Assembly: GCA_025917655.1 (NCBI GenBank)
Contig: CP084615.1
Location: forward strand, 1,860,001-1,924,000
Origin: Chlorella sorokiniana
Lineage: Eukaryota > Chlorophyta > Trebouxiophyceae > Chlorellales > Chlorellaceae
Reading direction: 5' to 3'
DNA: 64,000 nt
Below are positions 1-64,000 of the stretch, piece after piece; position 1 is the first letter of the stretch, and the number at the start of each line of letters is the position of its first letter. The notes beneath the pieces were generated by a model, which saw nothing but the letters and a program-made list of their open reading frames with translations, did no database searches and was not told the DNA's origin. The position numbers and the translations under genes were made by a program.

Positions 1-832
1 TGGCGGCCCGACCGCTCCGTGGCGGTGCCGCTGCGGGGCCCCCTGTCCCACGCCGACCTGCTGGCCCAGCTGGAGCGCCACTTCCCCTCGCCCAACATCT
101 TCTATGCTGTGCGACTGGCGGGCCGCTTCGACTGGGTGAAGGCCCGCTCCGTGCGCAAGCAGGAGGTGGACAGGCGAGTGTGTGTGGTTGGGTGGGCACT
201 GCGAGGGGCACTGCGGTGGGTACTGCACCCCGTGTGGCGCTGCAAGAAGGTGCCCCAGGGGCTGGCACGCACTTCCCCTCCGCACGAGCGAGCCCTTCTC
301 TGCTGCCCGTGTGCCCCCGCAGGCCGCTGCTGGCAGTGGCCAGGGAGCAGGCTGTGTTTGAGCTGGGGCCAGGCAGCGGCACGCTGGCGGGGTTCTGGAG
401 CCCGTCCTACCTGGGCTCCGCGCTGACCGTCCCCCCTTCCACCTGCACTACCTGTCAGGTGGGTGGGTGGGCGCTATGAGGGCCACGCATGCAGGATGCA
501 TCAGGTCGCCCTGAAACCGCATGCTCCTGCGCTTGACGCCCTCCTGCCCCCTCTGCTGTCCCTGCCTTCAGATGACAAGGCACAGGGCGGCCACCTCTTG
601 GACTGCATGCTGCTCGAGGGGGAGGCGCGGATACAGGCACGCCGGCTGGGTGTCCTGCAGGGCGGCCCATGCTCCGCGCCCCGCTCCGCCTCCTTGGGAA
701 GCCCTGCCAGCTGTGCGCCCACACCTGCAGGCCCTGCACCACACCGCCACCGATCTGCCCAAGACGCAAAGCTTTCTGGGTGCAGACCTGACGCGGGACC
801 CGGCCAAAGACCTGGAGGGCGCGGAGAAGTGA
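1..832 (+). CDS. Acetolactate decarboxylase-like protein (5' end outside window)
   Basis: The family converts 2-acetolactate to acetoin. Three pieces match it. The segment at 1-173 carries IFYAVRLAGRFDWVKARSV. The segment from about 323 carries GTLAGFWSPSYLG followed by HLHYLS. The segment at 571-832 starts DDKAQGGHLLDC and ends LGADLTRDPAKDLEGAEK before TGA at 830-832. The H-x-H pair and the His of GGH, eleven residues after the second His, match the three zinc ligands known for this family. The first intron seems to use a GC donor (CAG|GCGAGT, donor at 174). The second runs from about 460 to 570. Two frame breaks are visible: one at the C run near 431-436, where one extra C restores the HLH motif, and one between about 650 and 690. 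The frame is open at base 1, so the N-terminus lies upstream. The fold is mainly known from bacteria and fungi. The family call is firm; cell location is unknown. Confidence 0.8.
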
Positions 833-1449
833 TGGCGGCCGGCAGGCCAGCGGGCTGAAGGGCTCGGTGCCCTCCAGCGGCAGTTGCGTGGGCCCACGCG
901 CCTGGGCAAGTCTCCAGGGTCATGCAGCTTGCATCCCTCCCAGTGAATGATGGAAGCTTCACCCAGCACAGCACAGGGTGGAAAGGCTGCAAGTCAGGCC
1001 GTTGGCAATGCACGGGATGAGCGGTGCGAGAGGATGGTGCGCTGCTGCGAGCGCTGTGGGCATTGAAGGCCGGGACCGGCAGCGAATGACCAGCGCTCTT
1101 CGCCACTGCATTAAGAAGAAGTGAGATTTGTCGGTGGGAAACAACGCAGTTTGGGAGGCAACGCCCTCTTGCCTCGGTCGAGACCAAGTCTCCTTCGGGC
1201 GCTACGCAAGCCCTCCGTAGCCCAAACAGCAGGCTATTAATCCGAATCTTTTTGCTACGAGCGAGGCGCCCACGCAATCAGACCCTCCTTCTGGCGAGGC
1301 CACCGCCGCAGCGTTTGTTCAGCGCTTGCGCAAACAGCAGCTTGCCTGTGCGAGCATCTCTGCTCTCCCTCTTCCTGAAACCAGCGTTTCGTGATTCAAG
1401 TGGGTAACCTGCGGGGTTCTCAGAACATCAGGACAGCGTCAGCGGCAGC
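833..1449. other. Intergenic, no gene seen
   Basis: This stretch of about 620 bp lies between two plus-strand genes. It should hold the 3' UTR of the decarboxylase gene and the promoter and leader of the F-box gene. Reading frames here have no recognisable family and are GC-driven shadows. I see no tRNA, repeat or hairpin that stands out. Confidence 0.5.
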
Positions 1450-4268
1450 ATGGCTGGCGGCCGGAAAGCACGTCGTGATGGCTCGGGCGGCGCCCTTCAG
1501 GGCTGCCCCGCGGGGCCGCCGCCCTCCCTGCTGTGCCTCCCAGCCGAGCTGCTGCTGGGCATCGCGCGGCTGCTGCCCCAGTCGGAGCGCATCGCGTTCA
1601 CCTCGCTGTCCCGCCAGCTGTACCAGCTCAGCCTGGGTGGCGGCGCCCTGTGGGCTGACCTGCACGTTGACCTGGGGTGGCTGGTGCCCGGGTTTGCGCA
1701 CCCGGGCATCTCCCAACACCTGCAGCACTCCCTCAGGTGCGGGCACAGGCCCTCGCGGCATCCACATCTCGTGATGCTTGGCATGCCTGGCGGCGACGAA
1801 CCGCAGCCTCTGCCGCGAGTGGCGGGTGATGCCTGGCCTGCCCTCTGGACGCACCCTGTTGCCGGACCCCTCTGCCTCCTTACGATGTGTCCCCGCTGCC
1901 TGGCGCCGCCCTCGCCGCCCCTCCCTGTAGGATGTGGGTGCAGCGTCGGCGGCACGGCGTTGTCTCGCTGCGCCTCGACTTTCTAGACCACCACAACTTG
2001 GAGAGCAACCTGTGCCTGCTGCCGCTGGTGGCTGCGCTGGCGGGGGAGCTGTCGGGTGCTGGGCTGCGCCGCCTGACCTACAGCTTCACGTGCGACACGC
2101 CGTGGCTGGACGCGCTGCTGCCTCTGGGCCCCTGCTCGCTGGAGGAGCTGGCCATTCTGGAGTGCCACCTGGACCACGTGCCGCTGCCGCTGCCCTCCCT
2201 GGCGCCCTCCCTCACCTCGCTGGCGCTCTCGCTCTGCGAAGGCTTCGCCTCCCATGCGGGAAGCCAGCCAGAGGGCCTGGCGCAGGCGGTGGCCGCCCTG
2301 ACGGGCCTGCAAAGCCTGGCGCTGAACCGTGTGCTGCGGGAGGAAGGTGGGTGGCGGCGGCTGGGCACGTCGGGGGCGGGTTGGCCCAAGCGGCCAGCGG
2401 GCTTTACTGCAGGTTAGCACAGCTTTGCACAGCCATCACGTTGAGCGCTTGTTAGCCTGCTGGGCGTCGGGGCATCCATCCAACGCGCCAGCGGGCCCGG
2501 CCGCCGCCTTTTGTTCTGCTGCCGCTGCTGGCCCCCACTGATGACCTCTTTGCTGGCGCCCCCACCCCCACCCCCACCCTTGTGGTGCAGTTCCACCCAG
2601 CTTCAGCGTCTTGACACGCCTGACGTCGCTGGACCTGGCCGGCAGCTGGGTACCCTCTGTGGAGGACGAGTTGCTGCCGCCCTGCCTGTCCACCCTCATG
2701 CGCCTCGCCCGCCTCGACCTCTCCGACTGCTCCATGCTGTTCCTGCCGGGTGTGGTGCAGGTGAGCCGGGCTGGCCCACTTTGGCTGGTCACACGCTTGG
2801 GAGAGGTGCAGGCGCCTGCCGCATACCCCCCTACCCCCCCCGAGCGCACGCATGGCAGCTGCGCCCGGTGCCCAGCACTCCGGCCGTCCTGCTCCCCGCC
2901 CCGTCGCAGCACTTTACGGGTCTTCGCACGCTGCTGACCTCAGGCAACAGGTTGGGCTACAACGGCGAAGACATGCTGGAGGAGGAGGCGAGCCCGCAGG
3001 GTGTGCCGCTGGCGCTGAGCGCGCTGAGCCAGCTGGAGGAGCTGCGGCTGGACTGCAACCGTGACCTGGACCAGCTGCCCCAGGCGAGCTGCCACTCTGC
3101 GCTCTATTGTCCTGGCTGTCGCCTGCCTGTGTTAGTGATGTGGCCGATGAACAGCGCTTTTGTGACCCAGGTCCCCCTGACAACCCCACTCAGGCTGCGG
3201 AGCTGCGTGCGAAATTATGCACCGCCTGCACGCTGCAGGCTTTCACGGGTCTGACGCGGCTGACGCGACTGATGGTGGGGGCACACCGCTGCCGCCGGGA
3301 CCCTACCTTGGCAATCTGCAGGTGCTGACCTGGCGCCGAGCTAGCCCCAGTCCCGCCCCTGCCACGCCTGCAGCATGCCCCGAAGCAGCCCAGCTCATGC
3401 AACGGAGCTGCTCGCAGTTGCCCCCAGGCCCCGGTTTCACTCCCAACCGCAGGAGCTGAGCCTCGCATTTGCCCTGCAAACAGTGGAGGTACCCCCGGTG
3501 CACGCCGCGTCGCGCCTGCGCCGCCTCAGCTTTCGCGGGCAGCACGCAGTCAGTCGGGGGTGCGGGGCTGCTGGCAGAGGTGGCGGAGCTGCGCTGCCTC
3601 ACCTACCTCGACATTGGCCACCTGCAGATTGCCAGGTGGGCACCCCTCTCCCCCAGCCCCCCTCTCCCTCCCTCCTCTGCGCTTGTGGCCCCGCGTCTGG
3701 CAAGGCCCTTGCCAGGGTGGCAAGCTACTGCAGAGGGGGCTACGCTACAAGGCCACCAGGTACGGTCGGCCCGCTCGGCGCGCGCCGCCAAGCACCCCAT
3801 CCTGCGGCCCCTTGGGCCCGCTTGCAGGCTGCCTGCGGGCCCGTATGCGCAGGGCCTGCAGGAGCTGGCGGCTGCCCACGCGGCGCGGCACTCCACCGGC
3901 CTCATGAGCTCGCTGCCGGCCCTGCCCGCGCTGCGTCGCCTCGACTGGATGGGCAACAAGCGGGTGGGGGTGGGGCCGCTGCGCCACCTGCTGGACCGAG
4001 CGCCGCGGCTGCAGGTGGAAGGGGGCGGGGGCGGTCCCTGGTTGCGATGCCCGGCCTGTGAACAAACCCCGCCATGTCGACCCTTTCCTTGCCCCCACCC
4101 CTGGCCGTACGAATCAAACCCAATAGCTACTTGCATGTTGTTTGGTGCGCCCTTTGAGGGTTGTAGGTGCTGTACATCCGCCGTGAGGGACTCACTGCCA
4201 CCGGCTTCAGGATGCTGCGGGAGGCGCAGCTGGAGCTGGACCCCAGCATGGGCCAGCTGAGCTTTTAG
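1450..4268 (+). CDS. F-box / leucine-rich-repeat protein
   Basis: Predicted substrate-recognition subunit of an SCF-type ubiquitin ligase. The first exon, from the ATG at 1450, holds an F-box-like segment: LPAELLLGIARLLPQSERIA then LYQLSLGGGALWADL. Later exons carry LRR-like units such as LEELAILECHLDHVPLPLP, LTRLTSLDLAGSW and LSQLEELRLDCNRDLDQLP. Exons by splice sites: 1450-1736, 1931-2346, 2591-2760, 2910-3083, 3239-3321, 3453-3635, 3828-4014 and 4167-4268, ending QLSF-stop. The intron after 3083 has a GC donor (CAG|GCGAGC). The frame changes inside exon 6 near 3545-3575, in a G-rich stretch, probably an indel. The F-box is divergent, so a plain LRR protein cannot be excluded. The target is unknown. 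Confidence 0.75.
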
Positions 4269-4923
4269 AATCCCGATCGGCCCATAGGTGCCGCCTGCGG
4301 CTCTCATCGCGGCTTTGTCGCGGCCTCATAAGCGGCCGACCACGCGAAGCCTGCATGCACAGGCGCAGTCTTGCACAGTCACTCACACCAAGCATATGGA
4401 GCGCTGCCTCTTTTCCATCATGCAAGGCGCTTGCACAGAGAGCTCCAAACCACTGCTGAATGAGGGACAATGCTGTTGGTTCAATGTCCCCAACGGCATC
4501 AACAATTCACCTGCTGCCATGTTGCCTTTCGCTGCACTGCACCGCTGCAGTACCACTGCTGGCAGCCGCAGTGCGCATGCGACGCTCTTGGTGCAGCAAT
4601 CATGTTTCAAGGCTGCGCATCCTATAGTCAGAGAGCTGCAAGGTATGTCGAGCGCAAAACAAGGGGGAGCAGTTGGAATGGAGCTGAGAGCTGGCTCTGT
4701 GCACATGCACCGCCATCTGCCAGGGTGCATGTGACACCCTGCCAGATGGCGCAGGCCGCGGGCACCTCGCTGTGATTAGTGGCCCTTGCACAGAAATTCA
4801 TGCTTTGCAATCGCATGTCGTTGCAACAAATCATTTCGTACAAAACGCGCAGACTTGGGGGCCGCTGAAAGCTCGGTGCCTACGCAGCTTTGTAGGGGCT
4901 TGTGGCCTGCATCGAAAGTTAAC
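4269..4923. other. Intergenic with one strong hairpin
   Basis: This 655-bp spacer between two plus-strand genes is less GC-rich than the exons around it. Apart from the inverted repeat at 4711-4751 I see no gene, tRNA or mobile element. Confidence 0.5.
4711..4751. repeat. 17-bp inverted repeat with 7-nt loop
   Basis: The arms at 4711-4727 and 4735-4751 are reverse complements except for one internal mismatch (C opposite C), separated by CATGTGA. Either strand would fold into a stable stem-loop. It lies 443 bp after the F-box stop and 173 bp before the next start codon, so it could sit in a 3' UTR, a 5' leader or a small-RNA hairpin. Confidence 0.7.
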
Positions 4924-7080
4924 ATGTCTCAGGCGATCGTGTTCGATAGCCAGGCCTGGGGCTCGCAAGAGGTTACCGCCGCAGCCGCGGAGTCGCAGGT
5001 CTTCACCCGTGCCAAGGACACAGAAGCGCATTCTGAAACGTGAGTATATATCGACAAGGCTGTAACCAGCTGTGGCCAAGCCTTCTCACCTAGCAACTTT
5101 GGGTTGCGGCGGAAGCGGCGGCTTAACGGGTATCTCAAGTCGCTCTTGTCCTGTCTGCCTCTGCTCCCGCTTGCAGCCCTGGGCCCCGCGCCGCCAAGGG
5201 CGCCGCGGTGGTGGTGGTGGGCGCCGGTTTCGCGGGCCTGCTGGCGGCGCACTTCCTGGCGGCGGCGCACGGCTGCCGGGTGGAGGTGTACGACAAGCGG
5301 GCGCACCCGGGCCCCCTGCCCATGCGGGCGGGCGACGAGGACGAGGACGACCGCGCCTTTGCCCTCTCCATGAACGTGCGCGGCTCGGCGGCGGTGGCCG
5401 CGGCGGGGCTGGACCCAGACTTTGCGGAGGTGCCGGGGGCCCACATGGCCCTGGTGCGGGACCAGGTGATGGCGCGCGGCGACGGCCTGCCCGCCCGCGG
5501 CGGCGACCGCGGCTCCACCCTCACCGTCCCCTTTGCCCAGCCGCGCGTGGTGGGCAGCCGCCAGGCCTTTGTGCGCGCGCTGCTGCACCAGATCGAGCGG
5601 GCGGCGGCAGCCCGCGGCGGCGGCGGCGGCATCGCCTTCGCCTGGGGCGCCTCCTTTGTAAGCGCCGACCTGGCGGCCCGTACCGCCACCTTCCAGCTGG
5701 GCGATGGCAGTACCGTCGTCCGCCCCTACGACCTGCTGGTGGGGGCGGACGGGTACTACAGCCGTGTGCGGCGGGCAGCTGCCGCGCAGGCGCCGCAGCT
5801 GGTGGTGGAGACGTCGCCGCCCAACCGCCAGTACAAGGTGGTGCGCGGGCTGCGCCCGTGGCCCACCTGCCCCTCGGCCCCGTCCCCGGCAGCGGCGGCT
5901 GCGGCCGCATGTACATGGTGCAGGAGGCGGCGGCGGGGCTGCGGGGCGCGGGCGGCGGCGCCCCGCCACCCTCTTCCTCAGCCAGCCGAGCGAGGAGTGC
6001 GGCGTGACGGCGGTGCTGACCATGGCGCACCCGCGCTGGCAGGGGCTGCAGGGCAGGGAGCAGTATGCGCGCCTGCTGGCCGCCAGCTTCCCCTCGCTGC
6101 CGCCCGCCTGGGCTGAGGAGGTGAGCTGCGGCACAGCCGCGACCAACGGTACAGGAGGGGGAAGCAGGAGGAGGGAAGGGGTGAAACATGCTGCCAGCCG
6201 GGGCTGACGTCGTGGCGGGCGGTGCTACCGGGCTGCTTTTTCGCGGCCCAGCTGGTTCTCTCGCCTCCAATGCTGCCGCCCTCCCCCCCGCTTCCCCATC
6301 GTCGAGCAGATGTCGGCCCAGCTGGCGGTGCGGCCGCTGTTTGAGACGGGCATGCAGGCGCGGTGCAGCCAGCTGCACGCCGCCGGCCTGGTGCTGCTGG
6401 GCGACGCCGCCCACGCCGTCTCCCCCGCCACCAGCAACGGCATGAACTCGGCGCTGGAGGACGCGCTCGTGCTGTCGGCGGTGAGGGGGCGGCGGCACGC
6501 CTGGGGGCGGTGTGCATGCATGCGCTGCCTGCTTGAAGCTGGGGCTTCTGAGGGGAGGGTGGGCAGCAGTTGCTTCTTGCTGGGCCACGCTGCGAGGAAC
6601 TGCGCCGCGCCAGCCAGCGGCGGGCAGGTTGCGTAGGTTGGTAGCGCGTGCCCGCTGCCGCCCCGCTCACCCGGCCCGACCCTGGACACTGCCCCCTCCC
6701 CCTCCCCCCTCCAGTCCCTGGAGCGCGTTGGCGGCGACCTGGCGGCGCTGCCCGCGGCCTTCACCCGTGCGCGGCTGCAGGATGCTCACGCCCTGCAGTG
6801 GCTGGATCGCGCCATGTCGGCTATGGCGGGGCGGGGCGGCGACGGCGCAGCGTACAAGCTCTGCGTGGCGGTGCGCATGCTGCTGGGCAAGGCCACGGGC
6901 GGCTGGGTGCGGCCCCACGCCTTCGTGGCCCTCAAGGATGGCAGCCTGCCGTACGCAGAGGCGCGGCGGGCTGCGGAGCGGGATGCAGCGCTGGCCCGCG
7001 TCCTAACCACGGGCGCTGGCGTCACGCTGGTGGCAGGCGCGGCCGCCACGGCGCTGGGCACGCTCCGCGGCGGCCGGTGA
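4924..7080 (+). CDS. FAD-dependent monooxygenase, kynurenine 3-monooxygenase-like
   Basis: Flavoprotein hydroxylase of the PHBH/KMO superfamily. The N-terminal dinucleotide fold has the GxGxxG signature in AAVVVVGAGFAGLLAAHFL, closed by VEVYDKR. The DG motif is LLVGADGYYSRVRR. The GD motif that binds the ribityl chain is LVLLGDAAHAVSPATSNGMN. Exons: 4924-5039 (MSQAIVFDSQAWGS...), 5177-6120, 6310-6480, 6715-7080. The C-terminus has a hydrophobic run (GAGVTLVAGAAATALGTL) before the last RGGR, compatible with the membrane anchor of eukaryotic KMO. Two frame changes fall between about 5860 and 5990. Here the order PNRQYKVV, GRMYMVQEA, TLFLSQPSEECGV is conserved but in three frames, so an indel pair or a missed small intron is likely. 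The substrate is inferred; the usual KMO GD segment differs, so another aromatic substrate is possible. Confidence 0.78.
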
Positions 7081-7755
7081 CCCTTGCGGCATCCCCTTGG
7101 TGTGGCAGCTGTGCGCTGCTTGGGCCCCCATCCCTGGGGTAATGCTCAGCTGCTGATGTGCTTCACTGTCAACGTTGCCTCCCCTTGAACCGTTCTTGAC
7201 CCACCCTTCACTCGACCAGGGCCCATCCACCAGGTTCTCCTACCATCACCACCTAATAATTCTCCTCAAACGTTGACCTGCTGCTACACACATTCCTCTC
7301 TGTAGTACATTTTGTGTTGCAGCCTTCAAGTTGACCTCCGTGGCTATCAAAACTCCTGTGACGAGTGTATGGCAAACTGCAGCACAGCAAAGCTGGGCGA
7401 GTCCAGCTGCAAGCCAGGGGGCGGAAGGGCGGTGCGGCTGCTGTGCGCGGTGACGCAGCATGGGGCAGCCAAGCGCAGATGATTCCGAGGCGCGTTTCGT
7501 GACTTCAAGGGAGCCGTATCTCTAGCACCCATCATTTCCGCGCGTTGCATGGGCCCTTGGGCGCTGTAAGGCAGGTTCTGTAAAGGAAGGATGGCATGGA
7601 CTGGGAGGCCGATAAGCAATTCCACCGTTTTGGAGACAGTTGCATCATACACGCGCCCAACAGAACCGGTGCGCTTAGAGAGTCAGATCACTTCTTCGGG
7701 TGCCCAGCGTTTACTTTCCCTGGGAACAGTTGACATCCATTGTTGAGGCTGCAGG
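7081..7755. other. Intergenic, no gene seen
   Basis: About 675 bp between two plus-strand genes, noticeably more AT-rich than the exons. It should hold the 3' UTR of the monooxygenase gene and the promoter of the OTU gene. No structured RNA, repeat or conserved frame is visible. Confidence 0.5.
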
Positions 7756-9500
7756 ATGCATCGAAGCGGGAAGAGGGTAACGGGCAGCAGCTTTCAGCGG
7801 TAAGTCCTCTGCCGCCCCGCTAGCAGGTTTGCCGTCTGCTGCACCCACCTCACCTCCAGTGCCTGCCGCGCTGCAGACGCCCAGCGCAGACCCCGAGCTG
7901 TGGGCCGCAATCTATGCAAGCCTGGACGAGCAGGGCAAGCAGCGGCGGCGGCACCTGGCGCGGCACCTGTCGGACGCGGCGCCCGAACTGGCGGCGCGGC
8001 TGCGCTGCGAGCGGCTGGAGCTGCAGCGCTGCTCCGCGGAAGGCGTCACGTATTTCCTCGACCCCGAGGAGGCCGCAGCGGAGCGGAGCCGCGGCTGCGG
8101 CAGCGAACATGCCGGCGGCAGCGGCTGGGGCTCGGGCGGCGCGCGGGGGCGACTCGGGGCTCGTCCTGCCCTCCTTTGCCGCCTACCCGGCCGCGGTGCG
8201 GGACGCGGTGCTGGGCCAGCTGTGCAACGAGGCGCTGCTGCAGGAGGCGGAGGCGGCGGGGGTCATCAACTGCGTGCCCGGCTGCACGGCGCAGCTGGTG
8301 CTGGCCACGCTGGGCGACGGCAACTGCCTCGCCCACGCGTGCTCCCTGGGCACGTGGGGCGTGCACGACCGAGACGCCCGCCTGCGCGCCGCCATGCGCG
8401 CCACCATGGCGCACGCGGGCGCGGGCGCCGCCATCCGCGCGCGGTTTGAGCGCCAGCTGGCGGCCGCCGGCATTCCGCGCGAGGGCTGGGATGTTGAGTG
8501 GCAGCGCGAGCTGGCATCCCTGGCTGACAGCAGCACGTACCTCTCAGGCAGGCTGCACTGGAGGGGAAGTGTGTATTTGTGTGTGTGTGTCCGTGTGGGT
8601 GCGGAGGGCAGGGGCTGCACCTTGCATATGCCCTGGCGCCAGGCTCCCGGAAGCGGTCGCTGCATGCAGCAGCAGGGGCCTGCATCGCCGCTGGCCTGCT
8701 TCCCCGTGCACCCACACCCTGCACTGCTGCTCTGCCCACCCCCCACCCTCTGCTCTCCCCTGCCACTCCCTCCCTCCGCCCCCTCCAAAGCAGACGTGCA
8801 CGTCTTCACGCTGGCCAACGTGCTGCGCCGCCCGCTGGTCATTTACGGCGACGAGCAGGCGGCGGCGCAGCCGCGCTGTCGGGCATCTTCCTGCCCCTGC
8901 TGTGGCCCGACCCCTCCTCGCAGTGCAGCCGCCAGCCGGTGGCGGTGCTGTACGGCTGGAGCCACTTCTCCCTGCTGTGCACGGTGGCTGGGGAGGGCCC
9001 CGCCACCCCGCCGCTGCTGCCGCTCAGCACGCGGGACGGCCCGCTGCAGCCGCGCTTCCTCACCGCGGAGGAGGAGGCGGCGGCGGCGGCGCCGCCCAGC
9101 GGCAGCTACGACAGCAGCGGCGGCGGCGCCGCCCGACCCGCCGCTGCGCCTGCTGCGCCGCTACCTGGACGCCGAGCGCCTCTTCAACGGCACGCTGGGG
9201 GTGCGGCTGTCAGGTGGGCCGCGCCGCTGGGCAGCCTGTGCGCATGCGGGCGGTGCAGCTGGCTGCATGCAGCTGGCTGCACAGGCTGGCCCAGGCTGTG
9301 CTGACAAGCTTGCTCGGCTGCCACGCACGCCAGCTATGCCGTTCATGCTGGCTGGCCACCCCTCCCGCCCCTGCCGCCATGGCCCCCCCAGAGGCGCCCG
9401 CCCCCACGTGCTGGTCGACCTGCTGGGCAGCACCTTCTTGCGGCAAGCAGCCCAAGCACAGGCTGACGAGGCTGAAGCAGCTGGCCAGGCGCCGCCCTAG
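7756..9500 (+). CDS. OTU-family deubiquitinase, A20/OTUD7-like
   Basis: Cysteine protease that removes ubiquitin. The catalytic Cys is in LGDGNCLAHACS, followed by GTWGVHDRDARLR, the Cys-loop pattern of the A20/Cezanne branch. The central part DVHVFTLANVLRRPLVIYGD and then GIFLPLLWP keeps the A20-type order. The catalytic His is in YGWSHFSLL. An N-terminal helical part (PELWAAIYASLDEQGKQRRR) precedes the OTU core. The protein ends after PHVLVDLLGSTFLRQAAQ with stop at 9498-9500. The intron after about 8547 has a possible GC donor. Further introns run to about 8791 and from about 9213 to about 9390. Frame breaks occur near 8100-8180, 8870 and 9120-9135, all in G/C-rich runs. The start is unresolved: an ATG at 7756 followed by a strong GTAAGT donor is the best candidate, but its phase does not join cleanly. 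No zinc fingers of animal A20 are seen. Confidence 0.75.
8579..8590. repeat. (GT)n microsatellite in OTU intron
   Basis: A short GT run within a wider GT-rich stretch (about 8569-8605), inside the OTU gene intron close to its 5' end. Confidence 0.6.
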
Positions 9501-10354
9501 CACTCCCTCCCTTTTCACACCTTGCTCCTTTGCCACCTCGCTGGATCGATCCGTGTGACAGGGGCGGGTCGCGAAGCAGTGGACAGCGGTGAGAGGTGGG
9601 CAGGGGCCACCCGCCCGGCACTGGGGCGCTCAAAGCGGCTGCTGGAGCAATGCAGGAAGGGGATGGGGCAAATGTGCACTGCAGTACGGAGGCGGGAGGA
9701 AGAGGATGGCAGAACCCCGGGTCAAACAAAAAAATGGTCAACATGTCTAGGCACACGAAAACAGCGCACAGGGTTTGGGGTCCCGGAAACGCGGGCCTAA
9801 GGTCAGGCGCTCTTCAGGCAAACCAGGCACACAACCTCAAATATGAAGGCACAATGCGGCAGAAACAACAACATGAAAGCGGCGCGTGGAGTTCAAACGG
9901 GGCAACGGGGCAGCCGAGCGACGCGGCGCCATGTTCGGCGCGGCGCGGCAGGCAATGTGCTCGGCGGCCGCACCCAGGCTGCATGCGATAGAGTAAGGTA
10001 GGGTGTTGGGCAGGGTCAGCAAACGCGATCGGCAACAGCAAGACGTACGTTGGGTGAGGAGGTGCGCGCAGGCCACGGACGGCGGGAGGGGGACCGTGGT
10101 GGAAGGTGGGGGTGGGGGCGGGTGGGGCGATGAGGCGCTACCCCGCCTGACGGCCAGCCAAGGCCTCACACCATGCCTGCCGCAATGGCGGCAGGCGGCT
10201 GGCGCAGCAGACCGCAGGGATGAGGCAAAGGTTCGACGTGGGGGTGGGTTCAACTAGACACAAAAGGAACGACCAACGCTGTCGGTGCGCTAGTTTTAGA
10301 AGTGCAACGGCGCAGGCAGCCGCCGCGCGTGGCATGCGGCGGGCGCTCAGCGCC
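9501..10354. other. Convergent 3' region, no gene seen
   Basis: About 850 bp between the ends of the OTU gene (+) and the GATA gene (-). It contains a perfect short hairpin at 10175-10196. Frames here have no family resemblance. It should hold both 3' UTRs. Confidence 0.5.
10175..10196. repeat. 9-bp perfect inverted repeat, 4-nt loop
   Basis: GCCTGCCGC at 10175-10183 pairs with GCGGCAGGC at 10188-10196 around AATG. It lies about 160 bp beyond the GATA stop codon, so it may be part of that 3' UTR on the minus strand. Confidence 0.6.
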
Positions 10355-12285
10355 TCACGCCGCGCCCACGGCAGCGGGCGGCGCCATCGCTGGTTGCGCT
10401 GCCGCCTGTGCGGGCTGCTGCTCCTCCTCCGCCTCAGCCGCCTGCGACTGCTGTGTGCCAGGCAGAGGCTCCTCCTCAGCCGCCTCCACGCCCTCCTCCT
10501 TCACCGCCGCCCTCTCCTCCTGCCTTGCAGCAGCGCCGGGCTGCTGGAACAGCGCGGGGTGTGGGCGGCGGGGAAGAAGCCCCAGGGCGCCAGCATGGGG
10601 GCAGGCACCTGCAGGGGGCAGACGGCGGTGCGGATGGGTGCACCGCCAGCTGAGGGCTGCTGGGGGAATGCACGCATGCAGCACAGGCCGCCCCCAACCC
10701 TGCCCCCACCGCTGCTGTGACACGCACATCCCCACCCGCGCCCCGCTCACCCCTGCTCTGGAAAACATGGCGGGGGCCTGCTTCAGGGCCTCGGCCGCCG
10801 CCGCCGCCGCCGCCGCGGGGTCCATGCCAAACACGGCGGCTGGGCCCAGCGGCACGCCCGGCGGGAAGGCGAGAGTGCCGGGGGGCAGGGCGACCCCTCC
10901 CGCCAGCGGCGGCGGCAGCGGCAGCGCCTGCGACGCGCGCTGGCTGAACAGCGCCGACGGGTCCTCGCCCTCCGACCGCCCGTCGCCCTCCGACTGGTCG
11001 CTGCTCACAGCGGGGTGGGCCGCCGCCGCCAGCGGCTGGTGCTGCGCAGGCGCGGGGACCGGGGGCAGCACGGGCACCGGGCGGCGGCGGCGGCGCTGCT
11101 GCTGCCGCCGCTGCCGCCGCGGCGGCCATGGCCTTGGCCTTGGGGTACTTGGGCTTGTTTTTGTAGCGCAAGCCGCGGCGGGGCTGCACAGGGAGCAGGG
11201 GGCCACGCGGGGGAGACTGTCAGCTGTGTCAATACACGACTGGCATTAGCCGGCCAATGTGCAAGGGGGTACCCACTTGCTGGCCAGCAGTGTGGCCCCA
11301 CCCGCCCCAGCACCCAGGGAGCCACTCACCACGAGGGGCTTGAGCGTGCCGTTGCGCAGCCAGCGCGTGCCGCACGCGTTGCACAGCACCGGGTGCTGCG
11401 GGGGCCCCTTGCGCCACTGCGGCGAGTCGTACGGGTGCTCGCACTCGGGGTTCATGCACGGCCCCGTGATCAGCGCCTTGGGCTCGCCGCCCCACCGCCC
11501 GCCCCGCGCGGGGCCGCCGCCGCCTGCTCCACGCTGGACGCGGTGGCGGCGCCCGCAGCCGCCGGCGCGGCCGCGCCGCCGCCCGTGCTGGGAGCCGCGG
11601 AGGCGGAGGCGGCGCGGGCCGAGGCTCGCTGGGCGCGCGTGCTGCGCGCCGCTCCGCGCCCGCCCGGCAGGTAGTCGGCGTCGGCGTCGCCGCCCTCGTC
11701 CTCGCTGGCGGCCGCCGAGTCGGCGCCGGCGCGCGCCAGCAGGCGGCGGCTGGCGGGTCGGCGGCCGGCGGTGGGGAGGCCCACCGAGGCGGGGGAGGCC
11801 TCCAGGGAAGGGGGCCCCATGTGGCGGGAGGAGCGGGTGATCTTGGGAGTGCCGTCAGCGGCGCCGCGCCGCCCAGGGGTGCCCCCCGCCTCCTGCCGGT
11901 GCAGGGGCTCCAGCATCTCGCAGGCGCGCAGCAGGAACTCCAGCCCGCTGTTGCCGCTGTCGGCGGCCTCGTCCCCAGACTCGGCGCCGTCGCCGGCCCA
12001 CAGGGCGCGGGCGCGGGCGGCGGCGGCGCGCCGCGCGGGCGTGCCGCCCAGGCTGCTGCGCTGAGACTTGGAGCAGCCTTGAGAGCTGGTCTGGCTGTCG
12101 GCGTCGCCGTCGTCGCGCAGGCTGAGCTGGCGCTTGAGCGAGGAAGCGGGGGCATGCGCCGCCTGCGCCACCTCGGCCGCGCACGCGTCGGCGCCGCCGC
12201 TCACGGTGCCCGCGCTGCGCTGGCTGGATGTGGCCTGCTTGGCGGGCGAGGCGGGGCCCACCGAGCACACTGCAGCTGGGGGCAT
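10355..12285 (-). CDS. GATA-type zinc-finger transcription factor
   Basis: DNA-binding regulator. The finger lies near 11331-11465 on the minus strand and reads CMNPEC, then DSPQWRKGPP and VLCNACGTRWLRNG. This is the GATA pattern with W-R-K-G-P and C-N-A-C-G; the first Cys pair is spaced C-x4-C rather than C-x2-C. Upstream is a long low-complexity region with an acidic/Ser part (LKRQLSLRDDGDADSQTSSQ) and GLEFLLRACEMLEPLHRQE. Downstream exons carry a basic patch (GLRYKNKPKYPKAKA), poly-Ala runs and an acidic Gln-rich tail ending AAVGAA-stop at 10355-10357. The frame changes just before the finger near 11480-11520. The start given is the first ATG of the exon that begins at about 12307 after a clear AG acceptor; earlier exons probably exist (see 12703-12803). 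The family is sure, the N-terminus is not. Confidence 0.72.
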
Positions 12286-12702
12286 GGGGCTGGCAGCAGC
12301 CTCCCTGCAAGGGAAGGGCAAGCGGGCTGGCGCGTCAGCCTGGGCACGTAAGACGCCGTTGGAGGCAGCAGGGCGCCGCAGCAAAGCTTCCTTTCAGCGG
12401 CCCAGCCGCGCCCTTGAAAGCCTTTGTCGGGCGAACAATCGAGTTTGGGCGTGCCTGCCCGTGCATGCCGTTCAGATTCTCACCCTTCTTGGGATGCAGC
12501 AGGGTGGGGCGCAAACATCCCTGTCCTAGCCGTGGCCCTCTGCAGCAACGGCCCCAGAATAGGGTCCGGATCACTTGCGGGGCGCAGGGAAGGGACGAGG
12601 CCACCCAGGGGCCCATGGCCGCACCTCACCCACCTCCTTCAGCAGCGACATGGGCGGCATGCGGTGCCCGCAGCCTTCCAATCGACCACACAGCGCGGCC
12701 TC

Positions 12703-12803
12703 ACCTTATGCTGTACAGCAGACAGCCGTGGGACTCCTCCAGGCCTTGCAGCAAGCGATCAATGAGCCAGTGGCTGGCCAAACCGCTGCCCACGGTGCAA
12801 ACT
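12703..12803 (-). CDS. Candidate exon, gene unassigned
   Basis: On the minus strand an AG acceptor (TGCAGCAG) is followed by an open stretch reading VGSGLASHWLIDRLLQGL, then EESHGCLLYSI, and a good donor AAG|GTGAGG. A second small block at about 12627-12680 ends AAGGAG|GTGGGTGAGG. Composition and splice sites look like real exons. They could be 5' exons of the GATA gene, but the phases do not join to its first clear exon, or they may belong to a separate small gene. No family recognised. Confidence 0.35.
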
Positions 12804-13436
12804 GCTGCACTGCACAGAGGGCGCAGGCAGGGAAAAGGAGCGAGACGTCGGGAGGGCGGCTGATCAGGAGAGCAGCCGCACACATGGCAGCGCGCCGCCA
12901 AAGGCGATGGGAGCCTGTTTGCCGGCTAGAGAAGTGGGTTTGCTCCCACTTTCACCCTTGACCACGATTATAGCCAGCAGGAGGCACGCTGCCGCGGGCG
13001 CTCGCGGGGCCCAGCGCGACTGCAAGACGTCCCCCTGCGCGAACCCGACCCTCTGCGCGGCTACGCACCTGAGACAGAGCTTCTGGTGGGTCTGCAGTCA
13101 CTGTCAAGGCCGCCGCACGCTGAACTGGTGCAAGGCCGGGCAACGGCTGCTAATCTTTGTGATCGAGGGGTGTTGCCAGGCCAGAGGCACTGGTTGCACT
13201 TCAGTATGGTCGATTATAGTCAATTACGGACGAATGAAGCGTGAAATGCGGTCGCACGGGGCATGAGCAGTTGGCTGATGGCGCGCCATGGCGGCTGGTG
13301 AGCTGGCGTTGGTGCAATGCGTGGCATGTGGTGCTGGTGCTGTGTTCTTGCCCCTGGCCAGCTGCCCATCTGGCGCCATTTTGCGGCAGAGTTGCAGTAA
13401 CAATCGGGGGCAGTGGTTGGTGCCATGAATCTGGCG
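12804..13436. other. Intergenic, no gene resolved
   Basis: About 630 bp between the 5' side of the GATA gene and the 3' end of the ASNSD1-like gene, both on the minus strand. It probably contains the GATA promoter and the other 3' UTR. No conserved frame or structured RNA is seen. Confidence 0.4.
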
Positions 13437-15972
13437 TTAAGCCATGCCATCACTCAAAGCGCCCAGCGGCGGCACGTTGGTGAGCAGCACCGAGCCGGCA
13501 TGCGCCAGGTTTGCGCGGCGCGTGCCACCAAACTGCGCCGCGTTAGCCTTGGCTGCGAGCCGTGTTCCAAACTGGATCGCGCGCTTGACCCGCTCCGCCG
13601 CACGCGGCAGGCCCAGCCGGGCGCAGGCAGGCGCGCAGCAAGCGCTTGTCGCCGGCGCCAGGGGGCAGGCGCAGGTCGGCGGCGTGGTGCAGGGCGCTGC
13701 CAGCACCGCCGCCACAACGCCCTCGTCCAAAAATGGGTGCCGCGCCTCCCTGTCGAAAGGGCGCGAGGATGGGAAGGCTGGGCCAGGCTGGCTGCCGCAC
13801 AGAGCAGCGCCGCCTTGCATCCCAGCGCCAGCACCTGGAACTTACTGTCAGCATCCGCCCACGCCGCGGCAGTGGCTCACCACAACATCCATGGCCGTCC
13901 CTTCCCCACCCACCCAATCCTCCTGCCGTCGTTGCGCCGCCCCCCCTTTTACCCCCTTCCCACCCTGCTGCACCCACCTGCCGTGGTCAGCCACCAGGCG
14001 GTCGTCGCGGCCCAGGTTGCGCAGCCAGAGGCGGCCCAGGTCCAGCGCCAGCTCAGCCTCCAGCCCCGCCCAGCCGCCGCTCCTGAAGGCGGTACGGTGC
14101 CGCCCGTACCCCCGCACAGCTCGTCGGCGCCGTGGCCCAGCAGCACGACGCGGGCGGGGGAGCGCACCGCGCCCGCCGATCCCCGGCCAGCTGGCGGGCG
14201 GCGGCTGGCGGTGCCGCCCGCCTCTGGCCCCGGTCGGGCGGCTGCTGCTGCTGCTGCCGGGCGCGAGGGCCTGCGCCCCCTGCTGGGGCCCCGCGCCGCC
14301 TCCCGCGCCTCCTGCTGCCGAGTCTCCGCCGTGCTGCCCGCGTGCGGCGCCGCGCTGCCCTCCCCCAGCTCCCTCCCCCTCGTCCTCCACCAGCACGCCC
14401 TCCCCCGCGCCGCCAGCCACAGCGCGGCGCCGATGTTGAGGTCCATGACCGTGTCGGCGGGGGCCAGCAGGCGCAGCAGGCGGCCCCGCACCGCCGCCAC
14501 GTCGCCCAGCCCGCAGTCCACGGCCAGCAGGCGCCAGGGGCGGTCGGGGCCAGCGCGCGCAGCTCGCGCAGCGCGTCCAGGGCCGCCAGGCGGTCGGGCG
14601 AGGCGCCGCCGTCGAAGCACAGGCTGGCCAGGTCGATGGGGGTGCCAGGTGGCAGCGCCTCGTGCGCCAGCGCCGCCAGCAGCGTGGAGTCCACGCCGCC
14701 GCTGAACAGCACCAGCACCGGCGCGGGCGGCTGCAGGGCGGGAGGCTGAGCCCCTGCTGGCGCCGCACCGCCGCGCCTGGCGCCGCCGCCTCCGCCCTGG
14801 CAGCCCAGCTGCAGGCCGCCCAGCCGCGACGACGCCACCTCCTCCCCATCTTCCCATCCCTGCCGGCTCTGCTGCTCGATGCAGCGGCACCGCACAGCCA
14901 CGGCCCGCCTCAACGCCTCCAACACCGCGTCCACGCTCCGCTCAAAGCCTGGGTCATGCTCGACGCCCCCTGACTCCCTGCCTCCTGCCGGCCCCGCCGC
15001 CGCTGCCACCGCTTGCCCCCTTGCGCTGCTGGCTCCAGCGGCGGGCCGTCAGGCTCGACCAGGCCTGGCGCCCGCCTGAACTGCAGCAGGCGCTGCACAA
15101 AGGGGTCGACCCAGTCGTGCCGCGTCAGCAGCGCCGTCACCTTGGCGCCTGGCGCGGCGCATGCAGCGCCCCAGCTGCTGCCTCCCTGCGCGGCTGCGCC
15201 TGCAGGCTGTACAGGCCCGGCGCCAGCTCAGCAAAGCCCTGGAAGGGCGCCGCCGGGTCCAAGGGAGCGCAGGAGCTCAGCATGAAGCGCCCGTCGCCGG
15301 GCGGGGCAGGTGCAGCAGCAGGCTGCGGCGGCCTGCATGCAGGGCGGGCAGAAGGGCAGGCATAGCAATGAAGATGAAATGAGGTTGAGTGGAGCGTGGC
15401 AACGCAAAACGCCCTCAAGCAGCAGCAGGGGGCTCACCGATGGGGTCGCGCCCAAACCACAGCGTGCGCGTCGCGTGCTGCCAGAACACCAGCGCCCACG
15501 GCCCCCGCAGCCCTGCCAGCAGCGCTGCGACGTCTGCGCCAGGGTGGCTGAGCGCCTGCAGCAGCAGCGCCGCGTCGCTGGCCAGCGGCGGCACCTCCAG
15601 GCCGCCAAACACCTGGCCATTGAGCAGGAGCACGTTGCCGCTGGCGGCGCGCGCAGCGGGCTGGAGACGGGCTCAGACCCCCGCAGCTGCAGCAGCGAAC
15701 CAATGAACTGCAAAGATGCCGTGTCAAGCTGGACCTGCGCAAAGGGGTTGGGAGTTTGAGGGAATATCTTCTGAGGTGCCGCAGCAGGCGCTCCCGTCTG
15801 GCCCGCCAGGCTGTCCTCACCGTGCATGAGCCCTGGGTGTCTGGTCCACGACATTCGAGGCCCTCGGAGAAGTCTTCTAGGGCAGGGGATCCCGCTTCCA
15901 GGCCAACGTGCTCCTCCCCGATTCCCCACTGACCACGCGGAGGCCAGAGGCCACAAACAGAATACCACACAT
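13437..15972 (-). CDS. Asparagine synthetase domain-containing protein (ASNSD1-like)
   Basis: Two-domain protein of the class-II glutamine amidotransferase / asparagine-synthase type. It begins MCGILFVASG at 15970-15972, so the N-terminal Cys nucleophile is kept. LECRGPDTQG, LLLNGQVFGGLEVPP and GPWALVFWQHATRTLWFGRD follow, which is the order of ASNSD1 rather than classical AsnB. The C-terminal PP-loop is VLVLFSGGVDSTLLAAL. Then come VVLLGHGADELCGGYG with RTAF, and EARHPFLDEGVV, the synthetase-domain signatures. It ends PLGALSDGMA-stop (TAA at 13437-13439). It is split over several short exons. A frame change near 15940-15955 falls in a G-run just after MCGILFVASGLRVVSG, and others fall near 14520 and 14130. 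Activity is not proven for the ASNSD1 branch, so amide transfer to aspartate is only an inference. It is divergent with the GH99 gene over a 201-bp gap. Confidence 0.82.
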
Positions 15973-16173
15973 TAATGCAAGCAAGGCATTGTGATTCGTG
16001 AGCACTGAGTGCCAAACGGGCGCATGCATGCGATTTGCATGTCGGCCTAAAGTGACGTGGCATGGACGCATGAGTTCTTCGCAAGGAGGCGCTGGATGGC
16101 GAGATTCTAATGGTTTCCATTAAGATCATGATCTTCTTACCATCTTATTTGCATTGAGGATCGATGGGCAGCC
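15973..16173. promoter_or_regulatory. Shared divergent promoter, ASNSD1-like / GH99
   Basis: Only 201 bp separate two start codons facing away from each other, so both core promoters must lie here or in short leaders. The stretch is AT-richer than the genes and contains several GCATGC/ATGCAT-type palindromic hexamers (about 16021-16040). No TATA box is claimed. Confidence 0.45.
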
Positions 16174-17950
16174 ATGTCGGGCCGCCTTTGTTACGGCAGC
16201 GCCTGGCTGCTTGTGCTCTTTGGGGTTTGGACCGCTGCAGAAGCTCTTGAGGCACTTGATCTTCCCCCAGAGCTGAGGACGCACGCCTTTTACTACTGCT
16301 GGTGAGCGATGGCGACGGCCTCGCTGGCAAGCCGCGCCGACATCTTTTGAACCGTCTGCCCTGCAGCGGCCACCTGAGAATGTGCCTCTACGTAGGTACG
16401 GCACTCCTGAAACCGACGGCGCCTACAAGCACTGGAACCACGAGGTGCTGCCGCACTGGACCGAGGCCGTCAACCGGCTGCACCCCGTCGGCAGGCGCTT
16501 CCAGCCGCCGCGGGAGCTGCACAGCCCCTTCTACCCGCTGGGGGCCCCTACAGCTCCAGCGACGCGGGCACCGTGCGGCGCCACATGCGGCAGCTGCGGG
16601 GGGGCGGGGGTGGGCGTGGTGGTGGCATCCTGGTGGGGCCCTGCCTGGCGCAAGGGCGGCACCGACACCCAGGCAAGGGCGGCGTTGCCCCCTTGGCATG
16701 CCGGCTCCCGCTGTGAGCCGCCTGCTGCAGCTGACGTGCCTCTTCTGTGCTGCCCGGCGGCGCAGGGAGTGAGCACGGACGCGGTGCTGCCGCTGCTGCT
16801 GCGCGTGGCGGGGGAGGAGGGGGTGCGGGTGGCGCTGCACCTGGAGCCGTACCCCGGGCGTACCGCGGCATCCGTGCGCGAGGACCTGCTGTACCTCATG
16901 TCCGCCGTGGGGACTCGCCCGCGCTGCTGCGCGTCGGCCCCCGCCGGTTGCCTGTCTACTACGGTGGGGCGTGCCCGCAGCCGCCAGCGGCTCCCGGCCC
17001 TGCAGGCGGCAGCCCTGGCAAGCGGTGGCAAGTGTCCCGGTTGTTTCCTTCCGCGCTGGGCGGCGCGGGCTGACACCTGCTGCCGCCCGGCACCTGCCGC
17101 CGCAGTGTACGACTCCTACCACATCCCTGCCGATGAGTGGGCCGCGGTGCTGGGCCCCGGCGGCGCGCTGAGCCTGCGGGGCACCCCGCCGACGGCCTCT
17201 TCATCGCCCTGTGGCTCGACGCGCGCGACGGCGACGCCCGCCTGCTGCCGGGCGGCTGGGACGGGTTCTACACCTACTTCTCCTCTGAGGCCGTCTCCCA
17301 CGGCGCAAACCCCGCCAACTGGCCCGCCCTGGCAGCCTGGGCGCGCCGCCACCGCCGCCTCTTCATTCCCTCCGTAGGACCGGGCTACAACGACCAGCGC
17401 ATCCGGCCGTGGAACGCGGCGGCCACGCGGCGGCGCGAGGGCGGGCGGCGCTACCGCCGCTGGTGGGACGCGGCGGCGGCTGTTGGGCCCTGGGCCGTGT
17501 CCATCACCTCCTTCAACGAATGGGTGCGCCCACCAGGCCACCCCACCAGCGGGGAGAGGGGGCCCTGCCGCGCAGCAGCGCTGCCAACCACATGGCCGGG
17601 GCTGGAGATGGTTCTGGCCCCCGCCAGCCTGTCAACCTGCAAAGCCAGCGCCGCCTGCGTGCCCGCCGCCGCTGCAGGGAGAGGGCACCCAGATTGAGCC
17701 TGCACAGGTGTTTGCCCCGCCTGCGGATGGCGGCGCGGCCGCATATGAGTCGTATGGGGAGGTGGCAGGCAGGGACGAGTTCTTGTACCTGAACATCACG
17801 CGGAGTGCGCCGAGGGCCTGGCAGCAGCAGCAGGCAAGCGGCAGTGGCAAAAGGAACCCAACGCTGAACTCTGACCCAGCCCTGCCTGCCCGCCTTGCAA
17901 GCCATGCGTTCACAGGCATTCAAGCAGTCGAGCATAGATGTCAGGAGGGG
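16174..17950 (+). CDS. GH99 endo-alpha-1,2-mannosidase-like glycoside hydrolase
   Basis: Family GH99 enzymes cut internally in glucosylated high-mannose N-glycans in the Golgi/ER. Exon 1 (16174-16301) encodes a signal peptide or anchor (LCYGSAWLLVLFGVWTAAEA) and runs into ELRTHAFYYCW. The next exon gives YGTPETDGAYKHWNHEVLPH. Later blocks are VVVASWWGPAWRKGGTD, VALHLEPYPGRTAASVREDL (the E of LEPY is a conserved active-site region), VYDSYHIPADEWAAVL, LFIPSVGPGYNDQRIRPWN, SITSFNEW and EGTQIEPA. Exons: 16174-16301, 16396-16672, 16766-16963, 17106-17523, 17677 onward. The intron after 16672 has a GC donor. Frame breaks at 16541-16545, about 16600, about 16905 and about 17190 are each repaired by one base in a G or C run or nearby. 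The end is approximate: after NITRSAPRAWQQQQ near 17832 the frame stays open and no clear stop is found. Confidence 0.85.
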
Positions 17951-18021
17951 CCAGCAAGAATGGGCGAGGCCTGCGGTCAAATCGGAGGAAGAAGGGCATC
18001 AGGGTGCGGCGAGGAAGAGCA

Positions 18022-19103
18022 TCAGTGCTGGGGGAAGGTGGAGCAAGAAAACAAAGAGCTGGCAGTGCTTTGGTCGGGAGGCCGCGCGGCAGGCTTGCAG
18101 CCCACTGGCGGTCTGCTGGTCAGTTTGCTGCGCTTTGCGAGGCCCTGGTGGGCTGGCTTGCCGCAAGCTTGCCCGCGCTGGAGCCACCCGGGGAAGCAGG
18201 GCTTCATGCCGTGCTGTTTCAGGAAGAGGGGGCGCCTCGGCTGCCTCAAAGCCCTCGGTGCCGTTGGCCGCCGCCTCCTCTGGTTCAGCCGCGGGGGTGG
18301 CGGCGCCTGCGTGGCCTCCTCAGCCTGCGCCGGGGGCTTCTCCGGCTGCGGCACCGGCACCAGCTCAAACTCCACCAGGCTCAGGTTGAAGTCGTGCTTG
18401 GGCTCAAAGCTGTGCCCGCTGGCCGCCTCCATCTTGCCCCACTGCGGCACAGGGGCGGGCGGGTGGCGGCCCCGCGGAGCAGCAGCCGGGTGGAGGCAGG
18501 AGGGCAGCGCTGCATGCTCCTGCCGCATGCCCCGCCCCACCCGGCACGCACCTGATTCACTGCCAGGCGCATGCTGCCGCGGTACATGTCGATCTTGGCG
18601 TTGCGCAGCGTGACGTAGCTGCCGGGCGTCATGAGCTCCACTGCGGCAGCGGGGGCTGAGAGCGTTCTGAGCATCCAGGGCTCACAGGGCTGGACTGCCC
18701 AAAGCGGCTTGCCATGACACGTACCAGCTTTCATGTTTTTCACTTTTCACCCACAGCAATGGTGCCTGGCAGTAATGCAGCATAGGGCAGGCAAACGAGG
18801 AGCAAGGGCCGCACCCTGCTCGTTGCGGGCGGTGAGCAAGATGGTGCCCGTCTCGTCGCCAACCGTGCACTCCGCCACCCTTTGCGGCTTCAAGGATCCG
18901 CGTGCCGGCTTATCTACCACTATCTTGCAATCCACGACCTGCACACAAAGGGGGCGCCTGAGCCGATCGGCGGCAGCCGTGGGCGGCAGGGGTGGTCAAC
19001 GCGTGCTGGAGTCGCTGCGCACCTTAACAACTAGATTGTGTCCATGCGTGTCGGGCCTCAGTTGCTCAACTTTGCCCCAAACAGGGGGAGTCTTACTGCC
19101 CAT
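18022..19103 (-). CDS. OB-fold nucleic-acid-binding protein (At4g28440 / SOSS-B-like)
   Basis: Small single-OB-fold protein of the plant At4g28440 type, predicted to bind single-stranded nucleic acid. Exons on the minus strand: 19023-19103 (MGSKTPPVWGKVEQLRPDTH...), 18815-18938, 18552-18640, and 18441 downward. Phases join exactly. Family motifs are HGHNLVVKVVD, VAECTVGDETGTILLTARNE, GSYVTLRNAKIDMYRGSMRL and FNLSLVEFELVPVPQPEKPP. The C-terminal tail is uncertain. In the open frame it is Arg/Pro-rich and stops at 18022. A one-base shift at a C-run near 18300 instead gives an acidic tail (AAEPEEAAANGTEGFEAAEA) more typical of the family. Its 3' end approaches that of the GH99 gene from the opposite strand. 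The exact role is unknown. Confidence 0.85.
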
Positions 19104-20062
19104 CGCGCTCACTGCTGCACTGAAGGGATATCAAAGGGACCCAGGAACAACACGCTTCGCAACTCTTATGCAACGGAAGGTATGCAGGCTTTGAGCAGGT
19201 TGGTGCTGGCCCTGCATGCTGTGGCTGGGTGCAACCGTGCGTGGCGAGTGCATTGGTGCATGAGCGCATTTCCTTGACAAAGGCCACTGCCTTGTCAGAG
19301 AGGGCTTCTGATTTGCTGTATGAGCAAGCAAGACTGCTGAGCATCGTGAAAAGCCGCCAGCACAACCAGTGGTTGGGCCGCCCATGGACGGTTGCAAACT
19401 GTTTCGAGGAGTAAAGCCTGCACTTACAGAGCTAGCACTGCAGCAGTAAGGATGTCAGCAGAGTCAACGCCCTCGGCGGTACGGTAAAAACCGCCGGGAG
19501 GGCCAGCGACGCTTCCAAACAATGTTGGTACATTGCCCCCTTGGGGGGCACTGGGAAGAGGGGGGCGGCAGGCAGGAGGCGTGGCACACAAATGCCGCCG
19601 CAGCGACTGTGAGACCCGCTGAGGGAGGCAGGCAGCAGTGGCGTGAGTGGCTATTGAGTGGCAGGTGACGACAGAAGGGTTGAGCAGGGGTGCTCCAGAA
19701 TACTTGGCAGGAAAACTGGTGGATTGGAAGGGAGTTTGATGGATTTGGCGGCAAAGGAGGGGACACAGGGGGCGCCGTGCCAATAAAATGTGCCATTCTG
19801 AGCTACACTGCGGAGAGAGGGGCGGGGCTGGGGGAGTGAGAGCCACAGGGGCATCAGGGCTGGAGGGCCCAGCTGCGCCCTCGCACCAAGCCGCTCGCGG
19901 CTAGCTGCACCGAGGCCAGCATGGATGGGCAGGCATGTGGGTGGCTGAGGCCACACTCGCTAGGGAGCACTTATCATTCCTTCACGCTGGAAAACAGCAG
20001 CGGCGGGCCGTCATGCCGGCGCCGCGTCGCCAGTGCTGCCGGGCGGGCGGCTGGGGCGCCAG
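19104..20062. other. Intergenic, no gene seen
   Basis: This 959-bp gap lies between the start of the OB-fold gene and the end of the sigma-factor gene, both on the minus strand. It should contain the OB-fold promoter and the sigma 3' UTR. The longest frames (for example 19424-19846 minus) have no domain and a skewed composition. No tRNA or repeat is seen. Confidence 0.5.
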
Positions 20063-22028
20063 TCAGAGGTGGACCAGCTGGCCCAGCCGGCTCGGCGAGC
20101 GCAGCTTGCGGATGGCCTTGGCCTCAATCTGGCGGATGCGCTCGCGAGTGACCTGCGGCAGCGAGGGGGCGGCGGCGGCGGCGGGGCAGGTCAGAAGGGT
20201 TGCGCGCAGGAGCTCAGCCACAGCCGCAGCGAGGGGCGGGGGAGGCAGGGAGCGCTGGCAGGTGTGGGCTGGCTGCGTAACACGCCGGGGCGAGCGACCC
20301 GCCGGCACGCCTCAAACTGCAGCCCCGGCTTTGCTGTGGGCGGGGTCCGACTAGACTGCTGACCGGGGCAGGGCGCAACAATCTGTGTTTCATCCCGCCT
20401 GCGCGTTTCACCAGCTGCAACAGCGCCTGCTTCACGACAAAGCCAGGCAGGGATTCCGTGCTGGCCCGCGTGGCGACCAGCCCCCACCCTTTCTCTCCCC
20501 CACACTCACGTTGAAGGCCTTGCCCACTTCCTCGAGCGTCTTCTCGTGCCCGTCGTCCAGGCCGTAGCGCATCTTGAGGATGCCGCACTCGCGCTCCGTC
20601 AGCGTGAGCAGCACGCTGTTCAGGTCGTCCTTCATCATGCGGTGGTGCGCCAGCTCAGCGGGGTCGTCCTGCACAAGCGGGCGGGCGGGGGTGGGGGTCA
20701 GTGAGAGGGGGAGGAGAGGGATGAAAAGAGGCCGAAACAGGGGCGCGCCCACAGGCCAAGCAGGGCGTGCATGTGCAAGGGGGACGGCGGCGCGGCGGCC
20801 CCGCAGCGGCCCCTCTCACATCCTCCTCCGCCTCCTCCACCCACTGCTCCCCCGGCGCCTTCTCCTCGCCCGCGTCGCCGCCCGCCATGGGCCCCGCCTC
20901 GCGGCTGGTGGGCGTGCGGAAGGCCTTGTACAGCGCCACCAGCTTGGCGTGGGGCAGGCCGCAGCGGCGTGCCACCGCCTCGGGGCTGGGCGCCGCCCCG
21001 TCTCCTCCCACAGCGCCTGCTCCGCGCGCCGCACCCGCGCCATCGCCTCGTGCAGGTGCACCGGCAGGCGCACGACGCGGGCCTGGTCGGAGATGGAGCG
21101 CGTGACGGCCTGCCGGATCCACCAGTGCGCGTAGGTGGAGAACTTGAAGCCCTTGGTCGCGTCAAACTTGTCCACGCCGCGCTGCAGCCCAACCATGCCC
21201 TCAGCCACCAAGTCCTGCGGGTGCGGAGAGGGGGGGGGGTATGTCACACAGGCAGGCAGGTGGGCGGGCGTGGCGAGGGGTGCACCGCTAGTCAGGGACC
21301 CCGGGCGACAACGACAAGAGCAAACAGCATCCAGGGCGGGGCTGGCTGCTGTGCCCTGGCGTTGCAGCCTGCCGGCGCAGCCAGGCGGCCAGGGGATGGC
21401 GAGGGCGGGGGCAGCAGGGCTGCCCGCGAGCGCACCTGGAGCGTCAGCCCGCGCCCCACGTACTTCTTGGCGATGGACACCACCAGGCGCATGTTGCAGT
21501 TGACCATGAGCTCCCGCGCCTGCAGGCCCAGCGCCAGCCGCTCGCGCAGCTCGCCGCCGTCGGCGCACCCCGCCGCCGCCACCCACTCCTCCTCGCTGGG
21601 GGCGGCCGTGGGCGGCGCGGAAGCTCGCCGCCGCCTGCACCAGGGCCAGCCGGTCCTGCACAAAGCCCGCCAGGCGCCGCTCCTGCTCCGCGGTGAGCAG
21701 GGCGTTGGTGGAGATGGCGCGCATGAAGGTGTGGGCGTCGGCCTCCAGGCTGGCCGCCGCCGCCGCGCGCTTGCTCAGCCCAACAGCCTGGGCGCGCGCG
21801 CCTGCCGTCGGCGCTGCCGCCGCGCGCCCCACTGCCGCACGCGCTGTGTGCGCGCCGCGGCTCGCGCCGCCGCGCCACTGAACGGCACCGCGCTGCTGGC
21901 TGCAGCCGCGCCAGCGCGAGCGCCCGTCGCACCCGCCCGTCCGCTGACGGCGGTCAGGTGCTCGGCGGCCGCGGCGGCGGCTGCAACCACGGCCTCCCGG
22001 CCGCGCCCGCTGCCGGTCGCCTTGGCCG

Positions 22029-22062
<34 letters not shown>

Positions 22063-22854
22063 AGAGGCGCGTGAAGCGCGGGTGGAGCTGGTGGTGCCCT
22101 TGGCCTTGATGCGCCGCTGCCGCGCGCGCTGCTCTGAGGTGCGCCGCCGCTCCTCCTCCTTGCGCCGCTGCTCCTCCAGCCGCTCCAGGTCCTGCTCCTG
22201 CAGGCATACGGGGGTGATGGGGAGGGGGAGGGCAGACAGCGTGGTGAGCGGAGGGTGGAGGGGTGCGGTTAAGGGAAGACAACAGGCGCGGGCAGCGGGT
22301 GCAGGTAGTGCAGGCACCACAGATGCGCCGCGCTGTCTGGGCCCCCCTGCTCGCCCCCGGCTTACTGTGAGCATGGCCAGCTCGCTGCTGGTCGCCACCG
22401 CGGAGTCCAGCTGGGTGGAGAGGTCGTCCAGGTCACCCAGCAGGCCCAGCACGTCCTGAAGCAGCGAGTCCGCCTCCGCGGCGGGCGCTGCCGCTGCGGC
22501 GGCTGCACGCTGCTGCTGCCGCTGCTCCTCCGCGGGGGACAGGCTAAAAGACTTCTCCAGGCGCTCCACCTGATCTAGGAAGTCCTGAGGCGGCTGCTGC
22601 CCGGCCTGCTGCCCGGCTGCTGGCTGCTGCAGGTCGCCCAGCTGTGCGGGGGAGTAGGCCACAGCTGCCGGCGGCAGCGCCGCAGGGGGCTGCACTGGCT
22701 TGCGCTGGGGCCCGTCCCCGCCCACAATGGCGAGCTTAGCAGTGGCTGTAACCCGCCGGTGCGAGAGCCTGGCCGCGGGCTGGGGATGGCGACGAGTGGC
22801 GGCTAGAGCGACGCCACCCAGGGCGGTGCCTGCCGTTGTCGTCGCGCTGTGCAT
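20063..22854 (-). CDS. Plastid sigma-70 factor for the chloroplast RNA polymerase
   Basis: Nuclear-encoded promoter-recognition factor for the plastid-encoded RNA polymerase. The first exon starts [20 protein letters not shown], a Ser/Thr/Ala/Arg-rich leader typical of a transit peptide. A Gln/Ala-rich and charged region follows ([20 protein letters not shown]). Region 1.2/2 holds [55 protein letters not shown] and [12 protein letters not shown], including the -10-recognition helix. Region 3 includes [18 protein letters not shown]. Region 4 has [28 protein letters not shown] and [20 protein letters not shown]. The stop is at 20063. A (CTG)10 tract at 22031-22060 codes for poly-Ser. Frame breaks near 21600-21615, 21000 and 21830-21880 are probably indels. 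Introns are GT-AG and short. This is a eukaryotic gene, not a bacterial contaminant, because it is split by introns. Confidence 0.9.
22031..22060. repeat. (CTG)10 coding microsatellite
   Basis: Ten CTG triplets on the plus strand. They read as an uninterrupted Ser (AGC) run in the sigma-factor linker before its conserved domain. Such a run may vary in length between strains. Confidence 0.85.
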
Positions 22855-23558
22855 TATTGAATGTCTCCGAAAGATAGAATGCGCGTCCTACGGAACACAA
22901 AGCGTGGCTGGTTGCGACGGAAGCACACCCTTTGCGTCTCACCGCCGCTGCCGCTGCGTCCTCCCAGGCGGATGTACCTTAAGGGGTGAAGAGGGCGATG
23001 CGGGGCCAACCAGGTGCCTTTGAGGGCGGAGGGCGAGGCCCGTGGCCTGACGCCAGGGACAACCCCTGAAGCGACCCCCGTTGCAGCGCTCTGAAGGCCC
23101 CTGATCGCCTGTCGGCGCATTGATTGCCTTATGCATGGCCGTCTAAAGTGATCGAAACCCCTAACATCGCCCTTGAAGCCTCCCCGCCAAGCGAGTGTTG
23201 AGCGCGCGCAAGACGCTTGGCTCCGCCCACAAGCTCGCACCCTTTCCTGCTCGTTAGTTAAGGAAGGGTGCTGGAAGTAATTTAGTATCCAATGTGCTTG
23301 AGTTTAAGGTGTCTCCTCCAGGGCGGCCGCCGCTTGTTCAGCAGCGGCTGGTGCCAGGGTTACCGAAACCTAAGAATTTGCGTGATGCTGGGAATGGAAG
23401 CGCTGCTCATTACAAGTGCAGCTGCAACCCTGTATTGTACAAGGTCCAGTATCAGACAAGGTGGTCTCTGGCAAGCGCACTTCAGAGGGGCCCTGGCTTT
23501 GTGAACACGGCTGGAATCATGTGAAGCTGCAGCTGGTTGCATCCGGCACGGGGGCGTT
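22855..23558. other. Intergenic, sigma promoter and NDUFB2 3' region
   Basis: About 700 bp between two minus-strand genes. The part next to 22855 should hold the sigma-factor promoter. The part next to 23558 should be the NDUFB2 3' UTR. No conserved frame is seen. Confidence 0.5.
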
Positions 23559-24470
23559 CTAATGCTCTTCGCCATGAGCCTCGCCATGCTCCTCTTCATG
23601 AGCAATCTCATGTTCAAGATGTGCCGCGGGGCCATACTGCAAGCAGGGCATAGGTAGCGGCGGGGCAGGTGCAGAACTTTATCAAGCAGAGAGTCTGAAT
23701 CAGCAGGAAACTAGCCACGTCTACATCCTCCACCCTTGCAACAATGGCCTTTGAAAGCCGGGTGGCCCTGCAGATGGCTGCGAGCGCTGCAAGCTCACCA
23801 CAAAGTGGTCCCAGTCGTTGTACAGCCGGTAGAAGACCCAAAACCTGCAGGAGCATGGGCACCATGCAAAGCTTAGGGCAGAGGATGACGTGCTGCAGCA
23901 CAAGGAACAGGCCTGCTTTGCTTGCCGGTGAACTTTGCGACCGTGTGGCACAACACAACACATGTGCTGCATGCTCGCCCCATTGCCAACAAGCCAACAT
24001 CCCTGCAACACAGGCCTTTGCGACCCGCAACCATGTCAGATGGGCACTGGCTGCGCTGCTTACCACATGAGGCCTGCAAACGCCTTGCCAGTAACGACGT
24101 GCCATGTAGCAGCCTTGTGGATGGTGAGGCCCTCGTGCGTCACGCTATCGTGGTGGCCATGGCCGCCGCCTGCATAACAATGAAGGGCAGGGGGCCATTG
24201 CCTCTCAAAAGGCTGCCAAGGCATGCGCTATGGGCAGCCCCGGGCAGTGAGGAACGCCTCAGCCGGGCGGCGGTGAGTGGCGGCTGGTCTGCCAACAGGG
24301 GCAACCTTCTGAGCCTCAGCGTGGGTTGGCAGGTCATCAAACCTACCTGCTGCGAATCCCCGAGACTGCTGGCCACCCTGCTGCGCTGCACGAGCCAGCT
24401 GACCCTCCTGGCGCAACAGGCTGCGGGTTGCCTGTGCACAGGCGCCCGCCACGCGGGCCCAAGACGCCAT
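23559..24470 (-). CDS. NDUFB2: Mitochondrial complex I subunit NDUFB2-like
   Basis: Accessory subunit of NADH:ubiquinone oxidoreductase in the inner mitochondrial membrane. Four small exons on the minus strand join in phase: 24347-24470, 24064-24169, 23799-23844 and 23559-23636. They give 117 residues with TAG at 23559-23561. Exon 1 is a mitochondrial presequence (MASWARVAGACAQATRSLL, Arg-rich, ending SRGFAAG). The mature part starts GGHGHHDSVTHEGLTIHKAA, then TWHVVTGKAFAGLMWFWVFY, which follows the plant NDUFB2 pattern (TIH...TWH.VTGK...MWFW..YR) with one membrane helix. The tail is His/Glu-rich (HEEEHGEAHGEEH). The exons are 46-124 nt, so no single long reading frame reveals the gene. It is divergent with prefoldin 1. 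Confidence 0.88.
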
Positions 24471-24858
24471 GCGAGGCGTTCGAGCCTCTCGATAGCTGCC
24501 AGGCCCGCTGCTGCGCTGCGCAGTGCCGGCTATTCACCCACAACTAGGCTGGTGGGCTGCCGCAAGGTGCTCCCGATCAGCGGGATGAAATTTGGCTCGT
24601 TTGCTGCTGCTGTTGGCCCTCGGGTGGGTCGAAATGATGCAGTCCTGGTCCTGCATCACGCGGGAGGAAGGTGAGGAACAGAAGGCGCGCTCATGGGCTC
24701 CACTATAGAGCACTTTTGTCCCGATTCGTTGCCATTGCCATACCGTCCTTGAATCGCAGCACTTTGCAGCAGTGCCCGCAACAGTGATCACCTCGCCTGG
24801 TCTTGCTGGCCCCTACAAGCAGCTCGCACTGGGTACAATTGAATAGTGACAGCTCGAA
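24471..24858. promoter_or_regulatory. Divergent promoter region, NDUFB2 / PFDN1
   Basis: 388 bp between two start codons pointing away from each other. It should contain both promoters and 5' leaders. No further motif is claimed. Confidence 0.45.
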
Positions 24859-25463
24859 ATGGCGGACGATGAGAAGCGGCAGCTAGCCCGCACCTTGAAG
24901 CAGGAGTTTGACGAGAAGCAAGCTCGCCTCAGAAACGTGCGTGTGGGTTGCCTTTGTGCTATGGATTCGGGTGTGTATTCCATGCGAGGAAGGGTTGCCG
25001 GCCTGGCACATGAGCCTTCCTCATTCTGCCATGTTGATGTGTCTTGGGCATTCGCAGCTAGAGCAGCAGCGGCGAGCTGTGGAGGCAAGCCTACGGCGGG
25101 CAGCTTTCACAGCAGCGCAGCTGGATGACATGCCGGACGACGTGCGCACCTACCGCGGTGTCGGCAAAGCGTGAGCGATGCAGGCAGATGCTGTGGGCCT
25201 TGCATGACGATGGGCCTGTTGCGTTGCTGCGGCTGGCTCATTCATGGGCGCATTGCGCATTGCTTGATGCCCCTCCGGCCGGCCTCATGGTGCAGATATT
25301 TCCTGCAGCCCAAGGCGGCGGTGATGGCCCAGCTGGAGGAGACGGTGCGCGGCAGCGATGCGGAGCTGAAGAAGCTGGGCAGCAGCCGCGAGGCGCTGGT
25401 CAAGGCCACCGAGAGCCTGCGGGGGAGCTCACAGAAATCATCAGCTCGCTGCGCCGCAGCTGA
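24859..25463 (+). CDS. PFDN1: Prefoldin subunit 1
   Basis: Beta-type subunit of the hexameric prefoldin chaperone that hands unfolded actin and tubulin to the CCT chaperonin in the cytosol. Exons: 24859-24936 (MADDEKRQLARTLKQEFDEK), 25058-25170 and 25296-25463. The N-terminal helix is followed by LEQQRRAVEASLRRAAFTAA, then the hairpin region DDVRTYRGVGKAYFLQPKAA (compare TNMYEGVGRMFILQSKEAI in animals) and the C-terminal helix LEETVRGSDAELKKLGSSRE. The last residues are broken by one base. At the G-run near 25421-25425 one extra G gives ESLRGELTEIISSLRRS and the stop at 25461-25463. As written the frame instead runs on for a Ser-rich tail. Length near 120 residues fits the family. Confidence 0.88.
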
Positions 25464-26338
25464 TGGCAATAAGAGCCGTCACATCTGTGTGCACCATACC
25501 TGTTCAACTCTACACATGCTTGCTGCTGCTCGTTGCCCCGCTTGACTGTCTGTTCCGTTGCCTCCCTTTCGCACTCTTCCTGCACCTCACACACTGATCC
25601 CGAGTCCCTGCCCCACGAGCCACTGCAGTACTGTTACACAGTGCTCCGAACAGCCAGGCACTGGCTGAGAGACATGGGGTAGGGCAGGGGAGGGGCAGTA
25701 CCACCAGCAACCCACAAGCACGCGGGTGGTGCCGAGCCACAGCTTTGACGGTTGGAAAGGCGGGGCGCAGGAGGCAGTCAGCACCAAACAAAAGCGAGAG
25801 GGGGCATTTGGACAGGAGCAAAATGGAAGTTTTGGAGAAATGGGGCAGGGCGAAAGACTCTCAGGGAGGCATGCATAGGCCAGGCACTGGGTGCCTGCAG
25901 TGCCCAGCATGTGCATCATCATGCTGGCACCAGCATTGGGCAGCAAGCGAGGGCAGTGGATGCACCTCTCAGGTACACGGGCGGCAATCGTCGGGCACTG
26001 CGCCTGAAGGAGCATCAGCAGTGCTCCTGCTGGTGCTCTAACACATTGCTGCAATTCAACCAGCGCAAAAACGTGGCAATGAAATGGCTGCCGGTATCTT
26101 GGCTGGTTGCAAAGGAGTCAAAAGTACGCAGGCCCGTCAACAGCCCGGCGGGGCGGGGCGGCTGTGCCCGGCCACCTTCACATCGCTTGCTGCGCCCTCA
26201 GTGTACACTTCACTTGATCTGCGGCAGGGTGCAGGCGGCGCTGCGGCTGTGAGCGGCTGGCAAGCAGCATGCTTGGTTGCAGCCATGCAGAGCAGAAAAC
26301 TGCTCCAGACACCAAGGACGCATCCCGGTCGGCCATCT
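25464..26338. other. Convergent 3' region, no gene seen
   Basis: About 875 bp between the ends of prefoldin 1 (+) and pyruvate kinase (-). Frames here resemble no family. The two 3' UTRs should lie here. Confidence 0.5.
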
Positions 26339-27697
26339 CTATCTCGCGCGGCTCACATCGACGAGCTTGATGACTGCAGTGCGTTGCGGGGGGGACGCGC
26401 GGAAGCGCGGTCAGCACCCTGCATGGCACACCGGCTGTGCTGCAGGCTTCCTGCCCCGCGCCCTCCCAGCCCGGCAGCAGAGGAGGCCGCGGCGGCCTCC
26501 ACCGCGGGCAGGCGCCCCCCCGCCGCCGCCGCGTACCCGAGGCGTTGCCGATGCGGTGCAGGGCCACCACGCAGTCGCCGGGCCGGCACAGCTTCATGTC
26601 CTTGGCGTGCTCCAGGGCCGCCTGCAGAATCTCGTCCGTGGTGTCGCTGTCGCTCGCGCTGCGGGACAGAAGGGAGGGGCGGAGCGAGGCACGAGAGGGT
26701 GGGGGTGAGGGCGGGCGGGGAACACAGGCGCGGGCGCGAGGCGAAACGCGGCATCAGCTCGCGGCGGCGGAACACGGCCAGACCGCGCGCAGCGCGCAGC
26801 TCTGCCGAGCCGCCAGCGCCGCCGGCGCCGCTGGGGTGGCTGCGTCAGCTTGCCGCTCACCGCGCGGAGCCCTCTGCCAGGATGGGCACCAGGCCGCGGG
26901 AGCAGAGGCACTGGCGGGCGGGGGCCTCCGAGGAGCACTGCCAGGTGAGGTTGTCGGTGGTCAGCACCGGCACCACCACCGTCAGGATGGGCACTGCGCC
27001 CAGGGGGTGTGGGTGGGGTGGGTGTAGGGGAGGGCCTTGATGGAGCACACAGGGTGCCATGCTGTTGGGGTCGTACAGCGCGCAGGTGCGGCCCCCGCTG
27101 CTTGCCAGCCCCGCCAGCCGGCCCGCCCGCCAGCCACGGCCGCCAGCACCCACCGGTGGGGCGGTACTTGGCGACGAGGCGGGCGGTGGCGCCGCCGCGC
27201 GTCAGCACCACCACCAGGCTCGCCTGCACCTTGTGGGCGGTGCGCACCTGCGCAGCATGGGGGAAGGAGGGGGGTTAGGCTCAGAAACAGAATCAAACGC
27301 TGCGCCGCGTGCTGTGCACCTGGCACGGCACCACAGGGGTGGGAGAGGGCTGGCGCGCGGGCGCGCTGAGCAGGCGGGCGTGGGGTGGGTGGTGCGGGGG
27401 GGGCGCACCGCGGAGGAGGCCAGCGACTCGAGGGGCGTCATGGGCAGCGGCGTGCGCTTCATGATGGCCTTGAACAGGGAGTAGTAGTCGATGGAGGCCT
27501 CCGCCTCGCGGCAGATCTTGGCCATCACCTGCGCAGCGCAAAGCAAGGGGGCCGCACAGCGCGCAGCGCGCTCACACGCTCAGCGCCAGCACTGTTGGAG
27601 CCACTGCCCCGGTGTGCCAAAAGCGTCCCCGCCCGCCCCACCTGCACCGCCTGGATGGGGTAGGCGCCCGCCGCCGTCTCCCCGACAGCATCACGCA

Positions 27698-27731
<34 letters not shown>

Positions 27732-29546
27732 GTGGCCTCGGCGCGCGTGGGGCGCGGGTTCTTGGTCATCGACTCCAGCATCTGGGCCGTCGGGGCGGGG
27801 GGGGCGGGGGGCGCTCAGTGCAAACGAGGCAACTTGAGGGCGGGGGCTGCTGGGGTGTACCCCAGCGCCACCAACCACCTCGGGCGGCCCGAGTTCCTGC
27901 ACCGACGCAGCTCTGGCACCCCTGCTGCTGCCGCTGCCAGGCACCGACGCCGCCCCTTCTTATCCCCCCGCTTGCCCCGCCACACACCTGCGTCGCGGTG
28001 ACCACCGGCTTGCCGGCCAGGTTGCACTTTTGGATCATCAGCTTCTGCGCCAGGAAGATCTTCTCGGTGGGGATCTCCATGCCCAGGTCGCCGCGCGCAA
28101 CCATGATGGCGTCTGCACGGCGGGCAGCCTCATGGTGGGTGGGTGCGCGTGTGTAGAGTCTGGGGAGAGGTGCTCAGGGGGAGCGGGCGGCTGGGAGCTG
28201 AGGCGCTGAAAGCCACAACCCGGAGTCACTCGGTGGGGAAGGGGAGGGCTGCAGCAGGGTGCTTGCGCCGCTCCCGCGTGAGGCCCGCCCACCCCCGTAA
28301 GGCCCCACGCCCAGTCCCGCGCCGCCCCACCCACCCGACTTGGCCAGGATCTCGTCAAAGTTGGACACGCCCTCGTGGTTCTCCACCTTGGAGATGATCT
28401 TGATGTACTGCCCCTTGGGCCCCAGCACCTGGCGGATGTAGTCCAGGTCGGTGCCCTTGCGCACAAACGAGGCAGCAATCAGGTCGATCTCGTTGGGCAC
28501 GCCCTGCGGGGGGGGTGAGAGCAAGGGACGGCACGCGTCGCAGCGGGCGGGGCTGCTGGGATCGTGGCGCAGGCGCGGCGCCAAGGTCACGCCCCAGGCA
28601 GCGACCGACCCTCGATGGGCAGGCCATGGCGCTCGCTGCATGCAGGGCTGCGGCGCCCCCACACTGCTCTTGCACCATGCAGTGTGCAAGGCAGCGCCGG
28701 CGCACCCAGTTGACCAGGTCGTCGATGTCCTTCTCCGTCAGCGTGGGCAGGTCCACAATCACGCCCGGCAGGTTGACGTTCTTGCGCTCGCTGGAGGGGG
28801 GGAGGGGGGCCGGGGAGGGGGTGGGTGGTGGTGGGGAGGGGGGGGTAAGCGCGCGCTGTCAGCAAACCCGCGTATGGCCCGCAAGCGCCTCCTGCGTGCG
28901 CGCCTGCCCCATGGCGGGCACACACAGGAGCAGCCCCTCACCCCAGCGTGGCCGTGTTGAGGCACTTGGCGCGCACGGTGCCCGCCTTGGGATCCGTGTC
29001 CAGGACCTCCAGGGAGATGGAGCCGTCGGCACACAGGATGGTGCTGCCCTTCTTCACGTCCTGCGAAAGAAGAGGGGGCGGCGAGGGCGGGGAATGGGGT
29101 GGTGGTGGGGGGTGGGCAGGCAGCAAGATGAGGGCGGCAAGGCGAGTACAGGCAAGTGCAAGGCGAGTGCGGAGACGCAAGGCGAGTGGGGGGTGCAGGC
29201 TGCAGCGGCAGGCTGCAGCTTGACACGCGAGGCCCACTCCATCAGCACCACCTTCACCGGAGCCCTGCCCCTGCGCCAGCCCCACCTGCGCCAGCTTGGC
29301 GTAGCTCATGGTGATGCAATCCTTGTTGCCCTTGAGCGAGTAGTCGGTGCTGATGGTCAGCTCCTGGCCCGCCTCCAGCACCACCGGCTTCTCGTTCTCC
29401 AGGAAGCCGGTGCGGATCTCAGGTCCCTGTGGCAGACGAGTGCAGGGTGGCGGCGGGGGCAGAGTAAGCCAGGAAGGGGGCAACGCCGCGCCCGCAGCAG
29501 GGCCCCTGCACCCAGGCCAGTCCATCCCTGGTCCGCGCCCCCCCTC

Positions 29547-29584
<38 letters not shown>

Positions 29585-30482
29585 CACCACAACCCCCAAA
29601 ACAAACACGGCTGCGGCTGCTGCTGCGGCGCCGCCGCACCTTGGTGTCGAGCATGACGGCGCACATGATGCGGGTCTCTCGCATCGCCTTGCGCAGGTTG
29701 TCCAGCGTCTCCTGGTGGTACTCGTGGGAGCCGTGGGAGAAGTTGAAGCGCGCCACATTCATGCCGCAACGCAGCATCTCGCACAGCGTGGGCACGCTGC
29801 GGGGAGGGGAGGGGATAAGGGCGGCCCCGCGCGTGTCGAGGGCCCACGGGAGCAGCGTGAAGATGCTGGCGCATGCATCCGCCAGAAAGCGGCGGCCGCT
29901 CCCAACCGCTGCCCACCCCCTGCCAGAATGCTGGCCTTGCCATGCTGCTGTGCTGCGGGGAGGCTGCGCCTACTGCCGCTCAGCAGGCGGAAGCCGCAGA
30001 GGGGCAGCGGGCAGCAGGGAATGCGACAGCTGCATTCGGCTGGGCACAATGGCGGCCACACCGCTGCTCCGTCCCCATGCCCATGCCCGACTCACTCGCG
30101 GCATGCTGGTCCCAGGGTGCAGATGATCTGCAATGCAATGGTAGGGCGGAGCCATTGGGCAGCCAGTTGCCAGCCAGCGCCAGGCGGCAGCAGGGCCACC
30201 ACTTGGCAGACTAGGGCACCGCCTTCTGCACCACCCTTCCCCAGGCGCTGCTGACGGCGGCGGGCTGGCAGATGCGGTAATGCATCATGTTTGTGACGGC
30301 TCTGGACCGCGCATGCAGGCCAGGTGCAGCCAGGCTGCACAGCCCTGCGCGTCAATGCCAGGCAGCCCGAAGCCTCTCGGTTTCCATCAACTGCATTTCA
30401 AGCATACCTTGGTCTTATTAAGAGGAGCAGTCACATTTGAAAGGATAGCGTCCACGCCCACCACCCGCTGCGAGTCGGTCAT
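26339..30482 (-). CDS. Pyruvate kinase
   Basis: Glycolytic enzyme, phosphoenolpyruvate plus ADP to pyruvate plus ATP. At least eleven exons on the minus strand. The order is [20 protein letters not shown] (ATG at 30480-30482), [92 protein letters not shown], the active-site Lys segment [32 protein letters not shown] and [20 protein letters not shown]. After these come [12 protein letters not shown] and a C-domain ending [11 protein letters not shown]-stop (26339-26341). No transit peptide is visible, so a cytosolic form is likely. Upstream, a further in-phase exon near 30610-30668 (SIRSSKTGSQLDGQM) followed by SLCAQLGLRI could extend the N-terminus; its ATG was not found. An intron near 29550 holds a long CA repeat. 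Catalytic residues appear intact. Confidence 0.92.
29550..29578. repeat. (AC)n microsatellite in pyruvate kinase intron
   Basis: About 14 AC units on the plus strand, which is (GT)n in the sense of the minus-strand gene. It sits in the intron before the GPEIRTG exon. Confidence 0.9.
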
Positions 30483-30699
30483 GATTCGCAAGCCCAACTG
30501 CGCGCACAGGCTGTGGGGATTCCACCGATCGAATTAGAACGGGCAAAGGCGAGGCCCAGCACTGCCTACAACACCCAGGGGCCCACCTCATCTGGCCGTC
30601 GAGCTGGCTGCCAGTTTTGGAAGAACGGATGGATGCTTTGAGTGCGCATTGGGCGCATGTTCCGGCCCACACATTCGCATGAAGAGAATGGACGCCGAG

Positions 30700-31152
30700 C
30701 TTTGTTTACAGCTTGCGCATTGAAGGGCCGGGCACCACTGACGCCCCAGCGGCGGCGGGAGCCAAAAGGAGAACTGGGGTAGGGCTGAGAGAGTGAGCAA
30801 AGAGGGTAGCGCAGAACAAAAGCTACATGGTGCAAGGCATATTAGTGTACATTGAAAGGAACGGAGCATGGCAATGTGAACATGGGTAGGGGCAGGTGAG
30901 CTCGCATGGCGCGCCTGCACACCGCCAGTGAAGGCAGCGCAAGCAGCGGGAGGGCTCAAGAATCAGACACAACAAAAGGGGGCATCGGCACACAAACATC
31001 TTACATGTAGTCATAGCACAGAAGTGACCTGAGGGGAGTGATGGCAGCTGAGCAGGTGTCTGGTGGGCAGTTCGTTCGGTGAGGGAGGCGCACCGGCCAG
31101 TGCGTGCGCAGCGGACAGAGGGTTGACGGCGGTGGAGGGCTGCAAGCGGCGC
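30700..31152. other. Intergenic, no gene seen
   Basis: About 450 bp between the 5' side of pyruvate kinase and the 3' end of the ZIP transporter gene. It should contain the pyruvate kinase promoter. No conserved frame or repeat is visible. Confidence 0.45.
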
Positions 31153-32875
31153 TCACACATAGAAGAGCGTGCCGCCCATGAGCGCCGCGCCGACCGCAAT
31201 GCCCAGCAGCATGCGGCGGTCGTCGCGGCAGCGCCTGGCCTCTGGCCACAGCTCCAGCACCGACACCGCCGCCATGAGGCCGCCCACAAAGCCGAGGATG
31301 TAGTGCAGGCGGGACTGGGTGAGGAAGGGCTTGACCAGCAGCAGCGCCAGCAGGGCGCCCAGCGGCTCAGACAGGCCGGACGCGGTGGCCAGGCCAAGCG
31401 CCTTCCACCGGCTGCCCGTGGCGGCATACATGGGGGCTGCCACAATCACTCCCTGCGAGCGGGCAGGCGGGCGGGCGGGCGTGAAGGCCGGCACCCAGCG
31501 GGTGAAGTAAGAGCAAGGCCCCGGTGCCGCGAGCCAAAGACGTGGGGGCACATCTGCAGCAAGCACAGGTGCTGCTCTGCTCGGCAGCAGCCCAGCTGCA
31601 GCCAGCCCACCTCAGGGATGTTGTGGAAGGCGATGGCAGCTGCCATGATGGGGCCAAAGTCGGTGAAGGCGGCAAACGCCACGGCAAAGCCCTCCGGCAG
31701 GTTGTGCAGCGTCATGGTCACAGCCATGAGCAGCCTGCGCACATCAGAGCGGCAGCGTGGGGCCATTGGCTGCGGCACAGCATGCTCCGCTGCTGAGCTT
31801 GCATGCAGCGGTGTGCATGCTGGTGAAACTGCTTGCGGGATGGCCGGGGAAACCTGCAAGCATGGCAGCACCTCACCCTAACCGCAACAGCTGACGCGGC
31901 CGCAAGCGTGGCGGCTTGCCGCTGGATGCCACCAGCCCGCCATTTACGTAGCCATTACTGCCATCGCTGCCGCCACTGTTGCTGGGGCGCCCTGCGCCCG
32001 GTCTGCTGCTGCCTATTGCGTCGGTCGCTGCATCTGTCGACCCAAGAGCCGCTCCTGCTGCTGCATTGCTGCTGCGAGCGGCTGCTCGCCGCTCAGGCTG
32101 GCTGCTAGCACTGTCTTGACGTTCCACTCGGCCTGGGCTGTTGATGGCGGACCCTGTATCCTTGTCCTCTTCGAAAAGCTGCAGGTTGGGAGGTAGCAAG
32201 GACATTAATCAAGGCCATAGCTAATCCATGCCATACAGCAGTGCGCTAAAGGTAGGACGCGCCAACAATCACCTTTCCAAAATCACGCGGAAGGTGATGG
32301 TCGTGGTGGCCAAAATCGGGGATGAAGGGCTGCGCAACCTGGTACAGCAGCGCGCCAAGGCCAAACGCAAAAGTGATCTCTGCCCAGCCATGGACCATTG
32401 CATTATGGAACCACCTGCAGCAGATTGGCGGTGCAGCGTAATTGCATGCTGCAGGCGAAGGACAGCTTTGACGAGAGACCGGGAGGACAGGTGTGATCAT
32501 GCATGGCAGAGCCACCAGCCGAGCTGCGCACATTTCCGCAACAGAAAGGAGGAACATCACGCCAATGGCGTTGCCGAGCAGGAATGCCAAAAGCGAGTCA
32601 TCGGGTTGCTTGATGACCTGCAACGCAGAGGCAATGGCAACGACATAAACAAGGCAAGCTGACAGCCTTGAACAGCAGCAGGCGGCAGCGGCAGCAGCGG
32701 CGCCTCGAGGGCGCACCACGGGCAACAAATCGCCCTCGGTATTTCGACTTGCAGATGAAAAAGCATCATCACCCCGACCTACCGCAAAGGCCGCGCCCAC
32801 AGACGTGCTGAGGCCTGCAAAAGTGGTGAGCGTCAGGGCCCAGCTCTCCTCCTCAGATAAAAAGGGGAGCTTCAT
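31153..32875 (-). CDS. ZIP-family divalent metal transporter (ZupT/ZTP29-like)
   Basis: Multi-pass transporter that brings zinc or iron into the cytosol. It starts MKLPFLSEEESWALTLTTFA at 32873-32875, then GLSTSVGAAFAV (helix 1), DDSLLAFLLGNAIGVMFLLS (helix 2), and the ITFAFGLGALLYQVA helix. A soluble loop begins with the metal-binding-like FGHHDHHLPRDFGK and a long Ser/Gly/Ala stretch (KDTGSAINSPGRVERQDSAS). The metal-transport core has both hallmark motifs, TMTLHNLPEGFAVAFAAF (helix 4) and AAAIAFHNIPEGVIVAAPMY (helix 5). Helices 6-8 follow (LASGLSEPLGALLAL-like, LHYILGFVGGLMAAVSVLEL, AVGAALMGGTLFYV-stop at 31153). This matches the ZupT/ZTP29 subfamily rather than IRT-type ZIPs. Length is typical except for the extended loop. 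Substrate choice cannot be told from sequence. Confidence 0.88.
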
Positions 32876-33192
32876 AGCATGCCACAGGATGTCAGGCGCA
32901 GCGGAGCAGCGGCCTGGGCGCCGGTAGCGGCAATCAAGAGAGGAACTGCGGACAGGCGCAGGCAGAGGTGTCGTGCGCTTGCTGGTGGGGCCGAGAAAGC
33001 CTCCACGCAATGTATAGGCCCTTAGCATGGGCGACGATGCCCAGACTAGACCGATCTGGGGACTTTGGGCCGGCGCGAGCGAGGGCCCTTCCTGCGACCC
33101 GGGCAGCATTGAAAAGTTGGGGCTGGGTCGCCGCAGGCCTCTTTCAGGACCCGCTGGGGACGTGCCTTGGTTCAAGGGGTCCATCAGCAACC
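32876..33192. promoter_or_regulatory. Divergent promoter region, ZIP transporter / RPSA
   Basis: 317 bp between the ZIP start (minus) and the RPSA start (plus). It must carry a strong ribosomal-protein promoter. No specific element is claimed. Confidence 0.45.
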
Positions 33193-35598
33193 ATGGCGGA
33201 GCTGAACCAGCGCGAAAACGATGTGCAGATGCTGCTGGCCAGCCAGGTGGGAGCATGGCCCGCGGCGATGCCATGTTCGGCACGCGGCTATGGTCTGGGA
33301 CTCGATAGCCATGGCTGGGGGGCCTGAGGCTGTGCATGGTCTCCATGCCACGCCTGCCTCCTTGCACGCTGCCCTCTCCGGCGTCCAGCAGTGGACTGCA
33401 CCACGCTGACAGCCGTCATACCGCCCTGCCTGCCCACAGGCCCACCTGGGCACCAAGAACTGCACGGCGGCCATGGAGCGCTACGTCTACCGCCGCCGCA
33501 ACGACGGCATCTTTGTCTTCAACCTGGCCAAGACCTGGGAGAAGCTGCAGCTGGCGGCGCGCATCATTGTGGCCATCGAGAACCCGCAGGATATCGTGGC
33601 CATCTCCGCCCGCCCCTACGGCCAGCGCGCGGTGCTGAAGTTTGCCAACTACACTGGCGCCAAGGCCACCGTGGGCCGCCACACCCCGGGTGCGCTGCAT
33701 GCCACGCGCGCCCCCGGATCCCACCTGCTGCTCTTGCTCCTGCTGCTGCTGCCGCACTTGAACTGAGCAGACCACAGCCGCTGCGGTTGTGCCGTCGGAG
33801 CACATGCGGTGGAGCAGCATGGCAGCAGATGAGCGAGCCGACAGCGCAGCCAGCAGGGCGTGTGCAGCTCGTGGCGTCGGCAGCGCAAAAGCCGCGCACG
33901 GAATTTCATGCGACCTGCCAGGAAGCAGACTGCAGGACCAGCGCAGAAGTCAAAACCAGCGCCTGGTGCAGCAAGCAGTGTGCAGCGTACGGCCTAGCCT
34001 GCAGCAATCAGCACATAGTGTATGGCAGCCGTGCGCTCATCACGAGCACCAGAGAGGGGCAGCAGTGGCTTATTCTGGGTGGCTCTAGCCAACACAGCTT
34101 CCGCTCCCTGCATGCCCCAGCTGCGCCACTGCCGTTGATTGCCGGCTGCTGGCGCTCGCCTCCCTCCCCTTGGTTCCGGCAGGTGCCTTCACCAACCAGA
34201 TCCAGAAGGGCTTTGAGGAGCCGCGCCTGCTGATTGTGACCGACCCCCGCACCGACCACCAGTCCATCAAGGAGGCGGCCTACATGAACATCCCCGTCAT
34301 CGCCTTCTGCGACACCGACTCCGACCTGCAGGTGAGCCTGGGCCCGGTGGTGCTGCCTGCTGCTGCTGCTGCTGCCCTTGGGGCTGGTGGTGGTGTGGCA
34401 GCGCAGCGCCGGACGCGGCTGCTGCTGCCCTCTTAATGGCGATGCACGTGTTTCGGGGCCGTCCTGGAGTGCTCAAGGGCGAGCGACGGCATCGCAGCGC
34501 TGTACGGCAGCTGCCGCAGCAAGGTGGCAGGCGCAGTGGATGGCCTTGGCGCCGTTGGCAGCAGTGAGCCAACGGCAGTATGCAGCACAGCTGGCAGTGA
34601 CAGCATCGCCGGGATTGAGCAGAGTACAGCTGCATGCAGACTGCAGGGTGGCACACCAGCTGCAGCTGAACATGCCTGCGGGCGCACACAGCGAGGGGCC
34701 ACCACAAACGAGGCAGACAGCATTGGATTGGGCGGCTGCTGTGCATCAGCCTGCGCAGACGAACTCGGAATTCGTTGCACCTGGCAGGCAGCAATGTTCA
34801 GCCCGGCTTGCACTAAAGCTGGGGCGTAGTTTTGCAGCCCCAGGCCGTAGCCGCAGGGCTGCATCGTCTCCCTGCTCTGCTGGCTGTGCTGCCACAGCTC
34901 CCCCTTCAACACTCGCTCACCCGCTGTTTTTGCTCCCTGACGCAGGGCATCGACGTGGCCATCCCCGCCAACAACAAGGGCAAGCACTCCATCGGCGTGC
35001 TGTACTACCTGCTGACCCGCATGGTGCTCATGATGCGCGGCTCCGTGTCGGCGGCCGCCCCCTGGGACGTGATGGTGGACATGTTCTTCTACCGCGAGCC
35101 TGGTGGGTGCAGGGGGTTAATGTGTGTGTGTGTGTGTGTGTCTATATGCGTGTCTGTGTTTGTTGGTGAGGAGGGGCGGGGGAGAGGGCGGCGGGCGCTG
35201 CAGGCACATCAGCAGGGAGGGGCACAGGCTTGAACCACGGCTGCGAGAGATGCTGGGTTGGAGGGTGCAGCGAATCGCACACGCTGAGGCTGCCCTGCTG
35301 ACGGGCGGTCACGTTGCCCTCCCGCCCCCGCTGGACACGCGCAGAGGAGGCCAAGGAGCCCGAGGAGGCCGCCGAGGCGCCCGCAGAGTACGACGCCTCG
35401 TTCGCCGCCGCCGCCCTGCCTGGCGCGGAGGAGGGCTACGACGCCTACGGCTACAACCCCTCGGGCGGCTTCGAGACCGCTGCCGGCTTCGAGGCCGCCG
35501 CCGGCCGAGGCCGCCGCCGCGCCCGCCCCGCGGCCGATGCCAGCTTCGCTGCTGCCCCCGCCACCCCCGCCGAGGCCTTTGGCGCCGCCGGCTACTGA
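33193..35598 (+). CDS. RPSA: 40S ribosomal protein SA (uS2)
   Basis: Small-subunit ribosomal protein. Five exons join in phase to 287 residues: 33193-33246 ([18 protein letters not shown]), 33440-33689, 34183-34331, 34946-35102, 35345-35598. Conserved blocks are [80 protein letters not shown], and [20 protein letters not shown] followed by MVLMMRG. The acidic C-terminal extension has repeats rich in A, E and G and ends EAFGAAGY with TGA at 35596-35598. No frame breaks are seen. A TGTAA motif, the usual green-algal polyadenylation signal, lies at 35910-35914. Introns 2 (493 bp) and 3 (614 bp) are unusually long here. Confidence 0.95.
35121..35140. repeat. (TG)10 microsatellite in RPSA intron
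   Basis: A pure TG decamer starting 18 nt after the 5' splice site of RPSA intron 4, followed by more GT-rich sequence to about 35165. Confidence 0.9.
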
Positions 35599-36061
35599 GC
35601 CTGTGGTGGCAGCAGGCCGCCAGCAGGGTGCCTGCAGCCTCCCGGCTCGCCAGGGCGGAAGGCCGGGCCCAGGCCGGCGGCCGAAGTGGCGTGGGGCTGG
35701 CCTTACGCCTGCAGGCGGGCGCGTGGGCATGCTTGGCGTGAGCCACGCGCCCTCAGCTCGTATGATTGTGGTTCCTAGGCATGGCTGGCCTTCAATTTGT
35801 CGCCCGCTCTGGGCGGTGCGCTGCGCTAGATCTACCCACTCCTCACCCCTCTGCCGCGGGATGGGCCCGCTGAGAGGGCTTCACCCTTTCTGTTACGTTG
35901 CGTTTGGCATGTAACTGGGAAAACCGAGCGCGCGAGCAGCGTGGTGAGCAGAAAGGAGTGGTGGTACAGGCATGGGAGCGTCAGTCAGCAGGATGGCGTG
36001 AGCTGAGGTGGGGGCATACTAGGATGGGATCATGCTATAGCAAGGGCGGGTGGGAGCTGCT
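35599..36061. other. Convergent 3' region with TGTAA signal
   Basis: 463 bp between the ends of RPSA (+) and the LYR protein gene (-). It contains TGTAA at 35910-35914, about 312 nt after the RPSA stop, a plausible poly(A) signal. No further gene is seen. Confidence 0.55.
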
Positions 36062-36600
36062 TCACGGTGCACGTTGGCTGTGGAGCTGCACGGCTGTGAC
36101 GTCCCCCGCCCGCACCAGGTCCAGCTGGCGGCGCCCCCTGCGCAGCAGGTGCTCCACGAGCTGGATGTCCTTGCGGCTCACACTGCGGTACCTGCAGGGA
36201 ACAGCAAAAGCATCCTGTGGCTGCAGCGCCACACAGTTTTGACTCAGGCGCAACCACAGCCCATGCGCTGGCTCAGGCAGCCAAGCGCACCTCTCAATCT
36301 CAGCCCGCGCCAGCGCCGCAATGGACCGCTGCTCCTTGGCATGGGCCAGCCGCAGGGCGCTGCGGTACAGGCTGAGGACCTGTTTCTGCAAGGGATGCAA
36401 GAAACCACACGCAAGCATGCAGCACTGAGCACATCAAGCACCCACGAGGGGCGGCCAAGGTCGAGACCTGGCGGAGGCGCAGGAAGACTCCAGCCATCTG
36501 CCCTTCCCATTGGCCACCGACACGGATCGGCGTTACGGCCTCGCACTATCATAAGGCTTGCCTGCAGGCCTGAAAGTCTAAGAGCGCGCCCTGCCGCCAT
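36062..36600 (-). CDS. LYR-motif complex II assembly factor (SDHAF1-like)
   Basis: Small mitochondrial LYR protein. SDHAF1 helps insert Fe-S clusters into succinate dehydrogenase subunit B. Exons on the minus strand: 36562-36600 (MAAGRALRLSGLQ), 36291-36385 and 36062-36191, in phase, 87 residues. The LYR motif is in KQVLSLYRSALRLAHAKEQR, followed by RAEIER and the F-domain part VSRKDIQLVEHLLRRGRRQL, DLVRAGDVTAV. This is the SDHAF1 order, with LLRRGRRQL. Intron 1 has a GC donor (CTGCAG|GCAAGC). The first exon is only 13 codons and Arg-rich, compatible with mitochondrial import. It is divergent with the Alfin-like gene. Confidence 0.86.
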
Positions 36601-36840
36601 GCGGCGCAGTCTTGAAGAACAACCCCGACAAGCAGTCCGCAAAAAGGTAATTCAATCACTCGCGCAATGTCGTGACATCAATAGAATGCGCTTCAGAAGG
36701 CCTCTTCTGACTCAAAGGCAGCATGTACCGCATTTCGGCATGGTGTTCTAGCTTGTAATGACGATGTCGGGTTCCTGAGTGCGCTGTTTTTAATTGTTTC
36801 TGCGATTCGACGGCTGGGGAGGCTAGACTACGCTGCTGCA
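36601..36840. promoter_or_regulatory. Divergent promoter region, SDHAF1-like / Alfin-like
   Basis: 240 bp separate the two start codons. Both promoters must be compact. It is AT-richer than the flanking exons. No defined element is claimed. Confidence 0.45.
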
Positions 36841-38508
36841 ATGCCCCAGCCGCGCACTATCGAGGTGAGGACCTGCAGCGGCGATGGTCTCTACCAGCGA
36901 CGTGCGCTGGGCCGCCGGCACTTGCTACAACAGTGCTTGACCTACGTTCAGCTGCCAGCAGGACAACGTCGCCATGACAGCTGCAAGGGGGCAGGGCGGC
37001 ACCCTTGCTGCAGCCTAGCAGTGGCAGTGGGCTGATAAGGGACTCTGAAGGGAGGCGCAGCGAGCTGGGGTCCGCACGAGGGTTTTCCAGGCCCGCCGCC
37101 TTTTGCGCGCGCCCACTGCTGGGCAATGCCCGAGCTGTATGCTGGCTCACAGCCCGCCTGCGGCCACTGTACTTGCAGTCCATCTATGAGGACTACAAGA
37201 TGCGGCGGGAGGGCCTGCTGCTGGCCCTCATAGATGGTGCGGTGGCGACCAGCTCTGCATCTGCAGCGCAGCCGAGGGACCCTCCGTTGCGCCCTTCCTG
37301 CAGCCTCCTGCAGAGCCCGGCTGGAGCCGGGGATCCGCCCTGCGCGGTGCTCAGCTGACCGAGCAGCCCCGCCCTCACCTTTGCTCGCCGCCGCAGACTC
37401 CAAGGAGCTGTACGCGGCGTGCAGTCCGGACCGCGACAACCTCTGCCTCTACGGCCACCCCGACGGCAACTGGAGCGTGGACCTGCCCGTGGAGGAGGTG
37501 CCCCCAGAGCTGCCCGAGCCAGTGCTGGGCATCAACTTCGCCCGCGACGGTGGGCAGGGCAGGGCAGGGCGCAAGCAGGAGGAGGCGCGCGGCGGGCACA
37601 GCCCGACGGCGCTGCGGGACGCGGAGCCGGCTCGCCATCCCCCTGACATTTGGCCGCTCATTTTGGCGCCTCTGCACATGCCTGCCCGCCGCAACCCCCT
37701 CCTGTTCTCTCCTTCACGGTTGGATCGCAGGCATGGAGCGCAAGGACTGGCTGGCGCTGTGCGCGGTGCACAGCGACGCGTGGCTCATGAGCCTCGCCTT
37801 CTTCTACTCCGCGCGCTTTGACGCCGACGGCCGCGCCGAGCTCTTCTCCCTGGTCAACCAGCACCCCACGGTGTACGAGGTGGTGACGGGGCGGGTGGCG
37901 CGCAACAAGATGTACAAGCGCAAGCAGCCCAAGGTGCAGGCGGCGGCGGCGCCCGCCCCAGTGGCCGTCTACGAGCCAGAGCCCAACCCCTTCGTGCGGC
38001 CCGGCTACCAGGCGGCAGACCAGGTGCCCGCCCTGGTTGGGGCCTGCGTGGGGAGGGGCTGCTGTGCTGCCTTGGCTTGCAGACCATCTGTGCACGACAG
38101 CTCCTTCTGTGTTGCCGCGCCTGCCGACGTCTGTGCCCCCATGTCCCCGCTGCAGCCGCTGCCCACCGGCCGGCTGCTGACGGCGGCAGACGTGTCGCCT
38201 GCGCTGACGGGGCGCCAGGCGGAGCTGTTCTGGCCAGACGACGGCAAGTGGTACCTTATCCAGTTCAACCAGGTGGACATGGCCGCGCGCAAGGCAGAGT
38301 GAGTGGGGGCGGGATGCACGGGCAGGGTTGGCCGCTGGCGGGCGGGTGGGCAGCGCCTGCGACGCGCTTTGCACGCTTGCTGGTTCCATTGACAAGGGGC
38401 GCCCCCGATTCGCCGTCGCACTGCAGCGTGCAGTATGCGACCGGGGAGATGGAGCTGCTGGATCTGGACGAGGTGATACGCGACGGCCACTGCTCCCTCC
38501 TCGCCTGA
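36841..38508 (+). CDS. Alfin-like N-terminal domain fused to a Tudor-like domain
   Basis: Chromatin-associated protein of the plant Alfin-like family. Six exons in phase give 250 residues: 36841-36864 (MPQPRTIE), 37179-37236, 37397-37549, 37731-38023, 38156-38298, 38427-38508. The Alfin domain is nearly textbook: [96 protein letters not shown]. Plant Alfin-like proteins end in a PHD finger that reads H3K4me3, but none is present. Instead, after a linker ([13 protein letters not shown]), the C-terminus reads [20 protein letters not shown], then [17 protein letters not shown], the beta pattern of a Tudor-type reader (FWP...WY...Y..GE.E.LDL). No frame breaks are seen, so the replacement is not an assembly artefact within the window. 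The histone-mark target is unknown. Confidence 0.85.
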
Positions 38509-38820
38509 GCCCCGCCCGCACGACACCATGCCACAACCTGCTGCCCTTGCACCCAACTCTCTTTGCCGTTGACCTCTTACTGACTTGAAATGACATAAAC
38601 TGCCCGAACCAGGGGAAGAAGGGGTCGAAGGAGGGGCCAGAAAGGGGGCTCGAGTTCAGGTGTCTCAGCGGTAACTGGCTGTGACACGTCACAGCCGGTG
38701 GGGAAGCCTAAGGCGCAGCATCGGCCTGCTGGGTCACGCCGATTGTATCGCAACGCCACTGTCATACGACTGGGCCCCCAGCGCCTTCGCAGACATTCCT
38801 CGCTAAGCTACCCATTTTGC
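38509..38820. other. Intergenic, contains an ACGT palindrome
   Basis: 312 bp after the Alfin-like stop and before the probable DHQS-II leader. The inverted repeat at 38677-38696 is the only notable element. Confidence 0.5.
38677..38696. promoter_or_regulatory. ACGT-centred inverted repeat, possible bZIP site
   Basis: GGCTGTGAC at 38677-38685 and GTCACAGCC at 38688-38696 are perfect 9-bp inverted arms around AC. The centre reads TGACACGTCA, which contains the ACGT core used by plant bZIP factors. It lies about 125 bp upstream of the first candidate ATG of the DHQS-II gene. A role is an inference from sequence only. Confidence 0.4.
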
Positions 38821-41269
38821 ATGGGGCCTGCGGGCTCTCTGAGCCCCGTGACCGCCCTTCTTGCACGACCGATCCCCCTCTGGCTGCTTCCGCTCCCACA
38901 CTGACCCGCCGGGTAGCCGCGCGCTCCACCGGCGGGGATGTGCACAGCGGCGGCGGTAAAAGCTGGTGTGGCTGTCCACCGCTAGCCAGGCCGCACTGAC
39001 TGCGGCGCTGGAGGCAGGCGTGGATACGGTCGTGTTTGAGGAGGAGCAGGCCGCGCTGGCTGAGGAGTGGCAGCGGCTGGGGCGGTTCCAGGCGGTCACC
39101 CGCACCGCCGACGGCCGGCTGGTGGATGGCGAGGGGGAGCAGGTGCAGGCGCATGGGCACGCATGGGCCGGCGTGCTGGCCGCCCCGCTGTGCTGCGCAG
39201 GTCGTCAGGGTGGCTTTGCAGCCGGGTGATCTTTCCCCTTACGGTTGCCGCAGGTTGGGCGGGTGCGGCTGCTGGCCTCCCCGACGACCTGCGGGCCGCT
39301 GAGCGCGAGGCAGCCACAGCCCGGGAGTGGTGGTGATGGACGCCGCAGACTGGCAGGTTGGGCGGCAGGGACGGGGAAAAGGGCGGGCTGCGGGCATGCT
39401 GGGGCAGGCGGTGCTTTGCCAGAGCTGCGGAGAGCTGTGCCAGCGCACCGCCCGCAGGCAGACGCGCCTGGCCCCCTCTTCATAATAAATTAAAAGGATC
39501 ATACAGCATGCATGTTAACACACCGCCAATGCGTTCCTGGCTCCCAGATCATCCCTGCCGAGAACCTGGTGGCTGCCTACCAGCACAACACGGGCGCCAC
39601 CCTGCTGGCGGCGGCCGCCGACTGCGCGGGGGCGGGTGATGCTGGAGGCGCTGCAAGCCGGGGCCGCCGGCGTGCTGCTGCGCACCGACAGCCCGGCAGA
39701 GGTGAGCGGCTGGGTGTGCGCCCGCACCCGGCCATCTTGCCTGTCAGCTTTGAACGCTTGCCTGTCGGTGTGCTCAGGGCGCGGCGTCTTCGGCTCGGTG
39801 ACGGCCCACCAGGTTGCGGCAGCGCTCGGGTCAAAGCTGAACCCGAGCGCTGCCGCAACCTGGTGGGCTGGCAGCGAGCCGAAGGCGCCGCACCCTGAGC
39901 GCGCCGACAGGCAAGCTACTGGGCTGTGAGGCCGGGATGGGAGAGGTGCGCCCGCTGCCCACTTGCACTCGCCGGCCTGCTCTGCCGCCAACACGAGGCT
40001 CCTGCTCATCACCCCCAACACCCCCTGCCCAGGTGCGCGCCCTCATGCGCTACGTGGCGGAGCGGGCGGAGCAGGGCGCCGCCCGCCTGCGCTACGCCGC
40101 CGCCACCGTCGCCCGCGTGCGCGCTCTGGGCATGGGTGACCGCGCCTGCGTGGACCTGGCCTGCCTGCTGGGCCCGGGGAGGGCCTGCTGGTGGGCAGCT
40201 TCGCGCGCTGCCTGGCACTGGTGCACAGCGAGTGCGGCGAGAGCCGCTACATCTCCAGCCGCCCCTTCAGGGTCAACGCCGGGCCGGTGAGGGGGCTGCC
40301 AGCGGGGGGGGGGGGAGAGAGAGTGGTGGCAGGCAGGTTGGTCTTGGTGCGGTGGGCGGGTCACCTTCAGCAGGGTTATTTAGTGTGTATGGAGGGCGGG
40401 GGGGCAGGGGCCGGGGGAAGTAACAGCCAGCCGCCTGCAGCAAGGCTCGTGGCAGCCAGGGCTGCGGCGCAGGGTCTGCCCTTGCCTGCGCGCCAATCCC
40501 TGCCACCCGCACCCCGTCAAAGGCGTCCCCAGCCCCCACCCAGCCCCACACCCCCCGATCACGCTGAGTGCTGCAGGTGCATGCGTACGTGGCGGCGCCG
40601 GGGGCGCACCGCGTACTTGAGCGAGCTGCGGGCGGGGAGCGAGGTGCTGGTTGCGGATGCCGAGGGGCGCACCCGCACCGCGCTGGTGGGGCGCGTCAAG
40701 ATCGAGCAGCGGCCGTTGGTGAGCCGCCGGGGGCGTGCCCTGGGGAAGGGGTGGGGGCGGGTGCTGATGGGGCGGAGCAGAGCAGCGGGCGCAGTGCTGC
40801 TGGCCCGCTCACCCCGCCACCTGCCTGTCGAGGGGATCTGCCCTCCCACAGGCCGGGGCTGAGCCATGGCGCCGCTTGCTGCGCTGCCGTGGTGCCGGGG
40901 CCGTGCCTGTCACCGTGCCTGCCCATTGTCTGCATGCCACGCCCCCTCCCGCACACCATCGCCGTTGCCGCCACTTCGCCGCAGGTTCTGGTTGAAGCAG
41001 AGCTGCCAGATGGAGACACATGCTCCCTGCTGCTGCAAAACGCGGAGACGGTGCGCCTGGTCTGCCCCTTAACCAGCAGCGGCAGCAGCAGCGGCGGCCA
41101 TGCCACAGGCAGCGGCAGCGGCGGCGGCGGCGGTGCGGCCGAAGCGGGCCTGGGCTGGGCCGCTGTGTCGGTGTCTGAGCTGGCGCCAGGGCAGCAGCTG
41201 CTGGTGCTGCAGCAGGGTGCAGCACGGCACACAGGCGTGGCGATTGAGGAGAGCATCACGGAGCGGTGA
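38821..41269 (+). CDS. 3-dehydroquinate synthase II (archaeal-type DHQS)
   Basis: Member of the DHQS-II family, which in archaea makes 3-dehydroquinate from an amino-ketoheptulosonate by oxidative deamination. The conserved part starts at 38961-38966 (VWLSTASQAALTAALEAGVD). Blocks in order are IIPAENLVAAYQHN, VMLEALQAGAAGVLLRTDSP, VRALGMGDRACVDLACLLGP, LLVGSFARCLALVHSECGES, RYISSRPFRVNAGPVHAYV, YLSELRAGSEVLVADAEGRT, ALVGRVKIEQRPL, LLQNAETVRLV and VSVSELAPGQQLLVLQQGAA. It ends GVAIEESITER-stop (41267-41269). Frame breaks occur near 38955, 39620-39650, 40180 and 40605. The only ATG upstream in reach is 38821; with a shift near 38955 the leader would be Ser/Arg/Ala-rich like a transit peptide, so plastid import is possible. 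One intron holds a large hairpin. Land plants also keep a homologue of unclear function. Confidence 0.82.
39757..39915. repeat. Long intronic inverted repeat (about 75-bp arms)
   Basis: Arms at about 39757-39831 and 39841-39915 are reverse complements at roughly nine positions in ten, with a loop of about 9-10 nt. Among the mismatches at least three are G:U wobbles when read as plus-strand RNA (positions near 39769, 39771 and 39787). The rest cluster around 39798-39804. The repeat lies fully inside a DHQS-II intron (donor after GCAGAG at about 39703, acceptor at about 40032), so the pre-mRNA would form a single long stem. Confidence 0.85.
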
Positions 41270-42198
41270 GGGCGCACCAGGCGGGCAGGCCAAGCGCAAC
41301 GTAAGCCCCCTGAACAGGAGGAGAGTGCTGCTTGGCCCCTGAGAGTCCCTGTTCTGCTGGGCCGGCCCTGTGTGGCGCTGGCAAGGCGCGGTCCCCTGTT
41401 CCCGCCCACATGCAAAGCGGTGCTGATCTTTACATGCTGCGGCCAGCAGAGCCGGGCAGGTGGGAATCCAGACAGACCATGGGGCAAGGGTCGGGCGGCG
41501 GCACCTAGGCCGCCCGCTCCAGGAGGGCTGCGCTAGGCGCCCGCCGCGCCAGCAGTGGTGCGGCCATGTGGGGGCCGGGGGGCTGTGCAGATCCTACAAA
41601 ACAACAAGCTGCCTAGCAAGGTGGCGCGGTGGGGAGTGCAAAGTGCGTGGGTGGGCGGTGGCGCTGCCTGCAAAAAGGTGTGTGTAGTGCGGACAAATCG
41701 AGGACAAATCCAGGTAGGAAAAGGGGGTGGGTGGTTGTGTTGGTTGCGGCGCGGGCTGGTTTGCAAGCGTGGCAGGGACTGCTGCCTGGGCGGGATGCAA
41801 AGCAGGCGGCGGGGATAGGCATACGCAACTGCGGGCAGGCGGCAAATGGGCCGCGCCATATGGGGGGGAACAGATCAGGGGATCAAGCGGCGGGAACGGT
41901 GAGCCCGCTGGCGGCGGCAAGCCAGGGTTGCCGGCAGGGAGTACAAGGGAGGGGTGGGGGCGCAGTTGGGGCGCGAAAGTGTGTGCTCTGTACAGGGGTA
42001 GTGGTTGGGGAAGCGCTGTTCGGGTGTGAGGCTTGGTGCACGGTGCAGACAGAGATGCATCAACCGTGGGCGGCATGGAAGGTAGCACAGGCCATCGCAA
42101 CACAACGGGCAGGTGGCGTCAGGTTTGAGGAGGCGAGGAGGGGCGGTGGCGGCGGTGAGCGGGGCTGCGGTGGCTGCACCGCAGCCAGCCGGGCGCCC
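41270..42198. other. Convergent 3' region, no gene seen
   Basis: About 930 bp between the DHQS-II stop (+) and the GARP gene end (-). Long frames cross it on both strands but have low-complexity composition and no domain. It probably holds both 3' UTRs. Confidence 0.45.
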
Positions 42199-44319
42199 TC
42201 AGAAGAGGGGCGGGCGTCCAGGTCCCAGCCCCCCAGGCGAGGAGGGTGCTGCGCCGGCTCCAGCGCCCCAGCCCCCAAACGCCTCGTCCGCCGCGGGCAG
42301 CATGCCGGGCGCAGCGCGGGCAGGTCCAGCAGCTCCCCGAAATCCGTGTGGAAGTGGTCGCTGTCCGAGTCGGAGCAGGGGGCGGGTGGTGGTGGTGGTG
42401 GGGCGGCGCCGCACCCCGCGCTGCGCGGGGGCCTGCAGCAGCGCGGGGCGCTGGGCGCCGCCGCCAGAGGCTCCCCCGCCAGCAGGTGCTCCACCCAGGC
42501 GGCGGCGCCGTCGCCGTCGGCGGGGGCGGGGGCCGCCGAGGCCCACAGCGCGGGGGGGCGGTGGGCTGGGAGGCCAGGGGCGGCGTGTAGGCGTGGGGGT
42601 GGGCGGGCAGGCTGTGCAGCGAGGCGTGGCGCAGCGGGTGCGCCGCCAGGGTGTGGGGCTGGAGGTGGTGCAGGTGGTGGGGCTGGTGCTGCGGCGCGGG
42701 CGGGTGGTGCTGCGTCACCACGTACTGCAGGCCCTGCTGCTGCCCCGCGTGGTACTGCACCGCCTGCCCCGCGTGGTACTGCACCGCCTGCTGCCCCGCG
42801 TGGTACTGCACGGCGGCTGCCGCGTGCGGCTGGAAGGCGGCGTGGGCGTGGGCGGCCAGCGCCAGGCTGGCGGCGTGGTGGGACTGGTGGTGCAGGTGGA
42901 GGTGGAGGTGGCCGCCCGCGGCTGACGCCTGGCTGTGCAGGGCGCCCATGCTGTGGCTGGGGTGGAGGTGGTGGGGGCGGGGCCGCCGCCGCCGCTCATG
43001 CTGCTGCCGCCCGAGGCGGGGAGGGCTGCCCGCCGCCGCTGCTGGCGGTGTCGAGGAGCAGGGCGGGGGCGCTGTGCCGCAGCGCCAGCTGGCCGCCCTG
43101 CATGTCCAGGGCAAAGGGCTGGCGGGGGTGGGGGCCCCCCGAGGCGGGGCGCGCAACAGCCACGACCTTCGTCGCCGCCTGGCGCCGCCGGTGTGCGGCT
43201 TGCAGCCTGCGCGCGGTGGCGATGTCGGCCGCCTTGCGAGGGTCCAGCTCCGCTTGGCTGCCCGCGGCAGGCTTCTGCGGGCGCCGCCGAGCCTTGGGCT
43301 CTGAGTCGCTGCCCGCCGCCACGGGGCGCGCCTCCTGCTGCTGCGCCACCGCCTGCCGCGCCTGCTGCAGCGGCACGCCGCCGACGCCGCTGGGCGCAGG
43401 GCGCCGCTGCCGCCTGCCTCCGCCTGGCGCTGCATCTCCGCCGCCACCTTGATGCGGTGCTTCTGCAGGTGGCTCTTGACCTGGATGGTGGTCAGCTGGG
43501 CGCCGTAGGCACCCATCCTCTGCAGAATGGCCTTGGGCTTGGCCTCCTGCGCGAACAGATGGATGGGTGCAGACAGGAGAAACCATGTAATCAAGCTTGC
43601 AGGTGGTGGTGGTCGGGCAGCTGTGGCCGCGTCGGCGCTGGCGGGGGCAGATTGCCCTGCAGCCAGCACCGAGCCTGCATTCCCACAGGCGGGGCGAAAC
43701 AGCCTTTGACACCATCGTTAACATTCCCATCGCAGGCAGCCAAGCCCCAATCCGTGAACAGGGCTTTTGAAGGAAACTAGATGGACTCCGTCGGAGGACT
43801 TGCCGGCTGGCGAGCTGGCTCATTCTCAGCCGGTCTCAAACACTTCACTGAACTGATTGATCCGAGGATTTGGGGCCTGGGAAAGCTGGCCCCCGAGCTT
43901 CCGCACACAAGCAGCAACATGCAGATCTGCTGCTGGGCAGCCTTCGGGCGACCCCGACAGCCTTCATTGTAGCATATGGAAGCAACGCCTGCTCACCCAC
44001 ACGCCTCCCGCTTGCTGCAAGGCTTTCAAAAACCGGGCCTCCAAGCTGCCCCTCCAGGATATCACGCTGCGCCCTCTCCCTGCAAGTTGTGAGCACAATT
44101 GAGTTTGTTAGAAGCGAGAATGCCAGTTGAAACGCTATCAGGGCGCTGCAAGGGCCCGCGGGGGCCGGACCCGCGGCTCGCCCTCTCCCCCAAACTCTGC
44201 AGGCCACTTTCGTGGCGCTCCCGCCCTGAAACCCCATCAGATGGGCGCCTACACTCACTAGAATCGTCTTCACTACTGCAGTCGACCTCCAGCTCCACCT
44301 CATCTTGAGAATCGGACAT
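42199..44319 (-). CDS. GARP/MYB-like SHLQK transcription factor, incomplete domain
   Basis: The exon ending its 5' side at about 43550 reads EAKPKAILQRMG, then LTTIQVKSHLQKHRIKVAAE, the C-terminal half of a GARP (G2-like) DNA-binding domain with the SHLQKHR signature. Downstream come a basic/Gln stretch (GVGGVPLQQARQAVAQQQEA), ARRRPQKPAAGSQAELDPRK, and a long His/Gln/Ala-rich region with VQYHAG repeats. An acidic motif HFHTDFGELLDLPALR near the end resembles an activation patch. The reading frame changes at least three times (about 43400, 43000, 42500), so the stop is uncertain: 42199 fits the tail GWGAGAGAAPSSPGGLGPGR, 42060 or 42119 are alternatives. The N-terminal half of the domain (W-x-x-x-L-H) was not found. 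A small acidic exon at 44259-44319 (MSDSQDEVELEVDCSSEDDS, good GTGAGT donor) may be the first exon of this gene and sets the upper limit given. Confidence 0.6.
42741..42816 (-). repeat. Three tandem 24-27-bp coding units (VQYHAGQ)
   Basis: The unit TGCCCCGCGTGGTACTGCAC (plus strand) recurs at about 42741, 42765 and 42792. On the minus strand it encodes Q-Y-H-A-G-Q repeats in the GARP gene, so it is a young in-frame expansion. Confidence 0.85.
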
Positions 44320-44767
44320 GGGTTCCTCCTCCGACTCCACTGAGCCCCAACTTTGCCGAGACCGCTTTCCCTAAGCTCCATAATAGACCGGGCTGTCCCA
44401 AACACCCCAAACGCTGCTGGGAGTCAGTGACGGGACAGGGAGAAGGTCCCCGTGATGTGGGCGAGGGTTGTACTGCCAAGGTACAGCGCGTTTTTGCGTG
44501 CTTGATTGCGAACTCCGGGCATCCCGCGCGTGTCTCATTTGATTGCAGGGTGTGTTAGAGCACTGGTGTTTACTGTGCGATGTTGCTAGCGAGCTGCCGC
44601 TGAGGGTTGGGTGGGCTACCGCTAGGAAGTGGTTGAATTAGCAGAACGGAGACAGGCGATCCTGCATATATTGAATGATTTCAGAGCTGCGTATGCATAG
44701 GCTGAGGCCCTGAACAAGCTGTTCTGCGTCGGGGCGGCACCGCAGCGGCAGCGACCTGTCAGCAACC
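44320..44767. other. Intergenic between candidate divergent starts
   Basis: 448 bp between the acidic first exon (minus, 44319) and the glycosyltransferase start (plus, 44768). It should contain the glycosyltransferase promoter. No motif is singled out. Confidence 0.4.
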
Positions 44768-47404
44768 ATGACTGGATTGAAGCTTGTGCTGCTGAGCATC
44801 GAATTCGACGCGGGCACGTTCTCTGGCAATGGCGTGTACGCTTGCAGCCAGGTGTGCGGGTGCCTTGATCAGGAGGATGCTGGGGAGGCGGTGCGACATG
44901 AAGTGCTTAGCCGCGTCCCACCCCCATCCCACACAGTGTGCCGCCCCTGCAGGCGCGGGCCCTGGCTCAGCTGGGCCATCAGGTCCTGGTGGTTGCAGGC
45001 GCGCCGCCAGGCCACAGTAACGACTGCGGCGCAAAGCTGGAGGGCGGCGGTGGCGGGCAGCGCGTGGTGCATGTGAGGGAGGCGGAGCCGCGGGCTGCCC
45101 AGCCGGACAGGCCTCTCATCTCCCGCTCATGACACTGCTATGCTCCCACACTCCATCCAACTTATCCACACAGCCCTGCACACCCGCAGGTGGAGCTGCC
45201 CGTTTGGGGCTGCCTGGATGCGGGGTGCGCGTGGCGGGAGTTTGCAGCCGGCTCGGCAGCACCCGACGTGGCGGCCAAAGTGGCGGCGTTTGGCGCGTGC
45301 GCTGCGCTGGGGGTGGACTGGCACAGCGTGGGCGCGTACGAGGCTCTGCAGGCGGCGCTGCCCCCTGCCACCCTCCCCCTTTGTCTACCTCAACTACAGG
45401 CGAGGCGGCTGCGCTTGCTTTGTTCGTCGCAGATGCAGCAGGAAGCAGCTGAGGCAAGCCACGCCGCCGCAGCGGCGGGCCGCCGTGTGACCGCCTGCCG
45501 CATGCAACTGTCTGGCATGGGAAGCATCCCAGCTGGTCGCTGCGCTTCATCGTGCCCCCTCCCCAACCTCCCTCACTCCCCCACGTCCCTCACGTCGCAG
45601 GGTGTACCACCGCACTGCCGGCCCTGCTGAGCTGGCGGTCATCGAGGATCGGGAGGCAGCCGCGCTGCGCTGCGCCGCCGCCTCCCTGGTCCTGTCCCGT
45701 GCCGATTCCGAGTACCTGCGGCGCCACTTCCCCGCAGCCGGCACGGCGCCCTTGCATGTTCTGCTGCCCGCGCTGCGGGCTGACGTGGCGGCGCTGCCGC
45801 CGCCGCCCGCCCTTGCGGAGGAGGCAAGCAGCGGCGGCGGCGAGGCTGCGGCGGCGTGGGCCGCGGGGCGCCGCCACCTCACCTGCTGCGTGCGGCTGTC
45901 CCCAGAGAAGGAGGCGCACCGCTTCGTGGAGCTGCTGGAGGAGCTGCAGGGCCGGGGGCGCTGGCGCGGCTGCGCGTGGTGCCCGCCATGTGCGGCGCCG
46001 GCTGGGGCTCCGACTACGGGCGGGGGCTGCGCCAGCGCCTGGAGCAGCACGTGCCGCAGGTGTTTTGGGGGTGCAGGGTGGGTGGGTGCAGCGCATGTGC
46101 TGGGGCGGGCAGCGCATGTGTGCCGCGGGCAAGCCTCGGTCTTCTGCGTGCTTCAGCCCAGCCGGCAGCAGCGACCGTCTTGAGCTCCCTCCCCCTCAGT
46201 TGACATACCTGCCGCTGCGCATGCCCCCCGCCCCTTTCCGTCTGGGTGTTGCAGTGCGTGGTCCACGAGTGCTTCATGGGCCCCGCTGAGCTGGCCCGCC
46301 TGTACGCAGCCACCTTGCTCAACCTGCACCCGCCCACGTGAGATCAAAACGGGAGCGGGACGGGGGTTGGAGAGCGGGGGGGCAGCGAGGGGGCGTTCAT
46401 TGCTCAGCACTTGCCAGCATATGTGTCTGTATGTGTGAGTGGGGGTAGTGGGGGTTGCGCGGGGGGTCCTGTGTGGACGCTGCAGGACGGGGCCCCGCCT
46501 CCTGGCGAGGCAGCTTCTTCATCGGCTGCTGTGCCCGCCCCGCTGCGCCGCCGCAGTTACGACGCGTACGGCATGACGGTGGTGGAGGCGGCGTCGCAGG
46601 GTGGGTGCGAGTGTGTGTGTGTGTGTGTGTGGTGGGATGGCTGCTCGCTGGGTGCTGCTGGCAGGACTCCGGGCATGCGCTGCCGGTGACCGGCTTGGCG
46701 CGCTGAATGCATCGCAACAGTAGTGCCTGTCTATGCTCCAAACCCCAACCACCCACCCAGCCCCATCCCCTGAGCCCACCCACCCTCTGGTGCAGGGGCG
46801 CCCAGCCTGGTGCAGGGCGGCGGCGGCGTGGGAGCCACAGACCTGCTCAGTGGGGAGGGCGGCGAGGTGCTGCTGTGTGACATGGACCAGCCGGTGGCGG
46901 CGGTGAGCGGCCGCTAGGGCTTGTGCTGCCGGCTGTTCCCATCGGTTGCCGGGTGCTGACGCTGGCTGCCAAGCCAGCTGCGTCCCTCCATCGCCACAGA
47001 AAATAGCAAGCAAACAGAAACAGGAATCAGCCTGAGGCACATGCGCACCGCCCTAACCTCCCTTTTTCCCGCCGCAGCTGGCAGATGCAGTGGAGGCGCT
47101 GCTCGGCGACCAGGCACGACTGGCAGCTGTGGGGCGCGCAGCCATGGCCAAGGCCCGCAGCTGGACGGAGCGCGACAATGCTGCCGCCCTGGTGCGGCAT
47201 GTGCAGCACGCTTTGGCAGGCGGGGGCAGGAGTGCGCAAAGGTGGCGGTGGCAGGCCAAGCTGCCTGCTCGTCAAAACAGGGTGCGACGCACTCACCGTG
47301 ATGTGCACATGGGCAGTTGCAACTCATTGATTGTACTATTTCAGCTGCGCTGTGATCTTGTTTGCAAGACATCCAAAAGAAGCCCCCCAGCAGTCGTTCA
47401 GTAG
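44768..47404 (+). CDS. Glycosyltransferase, family 4-like (GT-B fold)
   Basis: Nucleotide-sugar-dependent glycosyltransferase. It starts MTGLKLVLLSIEFDAGTFSG at 44768. The N-terminal Rossmann part includes ARALAQLGHQVLVVAGAPPG. Middle exons give VELPVWGCLDAGCAWREFAA, FVYLNYR, VYHRTAGPAELAVIEDREAA and SLVLSRADSEYLRRHF. The C-terminal nucleotide-binding half has HLTCCVRLSPEKEAHRFVEL (the CVGRLSPEK-type motif), RLYAATLLNLHPPTYDAYGM and TVVEAASQGAPSLVQGGGGV (the E of the GT4 EAMA-like motif), then GATDLL and LADAVEALLGDQARLAAVGR. No membrane segment is seen, so it is probably cytosolic. The sugar and acceptor are unknown. Introns are short, and one begins with a (GT)10 tract at 46611. Frame changes near 45370 and 45960 are likely indels. 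The last exon may end before 47404. Confidence 0.8.
46611..46630. repeat. (GT)10 microsatellite in glycosyltransferase intron
   Basis: It starts about 10 nt after the 5' splice site that follows VVEAASQG. Confidence 0.85.
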
Positions 47405-47712
47405 TGGTTCTGACAATCAAACTGTGGGCCCTCAAGGATCGCCTCGACTTACAGCAGACCAGATGCACAGGCAGGGGGCGGAGCGGAGAAGGGCATGATC
47501 CAGAACCATGGAGGCACACACATCGACAGGCAGAGCACGAGACACTTTCAGGCGCAGGTCGCACAGCGCTCCATGCTGCGCGTGCAGCTGTGCCTGCGCC
47601 GCCGCAGCCGCAGGCCACCCCGCGCCATGCCGGTCAGGCGGCAGCGATGGTGCCTGGCCGCAGCGGCCCTGCCGTTGTTGGGGCGGGCGCCCTTGCTGAC
47701 AGACTCGCGGGG
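47405..47712. other. Convergent 3' region, no gene seen
   Basis: 308 bp between the glycosyltransferase end (+) and the small unrecognised gene (-). Nothing notable. Confidence 0.45.
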
Positions 47713-48612
47713 CTACAGCCAGTCATAGTAGCCCACAGACAGCACCTCGTACGTGATTGCGCCGTCGGCTGCATCGCTGACCTGCAGGCAGCTGGAGCGC
47801 ACAGCGCACCCTCAGCACGCACGCAGGCTGCCGCCCACCTGGGTGCAGGGGCGCAGCAGGGTGGCGCGGCCCGCCCAACGGAATCTGCATGCTGCATGCA
47901 CTTACCACGCGGATGACGGTGGCGTCGGCGTCGCCGCGGACGGCCCCGTCCTCCAAGATGGGCCGCGCCAGCAGCGGCTCCACCAGCTCCTTCACCGGGT
48001 GTCCTTGACCCGCACCTTCTCGCCAACTTTCAGCCCAGATACCTGAGTGCTGCCATGCCTCTTGCACCCAAGCCCCTCCAGGAAGTCCAGGCTGGGCCTG
48101 AGCTTGACGGTGCCCCGCCCCCCCCCGTTCCAGATTGGTGAGCGAGCCAGCGGCCAAGGCAACGTGGGTTGCCCAAGAGATCTTCGAACGCCCTCTCTTC
48201 TTGAGGGCCACCTTGCCACCCTGCACAACAGACAAGGGAGCAGGGTGAGGCTTGGGCAACCCCAGGGCAGCGGGCGGCCAGCTGGGCAGGCGCGCAGCGC
48301 ATGGCGAGCCCTGCCGCCAACACAGGCAAATGGGCGCGCGCGCTTGAGCCGCGCGGAAATTGGGAAGCACAAGAATGCAGCCCACCGATGAGCAGCAATC
48401 GCAAACCACCATGCCCGCTGCCCAGAGAAGGCGCCAAACTTGAAGAGCATGCTCCCCACCTCGATGCGCATGAACGCGACCACCGGCCCCAGCTCTCCAA
48501 CGGTCGGGCCAGCCTCGCCAGGCAGTGCGAGCAACAGCTGCGCCTTCCTCTTGGGGCGGGGACTGCGTGCCTTGCTTGCCCTGATCCTCCGCCGCTGGAC
48601 GTTGGCGACCAT
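47713..48612 (-). CDS. Unrecognised small protein, possibly basic and soluble
   Basis: I do not recognise this family. Three exons are visible on the minus strand. The first, from an ATG at 48610-48612, is basic then hydrophobic (MVANVQRRRIRASKARSPRP, TVGELGPVVAFMRIEVGSML, FKFGAFSG). A middle part reads GGKVALKKRGRSKISWATHV, ALAAGSLTNLE, then, after a frame change at a G/C run near 48118-48126, VKLRPSLDFLEGLGCKRHGS and VSGLKVGEKVRVKDT. After another shift near 48000, PVKELVEPLLARPILEDGAV and DATVIRV follow. The last exon 47713-47781 is in phase: VSDAADGAITYEVLSVGYYD, WL-stop. The clean donor (GTG|GTAAGT) and acceptor around the last intron argue that it is a real gene. The start could lie in an earlier exon. 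GEKVRVKDT hints at a small beta-barrel, but this is only an impression. Confidence 0.5.
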
Positions 48613-49542
48613 TGGCCCTGGGAGTTTGACGCAGTGGAGCGGGAGATACAGGTTGTGGGCGCCCAGTTCACCTCAAACCACCTCAAGGCAGCCTTGTTTC
48701 ACCTCAAATAAGGTGTCTGGATGTGACACCCCCGTGTCACGTGTCACACCCGGTGACACCCTGTGACGGAGGTGTCACCCCCCGCTCCTGGTGACAGGGG
48801 GTGTCACCCCCTCCCTGGTGGAAATCACTTCTAGACACCCCATTTCACCTCAAGTCACCCCCAAGTTACCTGAAGACACCCCACGCCCTGCGCCCACGCA
48901 GCACTGGGCGGCGGCAGCCGCGACGCCAGGAGCTGCAGGGCTGGGCGTGGAGGTCGCAGCCGAGTGATCATGGCCACCTGAGATCCTCAACCTCATCTTT
49001 GAAGTCGTAGCCGCGCTCCTTGAACACTGGGCACTTCCCTGCCATCCCGCCCGGCCTTCACACCGCTTGCTATGCCGTTTCGAGACCACATCGGGGTGCA
49101 GAGAAGCGAAAGAAGCGAACTGCACCAAATACCACACGCGAAGCTGCTCTCTTCATGCATGACTGGCATGGCGGCGGCATTGTGTTGGCAGCACAGCGAA
49201 GTGCACAGCATCGAGAACACTACCCAAGCTACAAAAGCAATCATGCACCAGTGAAGTGACGTTTTGCCAGCATGCCACAAATCATGCACTTGCTGGTCCG
49301 TATGCGCCCTACATGCATGCCACTGCATCGGGTGGTTGCGTGCAGCTCTGCGAACGCCGCCGGTGGTGCGGCGTCCATCTGTGCTGCACAGCTACGAGGG
49401 AGCAACACCTGTTCCAGCAATCGTTCAGCAGAGGTTCTGATCTTTTCGATGCCAACATCATGACACAAAGAAGTCAAACTTTCGGTGGACGCCACGCGCA
49501 CAGCCCTGCCCCGGCAAGGAGGGCCTCTTCGCGTGGCCGCGC
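48613..49542. other. Intergenic with a GTGACAC/GTGTCAC repeat patch
   Basis: About 930 bp between two minus-strand genes. 48660-48870 is a degenerate repeat cluster. The rest, to 49542, contains frames without family resemblance and should include the 3' UTR of the acyl-peptidase gene. Confidence 0.5.
48660..48870. repeat. Degenerate cluster of GTGTCACC/GGTGACAC and TTTCACCTCAA units
   Basis: Within about 210 bp, GTGACAC or its reverse complement GTGTCAC occurs at least six times, with further partial copies (GTGACGG, GTGACAG), mostly spaced by 8-20 bp. TTCACCTCAA occurs at about 48666, 48699 and 48843, and AGACACC/GGTGTCT form inverted partners near the two ends. The copies are too diverged for a simple tandem repeat. 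The patch is just upstream of the unrecognised minus-strand gene. Confidence 0.65.
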
Positions 49543-52500
49543 TCACAGGAAGCGCTTGAGCCACCAGGCGGCGTTCAGCCACTGCTCAAACTCAGTCTGG
49601 GGGCGGTCCAGGGCGTGGCTGTCCTCAGGGAACACAATGACGCGCGACTCGGGGCGTCCCGCCGCTTCCTGCGCACAAGCGGGCCGCAGGGGTGACCGGC
49701 TGCCTGGTACCGCGGCTGGGAAACAAGGAACAAAGGCCACAGGACAGCAAATACGTGCCTGCTGACACCATGCTCACGACCCCCCGCTTGTGTGCCTGCT
49801 CCCTCAGGCCCTGCCCTGTAAACGTGCTGAACCGCACAGCCCAGCCCTCGGCGTACCAAACTATACACACAGCCGCTGCAGGCGAGCCCCCTGTGAGGTG
49901 TATCAACCCAGCCGGGCGCCCACCCACCTCAGCGCGTTGATGTACTGCTTGGCGTCGTCCATGGGCACCCGCCGGTCCCTGGCCCCCAGCATGAAGAACA
50001 GGGGGCGCGCACCTGGGTGCATGGGGGCGTGTGTGGGTGTATGGTGGGGGCAGAAGGGGCAGGGGGTCAACAGTCAGGAGCACCTACAGCAGGCGCTCAC
50101 GCGGAGGACAGCTCCTGGCCATGCAAGGCCGCCCCAACAGGGCCCCACCTTGTGCACGTGCGCGATGGGCGACACGCTCCAGAAGCGCTGGATGTCCTCC
50201 GCCGTGGGGCCCGCCCCCGCCCGCTTCTTGCCCTCCTCGGTGCCCCACGCCTCCACAAACGTCCAGTCGGGGATGTCGGAGACTGGCGGCAAGGACAATG
50301 GCAAGCAGGGGGAGCAGCTGGTTGTGATAACCAAGGTTGACAGAGACGCACGTGAGCGCTGGGCCGTAAACGCAGCTGATGACCGCTATGCATGGCTTGG
50401 GCGGCTGCTGACCTTGGTACGGCCGTTTGTTCCCGCCTCACAGGCAGGACCCAGGCAAGCTGTGGTGCCACCGCCAGCCCACCGGCCCCCAAGCCTTTTC
50501 CTGGCAGGGCGTGTCCACCCAACGCGCCCCTCACCGTGCACCATGAGCGAGATGTCGCAGACCGGGTTGCGTAGCACGGCACACTTGAAGCGTTCGGGGT
50601 GCTGGCCCACCAGGTGGCCGGTGAGGAAGCCGCCGTGGGAGCCGCCAATGACGGCCACGCGCTCGGGGTCGGCCAGCCCTGCCCCGGAGGGAAAGGAGGC
50701 TTGCGAATGAGCGCAGAGGGAGAGCCCAATCAGATCCAACCAGATGCTGCTCCGCCATGGCACCGCTAGTGCCTCCCGGCTCCCCCTCGCTTTCGTGGCA
50801 TCCCGCTCCGCCGCTCCCCCGCCTCCCCCGCCTCCCCCGCCCCACCCGCATCCACCGCCGCCTGCAGGCTGGCCAGGCAGTCGGCCACGTCGGCGGTGCC
50901 GATGCGCCCGGGCAGCGACTGGATGGAGGCCTCGCCGAAGCCGGTGGAGCCGCGGTAGTTGAGCAGCACCACGTTGTAGCCTGGGGGTGGGGGGTGGCCA
51001 CAGGAGGGGTGGATGAGGCGAGAAGGTTGTTTTAGGTTTGTGTGTGGAAGTGTATATGTAGTTGTGTGTGTTTGTGTGTGTTTTGCATGTGTATGTTTTT
51101 TGAGAGGGGGACAGAATACGTGCGCAAGTTCGCGTGCGTTGTGGTTGGGTCGGGAGGTCGACAAGGTGGTGGTCACCCAGGTGGCAGGTGGCGCGTGGAG
51201 AGCGGCGGCGCCTGCTCGGCACCAGTGGCGGCCGACTGCTGGCTGCCCGCCGGCTGGACGCTCACCCAGGGACACGAGGTAGGTGAGGGGCATGAAGTAC
51301 TGGGACAGGTAGGCGCTGTGGGGGCCGCCGTGGGGGTGATGACGGTGGGGGGGCGGGGGCCGGGCGGGCGGTGCTGCACGGCGGGCGCAGGCGGGGGGTT
51401 GGCAAAAGCGCAGCCGCGCGCCGAACAATCCTACTTCCACTGTTGGCAGGCAGGCTGCGTGAAGGCCGCGCAGAGCGGGCAGCCGGGAGCCGCGCCATGC
51501 GCAGCGCATCAGCCTGCAGCTTCCGCTCGGCTCCCAGCCCAGCCCGCGGCCGCGCCCTCCCCACCCAGGGCCCCCACCTGTGCAGCACCACCGCCTCAAA
51601 GCCGACCTCCAGCGGCGGCAGCGGCGGCGCCACCTGCAGCACGCTGGCCGTCAGCCCGCCCAGCGCCTCCCGCACCGCCGCGGGGTACCCCTGGCGGTCG
51701 GCGGGCGGCAGCGGCAGCGCGCTCCAGCCCCAGGCCTGGGCTGCGGGCGAGTCGGCCTCCGCTGGGGGCAGGTGCGCGGCGTAGAGTGCAAAGGGCTGGG
51801 CGGGGGTGCTCTCACAGGCCAGCACCCAGCCGTCGGCCGCCGCCACCAGCGACCATGAGGCGCCGTTGGCGGGCGTGACGCGGGCCACGCCGCCGCTGCG
51901 CACGTCCACGGCAACCACGGCGGCCAGGCTGCACGCAGGGGGCGGGCGGATGGGGAGAGGAGGGCCTCAAGGGCTCTGTCACTAACAGGCGCAGCCCAGG
52001 ACGTTGTTGCTCACACCCAGCAGGTTTGCAGCCTTGGCTAAGCGAGCAGCAGCCGTGCCGCCCGCCAGCGCCCAGCGTGCCCCCCCCTTCCCCACCTGCG
52101 CCACTGCGTGGTCAGCAGCAGCGTGTGGCTGCCGGGCAGGAAGGGCTGCTCGGGCAGGGAGGAGCAGTAGAGGCCGGGAAAGTCGTCGGGGCTGGCCGGC
52201 TTCCACACCGTGTCCACAACTGCTGGGGGGCAGGGGTGGGGGTGGGTTGGGGCTGGTTTAGCAGCGCCAGATGACGTCTTAGAGGCAGCCCCACGTCAAC
52301 GTGGAGCCAGGAAGCGGCGCAGAGTGAGCGGGGTGCCAGGGCGGCATGCGAGGCCGCACCCACCGGTGGTGGGCGGCGGCAGCGAGCCGCCGGCCAGCGC
52401 GGGTGCGGCGTCCGCCCAGGCCAGGCGGTGCAGCGTGGCGGTGGCGTTGTGCACGCCGCTGGCCACGGCGTTGTGCTGGCTGAGGAAGACCAGGGAGGCG

Positions 52501-53830
52501 CCATCGGGAGAAGCGCGGGAGAAGGCGCTACCCAGGGAGGGCGTCAGGCAGGTGGCGGCGGCGGCGGCGCCCTCCCGCGGCGGCCAGGGCACCGCCTGCA
52601 GGCTGCAGGGGCGGTTGTAGCAGTGCACCACCCCCAGGCGCTGCGGGAAGTTGGGCCAGGCCAGCTCGCTCTGGTGCTGCCAGCACACAAACACGAGCGC
52701 CGTGCCTGCGTCACCCGGCGGGGGCGGGGGGGGCGGCCCTCGGGGGCGGGAGTGAGCCGAGGCTTGGGCAAGCGAGGCCGGAACGTCGCGCCGCTGACAC
52801 AGTGCGGTTGGCACGGGGACAGGAGCCCTTGCAGCCGGCAACGTGCGCAGCGCTCTCCTGGCAGCCAGCCGCGGCACGGCGTGAGCACACAGCCAACCGC
52901 GCAGCAGGGCCTCACCGCCGGGCGCCCACGCCGGCTGGCCGCAGCTGCAGTCCGAGGGCAGGCCGGGGACCGGGTGCACCCCCTTCCTCGCAGTCCAGCA
53001 CAAACAGGGTGGGCGGCCTCTTGCCTGCAAAGGAAAGGGAGGCAACAGCTCGGCCGAAGAAAGAGGGCAGGCGGGCCCGCAGCGCGCGCAGCCCCGTTGC
53101 TTTCTTTGTGCAGGGCAGGGCAGCGCCCCAAGCCCACCCCCTCACCCGTGTTCAGCTCGCCCCAGTCCTCGGCCCACTCGCCCTGCCCCCGCCAGCCCTT
53201 GGGCGCCGCTGCCCCCTCAACCCGCTTTCCGTCGGCGCCCGGCGGAGCGCCACCCCACTCGGGCGTGCGCGTCGGCGGCGGCGCCTCCGCCACGTATGCC
53301 ACCCGGCTTTCATCGTGGGACCAGGCGGCACCTGCATGCAGCGCAGGCAGTGCAGGGGTCGGCAGAGTCGGGGGTGGCCAGCAGGCAGCAGCGCAGCACA
53401 GCGCAGCACAGCACAGCGCCGCCACCGGCCTGAGCTGAAGAAGCCGTCGTTGCAGAGGGGCCCGTGCAGCGCCCTGGGCACGTGCAGCTCCCTCAGCAGG
53501 CGGCCGCGGTCCCACAGCTCCAGCACGGCGGCGCTGTCGCCGCTGCCGGGCGCGCGCCACCAGCAGGCGGCGGCCAGAGGGCGAGGGCGAGTGCAGCAGC
53601 ACGCCCTGCTGCTCCGCGGGCAGCGAGGCATCGACCTCCCCCGCCTCCAGCACCGCCTCGTTCAGCAGGAAGCTGGTGAGGTACTTGCGCTGCGCGTTGG
53701 CGGGCAGGTTGCGCTGCTGCAGCTGCAGCGTGACGCGCACGCCGTCGTGCGTGGCGGCGGGGAAGGCCCAGCCGCGGCCCAGCGACGGCAGGGAGGAGAA
53801 GGCCTCCAGCAGCGCCGCCTCCGCCTCCAT
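49543..53830 (-). CDS. Acylaminoacyl-peptidase (prolyl oligopeptidase family S9)
   Basis: Serine peptidase that removes N-acylated residues from peptides. An N-terminal beta-propeller is spread over many exons, starting MEAEAALLEAFSSLPSLGRG at 53828-53830, with RNLPANAQRKYLTSFLLNEA. The C-terminal alpha/beta hydrolase includes YNVVLLNYRGSTGFGEASIQ, GRIGTADVADCLASLQAA, and the Ser nucleophile in RVAVIGGSHGGFLTGHLVGQ. It continues with NPVCDISLMVHG, DIPDWTFVEAWGTEEGKK and PLFFMLGARDRRVPMDDAKQ (the Asp of the triad). The His is in VIVFPEDSHALDRPQTEFEQ, then WLNAAWWLKRFL-stop (49543-49545). The triad order Ser, Asp, His and spacing match plant AARE. Upstream in-frame stops support the start chosen. 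An intron near 51050-51110 is very GT-rich on the plus strand. Frame changes near 53140-53200, 52300 and 51900 are probably indels or missed exon edges. Confidence 0.87.
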
Positions 53831-54526
53831 CCCGGCAGGCTCCTCCCGAGGCTTGGCCGGGCGGCGGTAGCGCCTGCTTCAGGCTCAGCGGCCATGGCTG
53901 TGGCTGCGGGGGAATGGCTGTGAGCTGGGGCCAGCAGGGGACGTGCGGGCTGCCGGGCGGGAGCGGCAAGGGGAGGAAGGACCCTGCAAGATGCAAGCAC
54001 CAGGGCTTGATCAGAACCTGACAGCCAGGAACTCAATTGTGAGCATAAACGTGTGTCCCACCCTGCTCACTTGACGCCAAGCTTGTGCGAACTAGCGGAA
54101 ATGCGGGCCGAGGGGCTAACAGAGTTCCCCAATGCTGCCATCAGCATTAAAAAGATGTGATCTGCATCCTTGCGAGGGGAAAGCGGCTGCCATTGGAGCA
54201 GCAATGGTGCCAGCACAGCAGCAAGAAGAATGGCGCAACGATTGATCAATTGAGGCACGATCCTCGTCAGACGTCGCGTTGCTTTCCGTGTTTTGGCGGC
54301 CTGGAGCCCTCGATCTCACCATCCAACGCTGGTCCACTCGGGCGCCTCAGAGGCGGTGATAAACCGTGGAAAGGCTCGGCATAGGAGCGAAGGTACTTTC
54401 TTAATATTGCACAAGCACTGCGGGCACCGGCCACCGCGGGTCAGCTGCCCTGCCGCCACCGCCGCCGCAGTGGTCATTAATGCCCACACCCCCACACGCA
54501 GCCTGCTCTCTCGCCCTGTCAGCAGG
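53831..54526. other. Divergent intergenic region
   Basis: About 700 bp between the starts of the acyl-peptidase (-) and the TPR protein (+). It contains both promoters. The region around 54000-54420 is clearly AT-richer than the genes. No gene seen. Confidence 0.5.
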
Positions 54527-56542
54527 ATGGCGGAGCTCGCGGCAGCGCTCGCGGCGCTGTCAGGGGGCAAGGCAGGAGGCAGCAGCGCGTCGCCCCCAAC
54601 GACGCCCACGCCCCTCAGCCCCTCGGCGCTCGCCCAGCCCGGCTGGTTCATCCCCCCACCTGCTGCGCCTGCCGCACTGCCGCGCCTCAGCCCTGACAGC
54701 CCACGAGTGCAGCCGGGAAGCAGCCGCCCATCCCGCCGACTTCGACTGCGTCTACCGCTATGGGCTGAGCCTGCAGGAGCTGGCGGGGCGGCTGTCAGCG
54801 CAGCCAGCAGACCAGCTGTCGCTGCTGAACCAGGCGGCGGAGGTGTACTGCGAGGCGTCCCGCTTGCAAGGCGGCCGCCACGCCGCAGCGCTGTGTGAGA
54901 TCCTGCCGCAGCGTGCTGCCTGGCATGCGCCGGGGTCTCTCTGGGCGTCCAGGGCAGTCGAGCAGCACTGCTCCTGATGAGCTGTCACCACGCTGTACCC
55001 CCTGAAGCTTGCTGCCTGCGTGCGCTGATGGCTCGCCCCGCTGGCCCTGCAGACAACTGGGCGGTGGCACTGACAGACATAGCGCGCCTGGTGCGGGCGC
55101 AGCAGCCGGGAGAGGCGTATGAGTGCCTCACCGCCGCGGCCTCCAAGTATGCTCAGTCTCTGGCGGTGCTGCCAGACAACCCGCAGGTGTGGGGTGGTGT
55201 GAGCGATGGGTGGTTGCGGGGTGGGGGTTGGGAACTTGTGGCACCAGCAGGCAGCATTGCCATGCCGCTGATGCGTCAGAGGGTTGCCAGAGGGCGTGTG
55301 CATGCAGCACAGCACAGCAGGGCTTCCCCCTTCAGTGACTGCCCGCGCCTGTCCATGCTGCCCCTCTGCTGCAGGCCAACAACAACTGGGGCCTGGTGCT
55401 GCAGGACCTGTCCAGCCTGCGCCCCACGCAGGAGCGCGCGGGCTACCTGCGCCACTCGCTGCGCAAGTTCCGCCGGGCGCTCCGCCTGCGGCCAGGCTTT
55501 GACCGGGGTGAGCCCTGGGCTGCCTGCAAGCGGTTGAACGCCTGGGGACGCGGTTTGCACCGCCCCGCAGCACCACATCCGATACCCAGGCATCAAGGCT
55601 GATGCGGTTGTTTGAAACCTGTCCCTTGCTTGGAGTGCTGTGCAGCACCACTGGCAGCATGCGCCGTTCCTTCAAACCGGTGTGGCCCCCTGCCATGCAG
55701 CTTGCTACAACCTTGGGACCGTCCTCTACTCGCATGCCTGCACCCTGCAAGAGGAGCTGCTCGCCGGCCAGGAGCAGCAGGAAGCGGCAGCGGCGGCGGG
55801 CGCGGCGCGCAGCAGCAGCCTTGGGGTGGGCAGCCCGCTAGCGGGGGAGGCGAGCGGGCACGGCGGGCGCGGGGCAGCCGAGCGTGCGGTGCAGGCAACC
55901 TTTGCGTACGCCGCCCAGTACATAGCCCTGGCCTACGCCATGCAGCCCAGCAAGCAGGTGTACGTGGACAGCCTGCTGGCGGTGCAGCGCCTGCTGCCGC
56001 TGCCGCACCTGCGCGCGGGGCCGCTGCTGGCGGTGCACCCTGATGGGGAGGGCACCCCGACGAGCGCTGGGTGCAGTGCTGGTTTGGGCTGGGGCCAGAC
56101 GGCCTGGCAGCGGTGCGGCCGCCCGCCGCGCACGCAGCAAGCGGCGGCCACGGCGGCCCCCTGGCCAAGGCGCCGCCACCCATTCGTTACGACCTCGCCG
56201 ATGTGTCGGACGCGCGGCTTGCGGCTGACCCCAGCCTGCCCCGCGGTGCAGCCTTCTGGCTCGGCCTGTGCAGCAACCCCAGGTGGGCCCGCCGCAGGGC
56301 TGCCAAGACTGCGGGCCGAGGCCGCAGCAGGGCAGGGAGATGCCGTGGCCGACCCCGGACGAGCGCCAGCCCCTTGACCTCGCCGCCCGCTGGGCCTCCT
56401 CGCTGCCTGCAGGGGCGCATACCTGGTGGCTCCAGACCGGGACGACGCGGAGGGGTGGGTGGACGCGCTGCTGCTGCTGTCGCACCTGCTGCGCGACGGG
56501 TCCACTGAGGGCATCCAGGCGGCTCTGTCGGTGCGGCGGTGA
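54527..56542 (+). CDS. TPR-repeat protein with C-terminal PH-like segment
   Basis: Probable scaffold or trafficking protein. The ATG at 54527 opens a low-complexity leader (MAELAAALAALSGGKAGG...). TPR-type helices follow: CVYRYGLSLQELAGRLSAQP, LLNQAAEVYCEASRLQG, NWAVALTDIARLVRAQQPGE, ASKYAQSLAVLPDNPQ, NNWGLVLQDLSSLRPTQERA, KFRRALRLRPGFDR, CYNLGTVLYSHACTLQEELL. The C-terminal part is WVQCWFGLGPDGLAA... and then PPPIRYDLADVSDARLAADP, AYLVAPDRDDAEGWVDALLL, LSHLLRDGS. Its last strand-plus-helix pattern (YLVA....AEGWVDALLLLS) resembles the end of a PH domain. The stop TGA is at 56540-56542. A frame change lies near 54640-54720. It could be a relative of plant HLB1, a TGN/early-endosome TPR protein; this is tentative. 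Confidence 0.68.
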
Positions 56543-56990
56543 AAACAAGGCCTTTGGCGCAGTGGACGACCAATCCTGTCCCACGCGTCTTTGAACATGT
56601 AAAAAATGGTGGACGACGGACTGTGGACCGTCAAGGATAGAGGGAAATGCACATTGCTATGAAAAATGAAAGAATGAAGGATACAACGTAGGGAATCTGT
56701 TCAAAACTGCTTGTGTGTGTCGGGAGGGCAGCGCAACTCGACAGGTGAAACCAAGCACTGCACACGATGCGAGCGAAGGACACCTACAATTGCTCAACCT
56801 GATGAACAGGCACAGCGTGGTGCTTCAATGCGACTTCAGGCGGGAAGGGCCCGCCTCTAGTGGAACTGGCAAAGCGGCGGCCGCCTGGCCCCCAAGCGGC
56901 ATGTCGCCTGCCAAGCGCACGGGCGTGTCGGAAGGTAAGGCGCCCGAGGGGCGCGTCCGATTCGCTCCGTCTTTGACGCAGCCTTTCCGC
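56543..56990. other. Convergent 3' region, no gene seen
   Basis: 448 bp between the TPR protein end (+) and the AIG1-like gene end (-). AT-richer, no conserved frame. Confidence 0.45.
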
Positions 56991-58690
56991 TCAGCAGAAA
57001 CCGTTGCTTGGCCCTGCAATGCCAGCGCAACACACGCACGGCGGTGTTGGCACGAGCCTGCAGCCTTGCAAGTGTGCCAAGAACAGGGAGATGGCGCGCG
57101 ACAGTGCACGGGCATGCCAACACCCCCACCTGGTCATCGCCACCACCGCAAGGAAGGCGCCCACGTGCACCGCAAAGAGCCCAAGGTAGGAGGCCCACGC
57201 ATACGGCTTGCGCGCGTCTGTGGGTGGGGACGGGGCGGAGGGAGGGTGGGAGCCGAGACGGCAGCAAGGAGGATGGTTGGGGGCCTAGCCTCGGCAGCAG
57301 CACCAGAGCCGCGTGCGCCGCACCACACGCGTCAGCAAGGTGCCCAGCCGCGGCAGGCGCAGCGCCGACGCGCCTAGGAAGGGGTAGATGAAGCGGCCGG
57401 TGCGCAGGTAGAACAGAGCGGACCAGACCCCAAACAGGCTGGACCACAGCGCCACCCAGCCTGAGCTGTACAGGTCGACTGAAGGGGGGCAGGGGAGCAG
57501 GGGTTGGAGGGCCAGGCTGGCAAAGGGCGGGCAGCCCACGAGGTCGGGCTGAGGGCACCCCGGTCCCATGCGGGGCCCCCACCTGGGATGCGGTTGAGCA
57601 GCAGATCTCCCAGGATCATCACCGCGTTAAAACCGTGTTGCTGCGTCTCAACAGGGGAAGCAAGTGAGCAGGGATCGGCTGCAGGGTGTGAGCCAACGCA
57701 CACAACAACTTCGAACGGGCTGCGGGGAGAGGAGGCGCGAGACGGGTGGGCTGCGTGCGGGCGCAAATTGGGCGGGCCATGCGGCGGCGAGCAGGCTGCA
57801 CAGCAGTCACGTTGTAGCTCTCAAAACTGTAGAATCGCTCCCGCCAGTACCGCGTGTGGGCCGCATCCGGGTTTTGCAACACCATGGGCACCAGCCAAAA
57901 CCAGGTGAGCAGGAAGAGAGCCAGGGACATCTGCACACGCAGCGGCGGAGGTGGGCGGGGGGGGCGGCTTTGTGGGCGGGGTGGGCGGTGACGGCAGCGA
58001 GAGGAACACAGTCGGCAGGGGCCTTTCACGTTGTACGACTCGAAGTTGTGGTGCACCGAGTGCCAGTAGGCGGCCTCGCTGGGGCCCGCCGCCCCGCCCT
58101 CCAGCATGGGCACCAGCACCAGCCAGGTCATGCCATCCACCAGCAGAGCCATCTACGGGGCGGCGCGTGCACGCATCACCCGGCAACCGACCCATCCGCC
58201 ACAGCCACCCAGCTGTGCTCGCTGCCACGCCCCTCGCCATTGCAGCCGCCTCCGTGGCCGCAGCAGCCAGGCATCTGATCCAGCTGCACGGCTGGGCCGC
58301 ACACTCACCGGCGTGGCGATGCAGAATGTGGCCAAGGTGGCCCTGCCCAGCAAGTCCACGCCCCTACCCCAGGTTGCGTTCTTGGCCCTGGCGGGCCGCT
58401 GCCTTGCCGCACGCAGGCATGCCGCGGAGCCAAGCGCAAAGAAGGCTGTGAGCAGCCACCAGTTCCTGCGGCGACAACCTTGATGTGACTGGCGGTGTCT
58501 ACCTTGCGTTGCGTGAACAGCCATTGTTCAGGCCAGCACAGCAGCTGCAGCTGCTGGAACCCACCAGACTGTGAAGAAGATGAAGACGCGGCGCCCGGTC
58601 CGCACCACCTGGCGCAGCCCGATGAACAGAGCCCAGCCCAGCATGGCCAGGCGGTAGGCCAGCAGCAGCTGCGGGGGACCTGTGAGCAGT
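56991..58690 (-). CDS. Multi-pass membrane protein, AIG1/FAR-17a or rolling-stone-like
   Basis: Integral membrane protein with about six helices. Exons on the minus strand: 58565-58678 (LLLAYRLAMLGWALFIGLRQ ... VFIFFTVW), 58309-58465 (NWWLLTAFFALGSAACLRAA ... LATFCIATP), 58030-58152, 57811-57930, 57583-57640 (QHGFNAVMILGDLLLNRIP), 57374-57478 (VDLYSSGWVALWSSLFGVWS ... GRFIYPFL), and from 57217 down (PYAWASYLGLFAVHVGAFLA). FFTVWN, the FESYN-HG.NAVM.L.D..LNRIP block and the final YPFLD motif match the AIG1/rolling-stone superfamily by memory of its pattern. Exons 58030-58152 and 57811-57930 are copies of each other (see findings). The intron after 57374 has a GC donor (CTAG|GCGCGT). The first coding exon is not resolved. 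The stop at 56991 follows if the last exon runs on without another intron. Function unknown; some family members are lipid hydrolases. Confidence 0.65.
57811..57930 (-). repeat. Duplicated exon B (40 codons)
   Basis: Bounded by an AG acceptor (GTGTGCAG|ATG) and a GT donor (TACAAC|GTGACT), phase 0-0. It encodes MSLALFLLTWFWLVPM ... YWRERFYSFESYN. It is aligned with exon A at 58030-58152 by length, borders and about one third identity. Confidence 0.8.
58030..58152 (-). repeat. Duplicated exon A (41 codons)
   Basis: Bounded by an AG acceptor (CCCCGTAG|ATG) and a GT donor (TACAAC|GTGAAA), phase 0-0. It encodes MALLVDGMTWLVLVPM ... YWHSVHHNFESYN. It is separated from exon B by a 99-nt spacer. Confidence 0.8.
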
Positions 58691-59038
58691 CGCCAGACAC
58701 GGCACTTCAGCTTGCGGTCAACCTGTGTTCAGCCACAACACCGGCCCCCTCTGCGGAGATAGAGGAGTCACTGCCGCCTCGGCCATGCACTCACCTATGC
58801 TGCAGTCTGTCAAGTCTTCTGGTCGAAGTGTGGCAAAGGTGCGTTTGCTGCAACATAGGGACAGCCAACAGCGGCTCAGGTGCGCCTGTTGGCGGGCGGT
58901 CAGAGAGCTACAGTGGCAGGAGTGCATGTGAGCTTGATTTGCTGGCCTGTTACGATGGGATGATGAGAAGGGGAGCTCAAAACGCAAGGGTCGTTCAGAG
59001 GTCGATAGCGGAGACACGAGAAGTGCACGTCCAAAGTC

Positions 59039-60666
59039 TCACCCCCAAGTGAAGGCGGACACGCCCCAAATCCACCCAATCAGCTTAATGAGTAGAATGA
59101 CCGTCGGCAGCATGTCGGGGGCAAAGCGGGCCGCGGCAGGCTTCTTCGCCACCTTCTGAGTGCAAAAGGTAAGGTAACGGTATCGACAGTCAAATTTAAG
59201 CATGCGGGGCGTTTTGAGCGACCAAGGGAACCTGTGCTGCGGGGGCTCATGCGTCCCAAGTGCTTGGCTGGCACCCCACGTCATTCGACTTCCCACCTGC
59301 GCCCATCAGCAGCCCCATCAGCAGCCCCGTTGCTTGCATCACATGTACGAGGGCAAACTGCTTGCAGTTCTGACTTGTCAAGCACACGGCTGTACAAATG
59401 AACATGCAGCAAGAGGACACGGCAGAGGCCCACATGCTACTGCCTGGCTGCAGACCTCACTTCCTGCCCAGCTGGGCGTACGCAGCCAACGTGGCCAGTG
59501 TGGGGTCTGGAGGCCCAGCAGACCTTGCCCCGAACGCTGCCCTCCACCCCCGCCTGGCCGCCCGCCGGCTCGCCGCCCGCACCCTCCAAAACCGGGGCGG
59601 AGGGCAGCGGGGAGCCTCCACTTCCGCTGGCTGTGCCCGCCTCTGCCGCCTCCAGCTCTTCCACATACTCCGGCATCTCCACAAGCTCCACGCTGCTGCC
59701 ACTTGAGGCGGCAGGGCTCACACGGCGTGGCGGCGGCACGGCGGCGGACGAGCCTCCGCCCTCGCCCTCGGCGCCGCCGCCAGCCGCCTCCGAGGCTGCC
59801 GCTGCCGGGCCGAGCCCTGCCTGCTCCTCGCTCCACTGCTGCAGGGCGGCCATGATGCCGATGCGCTCCTGCACGGCGCACAGCTGCATGGGCGAGCGGC
59901 ACACGCAGGCTGGTGGAGCAAGGGAGCGAGCGGCGGCGCACCTGCACCTCCTCCAGCTGGCGCAGCAGCCGCCGCCTCCTGCCCGCGTTGCGCCCCATCA
60001 GGGCCGCGACATGCGCCAGCGCCCCGCCCGTCAGCCGCGCCAGCACAAACACGCCACCCAGCAGCCACAGGCCGCGCGCCACGGCGGGGGACTGGGCGGC
60101 CCGCACCGGCAGCGCCCGCACAGTTGTGTGCACCAGGCTGAGGCCAAACGCCACTGCCGCGGCCACGCCCAACTGCGGCAGCAAACACATCGGATTCGAT
60201 CTCCGATGTGCAGGCTTCCCCGTTGTGAGACGATGCGCGAGGGCGGCATCAGGCTGCTCAGCGTCCCACCTCCTTGGCCACCAGCTCTGGAGGCACCACC
60301 TCGGTCTCAAACTCGCGCAGGGCCGCCGCCATGCCGCGAGCCTCCCCCTCCAGCGCCTCCACATGCTGACACAGGGTCACGTATGCTCGCCGCAACGCAT
60401 TCAGGTCGGTGGCGTGCAGCTCGCCCAGCTTGCGCTGCAGGCGCAGCACCTGCACAAGCGGACGGCGGCAGCGGCGGCAGGGCAGGTGGCCGCTATGCTC
60501 CCGCAACCCAACGCTTGGCACAGGGCGCGATCGTTCCAACTGTGGAAATGCCATACAAGGATGGAGCGGAGAAGCACTAGCTCCAGGACGCACCTCTTCT
60601 TGAAGCCGGCCTATCTCCGCCCGCAGTCCTGCCTGATCTGGCTCTTGCTGGCCTTGTGTCGCCATA
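59039..60666 (-). CDS. Unrecognised membrane protein with N-terminal coiled coil
   Basis: I do not recognise the family. It starts MATQGQQEPDQAGLRAEIGR at 60664-60666 and runs into a coiled coil (VLRLQRKLGELHATDLNALR, YVTLCQHVEALEGEARGM). Two helices follow: LGVAAAVAFGLSLVHTTVRA and VARGLWLLGGVFVLARLTGG, then NAGRRRRLLRQLEEVQ. A long acidic Ser/Gly/Pro region contains SSGSSVELVEMPEYVEELEA. A short exon near 59285-59368 gives a third hydrophobic stretch with a Gly pattern (VMQATGLLMGLLMGAG). The last exon gives a fourth helix, DMLPTVILLIKLIGWIWGVS, and stops at 59039. A frame change near 59500 is needed to reach PTLATLAAYAQLGRK. Joins around the last two exons do not keep phase as written. The 5' end of the next minus gene lies only a few hundred bases below. 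Confidence 0.5.
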
Positions 60667-60981
60667 ATTTGGTCTCGAATGACGCCACCGCGAAGAGACG
60701 GAGTGAAGAGCCTGGTTTTCTGGCGCACCGCTGCCAAGCGGGCGCCCGCCATGTGCGCCAGGGGCAGCCGATCCAGTTATGTTACAGTTGCAAGCAGTGC
60801 AGCCAAAGAAAAGGGTGGAGCTATCCAGAGTCTGGCAGCGGTGTTGCAGAGGGATGAAAGGGCGGCAACAGGGCAGGGAGCACGAGAGGCAGGTGGCAGC
60901 GGCGGGACCAGGCAGCAGGAAGCAGAGGGTGAGTTTGAGATGAGAGCCATGACGGGCACGGCGACGGCGGCAGCGCCTCGT

Positions 60982-63758
60982 TCAGGCGGCTGCATCCTGC
61001 TTGAACTGGCCGCTGCGGTACTGCTTGGGCACGGTGTTGCCGCTGTCCCCTTCCTTCACGTTCAGCCAGTCTTCCATCCACTCCCAGGCCGCCCCGCAAA
61101 CGTGGTGTTAACCTGCACATCCTTCTCCGGCTTGGTGCACTCCATGCCTTGCAGGTCGATGGGAGCGCCGCCCGCCAGCGCCGCGTACGTAAGCGCGCTC
61201 TCCCGCCAGTGGGCCAGCCGCGGCGTGCAGCCCTCCTCCTTCTCGCCCAGCTTGCAGTCGCCGCTGCAGGAGGGTGAGAGAGGTGCTCCGGTGCGTTGGC
61301 ACGCGGGCAGCGGCTGGGTTTGGGGTACTGGCTCAGGCGAAATGCCACGGCGCAACATGCGCCGCCAGCAGGCCATCCGCACGGGCGGCACTTCACCACA
61401 TGTCCCATGGCCTGCCTGCTGCGTCGCTTTCCTCCACGCCCCACAACCGCCACCCCCCACCACCACCACGTGCCACCCACCTGTACCACTCCATGCGGTC
61501 CTTCATGTTGTTCAGCAGCCCGGCGTGCCACTTGAAGTGGTGGATGGGCACCACCTCGTCGGCCTCCAGCATGATCCACGGCCGCACCTCCGGCGGCAAG
61601 TCCTCGTCCCACGGAGGCGAGTCTGCGGCGGGGGGTGGGCCGCAGCGCGGGTCAACCACACGGCAGCTTCCGCTGCAGACCCCGCGCAAGCTGACGTGCC
61701 AGCCAGGGGACCTCTCGCACTCCACACCACACCTCCACAGCTCTCACTCGCCGTCCAGGCCTCATCCCCACATCGACTGGACCCTGAACACAGCAGCCAT
61801 GCACGGTCAAGCCCCACCTTTGTACTGGTAGTTGTCTGGGAAGCGGTGGTAGGGTGTGCGGTTGAAGAGGTCCAGGTCGAGGTTGAAGGCACGGGGGGCG
61901 GGGGCAGCGCGCGGGGGCGGCGCACAGGGGCCGTAGTACGCTCGCGCGTCATCCGCAGTGATCATGTGCTGGCTGCTGCGGCTGACGCGGAAGTGGGCCT
62001 GTGTGTGTGTGTGTGTGTGTGAAAGGGGGGCCGGGGATGCGGGACTTTGGGGGCTGAGACGAGGGATCCACGGCTTGACGGCAATGGAGAGCCGGGAAGC
62101 AGCCGCCGCCAAGCAGGCTATGCAGCGCCTCATGCGCCGCCCGCCCCCTTGGCACCCGCGCGCCGCCGCCTCACCCTGAAGGCCACCACCTTGCTGTCCC
62201 AGCCCTTGTAGAGCTTGCGGGCCACGGAGCACGTGAGCGGGAACTGCGCAAACAGCGAGGCCACGCCCGCGGAGGTGTCGCCCATCGGCTGCGCCACAGG
62301 CGCCAGCGCGCCGTCCGCCGCCACGCGGTCCACCAGGCGGCCGCGGATGTACGTGGCCTGCGGGAAGCGGGCCTCGGCGATGGCGGCGATGCCGTCCCTG
62401 GGGCAGCGAGGCGGGGAGGGGGGGGCGGCGGGTGCGAGTGAGATGGAGGCCAGGGCGGGGTTAGAGGGGGCCCGCCCTTCCAGGCCCGGCTCCTGGGCAG
62501 CGCAAGCACAGCCGCACTGATTTGTGCGCAGGAGCAGGCCCCTGCCCTCTGGCTGGCACGCCGCTCCCGCATGCATCCGCCCCTGACATCCCCCTTTTGC
62601 GGCGCGCTCACTTGACGAAGCGGCCGCCCCAGTCCTGCAGCTCGTCCACGTCCGCCGCCACCACCCAGTCGGTGGGGTCGCTGACGTAGTCGCCCAGCAT
62701 GGCCAGCTGCTGCACCATGTGCTCCTCGCTGGAGTACACGCCCTCCCACACCCTGTCGCAGGTGGAGGGAAAGGGGAAGTGTGTGTGTGTGGCGGAGGGG
62801 GTGTTTGAGGAGCCAACCTGCAGGCAGGCGCCTGCGGAAAGAGGCCACTGAGCTGCGCGGTACAGGCGGTACAGGCGTCGCCGGGGGGCTGCCTTCGGCG
62901 CTGGGCCCCGTTCCTGCCTCTGCTGACCAGGGGCCGCTGCGCCACCGCCACACCTCAGCCTGGTTGAGCAGACGCCTTCGCCCATCCAACACCTCGAACC
63001 CCCCCGGCCCTCTTTCCCCTCCCCACCGGGCTTTCAGAAAGCATCCCTGCGCACCCTCCAGCCGTGGCTCCCACCTGCACTCCACCGCATAGCCCGAGCA
63101 GATGCCCATGGCGTCCTCCAGGCCCTTGCGCGAGTACTTGCCGGGGGTGTGGTGCAGCAGCACCAGGAAGCGGCGCCACGTCACCCCCAGGCCGTGATAG
63201 TAGTTGAAGAAGTGGGGCAGCAGCTTGTTGCCGTCGTAGTCTGTGTTCACCAGGGTGTACACCCAGACCCTGGGGGTGCGGGGGGGGAGGAATGGATGGG
63301 AGCGTGCGGCGCATCAAGAGGTGGGTCGCACCCTGCCCCTGTGCCCAAACCTGAGCCACCAATGCAACGCAGAATCAATCAAACAAGGGAAGAATGCGTG
63401 GGGCAGTGCAGCTGCTTGTGAGACTGGCAGCAGCAACGTTGGTGAAACGATGACGAGGGAGAGTGCACAGGTGGTGGGCTAAGCGGCGGTGCACAATGTC
63501 GCTGCATGGTGCATGACTGATGCGACAACTCCAATCCTCCACAGGATCATCAACAGTAAAATCATGCGATGCACAACACGCAGAATGCAGCCACGCCTAC
63601 CAACCGACCAGACCCTCTGGCAGCAGGCGGTGCGCTCAGGGCCGCCTTCCTTCCTGCGCTTTGCTGCACGTCAATTCTCACCTTGAAGCGGTTGCATGCC
63701 CAGCCAAGCACATCAGTAGCAGCGCCAGGGCTGCACCAAAGCGCGGCGGCCGCGCCAT
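60982..63758 (-). CDS. Secretory-pathway glycosyltransferase, GT2/GT92-like
   Basis: Putative Golgi/ER or secreted glycosyltransferase with a GT-A fold. Exon 1 (63683-63758) is a signal peptide: MARPPRFGAALALLLMCLAG, HATAS. Exon 2 starts at 63270: VWVYTLVNTDYDGNKLLPHF, FNYYHGLGVTWRRFLVLLHH, then GYAVECRVWEGVYSSEEHMV. The DxD-type metal site is in DPTDWVVAADVDELQDWGG. Next come YIRGRLVDRVAADG, FPLTCSVARKLYKGWDSKVV, HFRVSRSSQHMITADDARAY, PWIMLEADEVVPIHHFKWHA and LLNNMKDRMEWYR. A Cys-containing C-terminal part ends VKEGDSGNTVPKQYRSGQFK, QDAAA-stop (60982-60984) after a frame change near 61105. The HHFKWH block after the DVDEL site is typical of GT92-type enzymes. The sugar donor is unknown. The acceptor at 61998/61999 is preceded by a pure CA repeat. 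Confidence 0.75.
62000..62021. repeat. (GT)n microsatellite abutting a 3' splice site
   Basis: On the minus (sense) strand this is a run of about ten CA units ending in CACAG, immediately before the exon that starts AHFRVSRSSQ. It replaces the usual pyrimidine tract. Confidence 0.85.
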
Positions 63759-64000
63759 GGTAGATGCCGCCTCAGCACGCTCGCCAGCAAGCCGATCTAG
63801 GCGCACATGCGGTTGTAAACAGGACAGCGGCAAGTCCAGACAGTCAGTCGTCGCCCTTCTGCCCTCGCTTCGCTCGGAGCTTCGACGATCTGCTGCAGGC
63901 GACCACTGTGGGCTGTGTGCGTGCACGGATTGAATGTTACGAGATACAGGGGGTCCAGGTAGGCATTCTCGTCGGCCTGAACATGTACAGCGCCTTTTCC
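63759..64000. other. Upstream region of the glycosyltransferase gene
   Basis: The last 242 bp should contain the promoter and 5' leader of the minus-strand glycosyltransferase. No other gene is visible before the window ends. Confidence 0.45.

Follow-up and report, generated by a model that had tools for sequence, protein, structure and literature searches.

Are two neighbouring, homologous exons of a Chlorella sorokiniana membrane protein gene used together, or one at a time? The gene lies in the window, by which we mean the whole stretch of 64,000 nucleotides that was analysed (contig C5, positions 1,860,001-1,924,000, of a searched genome of 38.8 Mb in 15 contigs); coordinates given below are positions within this window. 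Drawn by reading frame, splice dinucleotides and protein sense, the gene model runs along the minus strand from 59203 to 56857 and has 10 exons. Exon E1 (59043-59203), with a candidate start ATG, and exon E2 (58795-58847) are tentative; E3 (58565-58679) contains the motif FFTVWNWW, and E4 (58309-58465), which ends in ...FCIATP, closes with a strong donor, CCG/GTGAGT. After an intron of 156 nt (58153-58308) comes exon A (58030-58152), which adjoins E4, then the A-B intron of 99 nt, or 33 codons (57931-58029), exon B (57811-57930), the B-E7 intron of 170 nt (57641-57810) and the adjoining exon E7 (57583-57640), which begins QHGFNAVM. The 3′ part of the gene consists of E8 (57374-57478), which ends at a GC donor (TAG/GCGCGT; 57372-57373, minus strand), E9 (57130-57217) and E10 (56857-57013), with the stop codon TAG. 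Spliced alignment proposed GC donors with the same flanks, at one common position, in both beta-tubulin genes (L023 and L024), so that a GC-AG intron after E8 is plausible.

The preliminary description had placed A at 58152-58030 (41 codons) and B at 57930-57811 (40 codons) on the minus strand, and these coordinates proved exact, as did its account of the exon borders. Both exons follow an AG (TAG for A, CAG for B), start with ATG, end in TAC-AAC before GTGA and are in phase 0-0 between the exons 58465-58309 and 57640-57583. Exon A, of 123 nt, reads MALLVDGMTWLVLVPM...NFESYN and encodes a hydrophobic segment followed by a loop; its homologue B, of 120 nt, reads MSLALFLLTWFWLVPM...SFESYN. Aligned over their whole length, the two agree in 17 of 39 residues, with a BLOSUM62 score of 66 that was reached by none of 20,000 full shuffles and by none of 20,000 shuffles keeping the hydrophobic and loop halves apart. 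Among the 2,571 open phase-0 AG..GT segments of 36-46 codons on both strands of the window, the score of B against A is 66 and that of the best segment overlapping neither exon is 12; in six synthetic windows, simulated with a second-order Markov model of the minus strand, the top score was 7. Chance similarity is thereby rejected, since neither the shuffles nor the other, non-overlapping segments of the window reach 66, and duplication in the assembly is rejected because no more than 17 of 39 residues are identical. In both copies the homology starts at the AG and stops at the GT, and thus the duplicated unit is most likely an exon. The last five residues, FESYN, are identical (5/5, against 12/34 elsewhere; hypergeometric 0.011), which suggests that one and the same exon follows, or once followed, A and B in the transcript. 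At the third position, 56% of the aligned A/B codons are identical, and by these figures the duplication looks old.

How common are such pairs in this genome? A scan of 224 kb, covering both strands of the window and of 16 stretches of 10 kb at chosen positions, returned three clusters of neighbouring similar pairs, namely A/B and two that lie together in one locus, L037; because one common three-residue word was required, besides a minimum complexity, distant pairs can have been missed. At this setting A/B is the only pair of its kind in the window, and the additional 160 kb contribute a single locus, L037. L037 holds, at about 3435-3938 on the minus strand, three tandem Cys-rich units of some 33 residues with CGGC/CFGC ends, each open between AG and GT and all in one phase. 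Its two clusters look like parts of one Cys-rich repeat gene, perhaps a constitutive repeat, in contrast to A/B. The gene carrying A and B itself seems to occur once, having been found once in the genome: a search with the A+B protein gave ten matches within the gene and one elsewhere (L012, E 0.1), which was judged a chance match after its three forward frames had been read. Beyond this genome, the 148 stretches of genome contigs searched yielded one match (L014, in a record titled as a bacterial MAG), which is put down to chance, given the many stops in the matching frame. Four stretches of viral contigs matched a pattern, none of them a relative, and phage records held no relative. The PDB had no chain for the A-form core and NCBIfam no family for the B-form core.

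A and B are probably the products of an ancient tandem exon duplication whose copies are used singly, B being the default. In the mechanism that we propose, one exon of a gene found once in this genome would have been duplicated long ago, and both copies would encode an interchangeable membrane helix with a loop that ends one residue before a His conserved in the comparison with AIG1/ADTRP. Most mRNAs would then carry one copy: in view of the strong acceptor of B, E4-B-E7 would be the default, with E4-A-E7 as a regulated alternative. Switching would alter the helix and loop next to an active-site-like Thr/His pair, both residues staying in place. We place this reading first among those considered and grant it, in its full form (B the default, A the alternative), almost an even chance.

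The preliminary description had presented A and B as a candidate exclusive pair, and this stands as far as the architecture goes. Candidates for mutually exclusive splicing are recognised by similar length, the same phase, compatible splice sites and homology (PMC3228551, in the portion available). A and B are neighbouring internal exons of 41 and 40 codons, where a difference of up to 20 aa is allowed (PMC3228551, PMC5740500); both are phase 0-0 and GT-AG on the drawn gene model, and their alignment ratio is 0.29 against a minimum of 15%. What did not come with it is a device enforcing exclusion, as discussed below.

The best of the rival explanations is that both exons are always included, so that the protein exceeds its relatives by one helix and one loop. 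The exons are symmetric and leave the frame intact when joined; the segment of B is hydrophobic enough to cross the membrane alone (mean 1.79); the strong acceptor of B lies 99 nt from A; and the other tandem pair in the genome, that of L037, has the look of a simple repeat. In human, too, many neighbouring exons that resemble each other are not exclusive: by the figures seen in PMC5740500, 6,541 candidates had been selected by comparable criteria, of which 1,399 could be verified and 1,741 were left undecided. For the fly X chromosome, the corresponding part of PMC3228551 gives non-exclusive exons fitting the criteria in only 6 of 1,705 genes. Topology speaks on the other side. Counted as 19-residue windows with a mean of at least 1.0, there are 7 hydrophobic segments with A or B alone, 8 with both and 6 with neither, the first segment resting on a tentative exon; the added segment on double use is what had been claimed at the outset. 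This extra helix would presumably flip the rest of the protein. For a positive-inside topology the charged loops are ambiguous and gave no guide. In addition, the FESYN end of A would face MSLALF instead of QHG.

The spacing of two residues bears on the same alternative. In human ADTRP and AIG1 the Thr and His of the hydrolase site are T47/H131 and T43/H134, respectively, as given in the accessible part of PMC8123165, which corresponds to a spacing of 84 and 91. From the Thr of E3 to the His of E7 the distance is 97 with A, 96 with B, 137 with A+B, 56 with neither and 170 with the intron kept. Only single use of A or B comes near the human values, and double inclusion moves the distance from about 96 to 137. 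Segment count and Thr-His spacing would therefore speak for a single copy in each protein, to the extent that kinship with AIG1/ADTRP holds. We regard constitutive use of both exons as unlikely, though ahead of the other alternatives.

How far does this kinship hold? The protein may resemble plant rolling-stone-like proteins, and the preliminary description had called it AIG1/rolling-stone-like. That identity has weak support: in some of the alignments Thr and His co-align with those of ADTRP and AIG1; against it stand the missing Pfam profile match and a dependence on gap costs. Neither the A-form nor the B-form core had a Pfam match up to E 10, and so none to PF04750 (FAR-17a/AIG1); the rolling stone profile PF21534 did not match the proteins, and the one sub-threshold Pfam match of the A+B protein was PF10079 at E 0.11. 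Run exon by exon over the own genome, PF04750 found nothing, and PF21534 found nothing either, which shows little because no control genome matched. Since the exon-by-exon search also misses the gene itself, it cannot exclude diverged paralogues. A vertebrate study reports AIG-domain genes to be absent from plants (PMC8394805, as far as the portion available goes).

The comparison with the human proteins used sequences of ADTRP and AIG1 that were checked: PF04750 matches AIG1 at 1.9e-78 and ADTRP at 4e-73, and the positions are as printed in the available text of PMC8123165. The hydrolase His is given as His181 (AIG1) and His149 (ADTRP) in the corresponding part of PMC8394805; by our reckoning these would fit H134 and H131 of the sequences used here if longer isoforms were counted. 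In a four-sequence alignment the Thr of FFTVWNWW (E3) falls on T47/T43 and the QHGFN His (E7) on H131/H134, and A.P, W and TG..YP are also common with ADTRP/AIG1. Scored against ADTRP, the form with B alone reaches 54 (0 of 1,000 shuffles as good), that with A alone 23 (50 of 1,000), A+B 24 (59 of 1,000) and that with neither 12 (413 of 1,000). A+B thus aligns worse than B alone, which is a point against constant double inclusion. AIG1, in contrast, scores A+B about as well as the single forms and does not tell them apart (end-free scores of 19 for A, 18 for B, 17 for A+B and 14 for neither); its local scores, 62 with A and 59 with B, also exceed those of shuffles, each being reached by 1 of 1,000. 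The similarity between ADTRP and the B form was reached by none of 2,000 block shuffles at gap costs of -11/-1, by 2 at -8/-1 and by 610 at -14/-2, and that between AIG1 and A, B or A+B by 40-99 of 2,000 at -11/-1 and -8/-1. Pairwise with ADTRP, Thr and His were aligned for A and for B at two of the three gap settings; with AIG1, not one of 12 pairwise cases aligned the His. When three sequences were aligned together, the B form and the intron-kept form brought both residues onto those of ADTRP and AIG1, and the A form alone failed to bring its His onto H131. Among locally shuffled B forms with Thr and His held in place, 9 of 200 also align both residues, and the columns common to all three sequences number 19, no higher than in shuffled copies (mean 18.3).

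The algal protein is like AIG1/ADTRP in being multi-pass, in a similar Thr-His spacing and, by the four-sequence alignment, in the placing of Thr and His and in A.P, W and TG..YP. It differs in having no PF04750 match, in a similarity that depends on gap cost, in its duplicated exon and in the number of membrane segments, which is six in the AIG1/ADTRP type and 7 here with A or B, one of them on a tentative exon. Taken together, the kinship with AIG1/FAR-17a may be called suggestive, a good lead and not a result.

A second rival takes B as the working exon and A as a rare cassette or decaying copy, so that transcripts would be B-only with at most a little A+B. Here the evidence lies mainly in the splice sites. 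Our scale of site strength was derived from 24 tubulin and actin introns, kept from 36 proposed; of the 12 dropped, 4 touch masked bases, 3 have GAG/AAG acceptors and 5 have CAG acceptors with donors that seemed implausible. Because site plausibility entered this choice, the counts of 24/24 for G at +5 and for CAG are inflated, and adding two dropped GT..CAG introns, both with C at +5, gives 24/26 for G at +5. The scale rests on four genes, which are probably highly expressed ones. These tubulin and actin genes are split by introns, and short N stretches of the supplied genome at their loci (L023, L024 and L026) limit the reference intron sets; the genome also carries 41 matches to the light-harvesting chlorophyll-binding family, which, with the split tubulin and actin genes, mark it as that of a photosynthetic eukaryote.

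On this scale the acceptor of A (CCGTAG) scores -3.8 and ranks 51 among the 101 AG sites of the gene, and that of B (TGTGCAG) scores 9.2 and ranks 3. The donor of A (AAC/GTGAAA) scores 2.0, rank 32 of 128 GT sites, and the donor of B (AAC/GTGACT) 3.4, rank 18; both lack the G at -1 and at +5 found in each of the remaining seven donors of the gene. No exon of the gene has a lower sum of acceptor and donor scores than A, and three GT sites within A, 12-39 nt from its start, score higher than the donor drawn for it; none inside B outscores that of B. With the strong acceptor of B 99 nt past A, an A-to-B junction looks easier than A-to-E7. That B alone fits ADTRP best also agrees with A being rare or decaying. 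Nevertheless, A has an open frame with a GC3 of 0.95 (0.82 in B and 0.50-0.92 in the other exons of the gene) and has kept the common motifs despite deep divergence, which is unexpected in a dead copy. Moreover, the acceptor of E3 scores -4.0, as low as that of A, so the scale is rough and, trained on tubulin and actin, may undervalue the acceptor of A. On balance we consider a rare or decaying A doubtful.

A single exon of 342 nt comprising A, the 99-nt stretch and B, with the intron removed never or only sometimes, is improbable. The stretch is free of in-frame stops and keeps the frame, so its retention would not halt translation, and the donor of A is weak; the intron-kept form also co-aligns Thr and His with ADTRP/AIG1, albeit over a gap of 92 columns. 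If retained, the stretch would give a Pro/Arg-rich linker of 33 residues. But its GC content by frame (0.79/0.76/0.67) has no coding-like third position, it ends in a strong acceptor, the homology between the copies stops at AG and GT, and the distance between Thr and His would be 170. Least probable of all is that the gene model is wrong around A and B and other donors or acceptors are used, as the lack of G at -1 and +5 in both donors, the better-scoring GT sites within A and an out-of-frame site inside the last (B-E7) intron that is the best acceptor-like one of the gene might suggest, for B and E7 are in different frames and need the 170-nt intron between them, no GT within B beats the drawn donor of B, and the homology ends at the drawn sites. 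The acceptor-like site in question, 57719 on the minus strand, scores 14.7 (rank 1 of 101) and is out of frame for the donors of A, B and E4; splicing to it would extend the reading frame by 23 codons up to a TGA, and might yield an unproductive form.

If A and B are used one at a time, as we prefer to think, what could keep them apart? Exclusion by reading frame is rejected: 123 and 120 nt are both multiples of three and the A-to-B junction keeps the frame, so double inclusion is not punished in this way. In human clusters a frame shift on double use occurs in 60% and is not obligatory, according to the part of PMC5740500 at hand. A branch-point device would require the donor to lie less than 50 nt from the branch point. 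At 99 nt the A-B intron is not unusually short, the E3-E4 intron being also 99 nt and the kept reference introns going down to 83; it contains no YTNAY motif, and of the 24 reference introns only 15 have one at 12-70 nt from their 3′ splice site. As for RNA structure, the fold of the region, computed on one sequence, is weaker than all of 20 shuffles (z +2.3), and three intron-intron duplexes that might compete are ordinary, with 103, 52 and 179 of 200 shuffles as good. Given neither a frame shift nor a too-short intron nor detected RNA pairing, exclusive use needs a regulator that is invisible in the sequence. A bound repressor of B would be the most likely device letting A join E7 past the acceptor of B. 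The most far-reaching version, in which an exclusive switch without frame or RNA-pairing guard swaps the helix and loop by the catalytic His of an AIG1/ADTRP-type lipid hydrolase and so changes its substrate, the catalytic Thr and His being retained, is speculative and, as a whole, unlikely.

Exclusive exons of the Dscam type are guided by docking/selector RNA pairing. A and B resemble them in being tandem homologous exons and differ in that their introns pair no better than shuffles. They are closer to the class predicted by WebScipio/Kassiopeia, with which they share length, phase, splice type and homology, a class that is prediction only (PMC3228551, PMC3923563). None of the internal candidates that this pipeline proposed for Arabidopsis had already been annotated as exclusive, as far as the available part of PMC3923563 extends. 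The same scarcity is met in green algae, where few such cases had been supposed and where the available parts of two papers agree: one verified homologous pair in Volvox carteri (PMC4378016) and no exclusive exons in the long-read transcriptome of Haematococcus (PMC6330051). In literature searches on exclusive exons (green algae, Chlamydomonas, Chlorella) and on the protein family, no title or abstract start among the matches listed concerned such exons in this family. Exclusive exons thus appear to be rarely documented in green algae and plants.

The system nearest to A/B is the Volvox pair, exons 4 and 5 of cyn23, which are homologous and of 106 nt each, and of which each form was amplified by RT-PCR (PMC4378016, in the portion available). 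Both cases come from a green alga, and in both two neighbouring homologous exons, of equal length in cyn23 and near-equal length in A/B, affect one stretch of the protein. The differences are instructive. The 106 nt of the cyn23 exons are not a multiple of three, whereas A and B both are; the cyn23 exons are far more alike (13 differing residues are listed) than A and B with their 17/39 identity; and the one-per-transcript forms of cyn23 were amplified, whereas A and B are known here from the genome sequence. A/B is therefore put forward as a candidate addition to the known homologous exclusive pairs, one that would be older than that of cyn23. If this is true, a second and older pair, in a gene found once in this genome, would suggest that such switches can persist over long periods in single-celled algae, and A/B would offer a small system for studying how exclusion is enforced without frame or pairing guards. 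Should the link to AIG1/ADTRP hold as well, A/B would point to switchable lipid hydrolases in algae.
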